From NCBI RefSeq assembly GCF_016820515.1, contig NZ_JADHDV010000001.1, positions 124,001 through 188,000 of the forward strand: a DNA stretch of 64,000 nucleotides. The letters are read 5' to 3'. A model generated the notes under the pieces. It saw only the letters and a program-made list of their open reading frames with translations, ran no database searches and had not been told where the DNA came from. Position 1 is the stretch's first letter. Every line of letters begins with the position of its first letter. A program made the translations under genes and the position numbers. Shown here one piece after another: positions 1 through 64,000 of this stretch. The stretch is from Pseudoxanthomonas beigongshangi. GTDB lineage: Bacteria; Pseudomonadota; Gammaproteobacteria; Xanthomonadales; Xanthomonadaceae.

Positions 1-600
1 GCCGAAGGTGCCGATTGCGATGACCACGCCGATCAGCAGGGCGGTCAGCGGGTCGAGCCAGGCCCAGCCGAACGCCAGCATGCCCAGGCCGGCGACCACC
101 GCCGCGAGCGAGACCGCCGCGTCCGCCATCAGGTGCAGGAAGGCGCCACGCTTGTTCAGGTCATGCGCGTGGCCATCCCGGACCAGCCAGGCGGCGCCCA
201 AATTGATGGCGATGCCGATGGCGGCGACCACGATCACCGGGGTGGCGGGAATCGCCGGAGGCGCGCTGAAGCGGCGGATCGCCTCCCAGCCCAGCGCGCC
301 GGAGAACACCATCAGCAGGACCGAGTTGGCGAGCGGGGAAAGCAGGGTGGCGCGGCGCCATCCGTAGGTGTGGCTGCTGGTCGGGGGACGGCGCGCCAGC
401 GCCGCCGCCGCCCAGGCCAGGCCGAGTCCGAGGACATCGCCCAGGTTGTGCAGGGCGTCGGACAGGAGCGCCAGCGAATTGGTGTAGAAGCCGTAGCCCG
501 CCTCCAGGGCGGTGTAGGCCAGGTTGATCAGGGTGACCAGCGCGAAGGTGCGGGTGGCCGAACCGTGCGAGTGGCCGTGCGAGCCGTGTGAATGTCCCAT
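1..600 (-). CDS. Cation diffusion facilitator (Zn/Cd efflux type), 3' end beyond window
   Basis: The first 200 residues of a cation diffusion facilitator are visible; the C-terminal part lies outside the window. It should export Zn2+ or a similar divalent metal from the cytoplasm by proton antiport. The N terminus is His-rich (MGHSHGSHGHSHG), followed by hydrophobic segments. The transport-site pairs are H51-x3-D55 in SDALHNLGD and H156-x3-D160 in HLMAD; an HD-HD set is the family pattern for zinc preference. The ATG at 600 is chosen because the His-rich start follows it directly. Substrate is inferred, not shown. Confidence 0.9.
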   Translation of the reverse strand, partial: MGHSHGSHGHSHGSATRTFALVTLINLAYTALEAGYGFYTNSLALLSDALHNLGDVLGLGLAWAAAALARRPPTSSHTYGWRRATLLSPLANSVLLMVFSGALGWEAIRRFSAPPAIPATPVIVVAAIGIAINLGAAWLVRDGHAHDLNKRGAFLHLMADAAVSLAAVVAGLGMLAFGWAWLDPLTALLIGVVIAIGTFG

Positions 601-677
601 GCCGCACAGGGTGCCGCGTGGATGCCGCGGACACTATTACAGCAAGGGGATTCGGGATTCGGGATGGGACGGGCAGC

Positions 678-1403
678 TCAGCCCCGGCCCTTCACCAGGG
701 TGCCGATGTTTTCGCCGCGCAGGATGCGCATCAGGTTGCCGGGGACCGACAGGTCGTAGATGCGCAGCGGCACATCGCTGTCGCGGCAGAGCGCGAACGC
801 GGCGGTATCCATCACCTGCAGATCGCGGGCGATGACCTCGTCGTAGGTCAGCTGTTCGTAGCGCTGGGCGTCGGCGTGCTTGCTCGGATCCTTGTCGTAG
901 ACGCCATCGACCTTGGTGGCCTTCAGCAGCAGATCCGCGCCGATCTCGATCGCGCGCAGCGCGGCGCCGGAATCGGTGGTGAAGAACGGATTGCCGGTGC
1001 CGGCGGCGAAGATCGCGATGCGGCCCTTTTCCAGGTGGCGGACGGCGCGGCGGCGGATGTAGTCCTCGCACACGTCGTTGATCTTGATCGCGCTCATCAC
1101 CCGGACCTTGGCGCCCAGTTTTTCCAGGGCGTCCTGCATCGCCAGCGCGTTGATCACGGTGGCCAGCATGCCCATCTGGTCGCCGGTCACCCGATCCATG
1201 CCGCCGGCGGCCAGGCCGGCGCCGCGGAAGATGTTGCCGCCGCCGATGACCAGGCCGATTTCGGCGCCCGCGTCGCGGGCCTCGATGATTTCACGTGCGA
1301 TCCGCCCGATCACGACCGGGTCGATGCCGTAGTCCTCGGACCCCATCAGCGCCTCGCCGGAAAGTTTGAGCAGGATGCGGCGATAGGCGAGGGGTGCGGT
1401 CAT
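678..1403 (-). CDS. pyrH: UMP kinase
   Basis: Hexameric bacterial UMP kinase (amino-acid-kinase fold), which phosphorylates UMP to UDP in pyrimidine nucleotide synthesis. The 241-residue length equals the usual family length. Visible motifs are [11 protein letters not shown] at the N terminus, the glycine-rich IGGGNIFRG and the nucleotide-binding [10 protein letters not shown]. The ATG at 1403 is chosen because this conserved N terminus starts there; the reading frame continues upstream only because no stop intervenes. It lies on the rpsB-tsf-pyrH strand in the common order, but here the HDOD-GGDEF gene sits between tsf and pyrH. A TAGAAT box about 32 nt upstream may be its own -10. Confidence 0.98.
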
Positions 1404-1513
1404 GGGGGCTCTCGGCGAAGGGGCAAACGCCGCAATTCTAGCCGAGCCGAGCGGGGCCGTCAGGCGCAATCGCGCGATCGCGCGTGCCGGGAGCCGGCAC
1501 GGTCGCGCGCGGT

Positions 1514-3073
1514 TCATTCCTCGACGAGCCCGGCCACGACCCGGTTGCGCCCCTCGCGCTTGGCGCCATACAGGGCCTCGTCGGCGGCCTGCAGCAGCTG
1601 ATCGACGTGGGCGAACTGTTCCAGCGCGCCATGCGTGGCCAGTCCGGCGGAGAAGGTCACGTGCAGGGGGCGTCCATCCACCCGGGTCATCGGCGCCTGC
1701 CCGACCTCGGCTAGGATCCGGCGCATCACGCCCAGCGCCGCGCGCTCGTCGGTGCCGGGCAGGACAATCAGGAATTCCTCGCCGCCATAGCGGGCGACGA
1801 TGTCGCTGCCGCGCAGATGCTGCTGCAGGGTGGAGGCGAAGCTGCGCAGCACCTGGTCGCCGACCAGATGGCCCCAGCCGTCGTTGATCTTCTTGAAATC
1901 GTCCAGGTCGACGAAGGCGATGGACAGGGGCCAGCCGTGCCGCGAGGAGGTTTCGAATTCCTTCTCCAGCACGCTTTCCAGCTGGGCGCGGTTGTAGACG
2001 CCGGTAAGCGGATCCCGCCGCGCCTCCTCGGCCAGGCGCCGGGCACGATGTTCGAATTCGTCCGCGTCCTTGCGCGCGCGCGCGGCGTCCTGGATCTCGC
2101 GCAGGTTCCGCAGCACCAGCAGTTCGCGCGCCTCCTGCAGGAGCGCGGCGATGCGGCGCGGCTGGGTGATGCGCACTTCGAACATGGTGGCGATTTCGGG
2201 CAGCATCTTGCCAATCTGCTCGATGACGCCATCCACGGCGACCACGTCCAGCGACAGGTGACTGTGCGCGGCATCGATGGCGCGCAGGCGAGCGGCGTCG
2301 GCGTCCTCCTCGATCCACAGATCCGCGAGGAAGCCGGAAACGGCCACGCAGGCGTCAAAAGGCGTGGGGACGCGTTTCGACTCGCTGGATCCGATGGCGT
2401 CCTGCAGCAGCGGGGGCAGGTTCCAGTGGCGGGCCATCCAGTGCCCGACTTCGGCGTGATCGCAGCCGAACTGTTCGCGCTCGCGTTCCAGCAGGCTGGC
2501 GTTGTCCGGGCTGGCCGCCAACAGCGGCGCATAGGTTTTGCGATCCAGTTGCAGCAGGCCGAGGATGCCGATTTCCTGCAGCAACCCCGCGAGCATCAGC
2601 TCTTCGAGCCGGCGCTGGCCGGTCCGTTCGCCCAGCAGGCGGCTGGCGAGCGCGGCGATCACGCTGCGCCGCCAGACCTTCTCTTCGCATTGCGCGTCGG
2701 CATGGTGACGCGAGCGCATTCCCGAAGCGAGCGAGAAACCGAGCGCGAGGGTCAGGGTGGCATTGAGACCCAGCAGGGTGAGTGCCTGGCTCAGGTTCTC
2801 CACCCGCCGGCGGCTGGCGTAGAGCGGCGAGTTGGCTATGCGCAGCATGCGGGCTGTCAGCGCCGCGTCCAGGCCGATGGTGTCGGCCGCGGTGGCCATC
2901 ACGACGTCGGGATCCCGCGCAAGCGCGAGGATCCGCAGTGCCACCCCCGGCGGAGAGGGCAGATCGCGGCAGCAAGATAGCTTGGCTTCGAATTCGGCTC
3001 GCATCGCGCGCGGCTGGACCTTGTCGTATGGCGGCGGCGTTCCTGCCACCCTCGCCTCGCTATCGGCCGGCAC
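1514..3073 (-). CDS. HDOD-GGDEF signalling protein, predicted active diguanylate cyclase
   Basis: A 519-residue cytoplasmic protein. An N-terminal HDOD domain (about residues 28-240) is followed by a helical linker (about 300-350, rich in R, E and A) and a C-terminal GGDEF domain (about 355-519). The active-site loop reads GGEEF, compatible with catalysis. RGSD lies exactly five residues before it, matching the RxxD product-inhibition I-site, so cyclic-di-GMP synthesis with feedback inhibition is predicted. The start is GTG at 3073, and a TAAACT box ends 7 nt upstream of it with no clear Shine-Dalgarno, so the transcript may be leaderless. The input signal is unknown. Its insertion between tsf and pyrH makes it an addition to a conserved translation-related locus. 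Confidence 0.92.
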
Positions 3074-3080
3074 GCGCGGA

Positions 3081-3086
3081 AGTTTA
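3081..3086 (-). promoter_or_regulatory. Candidate -10 box of the HDOD-GGDEF gene (leaderless type)
   Basis: On the minus strand TAAACT ends 7 nt before the GTG start, which places the predicted transcription start at the start codon. No strong -35 is visible. Confidence 0.45.
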
Positions 3087-3153
3087 GCGGTCCGCGAAAT
3101 CCCGCCGACGAACGGCGAAAGCGCGGCTGGAAGCGGTCTCGAACGTAGTTCTG

Positions 3154-3187
3154 AAAAACGAAAAAGCCGCGGTTTCCCGCGGCTTTT
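3154..3187 (-). terminator. Intrinsic terminator of rpsB-tsf
   Basis: A perfect 7-bp stem (GCCGCGG / CCGCGGC, 4-nt loop) is followed on the minus strand by TTTTTCGTTTTT, about 25 nt past the tsf stop. It separates tsf from the downstream HDOD-GGDEF and pyrH genes. Confidence 0.9.
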
Positions 3188-3209
3188 CCGATTCCTTCCG
3201 AGAAGGAAA

Positions 3210-4088
<879 letters not shown>

Positions 4089-4220
4089 GGGATTACCTCA
4101 GATTTCGGATTTCGTTGGGCGGGCAGGGAGCCCGCCGACGGATTGAACAAGGCGGGCCATGGCCCGCCTGCAGGCATCGGATGCCGCCGCGCACTGTGGC
4201 GCGGCGGCATTGCAGCGCGA

Positions 4221-5024
4221 TTACTCGGCAGCGGCGGCTTCGTCGGCCTTCTTGCCAGCCTTCTTGGCCGGGGCGCGGCGGCCCTTGCCTTCCTCGTCCG
4301 ATTCCACGAACTCTTCCTCGCGGACGGTCGCGGCGTTCGGCGAAGCGGCCTTGCCTTCCAGCACGGCGTCGGCGGCGGCGCGGGCGTACAGCTGCACGGC
4401 GCGGATGGCGTCGTCGTTGCCGGGGATGGCGTAGTCGACCAGGGCCGGGTCGTAGTTCGAGTCGACCACCGCGATCACCGGGATGCCGAGCTTCTTGGCT
4501 TCCTTGATGGCGATGTCTTCATGGCCGATGTCGATGACGAACAGGGCGTCCGGCAGGCGGTTCATGTCCTTGATGCCGCCCAGCGAGGCTTCCAGCTTGT
4601 CGCGCTCGCGGCGCAGGCCCAGCACTTCGTGCTTGACCAGCTTCTCGAAGGTGCCATCGGTTTCGGCGGCTTCCAGTTCCTTCAGGCGGGCGACCGACTT
4701 CTTCACGGTGGCGAAGTTGGTCAGGGTGCCGCCCAGCCAGCGCTGGGTCATGTACGGCATGCCGCAGCGCTCGGCTTCTTCCTTGATGGCTTCGCGCGCG
4801 CTGCGCTTGGTGCCGACGAACAGCACGGTGCCGCGCTTCTGGGCCACGCCCGAGAGGAAGTTCATCGCGTCGTTGAACAGCGGAACGGTCTTCTCGAGGT
4901 TGATGATGTGGATCTTGCCGCGGGCACCGAAGATGTACGGCGCCATCTTGGGATTCCAGTAGCGGGTCTGGTGGCCGAAATGGACGCCGGCTTCCAGCAT
5001 CTGGCGCATGGTGACTTGGGGCAT
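4221..5024 (-). CDS. rpsB: 30S ribosomal protein S2
   Basis: Ribosomal protein S2, assembled late onto the small subunit near S1. The 267 residues begin with the conserved [20 protein letters not shown], and the core has [10 protein letters not shown] and [11 protein letters not shown]. The C-terminal tail after about residue 230 is charged and then K/A-rich ([14 protein letters not shown]), longer than in E. coli S2; such tails vary and are often disordered. It is the first gene of rpsB-tsf, with a predicted promoter at 5261-5290 and a leader of about 230 nt. Confidence 0.98.
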
Positions 5025-5254
5025 TGCTTGAACTCCATGAACGTGGAACCGGCCGCCGGGAATGGGATGGCGGTTGCCCGCGAGGGCAGGGTTCCGGGGT
5101 TGGGCCTCCCTGCGGCTTCCGTGTCCGAACCTTCGACCCTAAGGGAGTGATCCCAAAGGAGTTTTCAGGCACCCCGGCACGGAGGTTGGCAGCAGGTGTG
5201 GATTCGCCGGTGACGCCCGGCGTGGGCAGCCTGGACGGACGGGTCCGGCCAAGC
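5025..5254 (-). promoter_or_regulatory. Long rpsB 5' leader, candidate S2 autoregulatory region
   Basis: If transcription starts about 7 nt after the predicted -10, the rpsB mRNA has an untranslated leader of about 230 nt. It contains GC-rich inverted segments and no convincing ORF. Gammaproteobacterial rpsB leaders are known to carry structured RNA used for S2 feedback. Whether this leader has that fold cannot be judged by eye, so the function is inference. Confidence 0.4.
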
Positions 5255-5260
5255 TTCGGA

Positions 5261-5290
5261 AGTATAGCGGGAACAATGAGTTGCCGGCAA
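5261..5290 (-). promoter_or_regulatory. rpsB promoter (sigma70 type)
   Basis: On the minus strand, TTGCCG (complement of 5285-5290) and TATACT (complement of 5261-5266) are separated by 18 nt. This is the best promoter match in the rpsB-map intergenic region. Confidence 0.65.
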
Positions 5291-5330
5291 CAAACCCCTT
5301 GCCGGGCGCTCAAAGGGGGGCGAAATCGGC

Positions 5331-5336
5331 GATAAT
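5331..5336 (+). promoter_or_regulatory. Candidate -10 box of map (leaderless type)
   Basis: GATAAT ends 7 nt before the map ATG and no Shine-Dalgarno is present between them, so the transcript may start at the start codon. No good -35 is seen at the usual distance. Confidence 0.5.
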
Positions 5337-5343
5337 CCCGGCC

Positions 5344-6138
5344 ATGGCCATCACCCTCAAGACCCCCGAAGAACTCGAGCAGATGCGCGTCGCCGGCCGG
5401 CTGGCCGCCGAGGTCCTGCAAATCGTCGCGCCGCACGTGAAGCCGGGCGTGACCACCGCCGAACTGGACCGCATCTGCCACGATCATATCGTCAACGTGC
5501 AGAAAGCCATCCCGGCCAACATCGGCTACGGCGGCGGCCACGGGCGGATTCCGTTCCCGTCCACGGTGTGCACCTCGGTCAACAACGTCATCTGCCACGG
5601 CATGCCCAGCGAGGGCAAGGTGCTGAAGGACGGCGACATCCTGAACATCGACGTGACCGTCATCAAGGATGGCTGGCATGGCGACACCAGCCGCATGTAC
5701 TTCGTCGGCACCCCTTCGGTGATGGCGAAGCGGCTGGTGGACACCACCCGCGAGGCGATGTTCCGCGGCATCAGGGCGGTCCGTCCGGGCGCGACCCTGG
5801 GCGACATCGGCCACGCCATCCAGCAGTTCGCCGAGGCAGAGCGCTTCAGCGTGGTGCGCGAGTACTGCGGCCATGGCATCGGCAAGGTCTACCACGACGA
5901 GCCGCAGGTGCTGCATTACGGCCGCCCGGGTGATGGCGTGGTGCTGAAGCCGGGCATGACCTTCACCATCGAGCCGATGATCAACGAGGGCACCCGCTTC
6001 TCCAAGGTGCTGCCCGATGGCTGGACCGTGGTCACCAAGGACCGCAAGCTCTCGGCGCAATGGGAGCACACCGTGGCGGTGACCGAGGACGGCGTCGAGA
6101 TCCTGACCCGCCTGCCGGGCGACGACAACGACCTGTGA
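5344..6138 (+). CDS. map: Methionine aminopeptidase, type I
   Basis: Type I methionine aminopeptidase, a metalloenzyme that removes the initiator methionine co-translationally. The 264 residues match the family. Metal-ligand regions are visible: CHGMPS, ILNIDVTVIKDGWHGDTSRM with both Asp ligands, CGHGIG with the His ligand, FTIEPMI with Glu, and QWEHTVAVTEDG with the last Glu. The ATG at 5344 is chosen because homology begins there with MAITLKTPEELEQMR; the 21 codons before it look non-native. It diverges from rpsB, as in many proteobacteria, and overlaps glnD by 4 nt (GTGA). Confidence 0.97.
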   Translation: MAITLKTPEELEQMRVAGRLAAEVLQIVAPHVKPGVTTAELDRICHDHIVNVQKAIPANIGYGGGHGRIPFPSTVCTSVNNVICHGMPSEGKVLKDGDILNIDVTVIKDGWHGDTSRMYFVGTPSVMAKRLVDTTREAMFRGIRAVRPGATLGDIGHAIQQFAEAERFSVVREYCGHGIGKVYHDEPQVLHYGRPGDGVVLKPGMTFTIEPMINEGTRFSKVLPDGWTVVTKDRKLSAQWEHTVAVTEDGVEILTRLPGDDNDL

Positions 6139-8771
6139 GCAGTCCCCAGGCCGCGACTGATTCATTGCCGCGGCTGACCGGGATCGGCCCGGGAATCGCG
6201 GATGACGCGGCCTGGTCGGCCGCCGCCCGCGCCGCGCTCGGCCACAACGACGCGCGGCTGGGCAAGCGCTTCGACCACGGCGACGGCATGGACCGGATCC
6301 TCGCGCTGCGCGCGCGCGGCGTGGATCACCTGCTGCGGGACGCCTGGCAGCGCTGCGTCCCCGCCGACAGCCTGATGGCGTTGTTCGCGGTAGGCGGCTA
6401 CGGCCGTGGTGAACTGTTCCCGCAGTCGGACGTGGACCTGCTGGTGCTGGCCGAAGCGCCGGCGCAGGCGCGATACCACGAGGCGCTGGCGCGTTTCTTC
6501 GCGCTGCTGTGGGATGCCGGCCTGCCGATCAGCCATGCGGTGCGTTCGGCCGTCGAGTGCACCGAGGCCGCCGCCGACCAGACCGTGCTGACCGCGCTCA
6601 TCGAGGCGCGGCCGGTGGTGGCCGAACCGGTCGACGAGGCGCGCCTGATCGATGCGGTGTCGGCGGCAAGGGTCTGGCCCGCGCGCGATTTCTTCCTCGC
6701 CAAGCGCGAGGAAATGAGTGCCCGCCATGCGCGTTTCGGCGACACCTCCGAAAACCTGGAACCGAACATCAAGGATGGCCCGGGTGGTCTGCGCGATCTG
6801 CACACGCTGGGCTGGATGGCGCTGCGTACCTTCGGCGTGCGGGATCTGGAACCGCTGGTCGGCATGGGCCAGTTGGGACCCGACGAGGCGGCCGCGCTGG
6901 CACGCGAGCGCCGCGCGCTGGGCCGCCTGCGCTACGGCCTGCACCTGATCGCCGGTCGTCCCGAGGAACGCCTGCGCTTCGATTTCCAGAAAGCGCTCGC
7001 GCACCGCCTGGGCTTCGTCGACGACGCCGAGAACCTGGGCGTCGAGAAGATGATGCAGGGCTTCTACCGCAGCGCCGCGATTGTCCGTCGCATCAGCGAT
7101 CGGCTGCTGCAGCGGTTCGAGGAACAGTTCGACGGCGAGGCGTTGCCGGAGCCGCTGGACGACGCGTTCGCGCTGCGCCGCGGCTACCTGGCCGCGCGGG
7201 ATCCGGCCTGGCCACAGGATGACGTGTCGCAGGTATTTGCCCTGTTCGCGATGTGGGCCGCGCAGCCGCAGGTGCGCGGACTGCATTCGCTCACCGCGCG
7301 CGCGCTGGCCGAGTCATTGCCGAAATTGACCGCGTATCCGGCTGCGACGGGCGCCCAGCGCGATGCCTTCATGGGCCTGCTGCGCGGGCCGCGCGCAGTG
7401 GAAACGTTGACCCGGATGGCGCGGTTGGGCGCGCTGGGCCAGTGGCTGCCCGCGTTCGCCCGGGTGTCCGGGCGCATGCAGTTCGATCTGTTCCATGTCT
7501 ACACCGTGGACCAGCACACCCTGATGGTGTTGAAGAACCTGGCCACGTTCTCTTCCGGCCGCGCGGACGAACGCTTCTCCATCGCCCATGAGGTCTGGCC
7601 GCGCCTGCGCAAGCCGGAACTGCTGCTGCTGGGCGGCCTGTTCCACGACATCGCCAAGGGCCGCGGCGGCGATCATTCCGAACTCGGGGCGGTCGATGCG
7701 CGGGAGTTCTGCGCCGCGCATGGCCTGAGCGCCTCCGACACCGATCTGGTGGCCTGGCTGGTGGAACAGCACCTGCGGATGTCGGTGACCGCGCAGAAGC
7801 AGGACATTTCCGATCCGGACGTCATCCACGCTTTCGCCCGCCTGATTGGCGATCGCGAGCGGCTCGATTACCTGTACCTGCTGACCTGCGCCGACATCGC
7901 CGGCACCAGCCCCAAGCTGTGGAATGCCTGGAAGGATCGGCTGCTGGCGGATCTCTACTTCGCCACCCGCCGGGTGCTGCGCGAGGGTCTGGAACATCCG
8001 GTCGACGTCGACGCGCGGCTGGCCGAGGCGCGCGAATCGGTGCGGGTGCTGCTGCGCCTGCACGCCATCGGGGACGTGGACGCCGACGCGCTGTTCGCGG
8101 CGATGCCGGAGGAGAGCTTCCTGCGCTTCCGCCCGGAGCAACTGGCCTGGCAGGCCGAGGCGTTGCGAGGCGTGGGACCGGGCGAGACGCGCGTGCGTGC
8201 GCGGCTGATCGCCGAGGACGCCAACGCGATGGAAGTATTCGTGCATTCGCCTGATCGCGATGGCCTGTTCGCCGCGATCCTGTCCACCCTCGATCGCATG
8301 GGCTACGCCATCCACCAGGCGCGGGTGCTGGTGGGGCCGCAGGGCACGGTGTTCGATACCTTCGAGGTGCTGCCCGCCGACAGCTACGCCACCCGCGATC
8401 CGGCCGACGTCGAGCATGGCCTGAGCGTCGCCTTGGCCGGCGCGCTGGACAAGGTGCGCACCTCGCGGCGCGCGTTGCCGCGCCAGCTCCGCCATTTTCG
8501 CTTCGCGCCGCGCATCGAGTTCGGGCGCACGCCGGATGGCCGACGCACCGTGCTCAGCCTGATCGCGCCGGATCGCCCGGGCCTGCTGTCGGACGTGGCC
8601 CAGGTGCTGCGCGCGCAACGCCTGCGGGTGCATGACGCCCGCATCGCGACCTTCGGTGAACGCGCCGAAGACATCTTCCAGATCACCGACGAAGGCGACA
8701 TGCCGCTGGCGTCGGAAGAACAGCAACAGGCCCTGCGCGACGCATTGCGCGCGGGGCTCGAAACCCATTGA
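6135..8771 (+). CDS. glnD: [Protein-PII] uridylyltransferase/uridylyl-removing enzyme
   Basis: GlnD senses glutamine and uridylylates or de-uridylylates PII proteins, controlling nitrogen assimilation. The 878 residues fit the family (about 870-890). Domains in order: nucleotidyltransferase with [17 protein letters not shown] (about 86-102), helical PII-uridylyltransferase domain, HD domain with [17 protein letters not shown] (about 497-513), and two ACT domains (about 700-770 and 806-875) carrying DRDGLFAAI and DRPGLLSDV. The GTG at 6135 overlaps the map stop as GTGA, implying coupling. Its place upstream of dapD and dapE links nitrogen sensing with aspartate-family biosynthesis. Confidence 0.96.
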
Positions 8772-8799
8772 CGAACACTCCCCCAAGGAACCCGGATTG

Positions 8800-9654
8800 A
8801 TGAGCCCGAAGAAAGCCACCGCCGTTGAAGAACTGAAGTCGACCATCGAGAGCGCGTTCGAACGCCGCGCCGAACTGACCACCGTCGAGATCGAGGGCTC
8901 CACCCGCGCCGCGGTCGAGCGCGCCATCGACGGCCTGGAAAGCGGCAAGCTGCGCGTGGCCGAACCGGACGGCAAGGGCGGCTGGAAGGTCAACGAGTGG
9001 CTGAAGAAAGCGGTGCTGCTGTATTTCCGGGTCAACGAGATGGAACTGGTCGAAGCCTATCCCGCGCCGTTCTGGGACAAGGTAGAAGCGCGCTTCGGCG
9101 CGTTCGACGAAGCCGATTTCCGCAAGCTGGGCGTGCGCGTGGTGCCGGGCGCGATCGCCCGCCGCGGCAGCCACTTCGGCAAGGACGTGGTGCTGATGCC
9201 GAGCTTCGTCAATATCGGCGCCTATGTGGGCGAGGGCACCATGGTCGATACCTGGGCCACGGTCGGTTCCTGCGCGCAGGTCGGCAAGCATTGCCACCTG
9301 TCCGGCGGCGCCGGCATCGGCGGCGTGCTGGAGCCGCTGCAGGCCTCGCCGACGATTATCGAGGACCACTGCTTCATCGGCGCGCGCTCGGAAGTCGTGG
9401 AAGGCGTGGTGGTCGGCCATCACAGCGTGATCGGCATGGGCGTGTTCCTGGGCCAGTCGACCCGCATCTACAACCGCATGACCAAGGAAATCACCTACGG
9501 CTATGTGCCGCCGGGCAGCGTGGTGGTATCCGGTTCGCTGCCGGCCGCCGACGGTTCGCACTCGCTGTATTGCGCGGTGATCGTCAAGCAGGTCGACGAG
9601 AAGACCCGCAGCAAGACCAGCGTCAACGAACTGCTGCGCGGGCTGGCCGACTGA
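8800..9654 (+). CDS. dapD: 2,3,4,5-tetrahydropyridine-2,6-dicarboxylate N-succinyltransferase
   Basis: DapD transfers succinyl from succinyl-CoA to tetrahydrodipicolinate, the first step of the succinylase branch of lysine and meso-diaminopimelate synthesis. The 284-residue protein shows the left-handed beta-helix hexapeptide pattern in its second half ([20 protein letters not shown], then [13 protein letters not shown]). The ATG at 8800 has AAGGA about 10 nt upstream. It starts 28 nt after glnD, in one transcriptional run with the following genes. Confidence 0.97.
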
Positions 9655-9757
9655 TTTTTCCCGAGCCGGTGGACGCGAAGGCGCCCATCGGCATGACGTT
9701 GCGCACGGACACGCGGGATCCATCGCGGGACGCGTGGCCGTGAAAAAGGATTCGAGC

Positions 9758-10129
9758 ATGACCACGACGATCTACGGACTCAAGAACTGCGACACCTGCA
9801 AGAAGGCCACCAAGTGGCTTGATCGCTTCGAAGTCGCCCATGCCTTCATCGACTACCGCGACAACCGGCAGGCGCCCGAGGTGCTGAAGGACTGGGCCGA
9901 TCACGCCGGGGGCTGGGACGCGCTGATCAACAAGTCCTCCACCACCTGGCGGCAGTTGCCGGAGAATCGCAAGTCGCCCGGTTCCGAAGCGGAATGGAAA
10001 CTGCTGCTCAAGGAATACCCGCAGTTGATCCGCCGGCCCGTGGTCGTACGGGAGGAAGGCGGTGAAACCGTGTTTTCACAGGGCTTCAGTGACAATGGCT
10101 TCAAGAAGCTGTTCGGAGTCGGCAAGTGA
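9758..10129 (+). CDS. ArsC/Spx-like reductase-fold protein, YffB type
   Basis: A 123-residue thioredoxin-fold protein of the ArsC/Spx superfamily. It has the N-terminal motif [12 protein letters not shown] with a CxxC pair, and the C-terminal [11 protein letters not shown] region where the family Arg lies. In E. coli a similar gene, yffB, also sits directly upstream of dapE, so a YffB-like role is the best guess; substrate and function are not established. The ATG at 9758 has AAAGGA upstream. The stop overlaps the dapE GTG (GTGA), implying translational coupling. Confidence 0.88.
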
Positions 10130-11262
10130 GCGATGTCGTCGAGCTTTCCAGCGAACTGATCCGTCGCCATTCGGTGACTCCCGATGACGCGGGCTGCCAG
10201 CAAGTGTTGGCCACGCGCCTGACCGCCGCCGGATTCCGTTGCGAATCCCTGCGCTTCGGCGATGTCGAAAATCTCTGGGCCACCCACGGCAGCGGTGCGC
10301 CGGTGCTGGTGCTGCTCGGCCATACCGATGTGGTTCCGCCCGGCCCGCTGGACGCCTGGACCAGCGATCCCTTCATCCCGACGTTGCGCGACGGCGTGCT
10401 GTACGGGCGCGGCGCGGCCGACATGAAATGCAGTGTCGCCGCCTGCACCATCGCGCTGGAGCGCTTCGTCGACGCGCATCCGGATCATCCCGGCACGGTC
10501 GCGCTGCTGGTGACCTCGGACGAGGAGGGCGACGCCCTGGATGGCGTGAAGCTGGTGGCCGAAACCTTCCGCGAGCGCGGCCAGCGCATCGACTGGTGCA
10601 TCACCGGCGAGCCTTCCTCCAAGGAGGTGCTGGGCGACCTGCTGCGCGTCGGCCGTCGCGGCACGCTCACTGGCACCCTGAGCGTGCGCGGGGTGCAGGG
10701 CCATGTGGCCTATCCGCACAAGGCGCTCAATCCGATCCACAAGGCGCTGCCGGCGCTCGCCGAACTCGCCGCGCGGGTCTGGGACGATGGCTACGAGACC
10801 TTTCCACCGACCAGCCTGCAGATTTCCAACATCAACGCCGGCACTGGCGCCAGCAACGTCATTCCGGGCGAGCTGAAGCTGGTGTTCAACCTGCGCTTCA
10901 ATCCCAGCTGGACCGCCGCGCGCCTGGAAGAGGAGATCGAGTCGGTGCTGCGCCGGCACGAACTGGACTACGCCATCCACTGGCACCGCGGCGGCGAGCC
11001 GTTCTACACCCCGGAAGGCCATCTGCGCGCCACCGCGCGCCAGGTGCTGGCCGAGTTCTCGGGCGCGCCACCGGAAGAGAGTACGGCGGGCGGTACCTCC
11101 GACGCGCGTTTCATCGCCCCGCTCGGGGCCGAGTGCATCGAGATCGGCCCGGTCAACGCCAGTATCCACAAGGTTGACGAGAACATCGTGGTGGCGGAGC
11201 TGGAAGCGCTTCCTGGCCTCTACCAGCGATTGCTGGAGCGGCTCCTGCTGCCGGCCGCCTGA
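10126..11262 (+). CDS. dapE: Succinyl-diaminopimelate desuccinylase
   Basis: DapE, a di-zinc M20-family hydrolase that cleaves N-succinyl-LL-diaminopimelate to LL-diaminopimelate and succinate, completing the branch begun by DapD. The 378 residues match the family. Metal and catalytic motifs are GHTDVVPPG (about 67-75), GRGAADMKC (about 95-103), TSDEEGDA with the catalytic Glu (about 129-136), and a late NASIHKVDE. The GTG start overlaps the previous gene's stop. About 90 nt separate dapE from the asn leader, which has its own promoter. Confidence 0.97.
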
Positions 11263-11314
11263 GTGGTCCGGGAATGGTTGCGGCTGAAACCATGACGAGG
11301 AACGCGCCCGGTAC

Positions 11315-11344
11315 TTGCCAAGCCCCGCCGGGACCGGTTAGGGT
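11315..11344 (+). promoter_or_regulatory. Candidate promoter of the asn leader / asnB
   Basis: TTGCCA at 11315-11320 and TAGGGT at 11339-11344 are 18 nt apart. The -10 box ends 7 nt before the leader-peptide ATG at 11352, so the predicted transcript would start essentially at that ATG. No Shine-Dalgarno precedes the ATG. Confidence 0.5.
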
Positions 11345-11351
11345 CGCTTCC

Positions 11352-11447
11352 ATGCTTCGTCTCGCCACCGCCGCCGCGAACAATTCGAACCGCCGCAACA
11401 ATGCGCGTGCGAATAATCGTGCGTGGACGCTGCGGGTCTGCGACTAG
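11352..11447 (+). CDS. Asparagine-rich leader peptide of asnB (31 residues)
   Basis: A 31-codon ORF with seven Asn residues within thirteen consecutive codons (residues 10-22: NNSNRRNNARANN). Four of the seven use AAT, which is unusual for this GC-rich genome. It ends with TAG at 11445, 30 nt before an intrinsic terminator and 110 nt before asnB. Clustered codons for the product amino acid, tight spacing and overlap with competing RNA stems match the leader peptides of his, leu, thr and trp attenuators. The role is inferred: ribosomes stalling for charged Asn-tRNA would let asnB be transcribed. The ATG has no Shine-Dalgarno and may be leaderless. Confidence 0.85.
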   Translation: MLRLATAAANNSNRRNNARANNRAWTLRVCD

Positions 11448-11505
11448 GCATAGAAGTACCAGCCGGACACAGAAAACCCGCATCGCGAGATGCGGGTTTT
11501 TTTTT
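11393..11505 (+). promoter_or_regulatory. Asparagine attenuator (alternative stems 1:2, 2:3, 3:4)
   Basis: Three competing pairings can be read. Stem 1:2 pairs CCGCA (11393-11397) with TGCGG (11431-11435), with an inner GCGT:ACGC (11405-11408 with 11427-11430), inside the Asn-codon region. Stem 2:3 pairs TGCGGGT (11431-11437) with ACCCGCA (11476-11482) as an antiterminator. Stem 3:4 is the terminator. A ribosome stalled on the Asn codons masks segment 1 and frees segment 2 for segment 3. A ribosome at the stop codon masks segment 2 and lets the terminator form. Pairings are seen; the mechanism is inferred from classical attenuators. Confidence 0.82.
11473..11505 (+). terminator. Attenuator terminator in the asnB leader
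   Basis: An 8-bp stem CCCGCATC / GATGCGGG with a GCGA loop is flanked by AAAA and followed by nine T (11497-11505). It lies between the leader peptide and asnB, with no gene ending just before it, which argues for regulation rather than simple 3' end formation. Confidence 0.92.
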
Positions 11506-11556
11506 CGCCCTTCGCCAGCCCTTCCTCTCCCAACCCCATTTCCCAGGAGTTTCCCC

Positions 11557-13230
11557 ATGTGTTCCATCTTCGGCATTTTCGGCCTGCAGGCCGGTGACGA
11601 CGCCACCGTCCTGCGCCGGCAGGCGCTGGAACTTTCCCAGCGGCAGCGCCATCGCGGCCCGGACTGGAGCGGCGTGCATCTGGACGACGGCGCCATCCTC
11701 GTCCACGAGCGCCTGGCGATCGTCGATCCCGCCGGCGGTTCGCAGCCGCTGCGCTCGGCCGACGGCGGCCTGGTGCTGGCGGTGAACGGCGAGATCTACA
11801 ACCACCGCGAGCTGAAGAAGGAACTGCGCCAGCCCTACGCGTTCCAGACCGGTTCGGACTGCGAAGTGATCAACGCGCTGTACCGCGAAGACACCCCGGA
11901 GTCGTTCCTCAACCGCCTCAACGGCATCTTCGCGTTCGCGCTGTGGGACGTGGCCGCGCGCCGTTTCCTGATCGCACGCGACCCGATCGGCGTGTGCCCG
12001 TTGTACTGGGGACACGATCGCGAAGGCCGCCTGTGCGTGGCCTCGGAGATGAAGGCACTGGCGGATCTGTGCGCGGACGTCGCGCAGTTCCCGCCGGGGC
12101 ATTACTACGACAGCGCCAGCGGCGAACTGAAGCCGTACTACGGCAAGGCCTGGCGCAGCTACGACGCAGTGCAGGGCGTGGAAGTCACCCGCGAGGAGCT
12201 GCGCGAGGCGTTCGAGCGCGCCGTGCATCGCCAGCTGATGACCGACGTGCCGTACGGCGTGCTGTTGTCCGGCGGCCTGGATTCCTCGCTGGTCGCGGCG
12301 GTGGCCGCGCGTTTCGCGCGGCGCCGGGTGGAGGACGATGACACTTCCGAAGCCTGGTGGCCGCGTCTGCATTCCTTCGCGATCGGCTTGAAGGGTTCCC
12401 CGGATCTGGCCGCCGCGGAGGTTGCCGCGCAGGCGCTGGGCACCGTCCACCACGGATTCGAGTACACCTTCGAGGAAGGCCTGGACGCGCTGCCTGAAGT
12501 GATCCGCCACATCGAGACCTACGACGTCACCACCATCCGCGCTTCCACCCCGATGTTCCTGCTCGCGCGCCGGATCAAGGCGATGGGCGTGAAGATGGTG
12601 CTGTCGGGCGAGGGCTCGGACGAAATCTTCGGCGGCTACCTGTACTTCCACAAGGCGCCGAACGCACGCGAGTTCCATGAGGAGCTGGTGCGCAAGCTGG
12701 ATGCGCTCTACAACTACGACTGCCTGCGCGCCAACAAGTCGATGATGGCCTGGGGCGTGGAGCCGCGCGTGCCGTTCCTCGACGTCGAATTCCTCGACGT
12801 GGCGATGCGGATGGACGCGCAGTACAAGATGGCCGGAAAGGGCCGGATCGAGAAGGCGGTGTTGCGCGAGGCGTTCGAGGGTTACCTGCCGGATTCGATC
12901 CTGTGGCGGCAGAAGGAGCAGTTCAGCGATGGCGTCGGCTACGGCTGGATCGATGGCCTGAAGGCGCATGCCGAGGCCCAGGTCAGCGACCGCGAACTGG
13001 CGGCGGCGGACAAGCGCTTCCCGATCAACCCGCCCCGGACCAAGGAAGCCTATTACTACCGTAGCCTGTTCGAGCGCTTCTACCCCGGCCAGGCCTGCGC
13101 CGAGACGGTGCCGGGCGGCAAGTCGATTGCGTGCTCCTCGCCGGCGGCGATTGCCTGGGACGCCAGTTTCGCGGCGGCCGCCGATCCGTCCGGCCGGGCG
13201 GTGGCGGGGGTGCACAACGCGGCCCTGTGA
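11557..13230 (+). CDS. asnB: Asparagine synthase (glutamine-hydrolysing), AsnB
   Basis: AsnB makes asparagine from aspartate, ATP and glutamine. The 557 residues are close to E. coli AsnB. The N-terminal Ntn glutaminase domain begins MCSIFGIFG with Cys2 as nucleophile and has RHRGPDWSG, RLAIVDP and VNGEIYNH. The synthetase domain (from about 210) has the ATP-pyrophosphatase loop LLSGGLDSSL (about 237-246) and SGEGSDEIFGGY. The ATG at 11557 is fixed by the catalytic Cys2 and by CAGGAG upstream. The leader attenuator strongly suggests control by Asn-tRNA charging. A GC-rich inverted repeat overlaps the stop (13219-13237). Confidence 0.97.
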   Translation: MCSIFGIFGLQAGDDATVLRRQALELSQRQRHRGPDWSGVHLDDGAILVHERLAIVDPAGGSQPLRSADGGLVLAVNGEIYNHRELKKELRQPYAFQTGSDCEVINALYREDTPESFLNRLNGIFAFALWDVAARRFLIARDPIGVCPLYWGHDREGRLCVASEMKALADLCADVAQFPPGHYYDSASGELKPYYGKAWRSYDAVQGVEVTREELREAFERAVHRQLMTDVPYGVLLSGGLDSSLVAAVAARFARRRVEDDDTSEAWWPRLHSFAIGLKGSPDLAAAEVAAQALGTVHHGFEYTFEEGLDALPEVIRHIETYDVTTIRASTPMFLLARRIKAMGVKMVLSGEGSDEIFGGYLYFHKAPNAREFHEELVRKLDALYNYDCLRANKSMMAWGVEPRVPFLDVEFLDVAMRMDAQYKMAGKGRIEKAVLREAFEGYLPDSILWRQKEQFSDGVGYGWIDGLKAHAEAQVSDRELAAADKRFPINPPRTKEAYYYRSLFERFYPGQACAETVPGGKSIACSSPAAIAWDASFAAAADPSGRAVAGVHNAAL

Positions 13231-13326
13231 GGGCCGCGAAAGCGGCTGCGAGTGCGACTGATTCCGATTAGAACACCGGCGCCCGGCTTCGGGCATCATG
13301 CGCGGCAGTTGCAAGGAGTTGAACCC

Positions 13327-13812
13327 ATGAAAGGCCATCCCGAAGTTGTCGATTACCTCAAGCAGTTGCTGCGTGGCGAGCTGTCTGCGCGTGACCAGTA
13401 CTTCATCCATTCCCGTCGTTACGAGGACATGGGACTGATCGCGCTCTACGAACGCATCGACCACGAGATGCAGGAGGAGACCGAGCATGCCGACGCGTTG
13501 CTGCGGCGGATCCTGTTCCTGGAGGGCGATCCGGACATGAGCCCGACGCCGTTCACTTCAGGGCGCACGGTCGAGGAAATGCTGCAGCGGGATCTGGAAG
13601 TGGAGTACGAGGTCCGCGCCAATCTCGCCAAGGGCGTGGCGCTGTGCGAACGGCACGGCGACTTCGTCAGCCGCGAGATCCTGCAGACCCAGCTGAAGGA
13701 TACCGAGGAGGATCACGCGCACTGGCTGGAACAGCAGTTGGGCCTGATCAAGCGCATCGGACTGGAAAACTACCTGACCGCGCGACTCGCGCAGAAATCC
13801 TCGGCCGAGTGA
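13327..13812 (+). CDS. bfr: Bacterioferritin-type ferritin lacking the heme-ligand Met52
   Basis: A 161-residue four-helix ferritin closely resembling bacterioferritin ([15 protein letters not shown] at the N terminus, [22 protein letters not shown]). It oxidises and stores iron in a 24-mer cage. Ferroxidase ligands are present: E18, E51, H54, E93, and the late Glu and His in DTEEDHAHW. The residue equivalent to E. coli heme-binding Met52 is Thr52 (EETEHAD), so interfacial heme binding by this subunit is doubtful; such heme-less subunits exist in other proteobacteria, sometimes mixed with heme-binding ones. The ATG at 13327 has AAGGAG about 8 nt upstream. The gene ends at a strong terminator. 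Confidence 0.93.
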
Positions 13813-13832
13813 CTTCGCTGGAAGATGAAGCT

Positions 13833-13862
13833 CCCCGGCGGCGACGCCGGGGTGTTTTTTTT
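13833..13862 (+). terminator. Intrinsic terminator of the bacterioferritin gene
   Basis: The stem CCCCGGC / GCCGGGG is followed by TG and eight T. The T-tract abuts the stop of the convergent tpm gene. Confidence 0.92.
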
Positions 13863-14521
13863 CAGGCGCGCTTTCGCAGCCGGTAGAGCGCCGTGTGCAG
13901 GGCGGTGACGCCCTCGGCGCGGAAGCTGGCCTCGCTGGCGAGGATGTCGCGGCGCTCCAGCCGCTCGATGTCCCAGCGATTCGCGAACAGGCGCTGGACT
14001 TCGGCTTCGTCGACCGAGAACGGCGGGCCGTTCTTTTCCGGTTGCGGATATTCCAGCGTGATCAGCAGGCCGCAGCAGCCCGCGGGCAGCCGGCCGTAGA
14101 CCTCGTTGGCGTAGCGTGCGCGCAGTTCCGGCGGCAGCGCGATCAACGCGGCGCGATCGTAGACGGCCTCGCATGTCGCCAGGGTGGCGGCGTCCAGCGC
14201 GAACACGTCGCCGAGCATCAGCTCGATGCCATCGACCGCGTGCAGGCGACCGGCCGGCGTGTCGGTGACCCGCGGACGCAGGTCGTTTTCCTCGAAGAAC
14301 TGCCGCACGGCGAGCGGCGACAGTTCGGCGCCCAGCACCGGATGGCCCTGCGCGGCCAGCCAGATCATGTCCAGCGTCTTTCCCGCCAGCGGCACGAACA
14401 CCCGCCCGCCGGCGGGCACCGCCAGCGCCGGCCAGTGCTGGACCAGCAGCGGCATCACCTCTTCCCGATGGAAGCCGATGCGGCCCTCGCGCCAGCGTTC
14501 CAGCCAGAACTCCGGCTGCAT
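13862..14521 (-). CDS. tpm: Thiopurine S-methyltransferase
   Basis: A SAM-dependent methyltransferase of the TPMT family, 219 residues. It begins [18 protein letters not shown], the typical bacterial TPMT start, followed by GGRVFVPLAGKTLDM (SAM loop) and VYDRAALIALPPELR. In bacteria these enzymes methylate thiopurines and some selenium or tellurium compounds; the native substrate is uncertain. The ATG at 14521 overlaps the parC stop as TGATG, so the two are probably coupled. A GTG one codon earlier is an alternative start. Confidence 0.93.
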   Translation of the reverse strand: MQPEFWLERWREGRIGFHREEVMPLLVQHWPALAVPAGGRVFVPLAGKTLDMIWLAAQGHPVLGAELSPLAVRQFFEENDLRPRVTDTPAGRLHAVDGIELMLGDVFALDAATLATCEAVYDRAALIALPPELRARYANEVYGRLPAGCCGLLITLEYPQPEKNGPPFSVDEAEVQRLFANRWDIERLERRDILASEASFRAEGVTALHTALYRLRKRA

Positions 14522-16764
14522 CACTCCACCCCGAGCCCGTCGACCTTCTGCCAGCCGCGCGGCAGCAGGCCGCCACGGGTCGCGCGCGCGCCGAGGTAGG
14601 CGTCCAGATCCTTGAACGACAGCGACATCGTGCGCTGTCCGCTGCGTACCTGCAGGGTGTTGCCCGGAGACACGGCGGCGATCGCGACCACCCGTTCGGT
14701 GCCGAGCTTGGCCTTGGGGATGTCGATGATCTTGTTGCCCTTGCCCTTGTCCAGTTCCGGCAGCTCGCTGATCGGGAACGCCAGCAGGTGGCCGGCGGTG
14801 GTCACCGCGACGATGCGGTCGGTGTCCGGATTGGCGATCGGGGCCGGTTGCAGCACGCGCGCGCCGGTGGTCAGGTTGAACATCGCCTTGCCGGCCTTCT
14901 GGCGGCCGGTCAGGTTCTCGAAGCGGGTGACGAAGCCGTAGCCATGCGAGGACGCCAGCACCAGCCGGGTGTCGTTGTCGCCACTGGCCAGGGCCTGGAA
15001 CGAGGCGCCTGCGGCCGGCGAGAATCGGCCCGTCAGTGGTTCACCGTTGCCGCGCGCGGAAGGCAGGGTGTGCACGGCGGTGGAGTAGCTGCGGCCTTCC
15101 GAATCCAGGAACGCCACCTGCTGGGTGCTGCGCGAACGCACCGCCGCCAGCAGGCTGTCGCCTTCGCGGTAGGACAGTCCGGCGGCGTCGACTTCATGGC
15201 CCTTGGCCGCGCGGATCCAGCCCTTCTCCGACAGCACCACGGTCATCGGCTCGGCGGCCACCAGATCGGTTTCGTCCAGCGCCTGCGCGGCATCGCGCTG
15301 CACCAGCGGCGAGCGACGGGCGTCGCCGAACTTCTTGGCGTCGGCGGTCAGCTCGTCCTTGATCAGCTTCTTGAGCTTGGCCTTGGATTCCAGGATGGAC
15401 TGCAGCTTTTCGCGTTCGGCGGCCAGTTCGTCCTGCTCGCCGCGGATTTTCATTTCCTCCAGCCGCGCCAGCTGGCGCAGCTTGGTGTCGAGGATGTAGT
15501 CGGCCTGATCCTCGGTCAGCTTGAACCGCGCAATCAGCGCGGGCTTGGGCTCATCCTCGGTGCGGATGATGCGGATGACCTCGTCCAGGTTGAGGAACGC
15601 GATCAACAAGCCTTCCAACAGGTGCAGGCGGCGATCGACCTTCTCCAGCCGGTGCTTGAGCCGGCGGGTGACGGTTTCGTAGCGGAAGCTGAGCCATTCG
15701 GTCAGCAGCATCTTCAGGTTCTTGACCTGCGGACGCCCGTCCAGGCCGATGATGTTGAGGTTGACCCGGTAGCTCTTTTCCAGGTCGGTGGTGGCGAACA
15801 GATGGCCCATCAACTGTTCGACGTCGACCCGGTTGGAACGCGGAATCAGCACCACCCGCACCGGGTTGGCGTGATCGGATTCGTCGCGGATGTCCTCCAG
15901 CCAGGGCAGCTTCTTGGCGCGCATCTGGGTGGCGATCTGTTCGATCACCTTCGAGGGCGAGACCTGGTAGGGCAGGGCGTTGATGACCAGGTTGCCGTTT
16001 TCCCTGGCGTAGGTGGCGCGGGCGCGCACGCTGCCGTTGCCGGTTTCATACATCGCCCGGAGATCCGACAGCGGCGTGATGATCTCCGCGGTGGTGGGAT
16101 AGTCCGGGCCATGCACGTGTTCGCACAGGTCGGCGACAGTGGCGTCCGGATCATCGATCAGGCGGATGCACGCGCTGACGATCTCGTTGAGGTTGTGCGG
16201 CGGCACGTCGGTGGCCATGCCCACGGCGATGCCGGTGGTGCCGTTGAGCAGCAGGTGCGGCAAGCGCGCCGGCATCCAGGTCGGCTCTTCCAGGGTGCCG
16301 TCGAAGTTGGGCGTCCAGTCCACCGTGCCCTGGCCAAGCTCGCCCAGCAGCACTTCGGCGATCGGGGTCAGCTTGGCCTCGGTGTAGCGCATGGCCGCGA
16401 ACGACTTGGGATCGTCGGGCGAACCGAAGTTGCCCTGGCCCTCGATCAGCGGATAGCGGTACGAGAACGGCTGCGCCATCAGCACCATCGCCTCGTAGCA
16501 GGCGCTGTCGCCGTGCGGGTGGTACTTGCCAATGACATCGCCGACGGTGCGCGCGGACTTCTTCGGCTTGGAGGCGGCGCTGAGCCCCTGTTCACTCATC
16601 GAATAGATGATCCGGCGCTGCACCGGCTTGAGGCCATCGCCGATGAAGGGCAGGGCGCGGTCCAGCACCACGTACATCGAGTAGTCCAGGTAGGCGCGTT
16701 CGGCGTACTCGCGCAGGGGGATCTGTTCGAAGCCGTGGAAGGAGGTGCGGATGGTGTCGCTCAT
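14521..16764 (-). CDS. parC: DNA topoisomerase IV subunit A
   Basis: ParC, the DNA-cleaving subunit of topoisomerase IV that decatenates sister chromosomes. The 747 residues match the family. The quinolone-region motif [12 protein letters not shown] carries Ser and Glu at the positions equivalent to E. coli S80 and E84 (wild type). The catalytic Tyr is in [11 protein letters not shown] coiled segment (about 420-480) precedes the C-terminal beta-pinwheel. A TAGAAT box upstream at about 16800-16805 could be its -10. tpm follows with overlapping codons. Confidence 0.97.
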
Positions 16765-16831
16765 CGGTTGCGTCGGTCTGCGGGTTGTTCCAATCGGGCA
16801 ATTCTACCGGTCAACGGCCTGATCCATGCCC

Positions 16832-16859
16832 AAAAGAAAAGGCCCCGCGATGCGGGGCC
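16832..16859 (-). terminator. Intrinsic terminator of the secreted small-protein gene
   Basis: A perfect 8-bp stem (GGCCCCGC / GCGGGGCC) is followed on the minus strand by a run of TTTTCTTTT. It isolates the upstream gene from parC. Confidence 0.9.
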
Positions 16860-16881
16860 TTCCTGGCGAAGCGAGTGGAAC

Positions 16882-17259
16882 TCAATTGCCGGCGGACGGT
16901 GCCGGTGACGGCGCGGGATCCGCCCCGGTCGCGGCGTCGCCGGCCTTCGGGGTCGGCGGCCGCGCGGTACCGCCCGGACGCAGGGTGACCGTGGCATTGA
17001 GGACGTTCTCCTCGCCACGGACAATCTTCACCTCATAGGTGCCCAACGGGAGCGAGCGAAACCGGTACTTGCCGTCTTCATCGGCCATGGTCTCGCGCTT
17101 GAGGCCGGTGCCGGTATTGGCGACGTACACCTTGTCGCCGGGCGACGCGTCGCCGTTGATGTTGCCGTCGGCGCGCTGCGCAAACGCCGTGAATGCCACC
17201 AGCAGGAGTGCCGTCGCCGCAGCGAACAGTCCCGCCTTCTTGCCGAATGCCTTGATCAT
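16882..17259 (-). CDS. Small secreted protein with carboxypeptidase-regulatory-like fold
   Basis: A 125-residue protein with a signal peptide (MIKAFGKKAGLFAAATALLL, cleaved after AFAQ) and one predicted beta-sandwich of the carboxypeptidase-regulatory/CNA-B type (NINGDASPGDKVYVANTG, then DGKYRFRSLPLGTYEV). The tail is Pro/Ala/Gly-rich (about 95-125) and probably disordered. Similar domains form the N-terminal repeat of Oar-like TonB-dependent receptors, but here the domain stands alone. The ATG at 17259 has GGGAGAAGG upstream. Function unknown; a periplasmic or outer-membrane-associated role is a guess. Confidence 0.8.
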   Translation of the reverse strand: MIKAFGKKAGLFAAATALLLVAFTAFAQRADGNINGDASPGDKVYVANTGTGLKRETMADEDGKYRFRSLPLGTYEVKIVRGEENVLNATVTLRPGGTARPPTPKAGDAATGADPAPSPAPSAGN

Positions 17260-17340
17260 GTCCTTCTCTCCCTGAGGAGAGCGCACATTCACGCGCCGCC
17301 CCAGGGCGGGGACAGTGGCGGAAGTCATGGTTACAGATAC

Positions 17341-17361
17341 AAAAAAACCCGCCGGAGCGGG
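17341..17361 (-). terminator. Terminator downstream of tRNA-Leu
   Basis: A short stem CCCGC / GCGGG with a 4-nt loop is followed on the minus strand by seven T, 33 nt past the tRNA CCA end. Confidence 0.75.
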
Positions 17362-17393
17362 GTTTCGTGTCGGCGGATTCCGCCGGTTTGCAG

Positions 17394-17478
<85 letters not shown>

Positions 17479-17562
17479 GAGGTGTGCAGGCCGCGAATTC
17501 TGGAGGTCGCGTCGGACTTTGTCAACGGTTGTTTTTCTCACGGCCGGCATTCAGGCGGGGTG

Positions 17563-17568
17563 TAACAT
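17563..17568 (+). promoter_or_regulatory. Candidate -10 box of rnr (leaderless type)
   Basis: TAACAT is followed by six nt (GGCCGC) and then the rnr ATG, with no Shine-Dalgarno between, so the transcript may start at the ATG. Confidence 0.45.
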
Positions 17569-17574
17569 GGCCGC

Positions 17575-20004
17575 ATGAGCAAAAACACAAGCAGGAAAGG
17601 CGGCAAGGCCGCACCCGGAAAGGGCAGCAGGGGCGGCGCCGGAGCCGCATCGGGTGGTCCGCGCAAGAAGGCCGCGCTCCCACCCTGGATGCCGGATCTG
17701 CCGCCGTCGCGCGGCAAGGCCGCGGCGCCGAAACCGTCCCCCGGGCGTGGCCCGCGGCCCGGCGGACGTGGCTCCTCCTTCACCGATCCCCATGCCGCGC
17801 GCGAAGCCGCGCGCTACGACAACCCCATTCCCAGCCGCGAGGCCATCCTCGGCCTGCTGGAAGCGTCGGACGGCCCGCAGACGGCCGAAGAGATCGCCCC
17901 CCGGCTGGGCCTGACCGCGCCGGACCGTTTCGAGGCGCTGGGCAAGCGCCTGGCGGCCATGCTGCGCGACGGGCAGGTGGTGCAGAACCGCCGCGGCGGC
18001 TATGCGCCGGTGCAGCAGACCGACCTGGTCGCCGGCGTGGTCATCGCCAATCCGGACGGGTTCGGTTTCCTGCGCCCGGATGCCGGCGGCGATGATCTGT
18101 TCCTGCCGCCGTACGAGATGCGCAAGGTGATGCACGGGGATCGCGTGCTGGCCAACGTCACCGGCATCGATCACCGCGGCCGCCGCGAAGGCAGCATCGC
18201 GCGGGTGCTCGAACACCGCCTGACCCGCTTGATCGGGCGCTTCGGTTTCGAAGCCGGCATCGCCTACGTGGCGCCGGATGACAAGCGCGTGCAACGCAAC
18301 GTGCAGATTCCGCCGGACGCGACCCAGGGTGCGCGCGACGGCCAGTTGGTGGTCTGCGAACTGACCCAGCCGCCGGACGCGCGGCGTCCGCCCATCGGCA
18401 GGATTCTGGCGGTGCTTGGCGACAAGCTGACGCCGTCGCTGGTGGTGGAAGCCGCCATCCACGGCCACGACATTCCCCACGAGTTCCCGCCGGAAGTGCT
18501 GGCCGAGGCCACCGCCGTGCCGCTGGTGGTGGAGGAAGGCATGCTGGACGGACGCGTGGATCTGCGCGCCGTGCCGCTGGTCACCATCGATGGCGAGGAC
18601 GCCAAGGATTTCGACGACGCGGTCTACTGCGAGACCAGCCGTACCGGCTTCCGCCTGATCGTCGCCATCGCCGACGTGTCGCATTACGTCCGTCCCGGGA
18701 CGCCGCTGGACGACGAGGCGCAGAAGCGCGCGACCTCGGTGTACTTCCCCGGTTTCGTGGTGCCGATGCTGCCGGAGACCCTGTCCAACGGCATCTGCTC
18801 GCTGAACCCGAAGGTCGATCGCATGTGTTTCGTCTGCGACATGCAGATCGATCACGACGGCCAGGTCACCCGCTCCAAGTTCTACGAAGCGGTGATGAAC
18901 TCGCATGCGCGCCTGACCTATACCCAGGTCTGGAACGCGGTCGGCCTGGACGACGAGGAGGCGAAGCGCCAGGTCGGCGCGCAGTTGCCGCAGGTCGAGC
19001 GCCTGCACCAGCTGTACCAGGTGCTGGCCAAGGCGCGCCAGCAGCGCGGCGCGATCGAGTTCGAATCCTCCGAGGTCCGCTTCGTGCTGGACAACCGCGG
19101 CGAGGTCACCCAGGCGGGCATGCTCCAGCGCAACGACGCGCACAAGCTGATCGAGGAATGCATGATCGCGGCGAACGTGGAGGCGGCGAAGTACCTGCTG
19201 CAGAAACGCGTTCCCGCGCCATACCGCATCCACGAGAAGCCGCCGGAATCCAAGTTCGAGGATCTGCTGGAGTTCCTCAAGGAATTCAAGTTGAGCCTGC
19301 CGGCCTGGGGCAAGGTGCAGCCGCGCGACTACACCAGGCTGCTGAAGAAGATCCGCGACCGTCCGGATGCCGCATTGCTGGAATCGGTGCTGCTGCGCAG
19401 CCAGAGCCTGGCGGTCTACGCGCCGGACAACGTCGGCCACTTCGGCCTGGCGCTGGAGGCGTACGCGCATTTCACCTCGCCGATCCGGCGCTATCCGGAC
19501 TTGCTGGTGCACCGTGCGATCAAGTACGCGCTCAAGGGCGGCAAGCCCGACAAGTACCTGTATCCGCCGCACGAGATGGCCGCGCTGGCGCTGCAATGCT
19601 CCGAGCGCGAGCGCCGTGCCGACGAGGCCGAACGCGAGGTCGACGAGCGCTACCGCGCGGCGTGGATGGAAAAGCACATCGGCGGCCAGTTCGAAGGCGT
19701 CATCAGCGGTGTGACCAGCTTCGGCCTGTTCGTCGAACTGGACGAATCCAAGGTCAACGGCCTGGTCCACGTCACCCAGCTGCCGCACGACTATTACCAC
19801 TTCGATCCCATCCGCAAGACCCTGTCCGGCGAACGCCGCGGCAAGCAGTACCGGCTGGGCGATCGCGTGCGCATCATCGTGCTCAAGGCCAGCCTGGAAG
19901 AGCGCAAGATCGACTTCCGCCTGGTCGAGGACAAGGCGGAGCAGGGCGTGCCGGCGCCCCCGCCGCGCGGCCAGCCGGCGAAGCGCAAGAAGCAGGCGTA
20001 CTGA
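17575..20004 (+). CDS. rnr: Ribonuclease R
   Basis: RNase R, a 3'-5' exoribonuclease that degrades structured RNA. The 809 residues show a basic, Gly/Lys/Pro-rich N-terminal extension (1-80), a helix-turn-helix-like segment (about 85-145), cold-shock domains, the RNB domain with TIDGEDAKDFDDAVY carrying the catalytic Asp cluster (about 340-354), HFTSPIRRYPDLLVHR (about 632-647), an S1 domain (about 700-790) and a basic tail. It is followed by rlmB, as in E. coli. The spacer contains a GGGATT-type inverted repeat. Confidence 0.97.
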   Translation: MSKNTSRKGGKAAPGKGSRGGAGAASGGPRKKAALPPWMPDLPPSRGKAAAPKPSPGRGPRPGGRGSSFTDPHAAREAARYDNPIPSREAILGLLEASDGPQTAEEIAPRLGLTAPDRFEALGKRLAAMLRDGQVVQNRRGGYAPVQQTDLVAGVVIANPDGFGFLRPDAGGDDLFLPPYEMRKVMHGDRVLANVTGIDHRGRREGSIARVLEHRLTRLIGRFGFEAGIAYVAPDDKRVQRNVQIPPDATQGARDGQLVVCELTQPPDARRPPIGRILAVLGDKLTPSLVVEAAIHGHDIPHEFPPEVLAEATAVPLVVEEGMLDGRVDLRAVPLVTIDGEDAKDFDDAVYCETSRTGFRLIVAIADVSHYVRPGTPLDDEAQKRATSVYFPGFVVPMLPETLSNGICSLNPKVDRMCFVCDMQIDHDGQVTRSKFYEAVMNSHARLTYTQVWNAVGLDDEEAKRQVGAQLPQVERLHQLYQVLAKARQQRGAIEFESSEVRFVLDNRGEVTQAGMLQRNDAHKLIEECMIAANVEAAKYLLQKRVPAPYRIHEKPPESKFEDLLEFLKEFKLSLPAWGKVQPRDYTRLLKKIRDRPDAALLESVLLRSQSLAVYAPDNVGHFGLALEAYAHFTSPIRRYPDLLVHRAIKYALKGGKPDKYLYPPHEMAALALQCSERERRADEAEREVDERYRAAWMEKHIGGQFEGVISGVTSFGLFVELDESKVNGLVHVTQLPHDYYHFDPIRKTLSGERRGKQYRLGDRVRIIVLKASLEERKIDFRLVEDKAEQGVPAPPPRGQPAKRKKQAY

Positions 20005-20009
20005 ATAGC

Positions 20010-20103
20010 CGGGATTGGGGATTCGGGATTGGGGATTGGTGGCTTGCCGCGGATCTTCCAGGACGTGTCCCCATCCCGAATCCCTCATCCCGAATCCCCA
20101 ATC
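20010..20103. repeat. GGGATT-family intergenic inverted repeat
   Basis: Strings of GGGATTGGGGATTCGGGATT on the left and their complement (ATCCCGAATCCC type) on the right form an imperfect inverted repeat that fills the rnr-rlmB spacer. The same family recurs at about 643-666, 29128-29232, 36013-36036 and 48277-48398. Confidence 0.8.
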
Positions 20104-20106
20104 AAA

Positions 20107-20853
20107 ATGAGCAAACAGAACCAATGGATTGTCGGTGTCAACGCGGTGGCCTCGGCCATCGAGAACGATGCCGATAACGTGCGCGAGGTCCTGGTCGAGG
20201 GCGGCAGCAAGAACGCGCGCCTGACCGAGATCGAGGAGAACGCGCGCCGCAAGGGCATCGAGGTGCGCCGTGTGACCGCGCAGGCGCTGGACGGCGTTGG
20301 CGGCAGCGTGCGCCATCAAGGCGTCGCCGCGCGCTATGCGGCCGCGCGAACCTGGGACGAGAACGAACTGGAAGGCCTGGTCGAGGCGGCCGAAGGCAAG
20401 GCGCTGCTGCTGGTGCTGGATGGCGTGCAGGATCCGCACAACCTCGGCGCCTGCCTGCGCAGCGCGGCGGCGGCTGGGGTGACCGCGGTGGTGATTCCGA
20501 AGGACAAGTCGGCCACGGTCAACGCGACCGTGCGCAAGACCTCGGCCGGCGCGGCTGATCGGATTCCGGTGGTGGCGGTGACCAATCTTTCGCGCTGCCT
20601 GCGGGATCTGCAGAAGCAGGGCGTGTGGATCTACGGCCTGGCCGGCGAAGCCGACGCGTCGCTGTACGCCACCGACCTGCGTGGCAACGTCGCGCTGGTG
20701 CTCGGTGGCGAGGCCGATGGCCTGCGCCGGTTGACCCGCGAGCACTGCGACGGCCTGGTGAAGATCCCGATGCCGGGCGACATTGAAAGCCTCAACGTGT
20801 CGGTGGCCGCCGGCATCACCCTGTTCGAGGCGGTTCGCCAGCGCCTGGGCTGA
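20107..20853 (+). CDS. rlmB: 23S rRNA (guanosine-2'-O-)-methyltransferase RlmB
   Basis: SpoU/TrmH-family methyltransferase acting on G2251 of 23S rRNA. The 248-residue protein has the N-terminal L30e-like substrate-binding domain (WIVGVNAVASAIE) and the C-terminal SPOUT knot with LDGVQDPHNLGACLRSA, LVLGGEADGLRRL and IPMPGDIESLNVSVAAGI. The ATG at 20107 is chosen because homology begins there; the frame upstream runs through the repeat. Downstream of rnr, the standard order. Confidence 0.97.
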   Translation: MSKQNQWIVGVNAVASAIENDADNVREVLVEGGSKNARLTEIEENARRKGIEVRRVTAQALDGVGGSVRHQGVAARYAAARTWDENELEGLVEAAEGKALLLVLDGVQDPHNLGACLRSAAAAGVTAVVIPKDKSATVNATVRKTSAGAADRIPVVAVTNLSRCLRDLQKQGVWIYGLAGEADASLYATDLRGNVALVLGGEADGLRRLTREHCDGLVKIPMPGDIESLNVSVAAGITLFEAVRQRLG

Positions 20854-20888
20854 GCCGCGTCGGCGGCGAAGACGATAGGATGGCGCGC

Positions 20889-22082
20889 ATGCCTACCATG
20901 CGCCCCTTCCGTTCCGTCCTCGCGCGGCTGCTCGCCGTCACCCTGCTGATGTCCGCTGCCTGTGCCGCGTCGGCGCAGTCGTCCGAACGCGTGCGCGCCC
21001 GTGATCTGGGCGTGGCGCCGGGCATCTTCCCCACCGGCACGCATAACGCCATCACCGACGTGGCCGGGGTACGGGTGGGGCAGGTGACCCTGCGCGAGGG
21101 CGAGCGCGTGCGCACCGGCGTCACCGCGATCCTGCCGCATGCCGGCAACGCCTACCGTTCGCGGGTTCCGGCGGCGCTGCATGTCGGCAACGGTTTCGGC
21201 AAGTTCATCGGCGCCACCCAGGTGAACGAACTGGGCGAACTGGAAACCCCGATCCTGCTGACCTGCACGCTGTGCGTGTGGAAGGCCGCCGACGCGATGG
21301 CGGCGTGGCTGCTGGAACAACCGGACATGCTGCAGGTGCAATCGATCAATCCGGTGGTGGGCGAGACCAACGATGGCGGCCTGAACGACATCCGCGCGCG
21401 ACCGGTGACGGCCGAGGCGGTGCGCGAGGCCTTGACCGGCGCCCGTGACGGACCGGTGCAGGAAGGCAGTGTCGGCGCCGGCACCGGCACGGTCGCCTTC
21501 GGCTGGAAAGGCGGCATCGGAACCTCGTCGCGGGTGTTGCCGGCCTCGCTGGGTGGCTGGACGGTGGGCGTGCTGGTGCAGAGCAACTTCGGCGGCGTGT
21601 TGCAGGTGCAGGGCGCGCCGGTCGGCCGTGAGCTGGAACGGTTCGCCTTCCAGGAAGCGGTCGCCGCCAAGCTGCCGGATCCGGGGCTGGCCGACGATCG
21701 CGGTGACGGGTCGATCATCCTCATCATCGCCACCGATGCGCCGCTGGGCGATCGCAACCTCGGCCGGGTTGCCTCCCGCGCGATGATGGGGTTGGGCAGG
21801 ACCGGCAGTTCGGCCTCCAATGGCAGCGGCGACTATGCGCTGGCATTCTCCACCGCCGAATCGGTGCGCCGCCGCTTCGGCGAACCTCGCCGCACCACCA
21901 CCGAACTGGCCAACGACGAAATGAGCGCGGTGTTCCAGGCCACCACCGAGGCGGTGGAGGAAGCGATCTACAACTCGCTGTTCATGGCCACCACCACGCA
22001 CGGCAATGGCCAGACGGTCGAGGCGATTCCGCTGGACCGCGTGCGGGCCATCCTGGCGAAGTACGGCATCCGCCCGCGCTGA
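20889..22082 (+). CDS. Secreted P1-family (DmpA-type) aminopeptidase
   Basis: A P1/S58-family peptidase related to the L-aminopeptidase/D-esterase DmpA and beta-peptidyl aminopeptidases. These Ntn-fold enzymes self-cleave to form the active heterodimer. The predicted signal peptide (LARLLAVTLLMSAACAASA) suggests periplasmic location. Family motifs are ITDVAGVRVGQVT, PVVGETNDGGLND and GDGSIILIIATDAP, whose Ser is the expected self-cleavage nucleophile. The start is uncertain: ATG at 20880, 20889 or 20898. 20889 is preferred because a TAGGAT box ends 7 nt before it. Substrate unknown. Confidence 0.9.
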   Translation: MPTMRPFRSVLARLLAVTLLMSAACAASAQSSERVRARDLGVAPGIFPTGTHNAITDVAGVRVGQVTLREGERVRTGVTAILPHAGNAYRSRVPAALHVGNGFGKFIGATQVNELGELETPILLTCTLCVWKAADAMAAWLLEQPDMLQVQSINPVVGETNDGGLNDIRARPVTAEAVREALTGARDGPVQEGSVGAGTGTVAFGWKGGIGTSSRVLPASLGGWTVGVLVQSNFGGVLQVQGAPVGRELERFAFQEAVAAKLPDPGLADDRGDGSIILIIATDAPLGDRNLGRVASRAMMGLGRTGSSASNGSGDYALAFSTAESVRRRFGEPRRTTTELANDEMSAVFQATTEAVEEAIYNSLFMATTTHGNGQTVEAIPLDRVRAILAKYGIRPR

Positions 22083-22097
22083 GATTCCGCCGCGGGC

Positions 22098-22637
22098 TCA
22101 GTGCACCACGTTGCGGACGAAACGCAGCGGAACGGTGCCGTCGTTGCGGTAGGCGTAGTCGCGATCGCTGGGGAAGACGAAGAAATCGCCCGCGTCGATC
22201 CGCTGTTCGCCTTCCGGCAATTCCAGGGTCAGGCAACCTTCGATGATGTAGAACATCTCGTGCCAGCCGGCCGGATCTGCGAACGAGGTGTAACGCTCGC
22301 CCGGCATCAGGGTCCAGGACCAGAATTCGACTTCGCCGCGGGCCGGAACGCTGGCCAGCAGGACCGCCTGCGAGGCGGGATCGCGGCCGCTCCAGGCCAG
22401 CGCCTCGATGCGCTCGCGGCTGGCCCCGACTGGCGCCTGGACCAGATCCGCGAACTTCACCCCCAGCGCCTCGGCGATCCGATCCAGCGTGTTGAGGCTG
22501 ACGTTGGCGTCGCCCGACTCGATGCCGACCAGCATGCGCCGGCTGACCTCGGAGGCGTCGGCCAGGGCCTGCTGGCTCAGGCCCGCGGCCTGGCGCAGGC
22601 GGCGGACATTTTCGGCGACGTGTTCCAGAACGCTCAT
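22098..22637 (-). CDS. XRE-family regulator with C-terminal cupin
   Basis: A 179-residue transcription factor with an N-terminal helix-turn-helix of the XRE type (about 8-62, LRQAAGLSQQALADASEVSR) and a C-terminal cupin (about 100-175, with PGERYTSFADPAGWHEMFYI and DAGDFFVFPSD). Such proteins often sense amino acids or small carboxylates and control a neighbouring transporter. It is divergent from the EamA exporter, with two near-identical operators between them, so control of both genes is inferred. The ATG at 22637 is preferred over an upstream TTG; no Shine-Dalgarno is clear. Ligand unknown. Confidence 0.88.
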   Translation of the reverse strand: MSVLEHVAENVRRLRQAAGLSQQALADASEVSRRMLVGIESGDANVSLNTLDRIAEALGVKFADLVQAPVGASRERIEALAWSGRDPASQAVLLASVPARGEVEFWSWTLMPGERYTSFADPAGWHEMFYIIEGCLTLELPEGEQRIDAGDFFVFPSDRDYAYRNDGTVPLRFVRNVVH

Positions 22638-22646
22638 GAAGTAATT

Positions 22647-22662
22647 GCGCAATATGTTGCAC
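22647..22662. promoter_or_regulatory. Operator copy 1 in the XRE-cupin/EamA region
   Basis: GCGCAATATGTTGCAC, an imperfect palindrome with TGCAC-type half-sites, begins 10 nt upstream of the regulator ATG. It closely matches copy 2. Confidence 0.7.
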
Positions 22663-22680
22663 AGCGGTTAAGCTGCCCTT

Positions 22681-22696
22681 GTGCAATATAGTGCAC
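22681..22696. promoter_or_regulatory. Operator copy 2 in the XRE-cupin/EamA region
   Basis: GTGCAATATAGTGCAC has perfect GTGCA/TGCAC half-sites around a 6-nt centre, and its start is offset 34 bp from copy 1. The pair suggests cooperative binding by the adjacent XRE-cupin protein. Confidence 0.72.
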
Positions 22697-22753
22697 CTAA
22701 TCCTCCTCCTCAAGCGCCGACCCAAGCCGGGGCCGGCGATCGCAGGTCATGTC

Positions 22754-23644
22754 GTGAACACCGTCCGTACCTCCTCCCATCACTCGCTGTGGCTGCCGAT
22801 TGGCCTGCTGCTGATTGCGATGGCGTCCATCCAGCTCGGCGCCTCGCTGGCCAAGAGCCTGTTCCCGGCCGTGGGCGCCTCTGGCGCGACCGCGCTGCGA
22901 CTGGGCGTGGCGACCGTGCTGCTGGCGGTGGCGTTCCGGCCGTGGCGGGTACGGGTCCAGCGCGACCAATGGCCGGCGTTGCTGGTCTACGGCGCGTCGC
23001 TGGGCCTGATGAACCTGCTGTTCTACAAGGCGCTGGAAACCATTCCGCTGGGCATCGCGATCTCGCTGGAGTTCACCGGCCCGCTGGCGGTCGCGCTGTT
23101 CGGCTCGCGCCGGCTGCGGGACGTGGCTTGGGTCGCGCTGGCGGTCGCCGGCCTGCTGATGCTGCTGCCGAAGGGGCAGGAGCAGGCGCTGGATCCGGTC
23201 GGCATGGCCTATGCGCTGGGCGCGGGCCTGTGCTGGGCGCTGTACATCCTGTTCGGACAGAAGGCCGGCGCCGAACACGGCCCGCAGACCGTGGCGCTGG
23301 GATCGATCATCGCCGCCGCGGTCGCGGTGCCGTTCGGCATCGCCCATGCCGGCACCGATCTGTTGTCGCCGGCGTTGTTGCCGGTGGCGCTGGCGGTCGC
23401 GCTGCTGTCGACGGCGATTCCGTACAGCCTGGAAATGGTCGCGCTGACGCGGCTGCCGACCCGCACCTTCGGCATGCTGATGAGCCTGGAGCCCGCGTTC
23501 GGCGCGATGTCCGGCCTGCTGTTCCTGCACGAGCAGCTCAGCGGAATGCAGTGGCTGGCGATCGGCGCGATCATCCTGGCCTCCGCCGGCACCGCGATGA
23601 CCGCGCGGGCGCCGGTGCATGAGCCCGGCGCGGGCGAGGGCTGA
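22754..23644 (+). CDS. EamA/RhtA-type inner-membrane exporter
   Basis: A drug/metabolite-transporter superfamily protein with ten predicted membrane segments in two EamA repeats, resembling the threonine/homoserine exporter RhtA (SLEFTGPLAVALFGSRR and LPTRTFGMLMSLEPAFGA are typical). It likely exports an amino acid or related metabolite. The start is placed at GTG 22754, with GCAGGT upstream, giving 296 residues; a TTG at 22679 would add residues that overlap operator 2. Regulation by the divergent XRE-cupin protein is inferred. Confidence 0.88.
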   Translation: MNTVRTSSHHSLWLPIGLLLIAMASIQLGASLAKSLFPAVGASGATALRLGVATVLLAVAFRPWRVRVQRDQWPALLVYGASLGLMNLLFYKALETIPLGIAISLEFTGPLAVALFGSRRLRDVAWVALAVAGLLMLLPKGQEQALDPVGMAYALGAGLCWALYILFGQKAGAEHGPQTVALGSIIAAAVAVPFGIAHAGTDLLSPALLPVALAVALLSTAIPYSLEMVALTRLPTRTFGMLMSLEPAFGAMSGLLFLHEQLSGMQWLAIGAIILASAGTAMTARAPVHEPGAGEG

Positions 23645-23665
23645 CAACCCGCGACTTCGCGCGGA

Positions 23666-24178
23666 TCAGCCGGATGCCAGCAGGCGTCGGTAGATCGCCA
23701 GGTCGTCCGCGGAGAAACAGCAGAAAAGCACGAGGTCGGGCATTTCCTCCCCGGCGAGTTCCACCCGCACGGTGTCGACCGCGATGCGCGCGGCCGGTTC
23801 CGCGGGAAAGCCGAAGATACCGGTGCTGATGCACGGGAACGCGATGCTGCGCAGGCGGTGCGCGCGCGCCAGTTGCAGGCTGCGCCGGTAGCAGGAAGCG
23901 AGCAACGCCGCTTCATCGTGATCGCCGCCACGCCAGACCGGCCCCACCGTGTGGATGACATGCCGCGCCGGCAGGCGATGGCCGCCGGTGATCTTCGCGT
24001 CGCCGGTCTTGCAGCCGCCCAGCAGGCGGCATTCGGCGACCAGCGCCGGCCCGGCGGCGCGATGAATCGCGCCGTCCACGCCACCGCCCCCCAACAGCGA
24101 GCTGTTCGCCGCGTTGACGATCGCGTCCATCGCCAGGGTGGTGATGTCGGCGTGGCGTGCGTCCAGGCGAGCGGTCAT
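23666..24178 (-). CDS. Macrodomain protein, predicted O-acetyl-ADP-ribose deacetylase
   Basis: A 170-residue stand-alone macrodomain of the YmdB/MacroD type. ADP-ribose-binding motifs are [20 protein letters not shown] (about 18-37) with the conserved Asn and Asp, and [15 protein letters not shown] (phosphate loop, about 111-125). The family hydrolyses O-acetyl-ADP-ribose and can remove ADP-ribose from acidic residues; the in vivo substrate here is unknown. The ATG overlaps the upstream methyltransferase stop as TGATG, so the two are probably cotranscribed. Confidence 0.93.
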
Positions 24179-24759
24179 CAGAACAGTCCCGGAATCAGCG
24201 CGCGGGTACGACGCTGGTAGGCGAGATAAGGCTCGCCGAAGCGTTCGCGCAGCCAGCGCTCCTCGTGGCGCAGCTTGTACCAGAACGAGGCGGCGACGAT
24301 GGCCAGGGCCAGCAGGCCGCGCCAGTCGCCCACCGCGATGGCGGTGCCGAGGAAGGCGAGCAGGAGCCCGCTGTAGATCGGATGGCGCACATGGCGGTAT
24401 GGCCCCGCCTGGATCAGTTCATGGTCGCGCTTGATCTGCACTTCGCTGCTCCAGTTGCGGCCGAGCAGGAACCGCGCCCAACACGCCAGGCCAAGCCCGG
24501 CCAGCGTCAACAGCAGGCCGACCGTTTTGACCGAAACGTTCTTCGGGACGAACCGCTCCTGCAACAGGCTGTCGCCGAACCATTCGCCGGGGCCGAGCAG
24601 CACGATGGCGAGCGCCAGCGGCAACCAGTAGGCGCACAGGCGCAGCCACAGCGGCTCGGCGCGGACGACCGGCTTGGTGTCGCGCGCGCTGGCAATCCAG
24701 TACAGCAGGAAGCCGAGCCAGGGCAGGTAATGCAGCCATCCCGGGATTGCTTCGTACAT
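24178..24759 (-). CDS. Isoprenylcysteine-methyltransferase-like membrane protein
   Basis: A 193-residue integral membrane protein with about five hydrophobic segments. The C-terminal signature [16 protein letters not shown] is characteristic of the ICMT/PEMT membrane methyltransferase group and should bind SAM. The bacterial substrate is unknown. It overlaps the macrodomain gene by 1 nt and lies 48 nt downstream of rnt, so rnt, this gene and the macrodomain gene may form one transcript. Confidence 0.85.
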
Positions 24760-24807
24760 CGCATGCTCCGGCTTGGAAGAAGCGCCGGGCGCATCGCGGG
24801 CGAGGAA

Positions 24808-25431
24808 TCAGACCGGCGAAGGCCAGGCGTTGGCGATCTTGCAGAACAGCCGCGCGGTCTGCTCGGCGTCGTACACCGCCGAGTGCGCGTCTTCGGCGCT
24901 CCACTCGAAACCGGCGGCCTGCACCGCGCGCGCCAGCACGGTCTGGCCGTAAGCCACGCCGGCCAGGGTCACCGTGTCGAACACGCTGAAGGGGTGGAAC
25001 GGGTTGCGCTTGTGGCCGACCCGGGTCACCGCGGCATTGAGGAAGTTGAGATCGAAATGCGCGTTGTGGCCGACCAGGATCGCGCGCTGGCAGCCGTGCC
25101 GCTTGACCGCCGCGCGCACCGGCGCGAACACGTGATCCAGCGCCTCGCGCTCGGGCTTGGCGAAGCGGAACGGGTGATCCAGGACGATGCCGGTGATTTC
25201 CAGTGATTTCGGATCGATGTCCAGCCCGGGCGCGGGATGCAGGTGCGCGCTGGTGGTCTGGCCGGGCACGAACAGGCCGTTCTCGTCGAGCTCGATCGGC
25301 ACCGCCGCCAGTTCCAGCAGGGCGTGGCGGTTCCAGTCGAAGCCGCCGGTCTCCACGTCCACCACCACCGGCAGGTAGCCGCGGAAGCGGCGGGCCATGG
25401 GCGTGGTGGCGGGCAACTCGGCGGCGTTCAT
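24808..25431 (-). CDS. rnt: Ribonuclease T
   Basis: RNase T, a DEDDh 3'-5' exonuclease that trims tRNA CCA ends and matures small stable RNAs and 5S/23S rRNA 3' ends. The 207-residue protein shows [20 protein letters not shown] (Asp and Glu), [11 protein letters not shown] (Asp) and [11 protein letters not shown] (His-x4-Asp). The ATG at 25431 is chosen because the preceding in-frame residues are Arg/Ala-rich and unlike the family. Confidence 0.95.
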
Positions 25432-25552
25432 GGGCGACAGGGTAGCAGAGCGCGACGACGCTTTTGCTGCGCGCGGATGAATGCGGATCGATGCCGCGCG
25501 TCGTACCCGATATCGAAACCGGCGGGCAGCCGATGGTCGCGCGGCGACGAAC

Positions 25553-26302
25553 TCAGCCGGGCAGGGCGGTACCCAGCAGGCTGCCTTCGCGGCGCATCCG
25601 CACCAGCATCGCCTCGCCTTGCGCGATGAAACCGTCATCGGCCGGCACGCCGGCTTCGACCGCCAGTTGCCGCAGGGTCTGGCGGCCGCTCAGGCGACGT
25701 TCGCCGAGCAGCTCGAACAGGCGATAGACCAGCGGCGACAGATCCGCGAAACGGATCGCGTGGTCCGAGTCGCGGCGAACGAGCAGCAGGGTTGGTGTGG
25801 CTGGCGGTACCGACGGCCGGTACTCCGGCCCGATGCGCGGCACCGGCCACTGGTAGGCGAGCGCCCAGGCCCATGGCGAAGTGACGGGCATGCCATCCAG
25901 CAGATCGCCATCCGGATCATGGCGCGGCGCGGGCTCGTCGCTGATCTGCAAGGCCAGTTCCACCCATTCGTAATGCGCCAGTTCGGCCAGCCAGGGCGCG
26001 TCTTCGCGGACCGGACAATCCTGCAGGAAGCGGATGAATTCCCGCGCCACCTCCGGAAACAGCGGCGTGTGGCTGCGGTGCCGCGCATAGAATCCGCGTA
26101 CCAGTGCGCGCCAGTCCGTATCGCCCAGGGTCTGGCGGATGACCGGGAAATTGCCGGCCAGCAAGCCTTCGATGTTGTTGAAGAACAGATCCCGGTAGAT
26201 CGCCATGCGGCGATCCTCGATGCCGGGCGGCGCGGGATACCGCTGCGGATCACGCAGGTGCCGCGCGAACGCGAACTGCTGCTCGCGCAAATGCTCAGCC
26301 AT
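25553..26302 (-). CDS. DUF2063 protein, HvfC/BufC-type partner of the MNIO
   Basis: A 249-residue protein of the DUF2063 family, now linked to HvfC/BufC, the partner that brings RiPP precursors to MNIO enzymes. The N-terminal [20 protein letters not shown] and [10 protein letters not shown] segments are typical; the C-terminal half resembles a substrate-recognition domain. The ATG overlaps the MNIO stop by 8 nt (ATGGCTGA), showing tight coupling. Family relation and context suggest it binds the Cys-motif precursor encoded at 27227-27673; this is inference. Confidence 0.88.
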
Positions 26303-27149
26303 GCGCGCTCTCGCGTGGCGCGGCCTGCGCCTGCAAGTCGCGGATGCGACCGAGTTCGGTCAGCAGCATCGCCAGCGGCGGGAAGTTGAAGTCGCGTTCC
26401 AGCAATGTCGGGCGCACGCCATGCAGGCGATAGGCGTCCGCCAGCAGTGTCCAGACGTCTTCCTTCACGTCGGCGCCATGGGTGTCGATCTTCAGATCGT
26501 CGGCCTCGTCGTAGTGGCCGGCGATATGGTACGAGGCGATGCGCCGCGACGGCATGCGCGCAAGGAAGCCGCGCGCGTCATAGCCGTGGTTGATCGCGTT
26601 GACGTAGATGTTGTTGACGTCCAGCAGCAGATCGCAGTCGGCTTCGTCCAGCACCGCGTTGACGAAATCGACTTCGGCCATGGCCTGGTACGGCGCCGCG
26701 TAGTAGGACACGTTCTCCACCGCGATGCGCCGGCCCAGCGCGTCCTGCACCTGGCGGATGCGGGCGGCGACGTGGTGCACCGCTTCCTCGGTGAACGGAA
26801 TCGGCATCAGATCGTAGAGATGGCCATCGTCGGCGCAGTAGCTCAGGTGTTCGCTGTACAGCGCGACCTGGTGGCGATCCAGGAAACGGCGGGTGCGCGC
26901 CAGGAAGGTATCGTCCAGCGGTTCGACACCTCCCAGTGACAGCGACAGGCCATGGCAGGTCAGCGGCACGCGCGAGGTGAGTTGTTCCAGCGCTTCGCCC
27001 AGGCGTCCGCCCACGCCGATCCAGTTGTCCGGCGCGCATTCGAGGAAATCGAAATCGCCGGGCGCGGCGGCCAGCAATTGATCCAGCAGCGCGCGGCGCA
27101 GGCCGAGGCCGGCGGAGACGGGCGCGGGAGACAGGTGGGAGGAAACCAC
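26295..27149 (-). CDS. MNIO (DUF692) multinuclear non-heme iron enzyme, HvfB/BufB type
   Basis: A 284-residue TIM-barrel protein of the DUF692 family, now called MNIOs. Characterised members bind two or three Fe ions and oxidatively modify Cys residues of RiPP precursors. Metal-ligand motifs are visible: [48 protein letters not shown] and [12 protein letters not shown]. The substrate is very likely the EGKCG-rich protein upstream. The start is GTG at 27149; the N terminus ([17 protein letters not shown]) is typical. A strong hairpin at 27183-27204 separates it from the precursor gene. Confidence 0.92.
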
Positions 27150-27182
27150 GTCGGCAGCGGGGAAGCGGTGGCCCGGCCATCA

Positions 27183-27204
27183 CCCTCCCCCGGACGGGGG
27201 AGGG
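27183..27204. repeat. Perfect palindrome between RiPP precursor and MNIO genes
   Basis: CCCTCCCCCG / CGGGGGAGGG, a 10-bp perfect stem with a 2-nt centre, belongs to the CCCTCCCCCGC palindrome family. In the mRNA it would sit just 3' of the precursor gene and could protect its message or limit read-through into the MNIO gene. No T-tract follows. Confidence 0.7.
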
Positions 27205-27226
27205 CACGGAACACGGGCCGGTCGGA

Positions 27227-27673
27227 TCAGGCCGCGCCGCCGCACTTGCCTTCGCCGCACTTGCCTTCGTGCGCGGCCTTGCCGTCGGCCTTGGCGCCAT
27301 CCTTCTTGTCGCCGCCGCACTTGCCTTCACCACACTTGCCCTCGTGATGGGCCTTGGCCTCGGCGGCATCGATGAAGCCGTCCTTGTTGGTGTCGATGGC
27401 GGTGAACTTGTCGCTCTTGCCGGGATGGGCGGTGTCGAACTCGGCCTTGGAGACCTTGCCGTCCTTGTCGGTGTCGGCCTTCTCGATGCCGCACTTGCCT
27501 TCACCGCACTTGCCCTCGGCCGTCTTGGCATCGGCGGCCTTGGCATCCTGGGCGGCAAGCAGGTAACCCTGCGAGAGCGGTTCCATCGCGAAAGCCGAAC
27601 CCGCGAGAACGATTCCGCCGGCCAGCGCGGTGCACATGGCGAGGGCGACGGGCTTCTGGTTGGACTTGGACAT
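27227..27673 (-). CDS. EGKCG-repeat RiPP precursor with two EF-hand loops (HvfA/bufferin-like)
   Basis: A 148-residue exported protein. The signal peptide is residues 1-29 (ending AGSAFA). Six EGKCG motifs lie in three tandem pairs at 53-62, 111-120 and 136-145. Between pairs one and two are two canonical EF-hand loops at 67-78 (DTDKDGKVSKAE) and 94-105 (DTNKDGFIDAAE). EGKCG motifs are the modification sites in HvfA-type, MNIO-processed copper-binding RiPPs, and the MNIO and partner genes follow at once. The EF-hands suggest added Ca2+ binding. Exact chemistry and metal are inferred. The ATG at 27673 has GGAGA upstream and a small hairpin (27693-27709) before it. Cys also occurs in the signal peptide (residue 14). 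Confidence 0.9.
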   Translation of the reverse strand: MSKSNQKPVALAMCTALAGGIVLAGSAFAMEPLSQGYLLAAQDAKAADAKTAEGKCGEGKCGIEKADTDKDGKVSKAEFDTAHPGKSDKFTAIDTNKDGFIDAAEAKAHHEGKCGEGKCGGDKKDGAKADGKAAHEGKCGEGKCGGAA

Positions 27674-27739
27674 TGCAGTTTCTCCAGTTGAGGTGCGGGG
27701 GTTCCGCACGGCAGGGGGCGCCAGTGTAATCCGGCGTTG

Positions 27740-28276
27740 TTAGGGAAGTGTGGGGTCTGCGCCGAGGTATTCGCGGGCCAGCGCGCGGGCCCGGTGCAGG
27801 CGGGATTTGACCGCCTGCGGGGTCAGCTGCAGCTGTTCGGCAAGCTCTTCGATGGTCATGCCTTCCAGGTCGCGCAGCAGGAGGATCTGGCGGTAGTGGG
27901 CTGGAAGCGTTTCCAGCACCCGCGCGACGTCATGGCCGAGTTCGACCGGTTCGAAATGGATGGGAGGCAGCAGGTCCTCGGTCACCGCCTCTCCGGTCAA
28001 CAGGCGCAGGCCGCGCTTGAGCCGGTTGCACTCCCGCTTGACGATGCGGAACAGCCAGGAAGTGAAGGCCTCGACCGCGCGCAGGTCGCCGATCCGGCGG
28101 GATACCAGCAGCAGGCTCTCCTGCACGGCGTCCTCGGCGTCGTTGACCACGCAGTGGTATTCCGCGTAGCGGCGCAGGTTCTGCCGCGAAATCGCCAGCA
28201 CGCGCTGCAACGCCGCCGCGTCGCCGGCGCGCGCGGCCATCAGGTCCTCGATGCTTGCGATGGCTGCTCCACTCAT
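27740..28276 (-). CDS. ECF-type RNA polymerase sigma factor
   Basis: A 178-residue sigma70-family ECF factor. Region 2 (about 25-95) has YHCVVNDAEDAVQESLLLV and FTSWLFRIVKRECN. Region 4 (about 120-170) has LPAHYRQILLLRDLEGMTI and LTPQAVKSRLHRARALARE. It is the first gene of an apparent operon with the RiPP precursor (66 nt gap), the MNIO and the DUF2063 gene. No anti-sigma gene is adjacent. It probably activates its own operon under metal or oxidative stress, an inference from the context. The ATG at 28276 has GGAG upstream; an ATG at 28303 is an alternative. Confidence 0.9.
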   Translation of the reverse strand: MSGAAIASIEDLMAARAGDAAALQRVLAISRQNLRRYAEYHCVVNDAEDAVQESLLLVSRRIGDLRAVEAFTSWLFRIVKRECNRLKRGLRLLTGEAVTEDLLPPIHFEPVELGHDVARVLETLPAHYRQILLLRDLEGMTIEELAEQLQLTPQAVKSRLHRARALAREYLGADPTLP

Positions 28277-28341
28277 CCGTCGTCGTTCTCCGTCGGTCAG
28301 CATCGCGCGTCCGCGCCATGTCCGCCAGCTGGAAAGAGAAC

Positions 28342-28371
28342 GGGGGCGGGCGAAAGGATTCGCCCGCCCCC
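28342..28371 (-). terminator. Probable terminator of phoU / pst operon
   Basis: A perfect 13-bp stem (GGGGGCGGGCGAA / TTCGCCCGCCCCC, loop of 4) lies 38 nt past the phoU stop and is followed on the minus strand by a loose pyrimidine run (GTTCTCTTTCC). It separates the phosphate operon from the ECF operon. Confidence 0.75.
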
Positions 28372-28408
28372 GGATTGGGTCAGCCGCTATTCAGCCCTGG
28401 AGCAGGGA

Positions 28409-29119
28409 TCAGATCGCGCCGGTGGTGCTGGTCTCGTCACGCTTGTCGCGGGCCGGCAGCGGCTGGTCGCCGTGGATCAGGAACCATACGTTCTCGGCGA
28501 TGTTGGTCGCGTGGTCGCCGATGCGTTCCAGGTTCTTGGCCATGAACAGCAGGTGCGTGCACGGGGTGATGTTGCGCGGGTCTTCCATCATGTAGGTCAG
28601 CAGCTCGCGGAACAGCGCGGTGTAATGGGCGTCCAGTTCGGCGTCGCGTTCGCGGACCTGCAGGGCGTGGGCGTCGTCGTTGTTCTGGTAGGCCACCAGC
28701 ACTTCGCGCACCTGCTGCGCGGCCAGCTTGCCCAGCGCGCGCAGACCGGTGATCTGCGGCATCGGCGGCGAGACGTTGAGGGCGATGGAGCGCTTGGCCA
28801 CATTGGCGGCGTAGTCGCCGATCCGCTCGATGTCCGCCGGGATGCGCAGGCCGGCGAGAATCTCGCGCAGGTCGCGCGCCATCGGGCCGCGCAGGGCCAG
28901 GTGCATCACGTCATGGCTGATCTGCTGTTCCAGCGTATCGATGGCCTCGTCGTTGGCGATGATGCGCTGGGCGGCGCGGTCGTCGCGGCGTTCGATGACA
29001 TCGAGGGCGGCTTCCAGTTGCGCCACGGCGATCTCGCCCATGCGCACGATCTCGGCCACCAGCCGGCGCTGTTCTTCGTCGTAACTTTTCACAATGTGCT
29101 CGTGCGGTTGGGTGTTCAT
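28409..29119 (-). CDS. phoU: Phosphate transport system regulatory protein PhoU
   Basis: PhoU, the cytoplasmic all-helical protein that links PstSCAB to the PhoR kinase and represses the Pho regulon at high phosphate. The 236 residues hold two PhoU repeats with metal-binding signatures (AGLRIPADIERIGDYAANVA and FMAKNLERIGDHATNIAE). The ATG at 29119 is chosen because MNTQPHEHIVKSYDEE starts the homology; the upstream frame runs through a repeat. Last gene of the pst cluster, 121 nt after pstB. Confidence 0.97.
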   Translation of the reverse strand: MNTQPHEHIVKSYDEEQRRLVAEIVRMGEIAVAQLEAALDVIERRDDRAAQRIIANDEAIDTLEQQISHDVMHLALRGPMARDLREILAGLRIPADIERIGDYAANVAKRSIALNVSPPMPQITGLRALGKLAAQQVREVLVAYQNNDDAHALQVRERDAELDAHYTALFRELLTYMMEDPRNITPCTHLLFMAKNLERIGDHATNIAENVWFLIHGDQPLPARDKRDETSTTGAI

Positions 29120-29127
29120 GGATGAGG

Positions 29128-29232
29128 GCCGGGATTGGTGATTGGGGATTCGGGATTGGCAGGAGCGGACGGGAGCGGGGAGGGGCGGGGAGTCGTGCTT
29201 GCGAATCCCCAATCCCGAATCCCCAATCCCGC
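29128..29232. repeat. GGGATT-family inverted repeat between pstB and phoU
   Basis: GGGATTGGTGATTGGGGATTC-type strings on the left and CGAATCCCCAATCCCGAATC-type strings on the right fill the pstB-phoU spacer. In RNA they can form a long imperfect hairpin that might separate phoU expression from pstB. Confidence 0.8.
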
Positions 29233-29240
29233 GGGGCGTT

Positions 29241-30059
29241 TCATCCGAAACGTCCCGTAATGTAATCCTCGGTCTGCTGCTTGCTGGGCTTGGAGAAGAT
29301 CGTCGCGGTGGCATCGTGCTCGATCAGCTCGCCCAGGTACATGAAGGCCGTGTAGTCGGAAACACGCGCGGCCTGCTGCATGTTGTGGGTGACGATCGCG
29401 ATGGTGTAGTCCTGCTTCAGCTCCTCGATCAGCTGTTCGATCTTGCTGGTCGAGATCGGATCCAGCGCCGAGGTCGGCTCGTCCAGCAGGATCACGTCCG
29501 GACGCAGGGCGACCGCGCGGGCGATGCACAGGCGCTGCTGCTGGCCGCCGGACAGGCCCAGCGCGCTCTGCTTCAGCTTGTCCTTCGCCTCGTCCCACAG
29601 CGCCGCCTGGCGCAGGGCCTGCTCCACGCGCACGTCCATGTCGGCACGGCCGATGCGCTCGTGGTGGCGGATGCCGTAGGCGACGTTTTCATAGATCGTC
29701 ATCGGGAACGGCACCGGCTTCTGGAACACCATGCCCACCTTGCTGCGCAGGCGGTTCATCGGGTACTTGGGATCCAGGATGTTCTGGTCGTCCAGCAGCA
29801 CCTCGCCCTTGGCTTCCAGCTTCGGGTACAGCGAATAGATGCGATTGAAGATCCGCAGCAGGGTCGACTTGCCGCAGCCGGACGGGCCGATCAGCGCGGT
29901 GACCCGCTTTTCCGGGATCTCCAGGTTGATGCCCTTCAGGGCATGGAAACCGCCGTAGTAGAAATCCAGGTTCTTGGCCGCCAGCTTCACGCGGGCCGGC
30001 GCGCCGGCCTCGACTTCGCGCTGCGGGGTCGCGACCGAGATACGGGCCACGTCATTCAT
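29241..30059 (-). CDS. pstB: Phosphate ABC transporter ATP-binding protein PstB
   Basis: ATPase of the high-affinity phosphate importer at the inner face of the membrane. The 272 residues show Walker [10 protein letters not shown] (about 58-66), Q-loop [11 protein letters not shown], signature LSGGQQQRL (about 168-176), Walker [14 protein letters not shown] and the H-loop [13 protein letters not shown]. An N-terminal extension of about 28 residues precedes the ABC fold. The ATG overlaps the pstA stop by 8 nt. Confidence 0.98.
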
Positions 30060-30903
30060 GGGTCACCTTGTTTCGCAGGAGGATGGTCCGGGCCAACAGA
30101 CTGAGCAGCAGCACCAGCGCGGTCACCAGGAACGCACCGGCCCAGGCCAGCGAGTTCCAGGAGTCGTACGGGCTCATGGCGTACTGGTAGATGACCATGG
30201 GCAGGTTGGCCATCGGCTGCATCAGGTCGGTGCTCCAGAACTGGTTGTTGAAGGCGGTGAACAGCAGCGGCGCGGTTTCGCCGCTGATGCGCGCCAGCGC
30301 CAGCAGCACGCCGGTCACCACGCCGGGCAGGGCCGAGCGCAGCAGCACCTGGGTGGTCACCTTCCATTGCGGCACGCCCAGCGACAGCGCGGCTTCGCGC
30401 ATCTGCTGCGGCACCAGCCGCAGCATCTCGTCGGTGGTGCGGACGATCACCGGCAGGGCGATGAAGGCGAGCGCGACCGCGCCCGCCAGGCCGGACCAGT
30501 GTCCCATCTGCGCCACCATCACGGTGTAGATGAACAGGCCCAGCACGATGGACGGCGCCGACAGCAGGATGTCGTTGACGAAGCGGATGGTCTCGCCCAG
30601 CCAATGCTTGTTGGCGTACTCGGCCAGGTAGGTGCCGGCGGCGATGCCGATCGGCGTGCCGAGCACGATCGCCAGCAGGCTGATCACCACGCTGCCGAAG
30701 ATGGCGTTGAGCAGGCCGCCGGGTTCATTCGGCGGCGGCGTCATCATGGTGAACAGGTCCAGGTTCAGGCTGCCAAGGCCCTTGGTGATCGTGGTCCACA
30801 GGATCCAGACCAGCCACATCAGGCCGAAGATCGCCGCGGCGATCGACAGGGTCAGCGCGATGACGTTCTTGACCTTGCGCCAGGTGTACAGGGAGGCGGA
30901 CAT
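30052..30903 (-). CDS. pstA: Phosphate ABC transporter permease PstA
   Basis: Membrane subunit of the Pst importer, 283 residues with six predicted transmembrane segments. The permease EAA loop is visible as [20 protein letters not shown] (about 163-182), which contacts PstB, followed by [20 protein letters not shown] typical of PstA. It starts 1 nt after the pstC stop and overlaps pstB by 8 nt. Confidence 0.97.
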
Positions 30904-30904
30904 G

Positions 30905-31876
30905 TCAGTTGCCCTCGCGCTTGGCGAGCTGGCGCAGCATCAGGCGGGCGGCGGCCAGCACGATGAAGGTCAGCAGGAACAGGGTGAAGCCCAGCAGCAG
31001 CAGCGAGCCGCGGTGCAGCGGGTCGGTGGCTTCGGCGAATTCGTTGGCGATGGTCGCAGCGATCGAGGTGCCCGGTTCCAGCAGCGCCGCGCTGATCGCG
31101 TAGGCGTTGCCGATGACGAAGGTCACCGCCATGGTCTCGCCGAGCGCGCGGCCCAGGCCGAGGAACACGCCGCCGATGACCGCCGAACGGGTGTAGGGCA
31201 GCACGATGTCCCACATCACTTCCCAGCGGGTCGAACCGAGCGCGTAGGCCGATTCCTTCAGCCGGCCGGGCACGGTCAGGAACACTTCGCGCATCACCGA
31301 AGACACGAACGGGATGACCATGATCGCCAGCACCAGGCCGGCGGTCAGCATGCCGATGCCCAGCGGCGGGCCGGAAAACAGCAGGCCGATGCCGGGAATC
31401 TGGCCCAGGTTCTCGTCAATCCAAGGATAGACGTATTCGCTCAGTTGCGGCGCCAGCACGAACAGGCCCCACATGCCGTAGATGATCGAGGGGATGCCAG
31501 CCAGCAGTTCGATCGCCATGCCGACCGGCCCGCGCATCCAGGTGGGCGCGACCTCGGTCAGGAACAGCGCGATGCCGAAGCTGACCGGCACCGCGATCAC
31601 CATCGCGATGGTGGCGCTGACCAGGGTGCCGTAGATCGGTACCAGCGCGCCGAATTCGCGCGTGCCCACGTTCCATTCGGTGCTGGTGAAAAAGCCCAGG
31701 CCGAAAGTCTGCAGGGCTTCACGGCCGCCCCACAGCATCGACAAGGCGGCGGCGATCAGGGAGATCAGGACGAACAGGCCGGCGGCGGTGAGCGTCCAGC
31801 GGAACAGGCGATCGGCGCGCGCGTCGCGGGCGGTGCGCAGATCGACCAGGGAAGCGGGGAGGGCGGCGGTATTCAT
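30905..31876 (-). CDS. pstC: Phosphate ABC transporter permease PstC
   Basis: Partner membrane subunit of PstA, 323 residues with six or more membrane segments. Features are [40 protein letters not shown] (EAA loop) and [18 protein letters not shown]. It lies 76 nt downstream of the lipoprotein PstS and 1 nt before pstA, so the order is pstS-pstC-pstA-pstB-phoU. Confidence 0.97.
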
Positions 31877-31952
31877 GCGGTCGGGAAGTCCGGGCCGGCG
31901 TTGCGTGGGGGGAGGCGTGGCCGCGGTCAGGCGGCCACGCGCGGGGCACGGA

Positions 31953-33050
31953 TCAGAGCTTGATTTCCGCCGCCCAGTACGCTTCGACCTGCTTCACCAG
32001 TTCCGGCGGCAGCGGCACGTAGTCCAGCTGTTCGGCCTGCGGCTTGCCCTGTTCGTAGGCCCACTTGAAGAAGTCCAGCGTGTTCTTCGCGCGCGCCGCA
32101 TCCTTGGGCTGCTTGTAGACCAGGATGAAGTTGGTCGCGGTGATCGGCCAGGCGTCCGCGCCCGGCGCGTTGGTGATCACCAGGTTGAAGTCCTTGGCAC
32201 CGGCCCAGTCGGCGCTGGCGGCGGCGGCGGCGAAGCTTTCCGCGGTCGGCTGCACGAAGTTGCCCGCGGCGTTCTGCAGCGAGGCGTAGGCCATCTTGTT
32301 CTGCTCGGCGTAGGCCAGTTCGACGTAGCCGATGGAGTTCTTCAGCTGGCGCACGTAGGCGGCCACGCCCTCGTTGCCCTTGCCGCCGACACCGCCGGCC
32401 CAGTTCACCGAGGTGCCTTCGCCCACCTTGCTCTTCCACTCCGGGCTGACCTTGGACAGGTAGTTGACGAAGTTGAAGGTGGTGCCCGAGCCGTCGGAGC
32501 GGTGCACGCTGTTGATCTTCTCGGCCGGCAGCTTCAGGCCGGCGTTGAGGGCGACGATGGCCGGGTCGTTCCAGGTGGTGATCTTGCCGAGGAAGATGTC
32601 GGCCAGGACCGGGCCGCTCAGCTTGAGCTGGCCGGACTCGATGCCGGCGACATTGATGACCGGAACCACGCCGCCGATGACCGACGGGAACTGGCCCAGG
32701 CCGGCCTGCGCCAGTTCTTCCGGCGACAGCGGCTTGTCGGAGGAACCGAAATCGACCGTGGCCGCCTTGATCTGGGCGATGCCGCCGCCGGAACCGATCG
32801 ACTGGTAGTTGATCTTGGCGCCGGTGCTCTGGTTGTAGTCGCTGGACCAGCGGGCCATCAGCGGATAGATGAACGAGGCGCCCGCGCCGGTGATCTCGGC
32901 GGTCACCTTGGCCGCGCCGGTGCCGGCGTCCTGGCCGGCAGGCGTGGTGCCGGAGGCCGCCGGGGCGTCGGAGGCGGGCTTGCAGCCGGCGACGAACAGG
33001 GTGGCGGCGACGGCGAGGGCCGCGAGGCGGACCGGCGAAGCGAAGGACAT
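31953..33050 (-). CDS. pstS: Phosphate-binding protein PstS, lipoprotein form
   Basis: Periplasmic phosphate receptor of the Pst system, 365 residues. The lipobox LFVAGC ends the signal peptide, predicting attachment to a membrane. A linker rich in A, T, G and P (about 24-50) precedes the binding fold, which has TGAGASFIYPLMARWSSDYN, GSGGGIAQIKAATVDFGSSD (phosphate-binding loops) and HRSDGSGTTFNFVNYL. It is paralogous to the soluble PstS at 33433-34449. The ATG at 33050 has GGAG upstream. A Pho box lies 56-74 nt upstream. Confidence 0.95.
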   Translation of the reverse strand: MSFASPVRLAALAVAATLFVAGCKPASDAPAASGTTPAGQDAGTGAAKVTAEITGAGASFIYPLMARWSSDYNQSTGAKINYQSIGSGGGIAQIKAATVDFGSSDKPLSPEELAQAGLGQFPSVIGGVVPVINVAGIESGQLKLSGPVLADIFLGKITTWNDPAIVALNAGLKLPAEKINSVHRSDGSGTTFNFVNYLSKVSPEWKSKVGEGTSVNWAGGVGGKGNEGVAAYVRQLKNSIGYVELAYAEQNKMAYASLQNAAGNFVQPTAESFAAAAASADWAGAKDFNLVITNAPGADAWPITATNFILVYKQPKDAARAKNTLDFFKWAYEQGKPQAEQLDYVPLPPELVKQVEAYWAAEIKL

Positions 33051-33106
33051 GGCGGGCTCCATAACGTGGGCGGTTTGTGTCATGCCGGCTATGAAATGAT
33101 GTTTTT

Positions 33107-33124
33107 GTTACAGCGTGATGACAT
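33107..33124 (-). promoter_or_regulatory. Pho box upstream of the lipoprotein pstS
   Basis: On the minus strand ATGTCAT-CACG-CTGTAAC, two 7-bp direct repeats separated by 4 bp, matches the PhoB consensus CTGTCAT-n4-CTGTCAT at 11 of 14 repeat positions. Confidence 0.75.
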
Positions 33125-33171
33125 TGTGGCCGGCGTCGGATTTCCGGCACTCGCCACGGACCGGGAGGTAG

Positions 33172-33303
33172 GAGCGCCGTCCCCGGCGCGAGCTCTTCCG
33201 ACCCGCCGCCTGGTCGGTACCCGGTGACCCTGGATGGGGTGAGGCAGGGTCCTCCGATTGGCGCGGAAAAGCTCGCGGCCGGAGGCCGCTCCCGCCGCCG
33301 ACA
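33172..33303. repeat. GGAGCG-family inverted repeat doublet
   Basis: The left arm (GTAGGAGCGCCGTCCCCGGC, then GCGAGCTCTTCC) and right arm (GGAAAAGCTCGCGGCC, then GGCCGCTCCCGCC) are inverted relative to each other, each with an internal palindrome. This is the REP-like doublet architecture. It lies between the two pstS genes. Confidence 0.7.
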
Positions 33304-33323
33304 AGGGAGATTTCCCGCGGCAT

Positions 33324-33350
33324 AAAAAAAGCGGGCCAGAAGGCCCGCTT
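33324..33350 (-). terminator. Intrinsic terminator of the soluble pstS
   Basis: A perfect 7-bp stem GCGGGCC / GGCCCGC with a 4-nt loop is followed on the minus strand by TT and seven T. It lies about 80 nt past the stop, so the two pstS genes are separate transcription units, consistent with each having a Pho box. Confidence 0.92.
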
Positions 33351-33432
33351 GGACAAAGATGCCAGTTGGTTTGAGAGAGGGGATCCCGACCGCGCGGGAG
33401 AGAGGGGTACGCGGCCGGGATCGGGGAGAGGA

Positions 33433-34449
33433 TTACTTCAGGTTCTGCGACCAGTAGGTTTCGATCTGCTTGACCAGCGGATCCGGCAGCGGGACGTAGT
33501 CCAGCGCCTTGGCCTGGCCGTCGCCGTTGGCGTAGACCCAGCTGAAGAATTCCTGGGTGGCCTTGGTGCCGGCCGGGTTCTTCGGCTGCTTGCTGACCAG
33601 GATGAAGTTGGTCGCGGTGATCGGCCAGGAATTGGCGCCCGGGGCGTTGGTCATCACCAGGTAGAAATCCTTGGCGGTACCCCATTCGGCGCTGGCGGCG
33701 GCGGCCGAGAAGGTCTCGTCGCTGGGCAGCACGTAGTTGCCGGCGGCGTTCTTCAGGCGCGAGTAGGCCATCTTGTTCTGCAGCGCGTAGGACAGTTCGA
33801 CGTAGCCGATGCCACCCTTGATCTGCTTGACGTACGCGGCGACGCCTTCGTTGCCCTTGCCGCCGATGCCGGTCGGCCACTGCACGGAGGTGCCTTCACC
33901 GACCTGGCTCTTCCACTCGCCGCTGACCTTGGACAGGTAGTTGACGAAGTTGAAGGTGGTGCCCGAACCGTCGGAACGGTGGACGACGGTGATCTTCTGC
34001 GCCGGCAGCTGCACGCCGCCGTTGAGCGCGACGATGCGCGGGTCGTTCCACATCTTCACCTTGCCCAGGAAGATGTCGGCCAGCAGGTCGCCGTCGAGCT
34101 TCAGCGCGCCCGAGGGCACGCCCGGCACGTTGATGACCGGCACCACGCCGCCGATCACCGACGGGAACTGGGCGAGGTTGAACTTGGCCAGCTCGTCCGG
34201 CTTCAGCGGGGCATCGGACGAACCGAAGTCGACCGTGCCGGCCTTGATCTGGGCAATACCGCCACCGGAACCGATGGACTGGTAGTTGACCTTCTTCTGG
34301 GTGGCCTTGGCGTAGTCGGCCGACCACTTGGTCATGACCGGGTAGACGAACGACGCGCCGGCGCCGGTGACGTCGGCAGCGGCGGCCTGGGCCGAGAGCG
34401 CGCCGGCGATGGCCAGCACGGCGACGCGGGTCTTGAACGAGTTGAACAC
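33433..34449 (-). CDS. pstS: Phosphate-binding protein PstS, soluble form
   Basis: Second phosphate-binding protein, 338 residues, closely similar to the lipoprotein PstS (TGAGASFVYPVMTKWSADYA, GSGGGIAQIKAGTVDFGSSD, HRSDGSGTTFNFVNYL). The signal peptide ends AQAAAA without a lipobox, so it should be free in the periplasm or secreted. The start is GTG at 34449 with AGGAG upstream; an upstream ATG frame lacks support. A perfect Pho box lies 87-104 nt upstream and it ends at its own terminator. It has no dedicated permease, so it may feed PstCA or act independently. Confidence 0.95.
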   Translation of the reverse strand: MFNSFKTRVAVLAIAGALSAQAAAADVTGAGASFVYPVMTKWSADYAKATQKKVNYQSIGSGGGIAQIKAGTVDFGSSDAPLKPDELAKFNLAQFPSVIGGVVPVINVPGVPSGALKLDGDLLADIFLGKVKMWNDPRIVALNGGVQLPAQKITVVHRSDGSGTTFNFVNYLSKVSGEWKSQVGEGTSVQWPTGIGGKGNEGVAAYVKQIKGGIGYVELSYALQNKMAYSRLKNAAGNYVLPSDETFSAAAASAEWGTAKDFYLVMTNAPGANSWPITATNFILVSKQPKNPAGTKATQEFFSWVYANGDGQAKALDYVPLPDPLVKQIETYWSQNLK

Positions 34450-34535
34450 GGATGGCTCCTGGGAGTGGCGTAGCGGCACGGTGTGCCGTCGGCGTGCATT
34501 TCACGACGTTTGCGTGACAGCGCCATGTCGCCTTC

Positions 34536-34553
34536 ATGACAGCCGGATGACAG
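34536..34553 (-). promoter_or_regulatory. Perfect Pho box upstream of the soluble pstS
   Basis: On the minus strand CTGTCAT-CCGG-CTGTCAT is an exact consensus PhoB site. A further CTGTCAC half-site lies 15 nt downstream (about 34514-34520), perhaps extending the array. Confidence 0.92.
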
Positions 34554-34602
34554 GCGACCGGGGGCCTCAGCCGGTCGGGGAGCCCCTTGTACGGAGGCCA
34601 AG

Positions 34603-34627
34603 AGCTCGCGCCGTCCCGGCGCGAGCT
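34603..34627. repeat. GAGCTCGCG palindrome
   Basis: An 11-bp perfect inverted repeat (AGCTCGCGCCG / CGGCGCGAGCT, loop TCC) is followed by TTTTCCCGAC. It resembles a single unit of the GGAGCG doublet at 33172-33303. Confidence 0.6.
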
Positions 34628-34668
34628 TTTCCCGACAATACCCGCGCTCCCCCGGTCCCCCCTCCCGC

Positions 34669-34703
34669 AAAACGAAAGAGGGCGCGGCCTGCGCCGCGCC
34701 CTC
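34669..34703 (-). terminator. Intrinsic terminator of the phosphate-porin gene
   Basis: An 11-bp perfect stem (GAGGGCGCGGC / GCCGCGCCCTC, 4-nt loop) is followed on the minus strand by TTTCGTTTT, 28 nt past the stop. Confidence 0.9.
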
Positions 34704-34731
34704 CGCGAATCCCGTTCGGGATCGTTCCGGC

Positions 34732-35898
34732 TTACCAGTAGAACTGCAGGCGGGCTTCGACCACGTTCGGGTCGTCCTTCAGCACGCCCTTCTCCTGCTT
34801 GACCGCGACGTAGTTCAGCATGAACTTGAAGTTGGAGCGCCAGTACCAGTTCACGCCGGCGGTCCAGCTGTCCATCTCGCCGCCGACCACCGCGCCGTCG
34901 GTCAGATCGATGGTGTCGTAGCGCAGGCCCAGCTGCCACATGCCCTTGGTCGGGTCGCTCGGCAGGCCGGTGGTCGGCACGCCGGCCTTGTAGCCCCAGG
35001 TCTCGCCGGTGATGTTCCACAGGCCCGACACGTAGAAGCCGTCGCCGCTGTAGTCGTCGAAGCTGCCGTAGCGCTTGACGTCGGTCTTCATGTATTCGCC
35101 CTGCAGCTTGAACGGACCGTTCACCCACATGGCTTCGGCGCCGAGCACGCTGCTGCGGTCGCTGGCGCGCAGGCCGCTGCTGCCGGTGTCGACGAAGCGG
35201 GTCGGGACCATGTCGGCCATCGGACGGGCGCGCAGGCGGATCACGTCGCCATCGGTGTCCTTGTCGGTGTACGACAGGCCCAGGTGCAGGATGCTGCCGG
35301 CCTCGTTGATCGGCGCCCAGTAGCCGCGGGCCGAATAGCCACCGCCATGTTCGCGGTTGCGGGTCAGTTCACGGCCGAAGAAGCTGGCGGTCACGCCCCA
35401 GTTGGCGTCGCCGATGTTGTACTGCAGGCCGAGGCGGCGCGGGGTGCCCAGCGAGTTGGTGATCGACGACTTGGAGATGAAGTCGTTGTTCTTGGTGCTG
35501 GACAGCTCTTCCAGGGTGGCGCCCGGCTGCTTGAACTGGCCGATCTGCAGGAAGTGGTTGGCGTTGCCGCCGATCTTGTACTTGACGTTGGCGTCCAGGA
35601 ACTTGTCGTCCTTGGCGTCATAGCCCAGCACCCACTCGATGTTGCCCGGGCCCTTGCCCTTGAGCACGAGTTCGGCGCGGCGCAGTTCGTTCAAGTAGTC
35701 GTCGCCATCCAGATCCGAAGACGAATCGGCGCCGTAGTCGATGGTGTCGGTGTCGAACTTGTAGAAGTCCGCCTGGACCAGGCCTTCGAACGAGACTTCG
35801 GAACCGCCGATCACGTCGATCGGAATCTCGGCCTGGGCGGCAGGCGCCGCGACCGCGGCCAGCAGTGCGAGAGTCAGGGTGCTGCGGGAGAGTTTCAT
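34732..35898 (-). CDS. OprP/OprO-type phosphate-selective porin
   Basis: Outer-membrane beta-barrel porin of the OprO/OprP family, 388 residues with a signal peptide (LALLAAVAAPAAQA). Typical elements are VSFEGLVQADFYKFDTDT near the N terminus, LRRAELVLKGKGPGNIEWVL, FLQIGQFKQPGATLEELSST, TNSLGTPRRLGLQYNIG, and a C-terminal aromatic residue (RLQFYW) for barrel assembly. It should let phosphate or polyphosphate cross the outer membrane, supplying the two PstS proteins. A CTGTCAT Pho half-site lies upstream. Ion specificity is inferred from family and context. Confidence 0.93.
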   Translation of the reverse strand: MKLSRSTLTLALLAAVAAPAAQAEIPIDVIGGSEVSFEGLVQADFYKFDTDTIDYGADSSSDLDGDDYLNELRRAELVLKGKGPGNIEWVLGYDAKDDKFLDANVKYKIGGNANHFLQIGQFKQPGATLEELSSTKNNDFISKSSITNSLGTPRRLGLQYNIGDANWGVTASFFGRELTRNREHGGGYSARGYWAPINEAGSILHLGLSYTDKDTDGDVIRLRARPMADMVPTRFVDTGSSGLRASDRSSVLGAEAMWVNGPFKLQGEYMKTDVKRYGSFDDYSGDGFYVSGLWNITGETWGYKAGVPTTGLPSDPTKGMWQLGLRYDTIDLTDGAVVGGEMDSWTAGVNWYWRSNFKFMLNYVAVKQEKGVLKDDPNVVEARLQFYW

Positions 35899-35978
35899 GG
35901 GTTAGCCCTTGGGGCAGGTGTGGAAGACGCTGCGCAGGCTAGTTGGTAAAAGTTGCGTTATTGTTACAACGCTGTCTT

Positions 35979-35996
35979 ATTTCGTCGGGATGACAG
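35979..35996 (-). promoter_or_regulatory. Candidate Pho box upstream of the phosphate porin
   Basis: On the minus strand CTGTCAT-CCCG-ACGAAAT has a perfect first repeat and a degenerate second. It lies about 80-98 nt before the porin ATG. Confidence 0.55.
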
Positions 35997-36012
35997 TTTG
36001 ATGGCGGTTGGG

Positions 36013-36120
36013 GGCCGGGATTGGGGATTCGGGATGATCGGCCGTGCGGCCGTTGAAAGCCGGGATTCGGTAAAAGCTCGGCTGTGCCTCCCCCTTTGAA
36101 AAAGGGGGACCGAGGGGGAC
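36013..36120. repeat. Mixed intergenic repeats between porin gene and nth
   Basis: A GGGATTGGGGATTCGGGAT string (36017-36035) is followed by a CCCCCTTTGAAAAAGGGGG palindrome (about 36090-36108). No gene is seen in the 345-nt gap; it otherwise holds the porin promoter region. Confidence 0.6.
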
Positions 36121-36243
36121 TCGCTCCTGGCAGACGGCAGGCGCCCAACGTCGCCCGGGGCGCCCGTCAGCTTCCGATAGCCGTCATGCAGCTTGCCGCA
36201 CACGGCAAGCCGTCGCCATCGCGATGCATCGTTGCCTTCCCCC

Positions 36244-36915
36244 TCAATCCGCCACCGTCTTGTCCGGATAACGGCAGATATCGCGGATCACGCATTGCGG
36301 GCAATCCGGCTTGCGCGCCTTGCAGACATAGCGGCCATGCAGGATCAGCCAGTGGTGGGCGTCGTGCAGGAATTCGGCCGGGACCGTCTTCAGCAGTCCA
36401 TCCTCGACTTCGCGCACGTTCTTGCCCGGCGCCAGGCCGGTCCGGTTGGCGACGCGGAAGATATGGGTGTCCACCGCCATGGTCGGTTCGCCGAACGCGG
36501 TGTTCAGCACCACGTTGGCGGTCTTGCGGCCGACGCCGGGCAGGGCTTCCAGCGCTTCGCGCGAGCGCGGTACCTCGCCACCATACTGCTCGACCAGGAT
36601 CCGGCAGGTGGCGAGCACGTTCCTCGCCTTGGCGTTGTACAGGCCAATCGTCGAGATGTACTTCTTCAGCCCCTCCTCGCCGAGGGCCAGGATCTTTTCC
36701 GCGGTGTTGGCGACCGGGAACAGGCGCCGGGTGGCCTTGTTGACGCCCACGTCGGTGGCCTGCGCGGACAGGGTCACCGCCACCAGCAGCTCGAACGGGG
36801 TCTTGTATTCCAGTTCGGTCGTGGGCTTGGGATTGAGTTCGCGCAGGCGCGAGAACAGTTCCTGCACCTCGGCCTTGCTCAGGGTGCGGCTGCGGCGTTT
36901 GCGGCGTTCTGTCAT
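36244..36915 (-). CDS. nth: Endonuclease III
   Basis: Bifunctional DNA glycosylase/AP lyase that removes oxidised pyrimidines in base excision repair. The 223 residues show the helix-hairpin-helix LPGVGRKTANVVLNTAFG (catalytic Lys about 134) and VDTHIFRVANR (catalytic Asp). The [4Fe-4S] cluster ligands follow the pattern C-x6-C-x2-C-x5-C in CKARKPDCPQCVIRDIC near the C terminus. It lies 27 nt downstream of a small gene and after a crotonase gene on the same strand. Confidence 0.98.
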   Translation of the reverse strand: MTERRKRRSRTLSKAEVQELFSRLRELNPKPTTELEYKTPFELLVAVTLSAQATDVGVNKATRRLFPVANTAEKILALGEEGLKKYISTIGLYNAKARNVLATCRILVEQYGGEVPRSREALEALPGVGRKTANVVLNTAFGEPTMAVDTHIFRVANRTGLAPGKNVREVEDGLLKTVPAEFLHDAHHWLILHGRYVCKARKPDCPQCVIRDICRYPDKTVAD

Positions 36916-36942
36916 GCGTTCCAGGGGCTTGGTGTGCGGCGG

Positions 36943-37317
36943 CTAGGAACCGCTTTTTCCCGCCGCACGCGCCTTGGCGCGCGCCAGGATGGCGGCGGCG
37001 GAAGGGGGAAGTGACGGGCGGGGTGCCTGCGGCGCCGCCGGTGCCGGCACGCGCCGGGCATCGCGTTCGGCGGCACGCCGGAGCAACCGCGCCTGGCGCG
37101 CGCGATGGCGATCGCGCGCCTCCCATGCCGTGCGCAGCCGGCGCTGGGCATCCCAGATGGGTGCCAGCCGGGTGACGCACGCGCAGTCCGCGGAGCAGGG
37201 CGCGATGTCCATCAGTCCGGCGTCGATGGCGGCATCCAGGTCGTCCCGCGCCAGCAACGCCAGCAGGCTTTCCCCGCGCGCGGCCTGCCGGCAGATGGAG
37301 GAAGATGCCTCGCCCAT
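36943..37317 (-). CDS. Uncharacterised small basic protein upstream of nth
   Basis: A 124-residue protein that I do not recognise. The first 50 residues hold a short Cys cluster (C41-x3-C45-x-C47 in PCSADCACV). The middle is Arg-rich and helical (RRLRTAWEARDRHRARQARL), followed by a Pro/Ala-rich stretch and a Lys/Ala tail. No signal peptide or membrane segment is visible. It starts 7 nt after the crotonase stop and ends 27 nt before nth, so all three are probably cotranscribed. A nucleic-acid or metal-binding role is possible but unproven. Confidence 0.65.
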   Translation of the reverse strand: MGEASSSICRQAARGESLLALLARDDLDAAIDAGLMDIAPCSADCACVTRLAPIWDAQRRLRTAWEARDRHRARQARLLRRAAERDARRVPAPAAPQAPRPSLPPSAAAILARAKARAAGKSGS

Positions 37318-37324
37318 GAAGGTT

Positions 37325-38107
37325 TCAGCGGCCGGCGAACTGCGGCTTGCGGCGTTCCAGGAACGCGCGCGTGCCTTCGCGCATGTCCTCGGTCGAGAAC
37401 ATCAGGCCGAACTGCGCCGATTCGTACTGCAGGCCTTCCTCGATCGCGCATTCGCCACCGACGTGGATGACGTCCAGGTTGCCGCGCAGCGCCAGCGGCG
37501 CGGCCTGCGCCAACTGTTCGGCCCATTGCGTGGTTTCGGCTTCCAGCGCGTCGGCGGCAACCACCTTGTTGACGATGCCCAACTGGTACGCGCGTTCGGC
37601 GTTGATGGGCGCGCCCAGCAGGCACAGTTCCAGCGTGGCCGCGCGGCCGGCCAGGCGCAGCAGCCGCTGGCTGCCGCCAAAACCGGGGATCAGGCCGAGA
37701 TTGATTTCGGGCTGCCCGACCTTGGCGTTGTCCGAGGCGATGCGCAGGTGGCAGGCCATCGCCAGTTCCAGGCCGCCGCCCAGGGCGAACCCGTTGATCA
37801 TCGCGATCACCGGCTTGGGCAGGGTTTCGATGCGCCGCATCAGGCGTTGGCCGCGCAGGGAGAAGTCGCGCCCCTCGACCGCGCTCAGGGCGGACATCTC
37901 GGCGATGTCCGCGCCTGCCACGAACGCCTTGGGGCCGGCGCCGGTCAGGACCACCACCCGTACCGCCGGGTCCGCCGCCGCCGCTTCGAAGGCCACGAGC
38001 AGGGCGTCCAGGGTGGCCGCGTTGAGCGCGTTCAGTTTGTCCGGGCGGTTGACGGTGATGCGCCGGATGGCGCCCTGGTCGGTGACGGAAACGGGGGTGT
38101 CGGACAT
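37325..38107 (-). CDS. Enoyl-CoA hydratase (crotonase family)
   Basis: A 260-residue crotonase-fold enzyme, likely a short-chain enoyl-CoA hydratase. It has the oxyanion-hole segments AFVAGADIAEM and GFALGGGLELAMACH, and both catalytic Glu positions: the Glu in GGGLELA and the one in GQPEINLGLIPGFGG. This supports hydration of trans-2-enoyl-CoA in fatty-acid or amino-acid breakdown. It is the first gene of a likely three-gene transcript ending with nth, an unusual pairing of beta-oxidation and DNA repair. Confidence 0.92.
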   Translation of the reverse strand: MSDTPVSVTDQGAIRRITVNRPDKLNALNAATLDALLVAFEAAAADPAVRVVVLTGAGPKAFVAGADIAEMSALSAVEGRDFSLRGQRLMRRIETLPKPVIAMINGFALGGGLELAMACHLRIASDNAKVGQPEINLGLIPGFGGSQRLLRLAGRAATLELCLLGAPINAERAYQLGIVNKVVAADALEAETTQWAEQLAQAAPLALRGNLDVIHVGGECAIEEGLQYESAQFGLMFSTEDMREGTRAFLERRKPQFAGR

Positions 38108-38278
38108 GCGCGGGAATCCCGGTAAATTCGTGAATTTTAAGTGAAATTGAACTCTTGGGCCGCCCCGTCGGTCGTAGCCGGCGGTTGTCAGTGGCGGTTA
38201 AGCGCCCTGGCCGCTATCCTAGCGCGTCCATTCGAGGCGGTACGTCCGCCCTGTACCACCACCCTGGAGAAATCGTTG

Positions 38279-38980
38279 ATGAAGTTGCGTTCGTTAGTGG
38301 TCGCTGTCGCGGCATTCGCCATGGCCGGTAGCGCCCTGGCTCAGGACACCACGTCCGAGAAAGGCAAGTTGAGCTATTACTTCGGCTACGACTACGGCAA
38401 CAACCTGGCGGAACTGACCGGTCGCGGCGAGCAGCTCGACATCAACACCGTCATCAAGGGCCTCCAGGATGCGTATGCCAAGAAGCAGCCGGCGCTGACC
38501 GCCGATCAGCTCAAGCCCGCGCTGGAAGCGTTCCAGAAGCGCGAGCAGCAGCGTGCCCAGCAGGCCAAGGCCGAGTACGACAAGGTCGCCGCGGAAAACA
38601 AGACCAAGAGCGATCAGTTCCTGGCCCAGAACAAGGCCAAGCAGGGCGTGCAGTCGCTGCCCAGCGGCGTGCAGTACCGCGTGATCGAAGCCGGCGCCGG
38701 CGCCAAGCCGACCCAGGCCAGCACGGTCAGCCTGGAAGTCGCCGGTCCGTATCCGTTCGGCCAGAAGCCGGCCGAGGCGCGTCCCGCCCAGCAGATGCCG
38801 AACGTGAAGGTCAGCGAGATCGAAATGCAGGCCATGCGCGAAGTGCTGCTGCAGATGCCGTCGGGCGCCAAGTGGGAAGTCGCGCTGCCGCCGGACAAGG
38901 CCTACGGCGCGGATCCGCGCACGGGCTTCCCGCCGAACGTGGCGGTGGTTTTCGAAATCAAGCTGCTCAGCACCAAGTAA
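38279..38980 (+). CDS. Exported FKBP-type peptidyl-prolyl isomerase-like protein
   Basis: A 233-residue exported protein. Signal peptide (MKLRSLVVAVAAFAMAGSAL), FkpA/Mip-like N-terminal dimerisation domain (about 25-125, LSYYFGYDYGNNLA), a charged Lys/Gln helix (about 85-125) and a C-terminal FKBP-like domain (LPSGVQYRVIEAGAGAKP, ending PPNVAVVFEIKLL). The central FKBP active-site region looks diverged, so it may act mainly as a periplasmic chaperone. The ATG at 38279 follows GGAGA. No signal is obvious in the 171-nt upstream gap apart from a TATCCT box (about 38215). Confidence 0.88.
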   Translation: MKLRSLVVAVAAFAMAGSALAQDTTSEKGKLSYYFGYDYGNNLAELTGRGEQLDINTVIKGLQDAYAKKQPALTADQLKPALEAFQKREQQRAQQAKAEYDKVAAENKTKSDQFLAQNKAKQGVQSLPSGVQYRVIEAGAGAKPTQASTVSLEVAGPYPFGQKPAEARPAQQMPNVKVSEIEMQAMREVLLQMPSGAKWEVALPPDKAYGADPRTGFPPNVAVVFEIKLLSTK

Positions 38981-39094
38981 TTCCAGCAGTCGATTTTTCC
39001 CAGCAGTCCCGCTACGCCGGCCCCAGGCCGGCGTAGTGCGTTTTGCGCGGCACGGGCGCGGTTTTCGCGCTAGGCTGCGCAGGTATGAAGGTTC

Positions 39095-39895
39095 ATGAAT
39101 TCCGCTTTTCGCGCCGTGCTTAGCCCGTGCATCGGCGTCTGTACCCTGGGTGACGACGGGCTGTGCGAAGGCTGTCTGCGCACGACCGCCGAGATCGCCC
39201 GCTGGTCCCGAATGAACGATGACGAACGCCTGCGTCTGATGGAAACGGTGCTGCCCGCGCGTGAGCAGGGCAAGCTGCCGTTCGAGCAGCGCCTGCCCGA
39301 GGCCTCGCGCCTGCATCACGTGCTGCACCCGCTGGACCACATACCCACCGCGCGCGGCTGGAACCACGAGGAATTGCTGGACCTGTTGCCGCCGGGCGAA
39401 CCGGCGGAAGCCGCGGTACTGGCCGGCCTGGTGCCGCGCCCGCAGGGCACGCAGGTGATCCTGACCAAGCGGACCGATGGCCTGCGCCACCATGCCGGGC
39501 AGGTGAGCTTTCCCGGGGGCCGCATCGAGGCGGCAGACGCGGGCGTGGTTGCCGCCGCGCTGCGCGAGACCTGGGAGGAACTGGCCATTCCCGCCAGCCA
39601 GATCGCGCCGCTGGGTTTCCTGGATCCCTTCACGACGATCAGCGGTTTCCGGGTGGTGCCGGTGGTCGCGGTGATCGATCCGGCCTACGTCGCCACCCCG
39701 GAACCGGGCGAGGTGGCAGACGTGTTCGAAGTACCGCTCGATTACCTGATGGCGCCGGCCAATCTGCGTCGGGTGGAAGTGGACTATCGCGGCCGTCGCC
39801 GTGCGGTGCTGGAGTACGGTTGGCCCGGCCAGCGCATCTGGGGCGCCACCGCCGCGATCCTGTACAACCTGAGGCAACGACTGGAGGGCGCGTGA
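39095..39895 (+). CDS. DUF1289-Nudix fusion, predicted CoA pyrophosphatase
   Basis: A 266-residue two-domain protein. Residues 10-50 are a DUF1289-type Cys motif (SPCIGVCTLGDDGLCEGC, then RTTAEIARWSRMNDDER), normally a stand-alone small protein. Residues about 95-250 are a Nudix hydrolase of the CoA-pyrophosphatase (NudL) group: the CoA signature LRHHAGQVSFPGG precedes the Nudix box GRIEAADAGVVAAALRETW-EEL. It should cleave CoA or acyl-CoA to acyl-phosphopantetheine and 3',5'-ADP. The fusion may couple Fe-S or Zn binding to hydrolase activity. The stop overlaps the sseA ATG (TGATG). Confidence 0.9.
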   Translation: MNSAFRAVLSPCIGVCTLGDDGLCEGCLRTTAEIARWSRMNDDERLRLMETVLPAREQGKLPFEQRLPEASRLHHVLHPLDHIPTARGWNHEELLDLLPPGEPAEAAVLAGLVPRPQGTQVILTKRTDGLRHHAGQVSFPGGRIEAADAGVVAAALRETWEELAIPASQIAPLGFLDPFTTISGFRVVPVVAVIDPAYVATPEPGEVADVFEVPLDYLMAPANLRRVEVDYRGRRRAVLEYGWPGQRIWGATAAILYNLRQRLEGA

Positions 39896-40749
39896 TGCAC
39901 TGGACGACGCTGGTGGACGTGGATGCATTGGCCGCGGCGCTGGACGATCCCGGCCTGCGGATCGTCGACGCGCGCTTTGCCCTGATGGATCCCGGCGCCG
40001 GTCGAACGGCGTACGCGGAGTCGCATCTGCCAGGCGCGGTGCATGCCGATCTCAACGAAGATCTGTCCGATCTGTCGCGTTCCGGCCTGGGCCGGCATCC
40101 GCTGCCGGAAGATGCCGCTTTTGCCCGACGCCTCGGCGAGTGGGGCATCGGGCCCCAACATCAGGTCGTGGTGTACGACGCCGGTGACGGCAGCATGGCC
40201 GCCGCGCGGCTGTGGTGGATGCTGAGGCTGCTGGGCCACCGTCAGGTGGCGGTGCTCGATGGCGGCCTCGCCGCGTGGCGCGCGCGCGGCTTGTCGGAGA
40301 CCGCGGAACCACCCCGGATCAACGCCCTCCCGGCGTATCCCGCCGGATTCGATGCGCGGCTCATCGCCGACGCCGACGAAGTGCGCCGGCGCCTCGACGA
40401 GGACAGTGGCTGGTTGGTCGACGCCCGCGCGCCCGAGCGTTTCCGTGGCGAGGTTGAGCCCATCGATCCGGTGGCCGGCCACGTGCCCGGCGCGCTCAAT
40501 CGTCCTTTCGGCGCCAACCTGCGCGACGGCAAGTTCAAACCCGCCGCGGAACTGCATGCCGAACTGGCGCCGATGCTGGCCGGAAGGCGGCCGGATGATC
40601 TGGTGCTCATGTGTGGTTCCGGCGTGACCGCCTGCCACCTGCTGCTGGCGTTCGAACACGCCGGCCTGTCGGGCGCGCGCGTTTACGCGGGTTCCTGGAG
40701 CGGCTGGATCGCCGATCCGGCGCGTCCGGTCGAACGCGGCGCGCGCTGA
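39895..40749 (+). CDS. sseA: 3-mercaptopyruvate sulfurtransferase (rhodanese family)
   Basis: Two-rhodanese-domain sulfurtransferase, 284 residues. The inactive N-terminal domain has the linker motif DLSDLSRSGLGRHPLP. The C-terminal domain carries the catalytic loop MCGSGVTACHL (about 239-249) with the persulfide-forming Cys; the CGSGVTA loop is the form found in 3-mercaptopyruvate sulfurtransferases. The ATG at 39895 overlaps the stop of the Nudix gene (TGATG), so the pair is translationally coupled. Confidence 0.93.
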   Translation: MHWTTLVDVDALAAALDDPGLRIVDARFALMDPGAGRTAYAESHLPGAVHADLNEDLSDLSRSGLGRHPLPEDAAFARRLGEWGIGPQHQVVVYDAGDGSMAAARLWWMLRLLGHRQVAVLDGGLAAWRARGLSETAEPPRINALPAYPAGFDARLIADADEVRRRLDEDSGWLVDARAPERFRGEVEPIDPVAGHVPGALNRPFGANLRDGKFKPAAELHAELAPMLAGRRPDDLVLMCGSGVTACHLLLAFEHAGLSGARVYAGSWSGWIADPARPVERGAR

Positions 40750-40802
40750 CGCCGCTGTCGGCATCATTCCGGCGTCATCGTTCCCTCCGAAGTCGCGTTC
40801 AC

Positions 40803-40820
40803 CGTCATCGCCCTGTAACC
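40803..40820 (+). promoter_or_regulatory. Candidate Pho box upstream of the phosphate-binding/OmpA fusion gene
   Basis: CCGTCAT-CGCC-CTGTAAC has the 7-4-7 direct-repeat spacing and nearly the same second half as the pstS1 box. It lies 40-58 nt before the ATG. GCGTCAT and GCATCAT elements farther upstream (about 40762-40779) may extend it. Confidence 0.6.
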
Positions 40821-40860
40821 GGACGCGGTCACTCTGCCGCGCTTCATAGGGGGATGATCG

Positions 40861-42198
40861 ATGCTGCACCGTTTGCCGCGCGTCGCACTGGCGATGTGCC
40901 TGTTGTTGCCGGCCTGTCTGCCGGCGTCCGCGCAGGATGATGGCTCCGCCGAGCGTCTGCGCATCCATGGCTCCAATACGCTGGGCGACGCGCTGGTCCC
41001 GGCGATGGTCGAATCCTGGCTGCATCACATCGGCTATACCGGAATCCGCCGCAAGGCCGTATCCGCGCAGCAGACCGAGATCCGCGCGACCCGCGACGGG
41101 ATGCCGCTGATCGTGGAAATCGGCAAGCGCGGCTCGGCGGCGGGGTTCAGCGATCTGGTCGAGGGGAACGCCGAGATCGCGATGCTGGCGCGCGCGCCGG
41201 ACGCGGCGGAACGCGAGGCCGCCTGGCAATTGGGGGACCTCGAATCGCCGGATCAGGAATTCGTCGTCGCCGTCGACGGCCTGGCGGTGGTGGTCAATGA
41301 GCGGAATCCGGTCCGCCGCCTGTCGGTCGCGCAGTTGCGCGAGCTGGTCACCGGTCGCATCGGCGACTGGTCCGGGCTCGGGGGACGCAACGCGCCGATC
41401 CACCTGCATCTGGCGCGCGCGCCCAGCGGCAACCGCGATTTCCTGCGCGAGCGTGTGCTGGGGGCGGCGCCGGCGGCCGCGAACGCGCAGACGCATGCGA
41501 CCCTGGCGCAGGCCGCGCGCGCGGTCGCGGCGGATCCGGATGCGGTCGCGGTGGTTGGGGTGGCCAGCGCGATCCCGCGCGGCACCCGCACGCTCGCCAT
41601 CGCCGATGGCGGCCTGGCCATCCTGCCGACCCGGATCAACGTGATGAGCGAGGACTATCCGCTCGTGCGGCGCTACCGGCTCTACGGGGGGCCGCTGATG
41701 TCGGCGCTGGGTCGCAGCTTCGCCCAGTACAGCGTCGGCCGCGAAGCGCAGAAGGCGGTGGAACGGGCGGGATTCCTGGCGATGACGCTGCGCCCGGCAA
41801 GCCAGCCGCGCGCGCCGGATGCCGCGCAACCCTACGGGCAGGCGGTGGCCGGCACCGAGCGCCTGCCGCTGAGCCTGCGCTTCAACGCGGCGTCGCTGAC
41901 CACATTCTTCGACAGCCGGGGTGCGAATGATCTGGAACGCCTGATCGCCTACATGCGGCTACCGCAGAACCAGGGACGCCAGGTCACGGTGGTGGGCTTC
42001 TCGCACGACGATGGCAGCAACCGCCTGATCGCCACCGTGCGCAGCAACCAGCATGCCGACACGGTGGCCGACCATCTGGTCAAGCAGGGCATTCCGGTGC
42101 AGCGATCCATCGGCATGGGCGCCACCCGTGCGCTGGGCGGCGGCGCCGACGCCGGCACGCGTTATCGAAACGAGCGCGTGGAAGTGTGGGTGAGATGA
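40861..42198 (+). CDS. PstS-like binding domain fused to OmpA-type C-terminal domain
   Basis: A 445-residue exported protein. The signal peptide ends PASAQ. Residues about 30-310 form a type 2 periplasmic-binding fold with PstS-like features (RIHGSNTLGDALVPAMVESW, GFSDLVEGNAEIAMLAR, ARAPSGNRDFLRE). Residues about 325-445 are an OmpA/MotB-like peptidoglycan-binding domain (SLTTFFDSRGANDL, VTVVGFSHDDGS, RYRNERVEVWVR). It may hold a phosphate-binding domain near the cell wall. The Pho box upstream ties it to phosphate starvation. The ligand is inferred, not shown. Confidence 0.87.
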   Translation: MLHRLPRVALAMCLLLPACLPASAQDDGSAERLRIHGSNTLGDALVPAMVESWLHHIGYTGIRRKAVSAQQTEIRATRDGMPLIVEIGKRGSAAGFSDLVEGNAEIAMLARAPDAAEREAAWQLGDLESPDQEFVVAVDGLAVVVNERNPVRRLSVAQLRELVTGRIGDWSGLGGRNAPIHLHLARAPSGNRDFLRERVLGAAPAAANAQTHATLAQAARAVAADPDAVAVVGVASAIPRGTRTLAIADGGLAILPTRINVMSEDYPLVRRYRLYGGPLMSALGRSFAQYSVGREAQKAVERAGFLAMTLRPASQPRAPDAAQPYGQAVAGTERLPLSLRFNAASLTTFFDSRGANDLERLIAYMRLPQNQGRQVTVVGFSHDDGSNRLIATVRSNQHADTVADHLVKQGIPVQRSIGMGATRALGGGADAGTRYRNERVEVWVR

Positions 42199-42217
42199 GC
42201 CAACCGATGACCCCGGC

Positions 42218-42520
42218 TCAACCGGGCCGGGTCGGCTCGCTCGCCTCGATGCCCACCACGGTGTGCCAGCGACGGATGCGCCATCGCGTGACGATACCGT
42301 TGCGGACATAGGGATCGGCGGCAACGAACGCTTCCACCGGCGCGGACGAGTCGCAGCGGAACACCATCACCGCCATGTCCAGTGGATCGTCGACCGCGCC
42401 GCCCAACTGCATTTCCCCGCGCGCCTGGGATTCCCAGGCCAGGCGCAAATGTTCGTCTCGGAACTGCCCGCGCCGCTGTGCATAGTCGGGCGCGTAGTCG
42501 TAACAGAGCAGGAAATGCAT
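42218..42520 (-). CDS. YciI-family protein
   Basis: A 100-residue YciI-like protein (MHFLLCYDYAPDYAQRRGQF, then HLRLAWESQARGEMQLGGAV and ADPYVRNGIVTRWRIRRW), a ferredoxin-like dimeric alpha-beta fold. Family members have a conserved His-Asp pair, but cellular roles are mostly unknown. It starts 17 nt after the crotonase stop and is probably cotranscribed. The ATG at 42520 is chosen because the family N terminus begins there. Confidence 0.9.
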   Translation of the reverse strand: MHFLLCYDYAPDYAQRRGQFRDEHLRLAWESQARGEMQLGGAVDDPLDMAVMVFRCDSSAPVEAFVAADPYVRNGIVTRWRIRRWHTVVGIEASEPTRPG

Positions 42521-42537
42521 GGACGCCTCGCGCGGCG

Positions 42538-43314
42538 TTACTTCTTCAGCTTGTCCACCAGCGCCTTCAGCGCGGTCTGGGTGTCGGGCGCGTCCCAGGC
42601 GTCGATGAAGCGGTCCAGCTGGATGAACTCCGGTGACATCGCTTCCACCACGTCGCGGCGGGCGATGGCACGGGTCTGCAGCATCGGGTGGTGGGGCAGG
42701 CGCAGCAGGTTCTCCAGCCAGGCCAGCGCACGCGCATCGACCTGCTCCTGATCGGCCAGTTCGTCCACCAGCCCCAGTTCCAGCGCACGCTCGGCCGGCA
42801 CCATCTCGCCGGCCACCAGCAGGCGTTCGGCGCGATGCGGGCCGACCAGTCGCCGCATCAGCCGCTGGATGCCTTCCGGCGCGACCAGGCCGACCTGGGT
42901 TTCGTTGAGGCCGATGCCGAAGGGACGCGCGGGATCCACGCTGCGGGCCATCACCCGGTAGTCGCAGCACAGCGCCAGCACGCAGCCGCCCGCGGGCGCG
43001 TGACCGCCGATGGCCGCCACCACCGGCACCCGCGAATCGGCCAGCGCGCGCGCCGCGCCGAAGAACGCCTGCCAGGCGTCCATCAGCGCGTGCCGGTTCT
43101 CGCCCAGCGACAGCAGGTAGGGCACATCCATGCCGGCGGAGAAGATCTTCGGGTTGCCGGCCAGCACGATGCCGCGCACGCCATCGCCCACGGCGGTATC
43201 GACCGCGTGGATCAGGGCGCGGCACAGTTCGGTGTTGAGGGCGTTGACCGGCGGACGCGCCAGCCGGATCTCGCGGACGCTGCCATGGTCCCGGGTTTCA
43301 ATCAACGAGGACAT
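42538..43314 (-). CDS. Crotonase-family protein, predicted enoyl-CoA isomerase
   Basis: A 258-residue crotonase-fold protein. The oxyanion segments IFSAGMDVPYLL and GHAPAGGCVLALCC are present. The position of the first hydratase Glu (GGGLE in the paralogue at 37325-38107) is Val here, while the second Glu is kept in GLNETQVGLVAPEG. A single catalytic Glu is the pattern of delta3-delta2-enoyl-CoA isomerases rather than hydratases, so an isomerase is the better guess. The substrate is unknown. The YciI gene follows at 17 nt. Confidence 0.87.
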   Translation of the reverse strand: MSSLIETRDHGSVREIRLARPPVNALNTELCRALIHAVDTAVGDGVRGIVLAGNPKIFSAGMDVPYLLSLGENRHALMDAWQAFFGAARALADSRVPVVAAIGGHAPAGGCVLALCCDYRVMARSVDPARPFGIGLNETQVGLVAPEGIQRLMRRLVGPHRAERLLVAGEMVPAERALELGLVDELADQEQVDARALAWLENLLRLPHHPMLQTRAIARRDVVEAMSPEFIQLDRFIDAWDAPDTQTALKALVDKLKK

Positions 43315-43340
43315 TCATCTGCTCCAAGGGCGTGTGGGCC

Positions 43341-43346
43341 TATGAT
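43341..43346 (+). promoter_or_regulatory. Candidate -10 box of the PCuAC gene (leaderless type)
   Basis: TATGAT is followed by six nt (AGGCGC) and then the ATG at 43353, with no Shine-Dalgarno, so the transcript may start at the ATG. Confidence 0.5.
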
Positions 43347-43352
43347 AGGCGC

Positions 43353-43799
43353 ATGAATCGCCGCCTTGTATCCGCTCTCGTCCCCGTCGCGCTGCTGGCC
43401 GGCAGCGTCTCCGCCCATGCCGCCGAGTGCCTGCCCACGGCCCGCCAGGCGTGGATACGGCTGCCGCCATCGCCGGCCATGCCGATGATGGCCGGCTTCC
43501 TTCGCATCGATAACACCTGCGCCAAGGCGGTGGAAGTCGCCGGCGCCGACAGCCTGGCCTTCGCCGAGGTGTCGCTGCATGAATCGCGGCAGGTCGATGG
43601 CGTCAACAAGATGCGCGAACTGGAAACCCTGCCGGTCGCCGCCGGCAAATCGGTCGAGTTCAAGCCCGGTGGCCTGCACCTGATGCTGTACAAGCCCTAC
43701 GCCCCGGTGAAGGAAGGCGACAAGCCGGTGATCACGCTCAAGCTGAAGGACGGCCGCAGCCTGCCGGTGACCTTCGAGGTGCGCAGGACGGCGCCGTAG
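43353..43799 (+). CDS. Periplasmic copper chaperone PCuAC
   Basis: A 148-residue exported protein of the PCuA(C) family, which carries Cu(I) in the periplasm, usually to the Cu(A) or Cu(B) sites of cytochrome oxidase. The signal peptide ends VSAHA. The copper motif H-x10-M-x21-H-x-M is exact (H in SLHES, M in NKMREL, H and M in GGLHLML). No SCO or oxidase gene is adjacent. The ATG at 43353 lies 6 nt after a TATGAT box. It converges on the thioesterase gene across a perfect inverted repeat. Confidence 0.95.
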   Translation: MNRRLVSALVPVALLAGSVSAHAAECLPTARQAWIRLPPSPAMPMMAGFLRIDNTCAKAVEVAGADSLAFAEVSLHESRQVDGVNKMRELETLPVAAGKSVEFKPGGLHLMLYKPYAPVKEGDKPVITLKLKDGRSLPVTFEVRRTAP

Positions 43800-43827
43800 C
43801 CTGTCCGTTTCGAAGCCAAGGGCAGCT

Positions 43828-43898
43828 TGTGGGAGCGACGTCAGTCGCGATGCTTTCCGATCCGGCAAAGAGCATTCGCGACTGACGTCGCTCCCACA
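43828..43898. repeat. Perfect 23-bp GGGAGCG inverted repeat at convergent gene ends
   Basis: The 23-bp arm starting TGTGGGAGCGACGTCAG (43828-43850) and its exact inverted copy (43876-43898) flank a 25-nt loop. It sits between the convergent PCuAC and thioesterase genes, where it can form a strong stem in either transcript. Confidence 0.92.
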
Positions 43899-43916
43899 GG
43901 GACGAACCTGACGTCG

Positions 43917-44332
43917 TCAAACGGACGCGTTGCGCACGGCGTCCGGCAGCGGCGCGCTCTTGCCTGTGTGGGTATCCATCCACACCACCACGACGTTGCC
44001 GTCGCAGTACAGCGCGCCGTTCTGGTCGACGATGCGATGACCGATGGTGACGCTGCTAGTGCCCAGCCGATCCACGTACAGTTCTACCAGGATGTCGTTC
44101 GGCCAGGTCAACGGACGGCGGTAGTTGATGTTGTTGGCGGCGACCACGGGCGCGATGCGATCGGTCATCGAGACGCCCGGAATGTCGAGGATCCAGCGTA
44201 CGCGCGCTTCTTCCAGATAGGACACGTACTTGGCGTTGTTGACGTGACCCATGCTGTCCATGTCGCGCCAGCGCACGCTGATCGGAATCGCCGCCAGCAT
44301 CTTGCGGTCGGGGGAACTCTCGGGCGTCGAGG

Positions 44333-44336
<4 letters not shown>
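43917..44336 (-). CDS. Hotdog-fold acyl-CoA thioesterase (YbgC/4HBT type)
   Basis: A 139-residue 4HBT-family hotdog protein. The active-site signature [20 protein letters not shown] (about 22-41) has the catalytic Asp of [10 protein letters not shown]. It should hydrolyse an acyl-CoA or acyl-ACP thioester; the substrate is unknown. The ATG overlaps the uvrA stop as ATGA, indicating cotranscription with uvrA. Confidence 0.92.
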
Positions 44337-47257
<2,921 letters not shown>

Positions 47258-47542
47258 GCCGTGGGGTGGCCTGTTCAGAAGGGAGGGAAGGGCTCCGGAT
47301 CCGCCGGCGCGACCCGGTCGCGCCGGCGAATCGCCCAGCGTAGCGATTCCGGTATTTGGGGGCAAATCGCCGCCAGCAAAGGCCTGGCAGCGGACGCCGA
47401 GGGCGCCCGCTGCGCTCCCGTTCACGCCGTTGCCGGCCCGGCTGGCGGGCCCTTCCGGGCAGTGGAACCCGGTGGCGTCTCAGGGCCTGCGACCCGGGCA
47501 CGCCGGGCCACGGAGCCACCGGGCGGGCGGGAAGGGGGTGAC

Positions 47543-47572
47543 TTGACTCTAAGCTGCTGAAAGCCCTACAAT
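47543..47572 (+). promoter_or_regulatory. rplU-rpmA promoter (sigma70 type)
   Basis: TTGACT at 47543-47548 and TACAAT at 47567-47572, 18 nt apart, are the strongest promoter-like sequence in the 380-nt uvrA-rplU gap. The rest of that gap shows GC-rich sequence without a recognisable gene. Confidence 0.75.
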
Positions 47573-47637
47573 TCCGCTTCTGACCGCCCTCGATGGTGGT
47601 CGGGTTCAAGAGAATAACTACAGAAGAGGATTCACCA

Positions 47638-47946
47638 ATGTACGCAGTTCTGGTCACTGGCGGTAAGCAATACCGCGTGATGAAGGGCGAGACTCTGCGC
47701 GTCGAGAAGCTCGATGCGGAAGCCGGTAAGGAAGTCACGTTCGACAACATCCTGATGCTGGGCGACGGCGAAAGCGTCACCCTGGGCGACGCGCTGAAGA
47801 GCGCGAGCGTCTCGGCCAAGATCGTCGGCCACGGCCGCGCCGACAAGGTCCGCATCATCAAGTTCCGCCGCCGCAAGCACCACATGAAGCGCCAGGGTCA
47901 CCGGCAGCATTACACCGAAATCGAAATCACCGGCATCAACAAGTAA
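47638..47946 (+). CDS. rplU: 50S ribosomal protein L21
   Basis: L21, 102 residues, a small beta-barrel protein that binds 23S rRNA. It begins [14 protein letters not shown] and has the basic [19 protein letters not shown] loop. The ATG at 47638 follows GAGGA. First gene of rplU-rpmA-obgE, the standard order. Confidence 0.98.
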
Positions 47947-47958
47947 GGAGAATCAGTC

Positions 47959-48219
47959 ATGGCACATAAAAAGGGCGTAGGCTCATCGCGCAACGGCCGC
48001 GACTCCAATCCGAAGATGCTGGGCGTGAAGGTCTATGGTGGCCAGGCGATCGACGCCGGCAACATCATCGTCCGTCAGCGTGGCACCCAGTTCCATCCGG
48101 GTTCGGGCGTCGGCCTGGGTCGCGATCACACGCTGTTCGCGCTGGTCGATGGCAAGGTCGAGTTCTCGATCAAGGGCCCGAAGAAGCGCCGCACCGTCAG
48201 CGTGGTCACGGAAGCCTGA
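47959..48219 (+). CDS. rpmA: 50S ribosomal protein L27
   Basis: L27, 86 residues, located near the peptidyl-transferase centre. It begins [20 protein letters not shown] with the GGQ-region segment [18 protein letters not shown]. It begins 12 nt after rplU with AAGGAG upstream and is followed by a terminator. Confidence 0.98.
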
Positions 48220-48243
48220 GGCTCCGCGCACACGTAGCGAAGG

Positions 48244-48271
48244 GCCCCGCCGCGTGCGGGGCTTTTCGTTT
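48244..48271 (+). terminator. Intrinsic terminator of rplU-rpmA
   Basis: A perfect 7-bp stem GCCCCGC / GCGGGGC with a 5-nt loop is followed by TTTTCGTTT. Some read-through to obgE is possible because no strong obgE promoter is evident. Confidence 0.9.
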
Positions 48272-48276
48272 CAGGG

Positions 48277-49692
<1,416 letters not shown>

Positions 49693-49930
49693 AGGCCCGG
49701 AATGCCGGCTGAGCCAGTTGCTCCGATAGCCGCCATTTCGCCCCTTCCCCCGCTTGCGGGGGAAGGCCGGGATGGGGGCAAGCCGGAACCCATGACAGGT
49801 ATCCAGCCGATAGCATTCCGAGTGAGGAAAGCCCGGAACGTTCACAGGTTTCCGTCTGCTCGAAGCAAGCCGGCTTCGTTCCGCCCCCACCCCAACCCTC
49901 CCCCGCAAGCGGGGGAGGGGGCTGGATTCC
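49693..49930. repeat. 261-bp tandem repeat, unit B
   Basis: Second unit, collinear with unit A at a fixed 261-bp offset and about three-quarters identical by eye, with palindromes at 49741-49766 and 49896-49919. It ends just before the rpsT terminator. Confidence 0.88.
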
Positions 49931-49936
49931 GGGGAA

Positions 49937-49966
49937 CAAAAAACCCGGCCGGAGCCGGGTTTTTTT
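49937..49966 (-). terminator. Intrinsic terminator of rpsT (bidirectional)
   Basis: A 7-bp stem ACCCGGC / GCCGGGT with a CGGA loop is flanked by A-runs and T-runs on both sides, so it can act for rpsT on the minus strand and for any transcript leaving obgE. Confidence 0.9.
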
Positions 49967-49986
49967 GCTTTCCCGTGGACGCCTGG

Positions 49987-50256
49987 TCAGGCGGCCTGGA
50001 GCGCCTTGATGCGGGCGGTCAGGCGGCTCTTGTGGCGGGCAGCCTTGTTCTTGTGGATCAGGCCGCGCGAGCTGTAGCGATCCAGGATCGGCTGGGCGAC
50101 GGCGAAAGCGGCCTGCGCGCCAGCGGCGTCGTTGGCGTCAAGCGCCTTGAGCACTTTCTTGACGGCGGTGCGCAGCATGGAGCGCTGGGCAGAGTTGCGC
50201 GCATTGCGCACGACGGTCTGCTTGGCGCGCTTCTTGGCGGACTTGATATTGGCCAC
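49987..50256 (-). CDS. rpsT: 30S ribosomal protein S20
   Basis: S20, 89 residues, a helical 16S rRNA-binding protein. It begins [20 protein letters not shown] and has [20 protein letters not shown]. Monocistronic, diverging from murJ, the usual arrangement. In the 110-nt gap a TTTTGT..CATTAT pair on the minus strand with 17-nt spacing may be its promoter. Confidence 0.98.
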
Positions 50257-50366
50257 GATGGGTTCCTGAAAGCTGGGATAATGGGGTTACGGGAAAATAG
50301 ACAAAAAAGTATGGACTATTCAGCAGCTTGCGTCAACCTGGGTCAACCGGCAGGGGAGGCCGCCCG

Positions 50367-51977
50367 ATGAGCGGCAACCGGCTCCTGCGCTCCAGCGCCA
50401 TTTTCAGCGCCATGACCTTCCTGTCCCGGCTGTCCGGGCTGGTCCGGGACCAGGTCTATGCCGCCGTGTTCGGCGCCACGGCCGCGATGGACATCTTCTT
50501 CATCGCGTTCAGGATTCCCAACTTCATGCGCCGGCTGTCGGCCGAGGGCTCGTTCTCGATGGCCTTCGTGCCGGTCCTGGCCGAGTACAAGGAAAAGCAC
50601 GGCCCGGAGGCGGTCAGGGAACTGATTGACCGGGTCACCGGCACCCTCGCCGCGGCGCTGCTGGTGGTGACCGCCGTGGTGCTCCTGCTGGCGCCACAAC
50701 TGGCTTTCGTGATCGCGTCCAAGTACACGGGCGCGCACCACGACATGCTGACCGAGATGCTGCGCATCACCTTCCCGTATGCGCTGTTCATCTCGCTGGC
50801 CTCGTTGGTGGGCAGCATCCTCAACAGTTACCAGCGCTTCGCGATTCCGGCGCTGTCGCCGATCCTGCTGAACCTGTCGATGATCGCGGCGGCATGGCTG
50901 GCCTACGTGAGCGGCGCCTCGGTGATGATGCTGGCCTGGGGCGTATTCATCGCCGGCATCCTGCAACTGGTCTTCCAGTTGCCCGCGCTGGCGAAGCTGG
51001 GCCTGCTGCCGCGTCCGAAGCTGGGCCTGGCCCATGCCGGCGTGCGCAGGATCATGACGCTGATGGTGCCGACCCTGTTCGGCTCCTCCGTGGTGCAGTT
51101 CAACCTGCTGTTCAACACCTGGGTGGCGGCGTTCCTGCTGAGCGGCAGCGTCAGTTGGTTGTACTACAGCGATCGCCTGTTGGAGTTCCCGCTGGGCATG
51201 TTCGGCGTGGCCATCGGCACGGTGATCCTGCCGCATCTCTCCAGCCGCCACGCGGCGACCGATCCGGAGGGCTTCTCCAAGGGCCTGGATTGGGGCTTCC
51301 GGCTGTGCCTGATGATCGGCGTACCGGCCTGCATCGGTCTGATCGTCTGCGCCGGCCCGCTGATGGCGACGCTGTTCCAGTACAACAAATTCACCGCTTT
51401 CCATGCCCAGATGAGCACCTGGAGCCTGATGGCGCAGTCCACCGCGGTGCCGGCATTCCTGCTGGTCAAGGTGCTGGCGCCGGCCTTCTACTCGCGCCAG
51501 GACACCCGCACACCGGTGAAGTCGGCGGTGGTGTCGGTAGTGGTGAACGCGATCGCGACGATCCTGCTGTTCGCCGGCCTGCTGCAGTTCACCGACATCG
51601 GCCAGGCCGCCCTGGCCAAGGCCGACGGCCAGTACCTGGACGCGCTGGCGCATATCCCGGGCGCGCACGCCCTGCTGGCGCTGGCCATCGCCATCGCCGG
51701 CTGGACCAACGCGGTGCAGCTGGCGTGGTACCTGCGCCGGGCCGGGGTCTACCGGCGCCAGCCGGGCTGGGGCCGGTTCCTGCGCCAGATCGGCCTGGCC
51801 TCGCTGGCGATGACCGTGGTGCTGCTGGCGCTGCGCTGGGTCTGGCCCGACTGGTCCCACTGGGTCTGGTGGGAACGTGGCTGGCGGCTGGCGGTACTGG
51901 TGGGCAGTGGTGGAGCCCTGTATGGCGCGCTGCTGTGGCTGCAGGGCATCCGTCCGCGCGATCTGCGGGGGCATTGA
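50367..51977 (+). CDS. murJ: Lipid II flippase MurJ
   Basis: MurJ (MviN), a MOP-superfamily inner-membrane protein that flips lipid II for peptidoglycan synthesis. The 536 residues give about 14 membrane segments. Conserved segments are FLSRLSGLVRDQVYAAVFG near the N terminus with RLSGLVRD, FRIPNFMRRLSAEGSFSMAF, and LVKVLAPAFYSRQDTRTPVK. The ATG at 50367 follows GGGGAGG. It precedes ribF-ileS-lspA, as in E. coli relatives. Confidence 0.97.
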   Translation: MSGNRLLRSSAIFSAMTFLSRLSGLVRDQVYAAVFGATAAMDIFFIAFRIPNFMRRLSAEGSFSMAFVPVLAEYKEKHGPEAVRELIDRVTGTLAAALLVVTAVVLLLAPQLAFVIASKYTGAHHDMLTEMLRITFPYALFISLASLVGSILNSYQRFAIPALSPILLNLSMIAAAWLAYVSGASVMMLAWGVFIAGILQLVFQLPALAKLGLLPRPKLGLAHAGVRRIMTLMVPTLFGSSVVQFNLLFNTWVAAFLLSGSVSWLYYSDRLLEFPLGMFGVAIGTVILPHLSSRHAATDPEGFSKGLDWGFRLCLMIGVPACIGLIVCAGPLMATLFQYNKFTAFHAQMSTWSLMAQSTAVPAFLLVKVLAPAFYSRQDTRTPVKSAVVSVVVNAIATILLFAGLLQFTDIGQAALAKADGQYLDALAHIPGAHALLALAIAIAGWTNAVQLAWYLRRAGVYRRQPGWGRFLRQIGLASLAMTVVLLALRWVWPDWSHWVWWERGWRLAVLVGSGGALYGALLWLQGIRPRDLRGH

Positions 51978-51993
51978 GACCGGACAGGGCGGC

Positions 51994-51999
51994 TATACT
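51994..51999 (+). promoter_or_regulatory. Candidate -10 box for ribF-ileS
   Basis: TATACT lies 60 nt before the ribF ATG in the murJ-ribF gap. The -35 region is weak (GCATTG at 17 nt). Confidence 0.45.
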
Positions 52000-52059
52000 T
52001 CGGGATTCGCGCGTTTCGCGCCGGCCTGCCCGCAATGGCGGCCATCCAACCAGGAATCT

Positions 52060-53007
52060 ATGAGCAGGCTGTTTCGTGACGTCGACGGTGGACCGCTGGG
52101 TCCCCGGGGAAGCGTGGTCTGCATCGGCGCTTTCGACGGCCTGCATGGCGGTCACCGGGCGCTGGTGCGCCACACGGCCGCGCGCGCGCGCGCATTGGGC
52201 GTGGACGCGGTTGCGTTGACCTTTGAACCGCTGCCGCGCGAGTTCTTCGCCCGCGAGAATCCGCCGCCGCGCCTGACTTTGGCCCGCGCCAAGGTCGAAG
52301 GCCTGCGCGAACTGGGCGCCGATACGGTCGGCCTGCTGCGCTTCGACGCGGCGATGGCGGCGATGAGCGCGGAGGATTTCGTCCGCCGGATGCTGGTGGA
52401 ACGGTTGTCCGCGCGCGAAGTCTGGATTGGTCCCGAGTTCCGCTTCGGCCACCGGCGCGGCGGTGATCTGGCGCTGTTGCAGGCGATGGGTGCCGAGCTC
52501 GGCTTCACCGCCAACGAGATCGAAGCGGTGCAGTCGCAGGGCGAGCGCATTTCCAGCACCCGCATCCGCCAAGCGCTGAAGCAGGGCGACTTCGCCGATG
52601 CCGCGCGCCTGCTCGGCCGGCCCTACGCGATTGGCGGGCGGGTGGTGCGCGGGCAGCAGCTCGGCCGCACGCTCGGTTTTCCGACCGCCAACCTGCGCTT
52701 TCCGAAGACGCCCGCGCTGTCGGGCATCTACGCGACCTGGGTGCATGGTGTGGCGAAACAACCATGGGCTTCCGTGTCCAGTTTCGGCACCCGTCCCACC
52801 GTGGACGGCGTGGAGCCGCTGCTGGAAGCGCACCTGTTCGATTTCGCCGGCGACCTGTACGGGCGCCACATCGAAGTCGAATTCGTCGCCAAGCTGCGCG
52901 ATGAACTGAAATTCCCCGATCTGCCCAGCCTGACCGAGCAGATGCACCGCGACGCCGAACAGGCGCGCGCCCTTCTTTCAAACGACAACCAACGAGCAAC
53001 GGCGTGA
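52060..53007 (+). CDS. ribF: Bifunctional riboflavin kinase/FMN adenylyltransferase
   Basis: RibF makes FMN and then FAD from riboflavin. The 315 residues have an N-terminal nucleotidyltransferase domain ([37 protein letters not shown]) and a C-terminal riboflavin kinase barrel ([21 protein letters not shown]). The ATG at 52060 has AGGA upstream. The stop overlaps the ileS GTG (GTGA). Confidence 0.97.
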
Positions 53008-55835
53008 GCCAGGACTACAAAGCCACCCTCCACCTGCCGGCGACGGATTTCCCGATGCGTGGCGATCTGCCCAAGCGTGAGCCGGACACCCTGGCGCGCT
53101 GGGAAGCCGACGGCCTGTACGCGCAGCTGCGCGCCAACGCCAAGGGCCGCCCGCTGTTCGTGCTGCACGACGGCCCGCCGTACGCCAACGGCGCGATCCA
53201 CCTGGGCCACGCGGTCAACAAGATCCTCAAGGACATCATCGTCAAGTCGAAGTACCTGGCCGGCTTCGACGCGCCGTACATCCCGGGTTGGGACTGCCAT
53301 GGCCTGCCGATCGAAATCGCCATCGAGAAGAAATACGGCAAGGTCGGCGTCAAGCTGGACGCGGTCGAGTTCCGGCAGAAGTGCCGCGAATACGCCGAAT
53401 CGCAGATCGATCTGCAGCGCAAGGACTTCAAGCGGCTGGGCGTGATCGGCGACTGGGACAACCCGTACAAGACCCTGGATTTCCGCTTCGAGGCCAACGA
53501 GATCCGCGCGCTGGCCAAGATCGTCGCCAACGGCCACCTGACCCGCGGCGTGAAGCCGGTGCACTGGTGCTTCGATTGCGGCTCGGCGCTGGCCGAGGCG
53601 GAAATCGAATACCAGGAGAAGGACTCGCCTGCCATCGACGTCGCCTACACCGTGCGCGACCGCAAGGCGCTGGCGGCGGCGTTCGGCATCGAGGTTCCCG
53701 ACGATGTGGAAGTGGCGGTGCCGATCTGGACCACCACGCCGTGGACGCTGCCGGCTTCGCTGGCGGTCTCGCTGGGGCCGGATCTGGAATACGCGCTGGT
53801 CGAGGGACCGGCCCACCACGGCAAGCGCCGCTGGCTGGTGCTGGCCGACGCGCTGGCCGCGCGCGCGCTGCAACGCTACGGCGTGAATGAAGCGGTGGTG
53901 CACGCACGTACCGCCGGTTCGTCGCTGGAGGGCGTGGTGCTGTCGCATCCGTTCTATGCCGAGCGCGAGATTCCGGTGCTGCTGGGCGATCATGTGTCGG
54001 CCGAGGACGGCACTGGCGCCGTGCACACCGCGCCCGGCCATGGCCAGGAAGACTTCGTGGTTGGCCAGCGCTATGGCCTGATCGACAAATACACCACTGG
54101 CCAGCTCAATCCGGTCGACGGTCGCGGCGTGTACCTGCCGTCCACGCCGCCGGCAGGCGAAACCGCGCTGGCCGGGCTGCATATCTGGAAGGCCAACGAG
54201 GCGCTGGTCGAGGTGCTGCGCGACAGCGGCGCCTTGCTGGCGTTCGCCAACCTGACCCACAGCTACCCGCATTGCTGGCGGCACAAGACGCCGATCGCGT
54301 TCCGCGCCACCCCGCAATGGTTCATCTCGATGGAGCAGGCGCACCTGCGCCGCGACGCGCTGGCCGCGATCAAGCAGGTCGGCTGGTTCCCGCAGTGGGG
54401 CGAAGCGCGCATCGCCGGCATGGTTGACGGCCGCCCGGACTGGACCATCTCGCGCCAGCGCACCTGGGGCGTGCCGATCGCGCTGTTCGTGCACCGCGAG
54501 ACCGGCGAGCCGCATCCGCGCAGCGTCGAACTGATGCAGGCGGTGGCCGATCGGGTGGAGCAGGGCGGCGTCGACGTCTGGTACACCCTGGACATGGCCG
54601 AACTGCTGGGCGACGAGGCCGGCGACTACGAGAAGATCACCGACATCCTCGATGTCTGGTTCGACTCCGGCGTGACCCATGAAGGCGTGCTGCTGGAACG
54701 CGGCCTGGGCAAGCCGGCGGACCTGTACCTGGAAGGCTCGGACCAGCACCGCGGCTGGTTCCAGTCCTCGCTGCTCACCGGCGTGGCCATCGACAAGCAT
54801 GCGCCGTACCGGCAGTGCCTGACCCACGGCTTCACCGTGGACGAGCACGGCCGCAAGATGTCCAAGTCGCTCGGCAACGGCATCGAGCCGCAGGACATCA
54901 TGAAGAACCTGGGCGCGGACATCCTGCGCCTGTGGATCGCCTCGGCCGACTACAGCAACGAGATGTCGCTGTCGCAGGAAATCCTCAAGCGCAACGCCGA
55001 CGCGTACCGCCGCCTGCGCAACACCGCGCGCTTCCTGCTGGGCAACCTGCACGGCTTCGATCCGGCGCGCGACCTGCGTCCGCTGGAGGACATGGTCGCG
55101 CTGGACCGCTGGATCGTGCACCGTGCCTGGGAAGTGCAGGAGAAGATCAAGGCCGCCTACGATCGCTACGACTTCGCCGAGATCGTGCAGGCGCTGCTGA
55201 ATTTCTGCAGCGTGGATCTGGGCTCGCTGTACCTGGACGTCACCAAGGACCGCCTGTACACGATGCGCGAGGACTCGCGCGGCCGTCGTTCGGCGCAGAG
55301 CGCGATGTACCGCATCGCCGAGGCGTTCGTGCGCTGGATCGCGCCGGTGCTCAGCTTCACCGCCGACGAGATGTGGGGCTACCTGCCCGGCGAGCGCACC
55401 GGCAACGTGCTGTTCGCCACCTGGTACGACGGGCTGGCGCCGCTGCCGGCGGACGCCACCCTGACGGCGGCCGATTTCGATCAGTTGCTGGCCCTGCGCG
55501 AACAGGTCGCCAAGGTGCTTGAGCCGATGCGCGCCAACGGCCAGATCGGCGCGGCGCTGGAAGCGGAGATCGCGGTGTCGGTGAACGCCGCGCTGGCCGC
55601 CAAGTGGCAGCCGCTGGCCGAGGAACTGCGCTTCTTCCTCATCAGCGGCGACGTCAGCGTCGGCGCGGTGGAGGCGGACGAGGTGTTCGTGCTGGCCCAG
55701 CCGACCGACAAGGCCAAGTGCGTGCGCTGCTGGCACCACCGTGCCGACATCGGCGCCAACCCGGCCCACCCGGAACTGTGCGGCCGCTGCGCCAGCAACA
55801 TCGACGGCCCCGGCGAAGACCGCCGCTGGTTCTGA
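53004..55835 (+). CDS. ileS: Isoleucyl-tRNA synthetase
   Basis: Class I synthetase that charges tRNA-Ile, 943 residues. It shows the HIGH-type motif [16 protein letters not shown] (about 55-70), an editing domain with [14 protein letters not shown], the KMSKS motif [10 protein letters not shown] (about 615-624) and a C-terminal zinc finger ([12 protein letters not shown], then CGRCASN). The GTG at 53004 overlaps the ribF stop. No T-box or other leader is seen; expression follows ribF. Confidence 0.98.
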
Positions 55836-55839
55836 CCAA

Positions 55840-55870
55840 CCCCCTTCCCCCGCCCAGCGGGGGAAGGGGG
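55840..55870. repeat. 14-bp palindrome downstream of ileS
   Basis: CCCCCTTCCCCCGC pairs exactly with GCGGGGGAAGGGGG around a CCA loop, 5 nt past the ileS stop. It belongs to the C-rich palindrome family and lacks a T-tract. The remaining 250 nt of the gap to lspA hold no visible gene; a CATACT box (about 56078) could be an lspA -10. Confidence 0.85.
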
Positions 55871-56125
55871 CGCGCAGCGCCGGATGGGGGCAGCGCGGTG
55901 GTTCCGAAGTCCCCACCCGGAACCCCGGAACCGCCCACCCAAGCCCACAAGTCAGCCCCCCTCCAGCCACCCCTTCCCAGAATGCCTCCCCGATAGGCCC
56001 GGCCCGGCGCCTTCGGCCCTCCTTCCAAACACCCGGCGGAAGGGCATCACGCGCCGTAACCGTGCCGCTTTACCCGGCATACTCACTTCTCCAGAACACA
56101 TCCTCCAGAAATCGCGACCCGACCC

Positions 56126-56635
56126 ATGAGCCAAACCGCCGTCAAACCCAACGCCCTGATCTGGCTGCTGCTCTCGGCTGTCATCATCGGCCTGGACCAG
56201 TGGACCAAGGCCTGGGTGCTGGCCTCGCTGCCCGAGTACACCGCCGTGCCGGTCATCGAAGGCTTCTGGAACTGGTTCCGCACTTACAACACCGGTGCGG
56301 CGTTCAGCTTCCTCAGCGGCGCCGGCGGCTGGCAGATCTGGTTCTTCACCGCGCTGGCGATCGGCATCTGCGGCCTGCTGACCTTCTGGCTGGGCCGCAC
56401 CCCGCGCGGCGACTGGCGCCAGGCGCTGCCGTACTCGCTGGTCATCGGCGGCGCGTTGGGCAACGTGGTGGATCGCCTCATCCACGGCCACGTCATCGAC
56501 TTCATCCAGTGGTACTGGCGCGACCACTACTGGCCGGCGTTCAACCTGGCCGATTCGGCGATCGTCGCTGGCGCCGTCGGCATCGCCCTGTTCGGCCTGT
56601 TCGACGGCAAGCGCAACAAGCCTGCCAAGGCTTGA
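56126..56635 (+). CDS. lspA: Lipoprotein signal peptidase
   Basis: Signal peptidase II, a four-segment inner-membrane aspartic protease that cleaves lipoprotein signal peptides, 169 residues. Motifs are [34 protein letters not shown] (first catalytic Asp) and FNLADSAI (second catalytic Asp). It follows ileS in the standard order and precedes ispH by 80 nt. Its clients here include the PstS and GH16 lipoproteins. Confidence 0.98.
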
Positions 56636-56702
56636 GCCAGGGCCGGGTGAAGGGGATTCCGGGCCGGAAGCGCCGATTCACCGTTCCCGCCGCCGGCTCC
56701 GG

Positions 56703-56708
56703 TAAAAT
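56703..56708 (+). promoter_or_regulatory. Candidate -10 box of ispH (leaderless type)
   Basis: TAAAAT ends 7 nt before the ispH ATG without a Shine-Dalgarno between. The -35 region is weak. Confidence 0.5.
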
Positions 56709-56715
56709 CGCCGGC

Positions 56716-57666
56716 ATGGATGTCCTGCTCGCCAACCCCCGCGGCTTCTGCGCCGGCGTCGACCGCGCCATTGAAATCGTCAAGCGCGCCATCGAGACCC
56801 TCGGTGCCCCGATCTACGTGCGCCACGAAGTCGTGCACAACCGCTTCGTCGTCGATGACCTGCGCAACCGCGGCGCGGTGTTCGTGGAAGAGCTGGACGA
56901 AGTGCCGGACAACGCCACCGTCATCTTTAGCGCGCACGGCGTCTCACAGGCGGTCCGCGCCGAAGCCGACCGCCGCGGCCTGAAGGTGTTCGATGCGACC
57001 TGTCCGCTGGTGACCAAGGTTCACCTGGAAGTGGCCCGTCATTGCCGTGCCGGCCGCGACGTGGTGCTGATCGGCCACGCCGGCCACCCCGAGGTGGAAG
57101 GCACGATGGGCCAGTGGAGCCGCGAGGGCAGCACCGGTCGCATCTATCTGGTCGAAGACATAGACGATGTCGCGCAACTGGAAGTCGGCCAGCCAGGCAA
57201 CCTGTTCTACACTACCCAGACCACGCTGTCGGTGGACGACACCATCGGCATCATCCAGGCCCTGCAGGCGCGCTTCCCGGCCATCCAGGGCCCCAAGAAC
57301 GACGACATCTGTTACGCCACCCAGAATCGCCAGGATGCGGTGCGCGATCTGGCCAAGCAATGCGATCTGGTGCTGGTGGTCGGCTCGCCGAACAGCTCCA
57401 ACTCCAACCGCCTGCGCGAGCTGGCCGAGCGCGATGGCGTGGAGTCCTACCTGATCGACGGCGCCCAGGAGATCAATCCGGCCTGGGTGCAGGGCAAGCA
57501 GCGCATCGGCGTGACCGCCGGCGCTTCCGCGCCGGACATCCTCATCGATGGCGTCATCCAGCGGCTGCGCGATCTGGGCGCCGCCAGCATCGGCGAACTC
57601 GACGGCGAACCGGAAAACATGGTCTTCGCCCTGCCGAAGGAATTGCGGCTGCAGCTGGTCAGCTGA
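56716..57666 (+). CDS. ispH: 4-hydroxy-3-methylbut-2-enyl diphosphate reductase
   Basis: IspH (LytB), the [4Fe-4S] enzyme that makes IPP and DMAPP in the last step of the MEP isoprenoid pathway. The 316 residues have the three cluster Cys in [12 protein letters not shown] (C12), [10 protein letters not shown] (about C96) and [12 protein letters not shown] (about C197), with the substrate motifs SAHGVSQ and [11 protein letters not shown]. The ATG at 56716 is the family start ([12 protein letters not shown]). The reading frame upstream overlaps lspA but is not coding. Confidence 0.98.
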
Positions 57667-57675
57667 GCGCGCCGC

Positions 57676-58086
57676 TCAGTTTTCCTGCGCGGTCGCTTCC
57701 GGTTCCTTCTGCCGCGCCCAGAATTCCACGACGATGGTCATTATTGTCCAGACCAGCAGGGTCGGCTGGATCTTGTCCGGGACCAGATCGGGCGCCCGCA
57801 GGAGAAAACCCATCACGTAAGGGAAAAGCAGCGCGTTGACGAGCCCGAAGATCGCGTAGCTCACCCGGTTCCGGCTCGATGAAATGAACAGGATCGTGAT
57901 GACGTTCCCGGCCAGGCAGAACAGCATGACGCCGAATTGCCACGCGTCCAGCTTTTCCGTGCCGGTCAGCACCAGCCCGAGCACCGCACCGAAAAACATG
58001 TTCAATCCGTTGAGGTTGGCCTGATACTCGCCGGTCGACATGCGACCCAGGCCCAGCCTGCGCATCAGTGTGGGTTGCGTGCTCAC
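57676..58086 (-). CDS. Uncharacterised four-helix membrane protein
   Basis: A 136-residue protein with about four hydrophobic segments (GLNMFFGAVLGLVLTG, VMLFCLAGNVITILFI, YAIFGLVNALLFPYVM, LLVWTIMTIVVEFWA) and a polar C terminus. I do not recognise the family. The start is GTG at 58086 with AAAGGA upstream. It converges on ispH with 9 nt between stops. A fragment of another small membrane protein lies directly upstream. Confidence 0.75.
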   Translation of the reverse strand: MSTQPTLMRRLGLGRMSTGEYQANLNGLNMFFGAVLGLVLTGTEKLDAWQFGVMLFCLAGNVITILFISSSRNRVSYAIFGLVNALLFPYVMGFLLRAPDLVPDKIQPTLLVWTIMTIVVEFWARQKEPEATAQEN

Positions 58087-58102
58087 GTATCGGTGTCCTT
58101 TT

Positions 58103-58228
58103 TCAGGTGGATGCCAGGCGCAGGATGACCGCGATTATGAAGTACGCGGCGAAGCCGATGGGCGGCGCCAGGAAGGCGAGGGTCAGGCCATTGGCGCTGC
58201 GGTAGCAGCGCAGCGCGGGATCGTCCCA
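58103..58228 (-). pseudogene. Fragment of a small membrane protein, 5' end missing
   Basis: A 41-codon open stretch reads DPALRCYRSANGLTLAFLAP, then PIGFAAYFIIAVILRLAS, and ends with TGA 16 nt before the next gene. It has a plausible membrane helix but no start codon: an in-frame TGA lies just before it and C-rich repeats begin 16 nt farther upstream. It looks like the C-terminal remnant of a gene cut by the repeat block. Confidence 0.4.
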
Positions 58229-58243
58229 TCAGCCGATTGTTCC

Positions 58244-58425
58244 GCTTGCCCCCACCCCAACCCTCCCCCGCAGGCGGGGGAGGGGGCGTGCACATACTGC
58301 CGCAAGCTTTTACCCCTTCCCCCGCTTGCGGGGAAGGCTGGGATGGGTGAGGGGGCCGTACCGTGTTCCGCCGCGAGCTTTTTGCCCCTTCCCCCGCTTG
58401 TGGGGGAAGGCTGGGATGGGGGCGC
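58244..58425. repeat. Block of three C-rich palindromes
   Basis: CCCTCCCCCGCAGGCGGGGGAGGG (broken here as CCCTCCCCCGC / GCGGGGGAGGG, about 58260-58284) and two CCCCTTCCCCCGC units (about 58313-58340 and 58385-58412), each followed by GCTGGGATGGG. It has the same composition as the 261-bp units near obgE. The following 58430-58760 stretch is visibly less GC-rich and contains no gene I can support. Confidence 0.8.
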
Positions 58426-58760
58426 TTTCAGCAAACGCTCCCATCGCTCGTAGTCGATGCATGTCCGCCAAGGCTCCCTTCGTCTGGAACCGGCATCAAC
58501 AACGTCTGCCATCGGTAGAGCGTCCCGCACGGTTCCTGCCTTGGCCTGTCGCTTGTCTCGGAAGTCAGGTGAATGCGCTCATTGGCGACAAGATGAGTCA
58601 TTCCGTTTCCATCGAATGGACAATTCGAGAAACAAGCGAATCCGGACTGCGAAGTTGATCTGAACGCGATATATCCCGAGCGGAATTTTGGATCGTGCCA
58701 GATGTAATTCCACAAGAAAGCATTGCTTCCAACGCCGCATACAAGACCGCACTGATCATT

Positions 58761-58774
58761 TGACAACGTTGTCC
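58761..58774. promoter_or_regulatory. Palindromic operator upstream of the GH16 gene
   Basis: GACAACGTTGTC (58763-58774) is a perfect 12-bp palindrome with a central CG, typical of LacI-family operators. It overlaps a TTGACA (58761-58766) that could be the -35, 64-77 nt before the GH16 ATG. No LacI gene is in the window. Confidence 0.6.
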
Positions 58775-58837
58775 GCAATGCGCCAGATTCGCCCCCTTCA
58801 ACCATCACGAATCATCAAGAGAAGGGAGGGGAACAAC

Positions 58838-59842
58838 ATGGCGCGGAATCGTATTTTCGTCGTAAGCCTGCTCGCTGCATCGCTCGCCGTTGTCGGCTGC
58901 GATTCAAAAACCGAAACGGCCACGGAACAGGCAAACGCACCTGCGGAAGCCAACGCCGACGCGCCTGCCACGGCACCCACCACAGCACCGGTTTTCTTCG
59001 ATGATTTCAGCTATCCGGATTTCGCCGCGTTCCAGAAAAACGGCTGGAAGGTCCGCACCGAAACCGGCCACCCCGGCATCAAGGGCGCGACCTGGTCGGG
59101 CGATGGCCTGACGTTCCATGCGGACATTCCGGAGACCGAAGGCGGCGCGGTCCGGATGAGCTCGATCACCAACGGCACTCCCGAGAAAACCCGCCAGACC
59201 CAGTTCTGCCATTCCCGCAAGTACCGCGAAGGCACCTATGCCGCGCGCATCTTCTTCCGCGACGAACCGAGCTACGGTCCGGACGGCGATGAAGTCATCC
59301 AGACCTTCTATGCCATCAGCCCGCTGAAGGCGCCGATGGACAAGGACTACAGCGAAACCGACTTCGAGTACCTGCCCAACGGCGGCTGGGGCGAAAACAC
59401 CAAGCCGGCGATGTGGACCACCACCTGGGAAACCTTCCAGCTCGAACCCTGGACCAAGGTGAACGAGTTCTCCCGCAAGGAAGGCAGCTACGCCGGCTGG
59501 CGCACGCTGGTCCTGACCGTCGCCGACAACAAGGTCACCTACTACGTCGACGGCCAACTGTTCTCCGAACACAGCAGCGCCGTGTACCCGGAAGACTTCA
59601 TGTCGATCAACTTCAACCTGTGGTTCATGCCCAAGGGCGCGGACGGCTCGCTGGGCCCGGTCGACTCCCCGGAAATGCGCGAATACCAGGAAGACATCGA
59701 CTGGGTGTTCTTCCAGGAAGGCGTCGCCCTGTCCACCGCCGACGTGGAAGCCCAGGTCGCCGGCCTGCGCGGCAAGAAAGTGGCGCACATCGACAACGTG
59801 AAGGAACAGAATCCGGTGCTGCCGTCGCCTTGCGGGCTTTGA
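58838..59842 (+). CDS. GH16-family glycoside hydrolase lipoprotein
   Basis: A 334-residue lipoprotein. The signal peptide ends in the lipobox LAVVGC, followed by a Thr/Ala/Glu/Pro linker (about 25-50). The remainder is a concanavalin-like jelly roll; the GH16 catalytic motif E-x-D-x-E occurs as SETDFEYLPNGGW (nucleophile, assisting Asp, acid/base). Substrate may be a beta-glucan, galactan or similar polymer and cannot be told by eye. The ATG at 58838 follows GGGAGGGG. Control by a sugar-responsive LacI-type repressor is suggested by the upstream palindrome. No polysaccharide-utilisation genes are adjacent. Confidence 0.85.
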   Translation: MARNRIFVVSLLAASLAVVGCDSKTETATEQANAPAEANADAPATAPTTAPVFFDDFSYPDFAAFQKNGWKVRTETGHPGIKGATWSGDGLTFHADIPETEGGAVRMSSITNGTPEKTRQTQFCHSRKYREGTYAARIFFRDEPSYGPDGDEVIQTFYAISPLKAPMDKDYSETDFEYLPNGGWGENTKPAMWTTTWETFQLEPWTKVNEFSRKEGSYAGWRTLVLTVADNKVTYYVDGQLFSEHSSAVYPEDFMSINFNLWFMPKGADGSLGPVDSPEMREYQEDIDWVFFQEGVALSTADVEAQVAGLRGKKVAHIDNVKEQNPVLPSPCGL

Positions 59843-59868
59843 GTCGCACTGCCTGAAGGTGTTTGTCG

Positions 59869-59891
59869 CGGGGATGCCCCAGGCATCCCCG
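59869..59891 (+). terminator. Stem-loop after the GH16 gene, probable terminator
   Basis: A perfect 10-bp stem CGGGGATGCC / GGCATCCCCG with a 3-nt loop lies 27 nt past the stop, followed by a weak TAGTCTTC. The rest of the gap to the tRNA shows no gene. Confidence 0.6.
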
Positions 59892-60059
59892 TAGTCTTCG
59901 TGCGTCGTGAGTGCGTCGAACCGAATGTCGGCTGTTGTCCGCTCACACGGACGGGCCTGGCGACGTCGGCACGGCCAAGCTGGGCCCGTACCAGGACCAG
60001 CTTGGAACAGGCCATTTGATGTTGGAACCCTTTGGCATCAAGCACTTGTGAAGGGTCAA

Positions 60060-60088
60060 TTGACCGGATTCAGGCTGCCCCCTAGAAT
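60060..60088 (+). promoter_or_regulatory. tRNA-Thr promoter
   Basis: TTGACC (60060-60065) and TAGAAT (60083-60088) with 17-nt spacing place the start about 4 nt before the tRNA. Confidence 0.8.
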
Positions 60089-60098
60089 TTGCGGTTCC

Positions 60099-60174
60099 GC
60101 CGGAATAGCTCAGTTGGTAGAGCGGCGCATTCGTAATGCGTAGGTCGTAGGTTCGATTCCTATTTCCGGCACCA
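60099..60174 (+). tRNA. tRNA-Thr(CGT)
   Basis: A 76-nt tRNA with encoded CCA. The acceptor stem GCCGGAA pairs with TTCCGGC. The anticodon stem GCGCA / TGCGT encloses the loop TTCGTAA with anticodon CGT (codon ACG, Thr). The T-loop GTTCGATTC is standard. Own promoter and terminator. Confidence 0.97.
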
Positions 60175-60185
60175 GATCGATAAAA

Positions 60186-60213
60186 GCCCCGCTTCGGCGG
60201 GGCTTTTGTTTTT
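60186..60213 (+). terminator. Intrinsic terminator of tRNA-Thr
   Basis: GCCCCGC / GCGGGGC with a TTCG tetraloop, followed by TTTTGTTTTT. Confidence 0.95.
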
Positions 60214-60320
60214 CCGGATGTGCGGCGTCTGTCCGCATGCATTTGCATTCGTTGTTGAGTCGCAATCCAGGCCGGAAAGCCCGTTGAATGGTTTTGCCGG
60301 CATGAGCAGACTTCCGGCCT

Positions 60321-60336
60321 GGAGCGTCGAAACTCC
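60321..60336 (+). repeat. GGAGYGTCGAAACTCC hairpin, copy 1
   Basis: GGAGCGTCGAAACTCC can form a small stem (GGAG/CTCC). A near-identical copy (60802-60817) lies upstream of the paralogous small gene, so it may be a shared 5' element. Confidence 0.55.
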
Positions 60337-60349
60337 GATAGACAGCGGC

Positions 60350-60378
60350 AAGCCGCCACCGAAATCCGGCGGCTTTTT
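60350..60378 (+). terminator. Terminator-like hairpin in the leader of the first XAC0095-like gene
   Basis: AAGCCGCC / GGCGGCTT with a 10-nt loop is followed by more T, ending 15 nt before the ATG at 60394 and directly before its AAGGA. It could end transcripts from the GGAGCG element or act as an attenuator. Confidence 0.6.
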
Positions 60379-60393
60379 CAAGGAAGCAATGCA

Positions 60394-60636
60394 ATGAGCC
60401 GCAAGTCCGATACAAGCATGGGTTACTGGATGAGTGAAGAGCACCAGCTCCGACTGGTGCAACTGAGGGATCAGCTTCGGCTGATGTCGGACCTCAGCAG
60501 TCCGCGCAATCCGCAGGACGAACACATGAGGCTGCCGATCAAGTTGCAGGCGATGGCCGATTGTTTTGCCGGCATGTCCGATGATCTGGGCCGGGTGCTC
60601 CGGCGAATGCAGTGGATGTCCCTGCGGGACAAGTGA
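60394..60636 (+). CDS. XAC0095-like small protein, paralogue 1
   Basis: An 80-residue predicted helical protein. The segment SEEHQLRLVQLRDQLRLMSD matches SEEAHAQLVQMRDTFRQLSG in the gene at 61030, and the C-terminal MADCFAGMSDDLGRVLRRM matches MADEVDGVLGELV. Both resemble the small XAC0095 family of Xanthomonas, function unknown. No signal peptide. The ATG at 60394 has AAGGA upstream. A terminator follows. Confidence 0.75.
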   Translation: MSRKSDTSMGYWMSEEHQLRLVQLRDQLRLMSDLSSPRNPQDEHMRLPIKLQAMADCFAGMSDDLGRVLRRMQWMSLRDK

Positions 60637-60644
60637 CGTCCGAA

Positions 60645-60674
60645 GGCCCGCCTGTGAAGGCGGGTCTTTTGTTT
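60645..60674 (+). terminator. Terminator after XAC0095-like paralogue 1
   Basis: GGCCCGCCT / AGGCGGGTC, 9 bp with a GTGA loop and one G-U pair, followed by TTTTGTTT. Confidence 0.88.
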
Positions 60675-60801
60675 GCGTCGATGTCGAATGACCGCTTTCC
60701 CAGAGTCACGGACATCCGGGTTTGCGGGCTTTGTCCTTCCACCTCCAAACCGCCAATGTTAGTTGAGCTTGCGCCTGGTCCCGACAAGAATCGCTGACCA
60801 A

Positions 60802-60817
60802 GGAGTGTCGAAACTCC
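60802..60817 (+). repeat. GGAGYGTCGAAACTCC hairpin, copy 2
   Basis: GGAGTGTCGAAACTCC, one base different from copy 1, lies 212 nt before the second XAC0095-like gene. The intervening stretch (60818-61029) holds no supported gene. Confidence 0.55.
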
Positions 60818-61029
60818 TCACACACAGCCTGGGTCCAGGGCGGGTTCGCCGGTGGACTTCCTCGCCTGCGGGCTTGGGCCGATGCGTTTCCGCGTCGGGA
60901 GTGGACCGAATACAAGACCCGCTTGCGGGAAACAGGTCCGCCGTTCTGTGTGTGCGGTTTTTCGACCTCCCGACATCCCGGCGCACATGCCGTGCGCCGG
61001 TCACGGCGGTCCACAGAACAGGAGGCGAC

Positions 61030-61254
61030 ATGTCCCATTCCCACAGTGCCTACATCATCAGCGAGGAAGCCCACGCGCAGCTCGTGCAGATGCGCGATAC
61101 CTTCCGGCAGTTGTCCGGGTCCGATCAGTTCCGCGAGGCGGCGGCCTTGCTCAAGATTCCGGATGAAGTGTTGATGTCGCAGTTCGAGCGGATGGCCGAC
61201 GAGGTGGACGGGGTTCTTGGCGAGTTGGTTTATTTGCCTGCGGATCGGCATTGA
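61030..61254 (+). CDS. XAC0095-like small protein, paralogue 2
   Basis: A 74-residue helical protein similar to the gene at 60394 (AYIISEEAHAQLVQMRDTFR, then MADEVDGVLGELVYLPADRH). The ATG at 61030 follows ACAGGAGGCGAC, a strong Shine-Dalgarno. The tandem arrangement suggests local duplication followed by divergence. Function unknown. Confidence 0.75.
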   Translation: MSHSHSAYIISEEAHAQLVQMRDTFRQLSGSDQFREAAALLKIPDEVLMSQFERMADEVDGVLGELVYLPADRH

Positions 61255-61501
61255 GCTGGGGCGGTTGATCGCGCAAATCCCCCGTCGCCTGCTTCGCAGG
61301 CGCCTGCCCCCTTTGTAAAAGGGGGCTATTTGCCGTCTGGGGTCTATTGTGGCTTGCGGGGTGCTTTCTACCTTTCCGCTGGCCCGCCATTTGCAGCGCG
61401 GCGCATCTGAAAAATGGCTTCCAAGGATTACGTCTCACGCCATCGACAGCAACGTGGACTCCTGTCGGCTTTCTTCATCTGCGCGTATGCCCTGTATCAC
61501 C

Positions 61502-61825
61502 CTACGAGAGAAAGAATTCGACCTTGCCGCACTGGTGACAGGCGTAGAGGTCGAAGCTTTCGCGGTTGACCAGCAGTTCGCCGAGTTCGGCGAGCAGGAA
61601 GGGGGCCATGCGCGAGCCTTCGTGGAAGCGCCGGGTGCCGATGAGCCGCATGGGCGACTGGCAGCGCAGGCATTGCAGCGTCCGGGAGGACTCATGGACG
61701 GCTTCCTGGTTGCGGTTGAAGGCCGGGTCGGACGGCGTGCCATCGCGGCCGGTGCCGCATTGCCAGCAGATGTCGAATGCCCCTTCGTTGCTGGCGTTGC
61801 AGGCGGTGCAGATCCAATCTGCCAT
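61502..61825 (-). CDS. Double zinc-ribbon protein
   Basis: A 107-residue protein with an N-terminal four-Cys finger (WICTACNASNEGAFDICWQC, resembling RanBP2-type fingers) and a second pair of CxxC motifs (LQCLRCQSPM and YACHQCGKVEFF) forming a C-terminal zinc ribbon. It may bind nucleic acid or protein; no catalytic motif is seen. The ATG at 61825 has AGGAG upstream. It diverges from the M61 peptidase gene. The 247-nt gap downstream contains a C-rich repeat (about 61279-61325). Confidence 0.78.
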   Translation of the reverse strand: MADWICTACNASNEGAFDICWQCGTGRDGTPSDPAFNRNQEAVHESSRTLQCLRCQSPMRLIGTRRFHEGSRMAPFLLAELGELLVNRESFDLYACHQCGKVEFFLS

Positions 61826-61951
61826 GGGAACTCCTGTCGGGACGGTTGTCGACAACAGGGTAGTCCGTCGCGACGACCATGACCAATGGCCTACGGACCC
61901 GTCCGGACCCAGCCCTTAGCATCGGGCGGTTACCGTTTCGTGGAATCCTTG

Positions 61952-63853
61952 ATGAAGCCGCTTGCCCTTGCCGTCTCGTTGTCCCTGTTGATGCCTCTGG
62001 CCGGACTGGCGCCGTCCGCCGCGCGGGCGGACGAAGTGTCCGCGCCGAAGGATGTGCCGTTCAACGGGCAATTGCGCATCGAGGTGGACGCCACCGACCT
62101 CAACCGGCGCATCTTCCGGGTACGCGAGACCATTCCGGCACAGGCGGGGCGGCTGACCCTGCTGTATCCGCAGTGGCTGCCGGGCAAGCATTCGCCGGCC
62201 GGTCCCATCGAGAAGATGGCGGGCTTGGTGATCACCGCCAATGGCCAGCGGCTGCCGTGGGTGCGCGATCAGTTCAACGTGTATGCCTTCCACGTGGAGG
62301 TGCCGGCGGGCGTGAGCGAAGTGACCGCCGAGTTCCAGTTCCTGTCCTCGCAGGGCGGGTCGCAGGGGCGGGTGGTGATGACCCCGGACATGCTCAACCT
62401 GCAATGGGATTCCACCTCCCTGTATCCGGCGGGCTACTACAGCCGCAACGTGCAGGCGCAGGCCTGCGTGAAGCTGCCGCCGGGCTGGTCGTACGCCACC
62501 GCGCTGACCACCGACACTCGTAACGGCGACACGGTCTGCTTCAAGCCGATCCGCTTTGACGATCTGGTCGATTCGCCGATGTTCGCCGGCAAGCACTACA
62601 AGCGCATCGATCTGGATCCGGGCGCCAAGCAGCCGGTGCACCTGAACGTGTTCGCCGACGAGGCCAAGGATCTGGAAGCCAAGCCCGAGCACATCAAGGC
62701 GCACCAGGCGCTGGTCACCCAGGCCAGCAAGCTCTACGGCGCGCGCCATTTCGATCACTACGAATTCCTGCTCGCGCTGACCGACAAGCTGGGCGGCATC
62801 GGCCTGGAGCATCACCGCTCCAGCGAGAACAGCGGCGATCGCGGTTACTTCACCGATTGGGACAAGACCTGGCAGGGCCGGGATCTGCTGCCACACGAGT
62901 TCAACCATTCCTGGAACGGCAAGTACCGCCGTGGCGCGGATCTGGCCACGCCCAGCTTCAACGTGCCGATGGGCGACAGCCTGCTGTGGCTGTACGAAGG
63001 CCAGACCCAGTTCTGGGGCCACGTGCTGGCCGCGCGCTCGGGCCTGTGGAGCCAGGAGCAGGCGCGCGATTCGCTGGCGCTGGTGGCCGGCGTATACGAC
63101 CGCGGCCGTCCCGGCCTGGCCTGGCGCAACATCCAGGACACCACCAACGATCCGACCATCGCCTCGCGCCGCTCGCTGCCGTTCCGCAATTACCAGATGA
63201 GCGAGGACTACTACTCCGGCGGACAGATGATCTGGCTGGAAGTGGACGGCAAGCTGCGCGAGCTGAGCGGCAACAAGCGGTCCATCGACGATTTCGCCAA
63301 GGCGTTCTTCGGCATGGACAACGGCGTGTGGGAGGTGAATCCGTACACCTTCGACGACATCGTCGCCACCCTCAATGGCATCGCACCGTTCGACTGGGCG
63401 ACCTTCCTGCGTTCGCGCGTGGACGGACACGGACCGCTGATCGGCGGGCTGGAAGCGGCGGGCTGGAAGCTGGTCTACACCGACAAGCCCAGCGATGCGT
63501 TCAAGGCGATGGAAAGCGAGCGCAAGGATGCCAACCTGACCTATTCGCTGGGCCTGTCCGCCAACAGTACCGGCGTGCTCGGCGACGTACGCTGGGATGG
63601 TCCGGCGTTCAATGCCGGGCTGGCACCAGGCATGACCCTGCTGGGCGTCAACGGGCGCGAGTACAGCGCCGAAGCGCTGAAGGACGCGGTGACCGCGGCC
63701 AAGGGCGGCAAGACGCCGATCGAACTGGTGGTCAAGCGCTTCGACCGTATCGAGACCGTGCGCATCCCGTACTTCGACGGCCTGCAGTATCCGCACCTGG
63801 AGCGCATTGCCGACAAGCCGGATCGGTTGGCCGAGCTGTACAAGGCGCGTTGA
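61952..63853 (+). CDS. Exported M61-family (glycyl aminopeptidase) metallopeptidase with PDZ domain
   Basis: A 633-residue exported protein. The signal peptide is about residues 1-27 (LALAVSLSLLMPLAGLAPSA, cleaved near ARA-DE). It has an N-terminal beta domain, a thermolysin-like catalytic domain with zinc motif HEFNH in LLPHEFNHSWNGKYRR and the third ligand region LLWLYEGQTQFW, and a C-terminal PDZ domain (about 530-610). M61 enzymes prefer N-terminal Gly or Ala in the characterised case; the substrate here is unknown. The ATG at 61952 starts the signal peptide. Confidence 0.92.
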   Translation: MKPLALAVSLSLLMPLAGLAPSAARADEVSAPKDVPFNGQLRIEVDATDLNRRIFRVRETIPAQAGRLTLLYPQWLPGKHSPAGPIEKMAGLVITANGQRLPWVRDQFNVYAFHVEVPAGVSEVTAEFQFLSSQGGSQGRVVMTPDMLNLQWDSTSLYPAGYYSRNVQAQACVKLPPGWSYATALTTDTRNGDTVCFKPIRFDDLVDSPMFAGKHYKRIDLDPGAKQPVHLNVFADEAKDLEAKPEHIKAHQALVTQASKLYGARHFDHYEFLLALTDKLGGIGLEHHRSSENSGDRGYFTDWDKTWQGRDLLPHEFNHSWNGKYRRGADLATPSFNVPMGDSLLWLYEGQTQFWGHVLAARSGLWSQEQARDSLALVAGVYDRGRPGLAWRNIQDTTNDPTIASRRSLPFRNYQMSEDYYSGGQMIWLEVDGKLRELSGNKRSIDDFAKAFFGMDNGVWEVNPYTFDDIVATLNGIAPFDWATFLRSRVDGHGPLIGGLEAAGWKLVYTDKPSDAFKAMESERKDANLTYSLGLSANSTGVLGDVRWDGPAFNAGLAPGMTLLGVNGREYSAEALKDAVTAAKGGKTPIELVVKRFDRIETVRIPYFDGLQYPHLERIADKPDRLAELYKAR

Positions 63854-63901
63854 GGCGCGAAGGCGCGGCGGCGGTGTCGCTGCCGCGCCGTTCAACTTCG
63901 C

Positions 63902-64000
63902 TCAGCGCAGTGGCAGGCAGATCGCCGTGCGCCATTCGCTGGGCGGCGCGCTGCGCGGATCGTTGAGGTATTCCTCCATCACCGGCGCGTCGGCGGCTTC
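63902..64000 (-). CDS. C terminus of a GyrI-like/effector-binding-domain protein (cut by window)
   Basis: Only the last 32 residues are visible: VMEEYLNDPRSAPPSEWRTA followed by ICLPLR and a stop. The EEYLNDP..PPSEWRT..LPL ending is characteristic of GyrI-like or AraC-effector-binding domains. The N terminus lies beyond the window, so an AraC-type regulator or a stand-alone binding protein cannot be distinguished. A GC-rich stem (63862-63889) separates it from the convergent M61 gene. Confidence 0.7.
   Translation of the reverse strand, partial: EAADAPVMEEYLNDPRSAPPSEWRTAICLPLR

Follow-up and report, generated by a model that had tools for sequence, protein, structure and literature searches.

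What is a short, asparagine-rich reading frame doing directly upstream of the asparagine synthetase gene of Pseudoxanthomonas beigongshangi? The stretch of DNA that we analyzed (hereafter the window, 64,000 nucleotides, located in G000:C1) carries dapE (TIGR01246), whose stop codon lies at 11262, and asnB (11557-13230), which encodes a glutamine-hydrolysing asparagine synthase B of 557 amino acids and is preceded by the Shine-Dalgarno sequence AGGAG (11545-11549). All features described here are on the forward strand. The protein scores 881.7 bits against NF006949 (cut-off 499), and the nearest named locus, that of Pseudoxanthomonas sp. z9 (L046), encodes an AsnB that is 99% identical. Between the two genes lies an ORF of 31 codons (11352-11447, translated as MLRLATAAANNSNRRNNARANNRAWTLRVCD and a stop), followed by a hairpin of 14 pairs and nine T. 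Seven of its codons, starting at 11379, 11382, 11388, 11397, 11400, 11412, and 11415, specify asparagine, four of them as AAT, and all fall inside 13 codons (regulatory region 11379-11417, AAC AAT ... AAC ... AAC AAT ... AAT AAT). A preliminary description of the locus had read it as a leader-peptide attenuator for asparagine. The positions and counts that it gave for the ORF, for TGCGGGT (11431-11437) and ACCCGCA (11476-11482), and for the terminator whose nine T end at 11505 were all correct.

A ribosome-mediated transcription attenuator of asnB should combine a short ORF enriched in codons for the product amino acid, an intrinsic terminator between this ORF and the gene, an exclusive antiterminator that shares the 5' arm of the terminator, and asparagine codons at such a position that region 2 is left free by a ribosome stalled on them and covered by one at the stop codon. 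The locus has these features, translation of the ORF being inferred rather than measured and the placement of the codons being assessed under an assumed ribosome footprint of 13 nt. We consider it very probable that an attenuator specific for asparagine controls asnB. The comparative evidence for it is strong, and it is evidence from sequences: ribosome stalling and the response of asnB to asparagine are inferred, in the absence of expression, term-seq, start-site, or ribosome-profiling data. In the mechanism that we propose, the first base of the transcript would probably be the A of the leader ATG, and the ribosome would enter at the free 5' end, with no need for a Shine-Dalgarno sequence. 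With plentiful Asn-tRNA, it would reach the stop codon and cover region 2, so that region 3 would pair with region 4 and transcription would end around 11505. With scarce Asn-tRNA, it would stall in the asparagine codons and leave region 2 free to pair with region 3; the terminator could then not form and asnB would be transcribed.

To place the locus among its relatives, we used 110 asnB loci, 30 from 61 genomes of relatives and 80 from a species-level collection. In 74 of them AsnB is at least 71% identical to that of the window, and in the other 36 the identity is 61-66%. An Asn-rich short ORF (at least three Asn in 13 codons) with a hairpin was found in 71 of the 74 closer loci, which is one part of the conservation on which the preliminary description had made its proposal depend. 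Within 13 codons, 64 of these 71 loci have at least five Asn, and seven have three or four. The loci missing the leader (L040, L053, and L072, with AsnB of 77-87% identity) come from records named Holophagales, Rhodococcus, and Deltaproteobacteria, and may be transfers or contamination.

The proposed promoter comprises a -35 element, TTGCCA (11315-11320), 37 nt before the leader ATG, and a -10 element, TAGGGT (11339-11344), 18 nt after the -35 element and ending 7 nt before the ATG. These elements place the transcription start at 11352, without any mapping of the start site. The same arrangement recurs upstream of the other leaders, where a conserved TTGC and a TA-rich block leave hardly any room before the ATG, and the position profile shows, between -15 and -7, a conserved block resembling GG(T)TA(G/C). 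When start codons were chosen blind to TTGC, 63 of 70 distinct leaders had this motif 35-37 nt upstream of their ATG; when they were chosen with TTGC in mind, the spacing held in 69 of 71, and 69 of the 70 distinct starts were ATG. The base at -1 is a C in 68 of the 70 leaders, compared with 70 of the 347 other ATGs in the same stretches. Among 32 further leaders (not identical to those of the first set, some of them near-copies of one another), 29 have the TTGC spacing and 30 the C at -1. Pairing with the anti-Shine-Dalgarno sequence is weaker at the leader than at the asnB start in 65 of 70 cases, with means of -3.46 and -6.45 kcal/mol, respectively. Together, the promoter spacing, the C at -1, and the weak Shine-Dalgarno suggest that the leader ORF is leaderless, which is probable but remains inferred, as there are no start-site data. 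The preliminary description had missed this apparent coincidence of the leader start with the transcription start.

The same attenuator might nevertheless have an ordinary 5' untranslated region, with transcription starting upstream of 11315 and translation at a weak or standby ribosome site. A scan for the E. coli type of sigma-70 consensus, against which TAGGGT is weak, found no promoter at 11315-11344, and the mean pairing of -3.46 kcal/mol at leader starts is also compatible with such a site. This reading leaves aside the TTGC spacing and the C at -1, present in both sets of leaders; such a spacing is expected where the start codon is the transcription start. We thus hold an ordinary 5' untranslated region to be unlikely, though it is not an alternative to be neglected. 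Returning to the leaderless start, we lean slightly towards a stronger proposal, in which promoter, transcription start, and leader ATG are locked together into a leaderless asparagine attenuator, the ribosome and the polymerase race from the first base of the transcript, and the arrangement is possibly general in the lineage. If the leaderless start is true, it would allow attenuation that dispenses with a Shine-Dalgarno sequence to be tested in Gammaproteobacteria. The terminated leader RNA may then itself be a small leaderless mRNA. We did not retain the idea that a leaderless leader ORF is wholly new: trpL of S. meliloti has one, according to the accessible part of PMC7298713.

Is the leader translated, and does it read asparagine? 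We aligned 67 leader peptides. The best two columns of this alignment show Asn for 58 of 66 leaders and for 62 of 67, respectively, encoded by AAT in 32 and by AAC in 26 cases in the first column and by each of them in 31 cases in the second. The amino acid thus stays the same as the third base varies freely, an indication that the leader is translated. Codon choice has a bias of its own: 200 of the 461 Asn codons in leaders are AAT, versus 93 of 630 over the initial 1650 bases of asnB at the same 71 loci (Fisher p 8e-26). The enrichment could tune sensitivity or reduce structure, and it provides a handle on whether a slower or rarer codon has been chosen for sensitivity.

The position of the asparagine codons was studied with a footprint model of 68 leaders, which assumes a ribosome edge of 13 nt and gives the probability that regions 2 and 3 pair ahead of the synthesis of region 4. 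The mean probability is 0.89 for an A site positioned on Asn codons. Relative to the last Asn, it is 0.92 two codons before, 0.79 at that codon, 0.41 two codons after, and 0.19 three codons after; it is 0.00 with the ribosome at the stop codon, largely by construction. The downstream limit of 2:3 formation coincides with the end of the Asn codons, and the geometry put forward in the preliminary description, where a stall frees region 2 and a ribosome at the stop covers it, fits the model. Stalls before the Asn cluster also free region 2, hence the model is informative for the downstream limit alone. Two leaders, L063 and L065, show no 2:3 pairing in the model; with their last Asn close to the C-terminus of the peptide, the interval set for region 2 was probably misplaced. 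In the absence of a ribosome, the 2:3 probability is 0.0 in the window, and 24 of the 68 leaders have values below 0.5. The leader folded alone pairs region 2 with 11361-11365, and this fold changes once region 3 is included. As for region 1, the preliminary description had proposed that CCGCA (11393-11397) pairs with TGCGGGT (11431-11437). The motif exists, but the predicted folds pair it with 11402-11409, and we rejected it as region 1; transient pairing is not excluded.

The tolerance of the model for early stalls leaves room for a leader that senses slow translation in general, under stress, antibiotics, or stringent conditions, since in the model region 2 becomes free whether the ribosome stalls in the Asn cluster or at any earlier codon. 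Such a general sensor would not account for Asn making up 19.6% of leader residues, compared with 1.85% in four large genes of the window, nor for an Asn identity that survives synonymous change in front of a gene whose product makes asparagine. We find this explanation improbable, and keep the reading of a leader specific for asparagine.

The way in which tRNA-Asn is charged fits this reading. AsnRS exceeds the cut-off in 58 of 61 genomes, that of the window included, and GatA does so in 11 of the 61 and in none of the 37 of the genus. The presence of AsnRS without GatA leads us to infer that tRNA-Asn in the genus is probably made only from free asparagine. Its charging should then report directly on the product of asnB, which would give a clean reading. 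That asnB is the only asparagine synthetase could not be retained: asnA is absent from the genome, but two other proteins pass the TIGR01536 asparagine synthase model (though not the AsnB model), hence asnB may not be the sole source of asparagine. As a side observation, none of the 11 GatA-positive genomes has an AsnB match at 1e-100, suggesting that, in the order, one route to Asn-tRNA takes the place of the other.

We then come to the hairpins. In the window, region 2, the 5' arm of the antiterminator core, is TGCGGGT (11431-11437) and sits in the last codons of the leader ORF. Region 3 (11471-11484), which contains ACCCGCA, serves both hairpins, the antiterminator as 3' arm and the terminator as 5' arm; region 4 (11489-11502) is the 3' arm of the intrinsic terminator, with a stem of 14 pairs in the predicted fold, and the U tract of nine T spans 11497-11505. 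A possible extension of the antiterminator (11437-11449, pairing with 11462-11473) was predicted in the fold of the window only. The 173-nt stretch at 11340-11512 folds better than its shuffles (z = -3.61), with 1 of 200 shuffles equally good.

Both exclusive helices are supported by comparison. We aligned 55 of the 70 distinct leader stretches (alignment A1) after omitting 15 by hand. These were mostly near-copies (L002, L008, L009, L011, L013-L017, L020, L021, L023, L025, and L037); L045 was also left out, without good reason. In this alignment, 93.9% of the cells of the terminator are paired and 7 of its 12 pairs have changes on both sides. The antiterminator that the preliminary description had drawn between TGCGGGT and ACCCGCA is borne out, with 84.2% of cells paired and changes on both sides in 6 of 10 pairs, and versions of this helix slid along the alignment pair in only 30-43% of cells. 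The covariation of each helix exceeds that of all 500 shuffles; these numbers are not probabilities because the rows of A1 are related. The covarying stems that the preliminary description had suggested looking for in relatives are thus there. In Lysobacter ruishenii (L058), for instance, region 3 has T for C and region 2 a matching A, and the terminator takes a G-U pair. A swap test that needs no alignment, done on 62 leaders, gave -20.48 kcal/mol for regions 2 and 3 of the same leader and -17.29 (sd 0.41) for swapped ones, with 0 of 2000 swaps as low. Within the 33 leaders of the ACCCGC terminator group, no swap out of 2000 was as good, and there was no signal in the AGCCCGC (11 leaders, 308 of 2000 as good) and GGCCCGC (17 leaders, 937 of 2000) groups.

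This covariation bears on a third possibility, that the terminator is constitutive, or that the terminated leader acts elsewhere, as a small RNA or a small mRNA, the control of asnB being minor. There is a precedent, as the first bases of rnTrpL of S. meliloti are the ATG that opens its uORF, and this RNA has a function in trans (PMC7298713, from what is accessible of this paper), and a trans-acting role can hold in addition to an attenuator. As a replacement for the attenuator, it explains neither the 2:3 covariation nor the tie of the leader to one clade of AsnB, and we give it a little less credit still than a general sensor of slow translation. The notion that an Asn-rich frame happens by chance or composition to precede a terminator can be set aside, being refuted by the conservation in 71 of 74 loci and at odds with the probability of at least seven Asn in 13 codons (1.2e-9 per such stretch at an Asn frequency of 1.85%), a count reached by only 1 of the 709 window ORFs of at least 15 codons, where the runners-up have 4.

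How far does the proposed asparagine attenuator extend? One fixed rule was applied to both sets of loci. It asked for three or more Asn within 13 codons, for a strict terminator downstream of the ORF, and for an ATG in frame with TTGC 35-37 nt upstream of it, and was passed by 65 of the 71 leader loci and by none of the 36 loci at 61-66% AsnB identity. The strict terminator alone was met by 66 of the 71. Judged only on their number of Asn, 8 of the 36 distant loci reach three, with a maximum of five in L097 (Photobacterium iliopiscarium). The latter has an ORF of 26 codons, MRDFNNQRKSRSNININHHNDNLLAT, 54 nt upstream of asnB, without a strict terminator after it; the genome is AT-rich, so this ORF is perhaps due to chance. 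The leader is present in 10 of 18 additional upstream regions; at the 8 loci without it, AsnB shows 61-69% identity.

We also searched 397 genomes of the order with a covariance model of the leader (R1). Matches at E <= 0.01 were found in 367 of them and are uninformative because terminators alone match. From the genomes with weak matches, 22 were chosen by eye for follow-up, at least G376 and G410 being left out. At E <= 1e-8, counted by hand, 114 of the 128 genomes of the family of the window match. The 14 others comprise nine without AsnB at 1e-100, three with an AsnB of 65% identity and no leader, G357, which has a leader with seven Asn, and G347, which has an AsnB of 79% identity and no visible leader. 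In this last locus (L168) there is neither a leader nor an obvious terminator upstream, and the attenuator has possibly been lost. Two matches of the R1 type, L190 (on the side of a TonB receptor) and L180, were rejected, as they look like chance terminators. Across the class, in 114 genomes, the leader model gave matches at 1e-6 only in the two genomes of the family of the window.

In a FastTree phylogeny of 123 AsnB proteins, all 75 with the leader belong to a single clade of 79 rows, which has a local support of 99. Four rows of this clade, L040, L053, L072, and L168, have no leader, and the tree requires four changes. On this tree, the simplest account would be one gain in the ancestor of the leader-bearing clade, with losses afterwards.

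The logic of classical leader-peptide attenuators is established knowledge. In Firmicutes, asn genes have T-box leaders, which sense the charging of tRNA-Asn and control transcription, as we propose for the asn leader, but bind the tRNA directly and have no translated leader peptide. No characterised leader-peptide attenuator for asparagine in Gram-negative bacteria was known to the preliminary description, and our own search of full-text literature, Rfam, and NCBIfam found none for this amino acid; most subscription papers and a 2004 survey of proteobacterial attenuators were outside its scope. The available parts of PMC2965389, PMC8632094, PMC2659441, PMC1262725, and PMC4833913 do not mention asparagine, and an AsnB2 gene of Xanthomonas appears in PMC3771888 only as a row of qRT-PCR data. 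The leader peptide matches no family of Pfam, PHROGs, or NCBIfam. Near the leader, no Rfam family reaches its gathering score, including the Trp, Thr, Leu, His, and Phe leaders; the best match below threshold is Leu_leader, with 21.8 bits (gathering 50). The mechanism is classical and its specificity for asparagine appears new, which would add asparagine to the amino acids sensed by a translated leader.

The closest analogs are the enteric trp, his, leu, thr, phe, and ilv attenuators, which, in the accessible parts of PMC2659441 and PMC1183508, have a short ORF rich in codons for the product amino acid, regions 2, 3, and 4 forming an exclusive antiterminator and an intrinsic terminator, and a biosynthetic gene behind. 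The asn leader differs from them by its amino acid, by preceding a single synthetase gene instead of a pathway operon, and by the proposed leaderless ORF. It shares with trpL of Sinorhizobium meliloti (rnTrpL/peTrpL) a uORF whose ATG would be the 5' end of the transcript (PMC7298713, same limitation), whereas trpL concerns tryptophan and an alphaproteobacterium. The uORF of cysS in Rhodobacterales (motif uORFC-8-2) is likewise a case of proposed ribosome-mediated attenuation for a new amino acid (PMC8632094, consulted in part), but for cysteine, a tRNA synthetase gene, and Alphaproteobacteria. The cysteine-rich uORFs of mycobacteria are also small ORFs devoted to one amino acid, proposed as attenuators in organisms with many leaderless transcripts, as far as the available text of PMC4633059 goes. 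They differ in amino acid and in phylum, cysteine and Actinobacteria. A later paper reportedly deals with leaderless polycysteine ORFs.

The genome of the window appears to have a second leader of this kind. The second-best match to the asn-leader model (2.3e-7) lies in L178 (G000:C9:59844-62952), where a leader ORF at positions 1433-1549 of the locus, MLHRHTPLTHDLRTAPSAASILVVVLITSPTGAGRTGV, is followed by a terminator and then by ilvC (TIGR00465). This leader for branched-chain amino acids is rich in I, L, and V instead of N. TTGACA lies 37 nt before its ATG and a C is at -1, i.e., the same apparent leaderless geometry. Leaderless leader ORFs may thus be the rule for the amino acid attenuators of this lineage.
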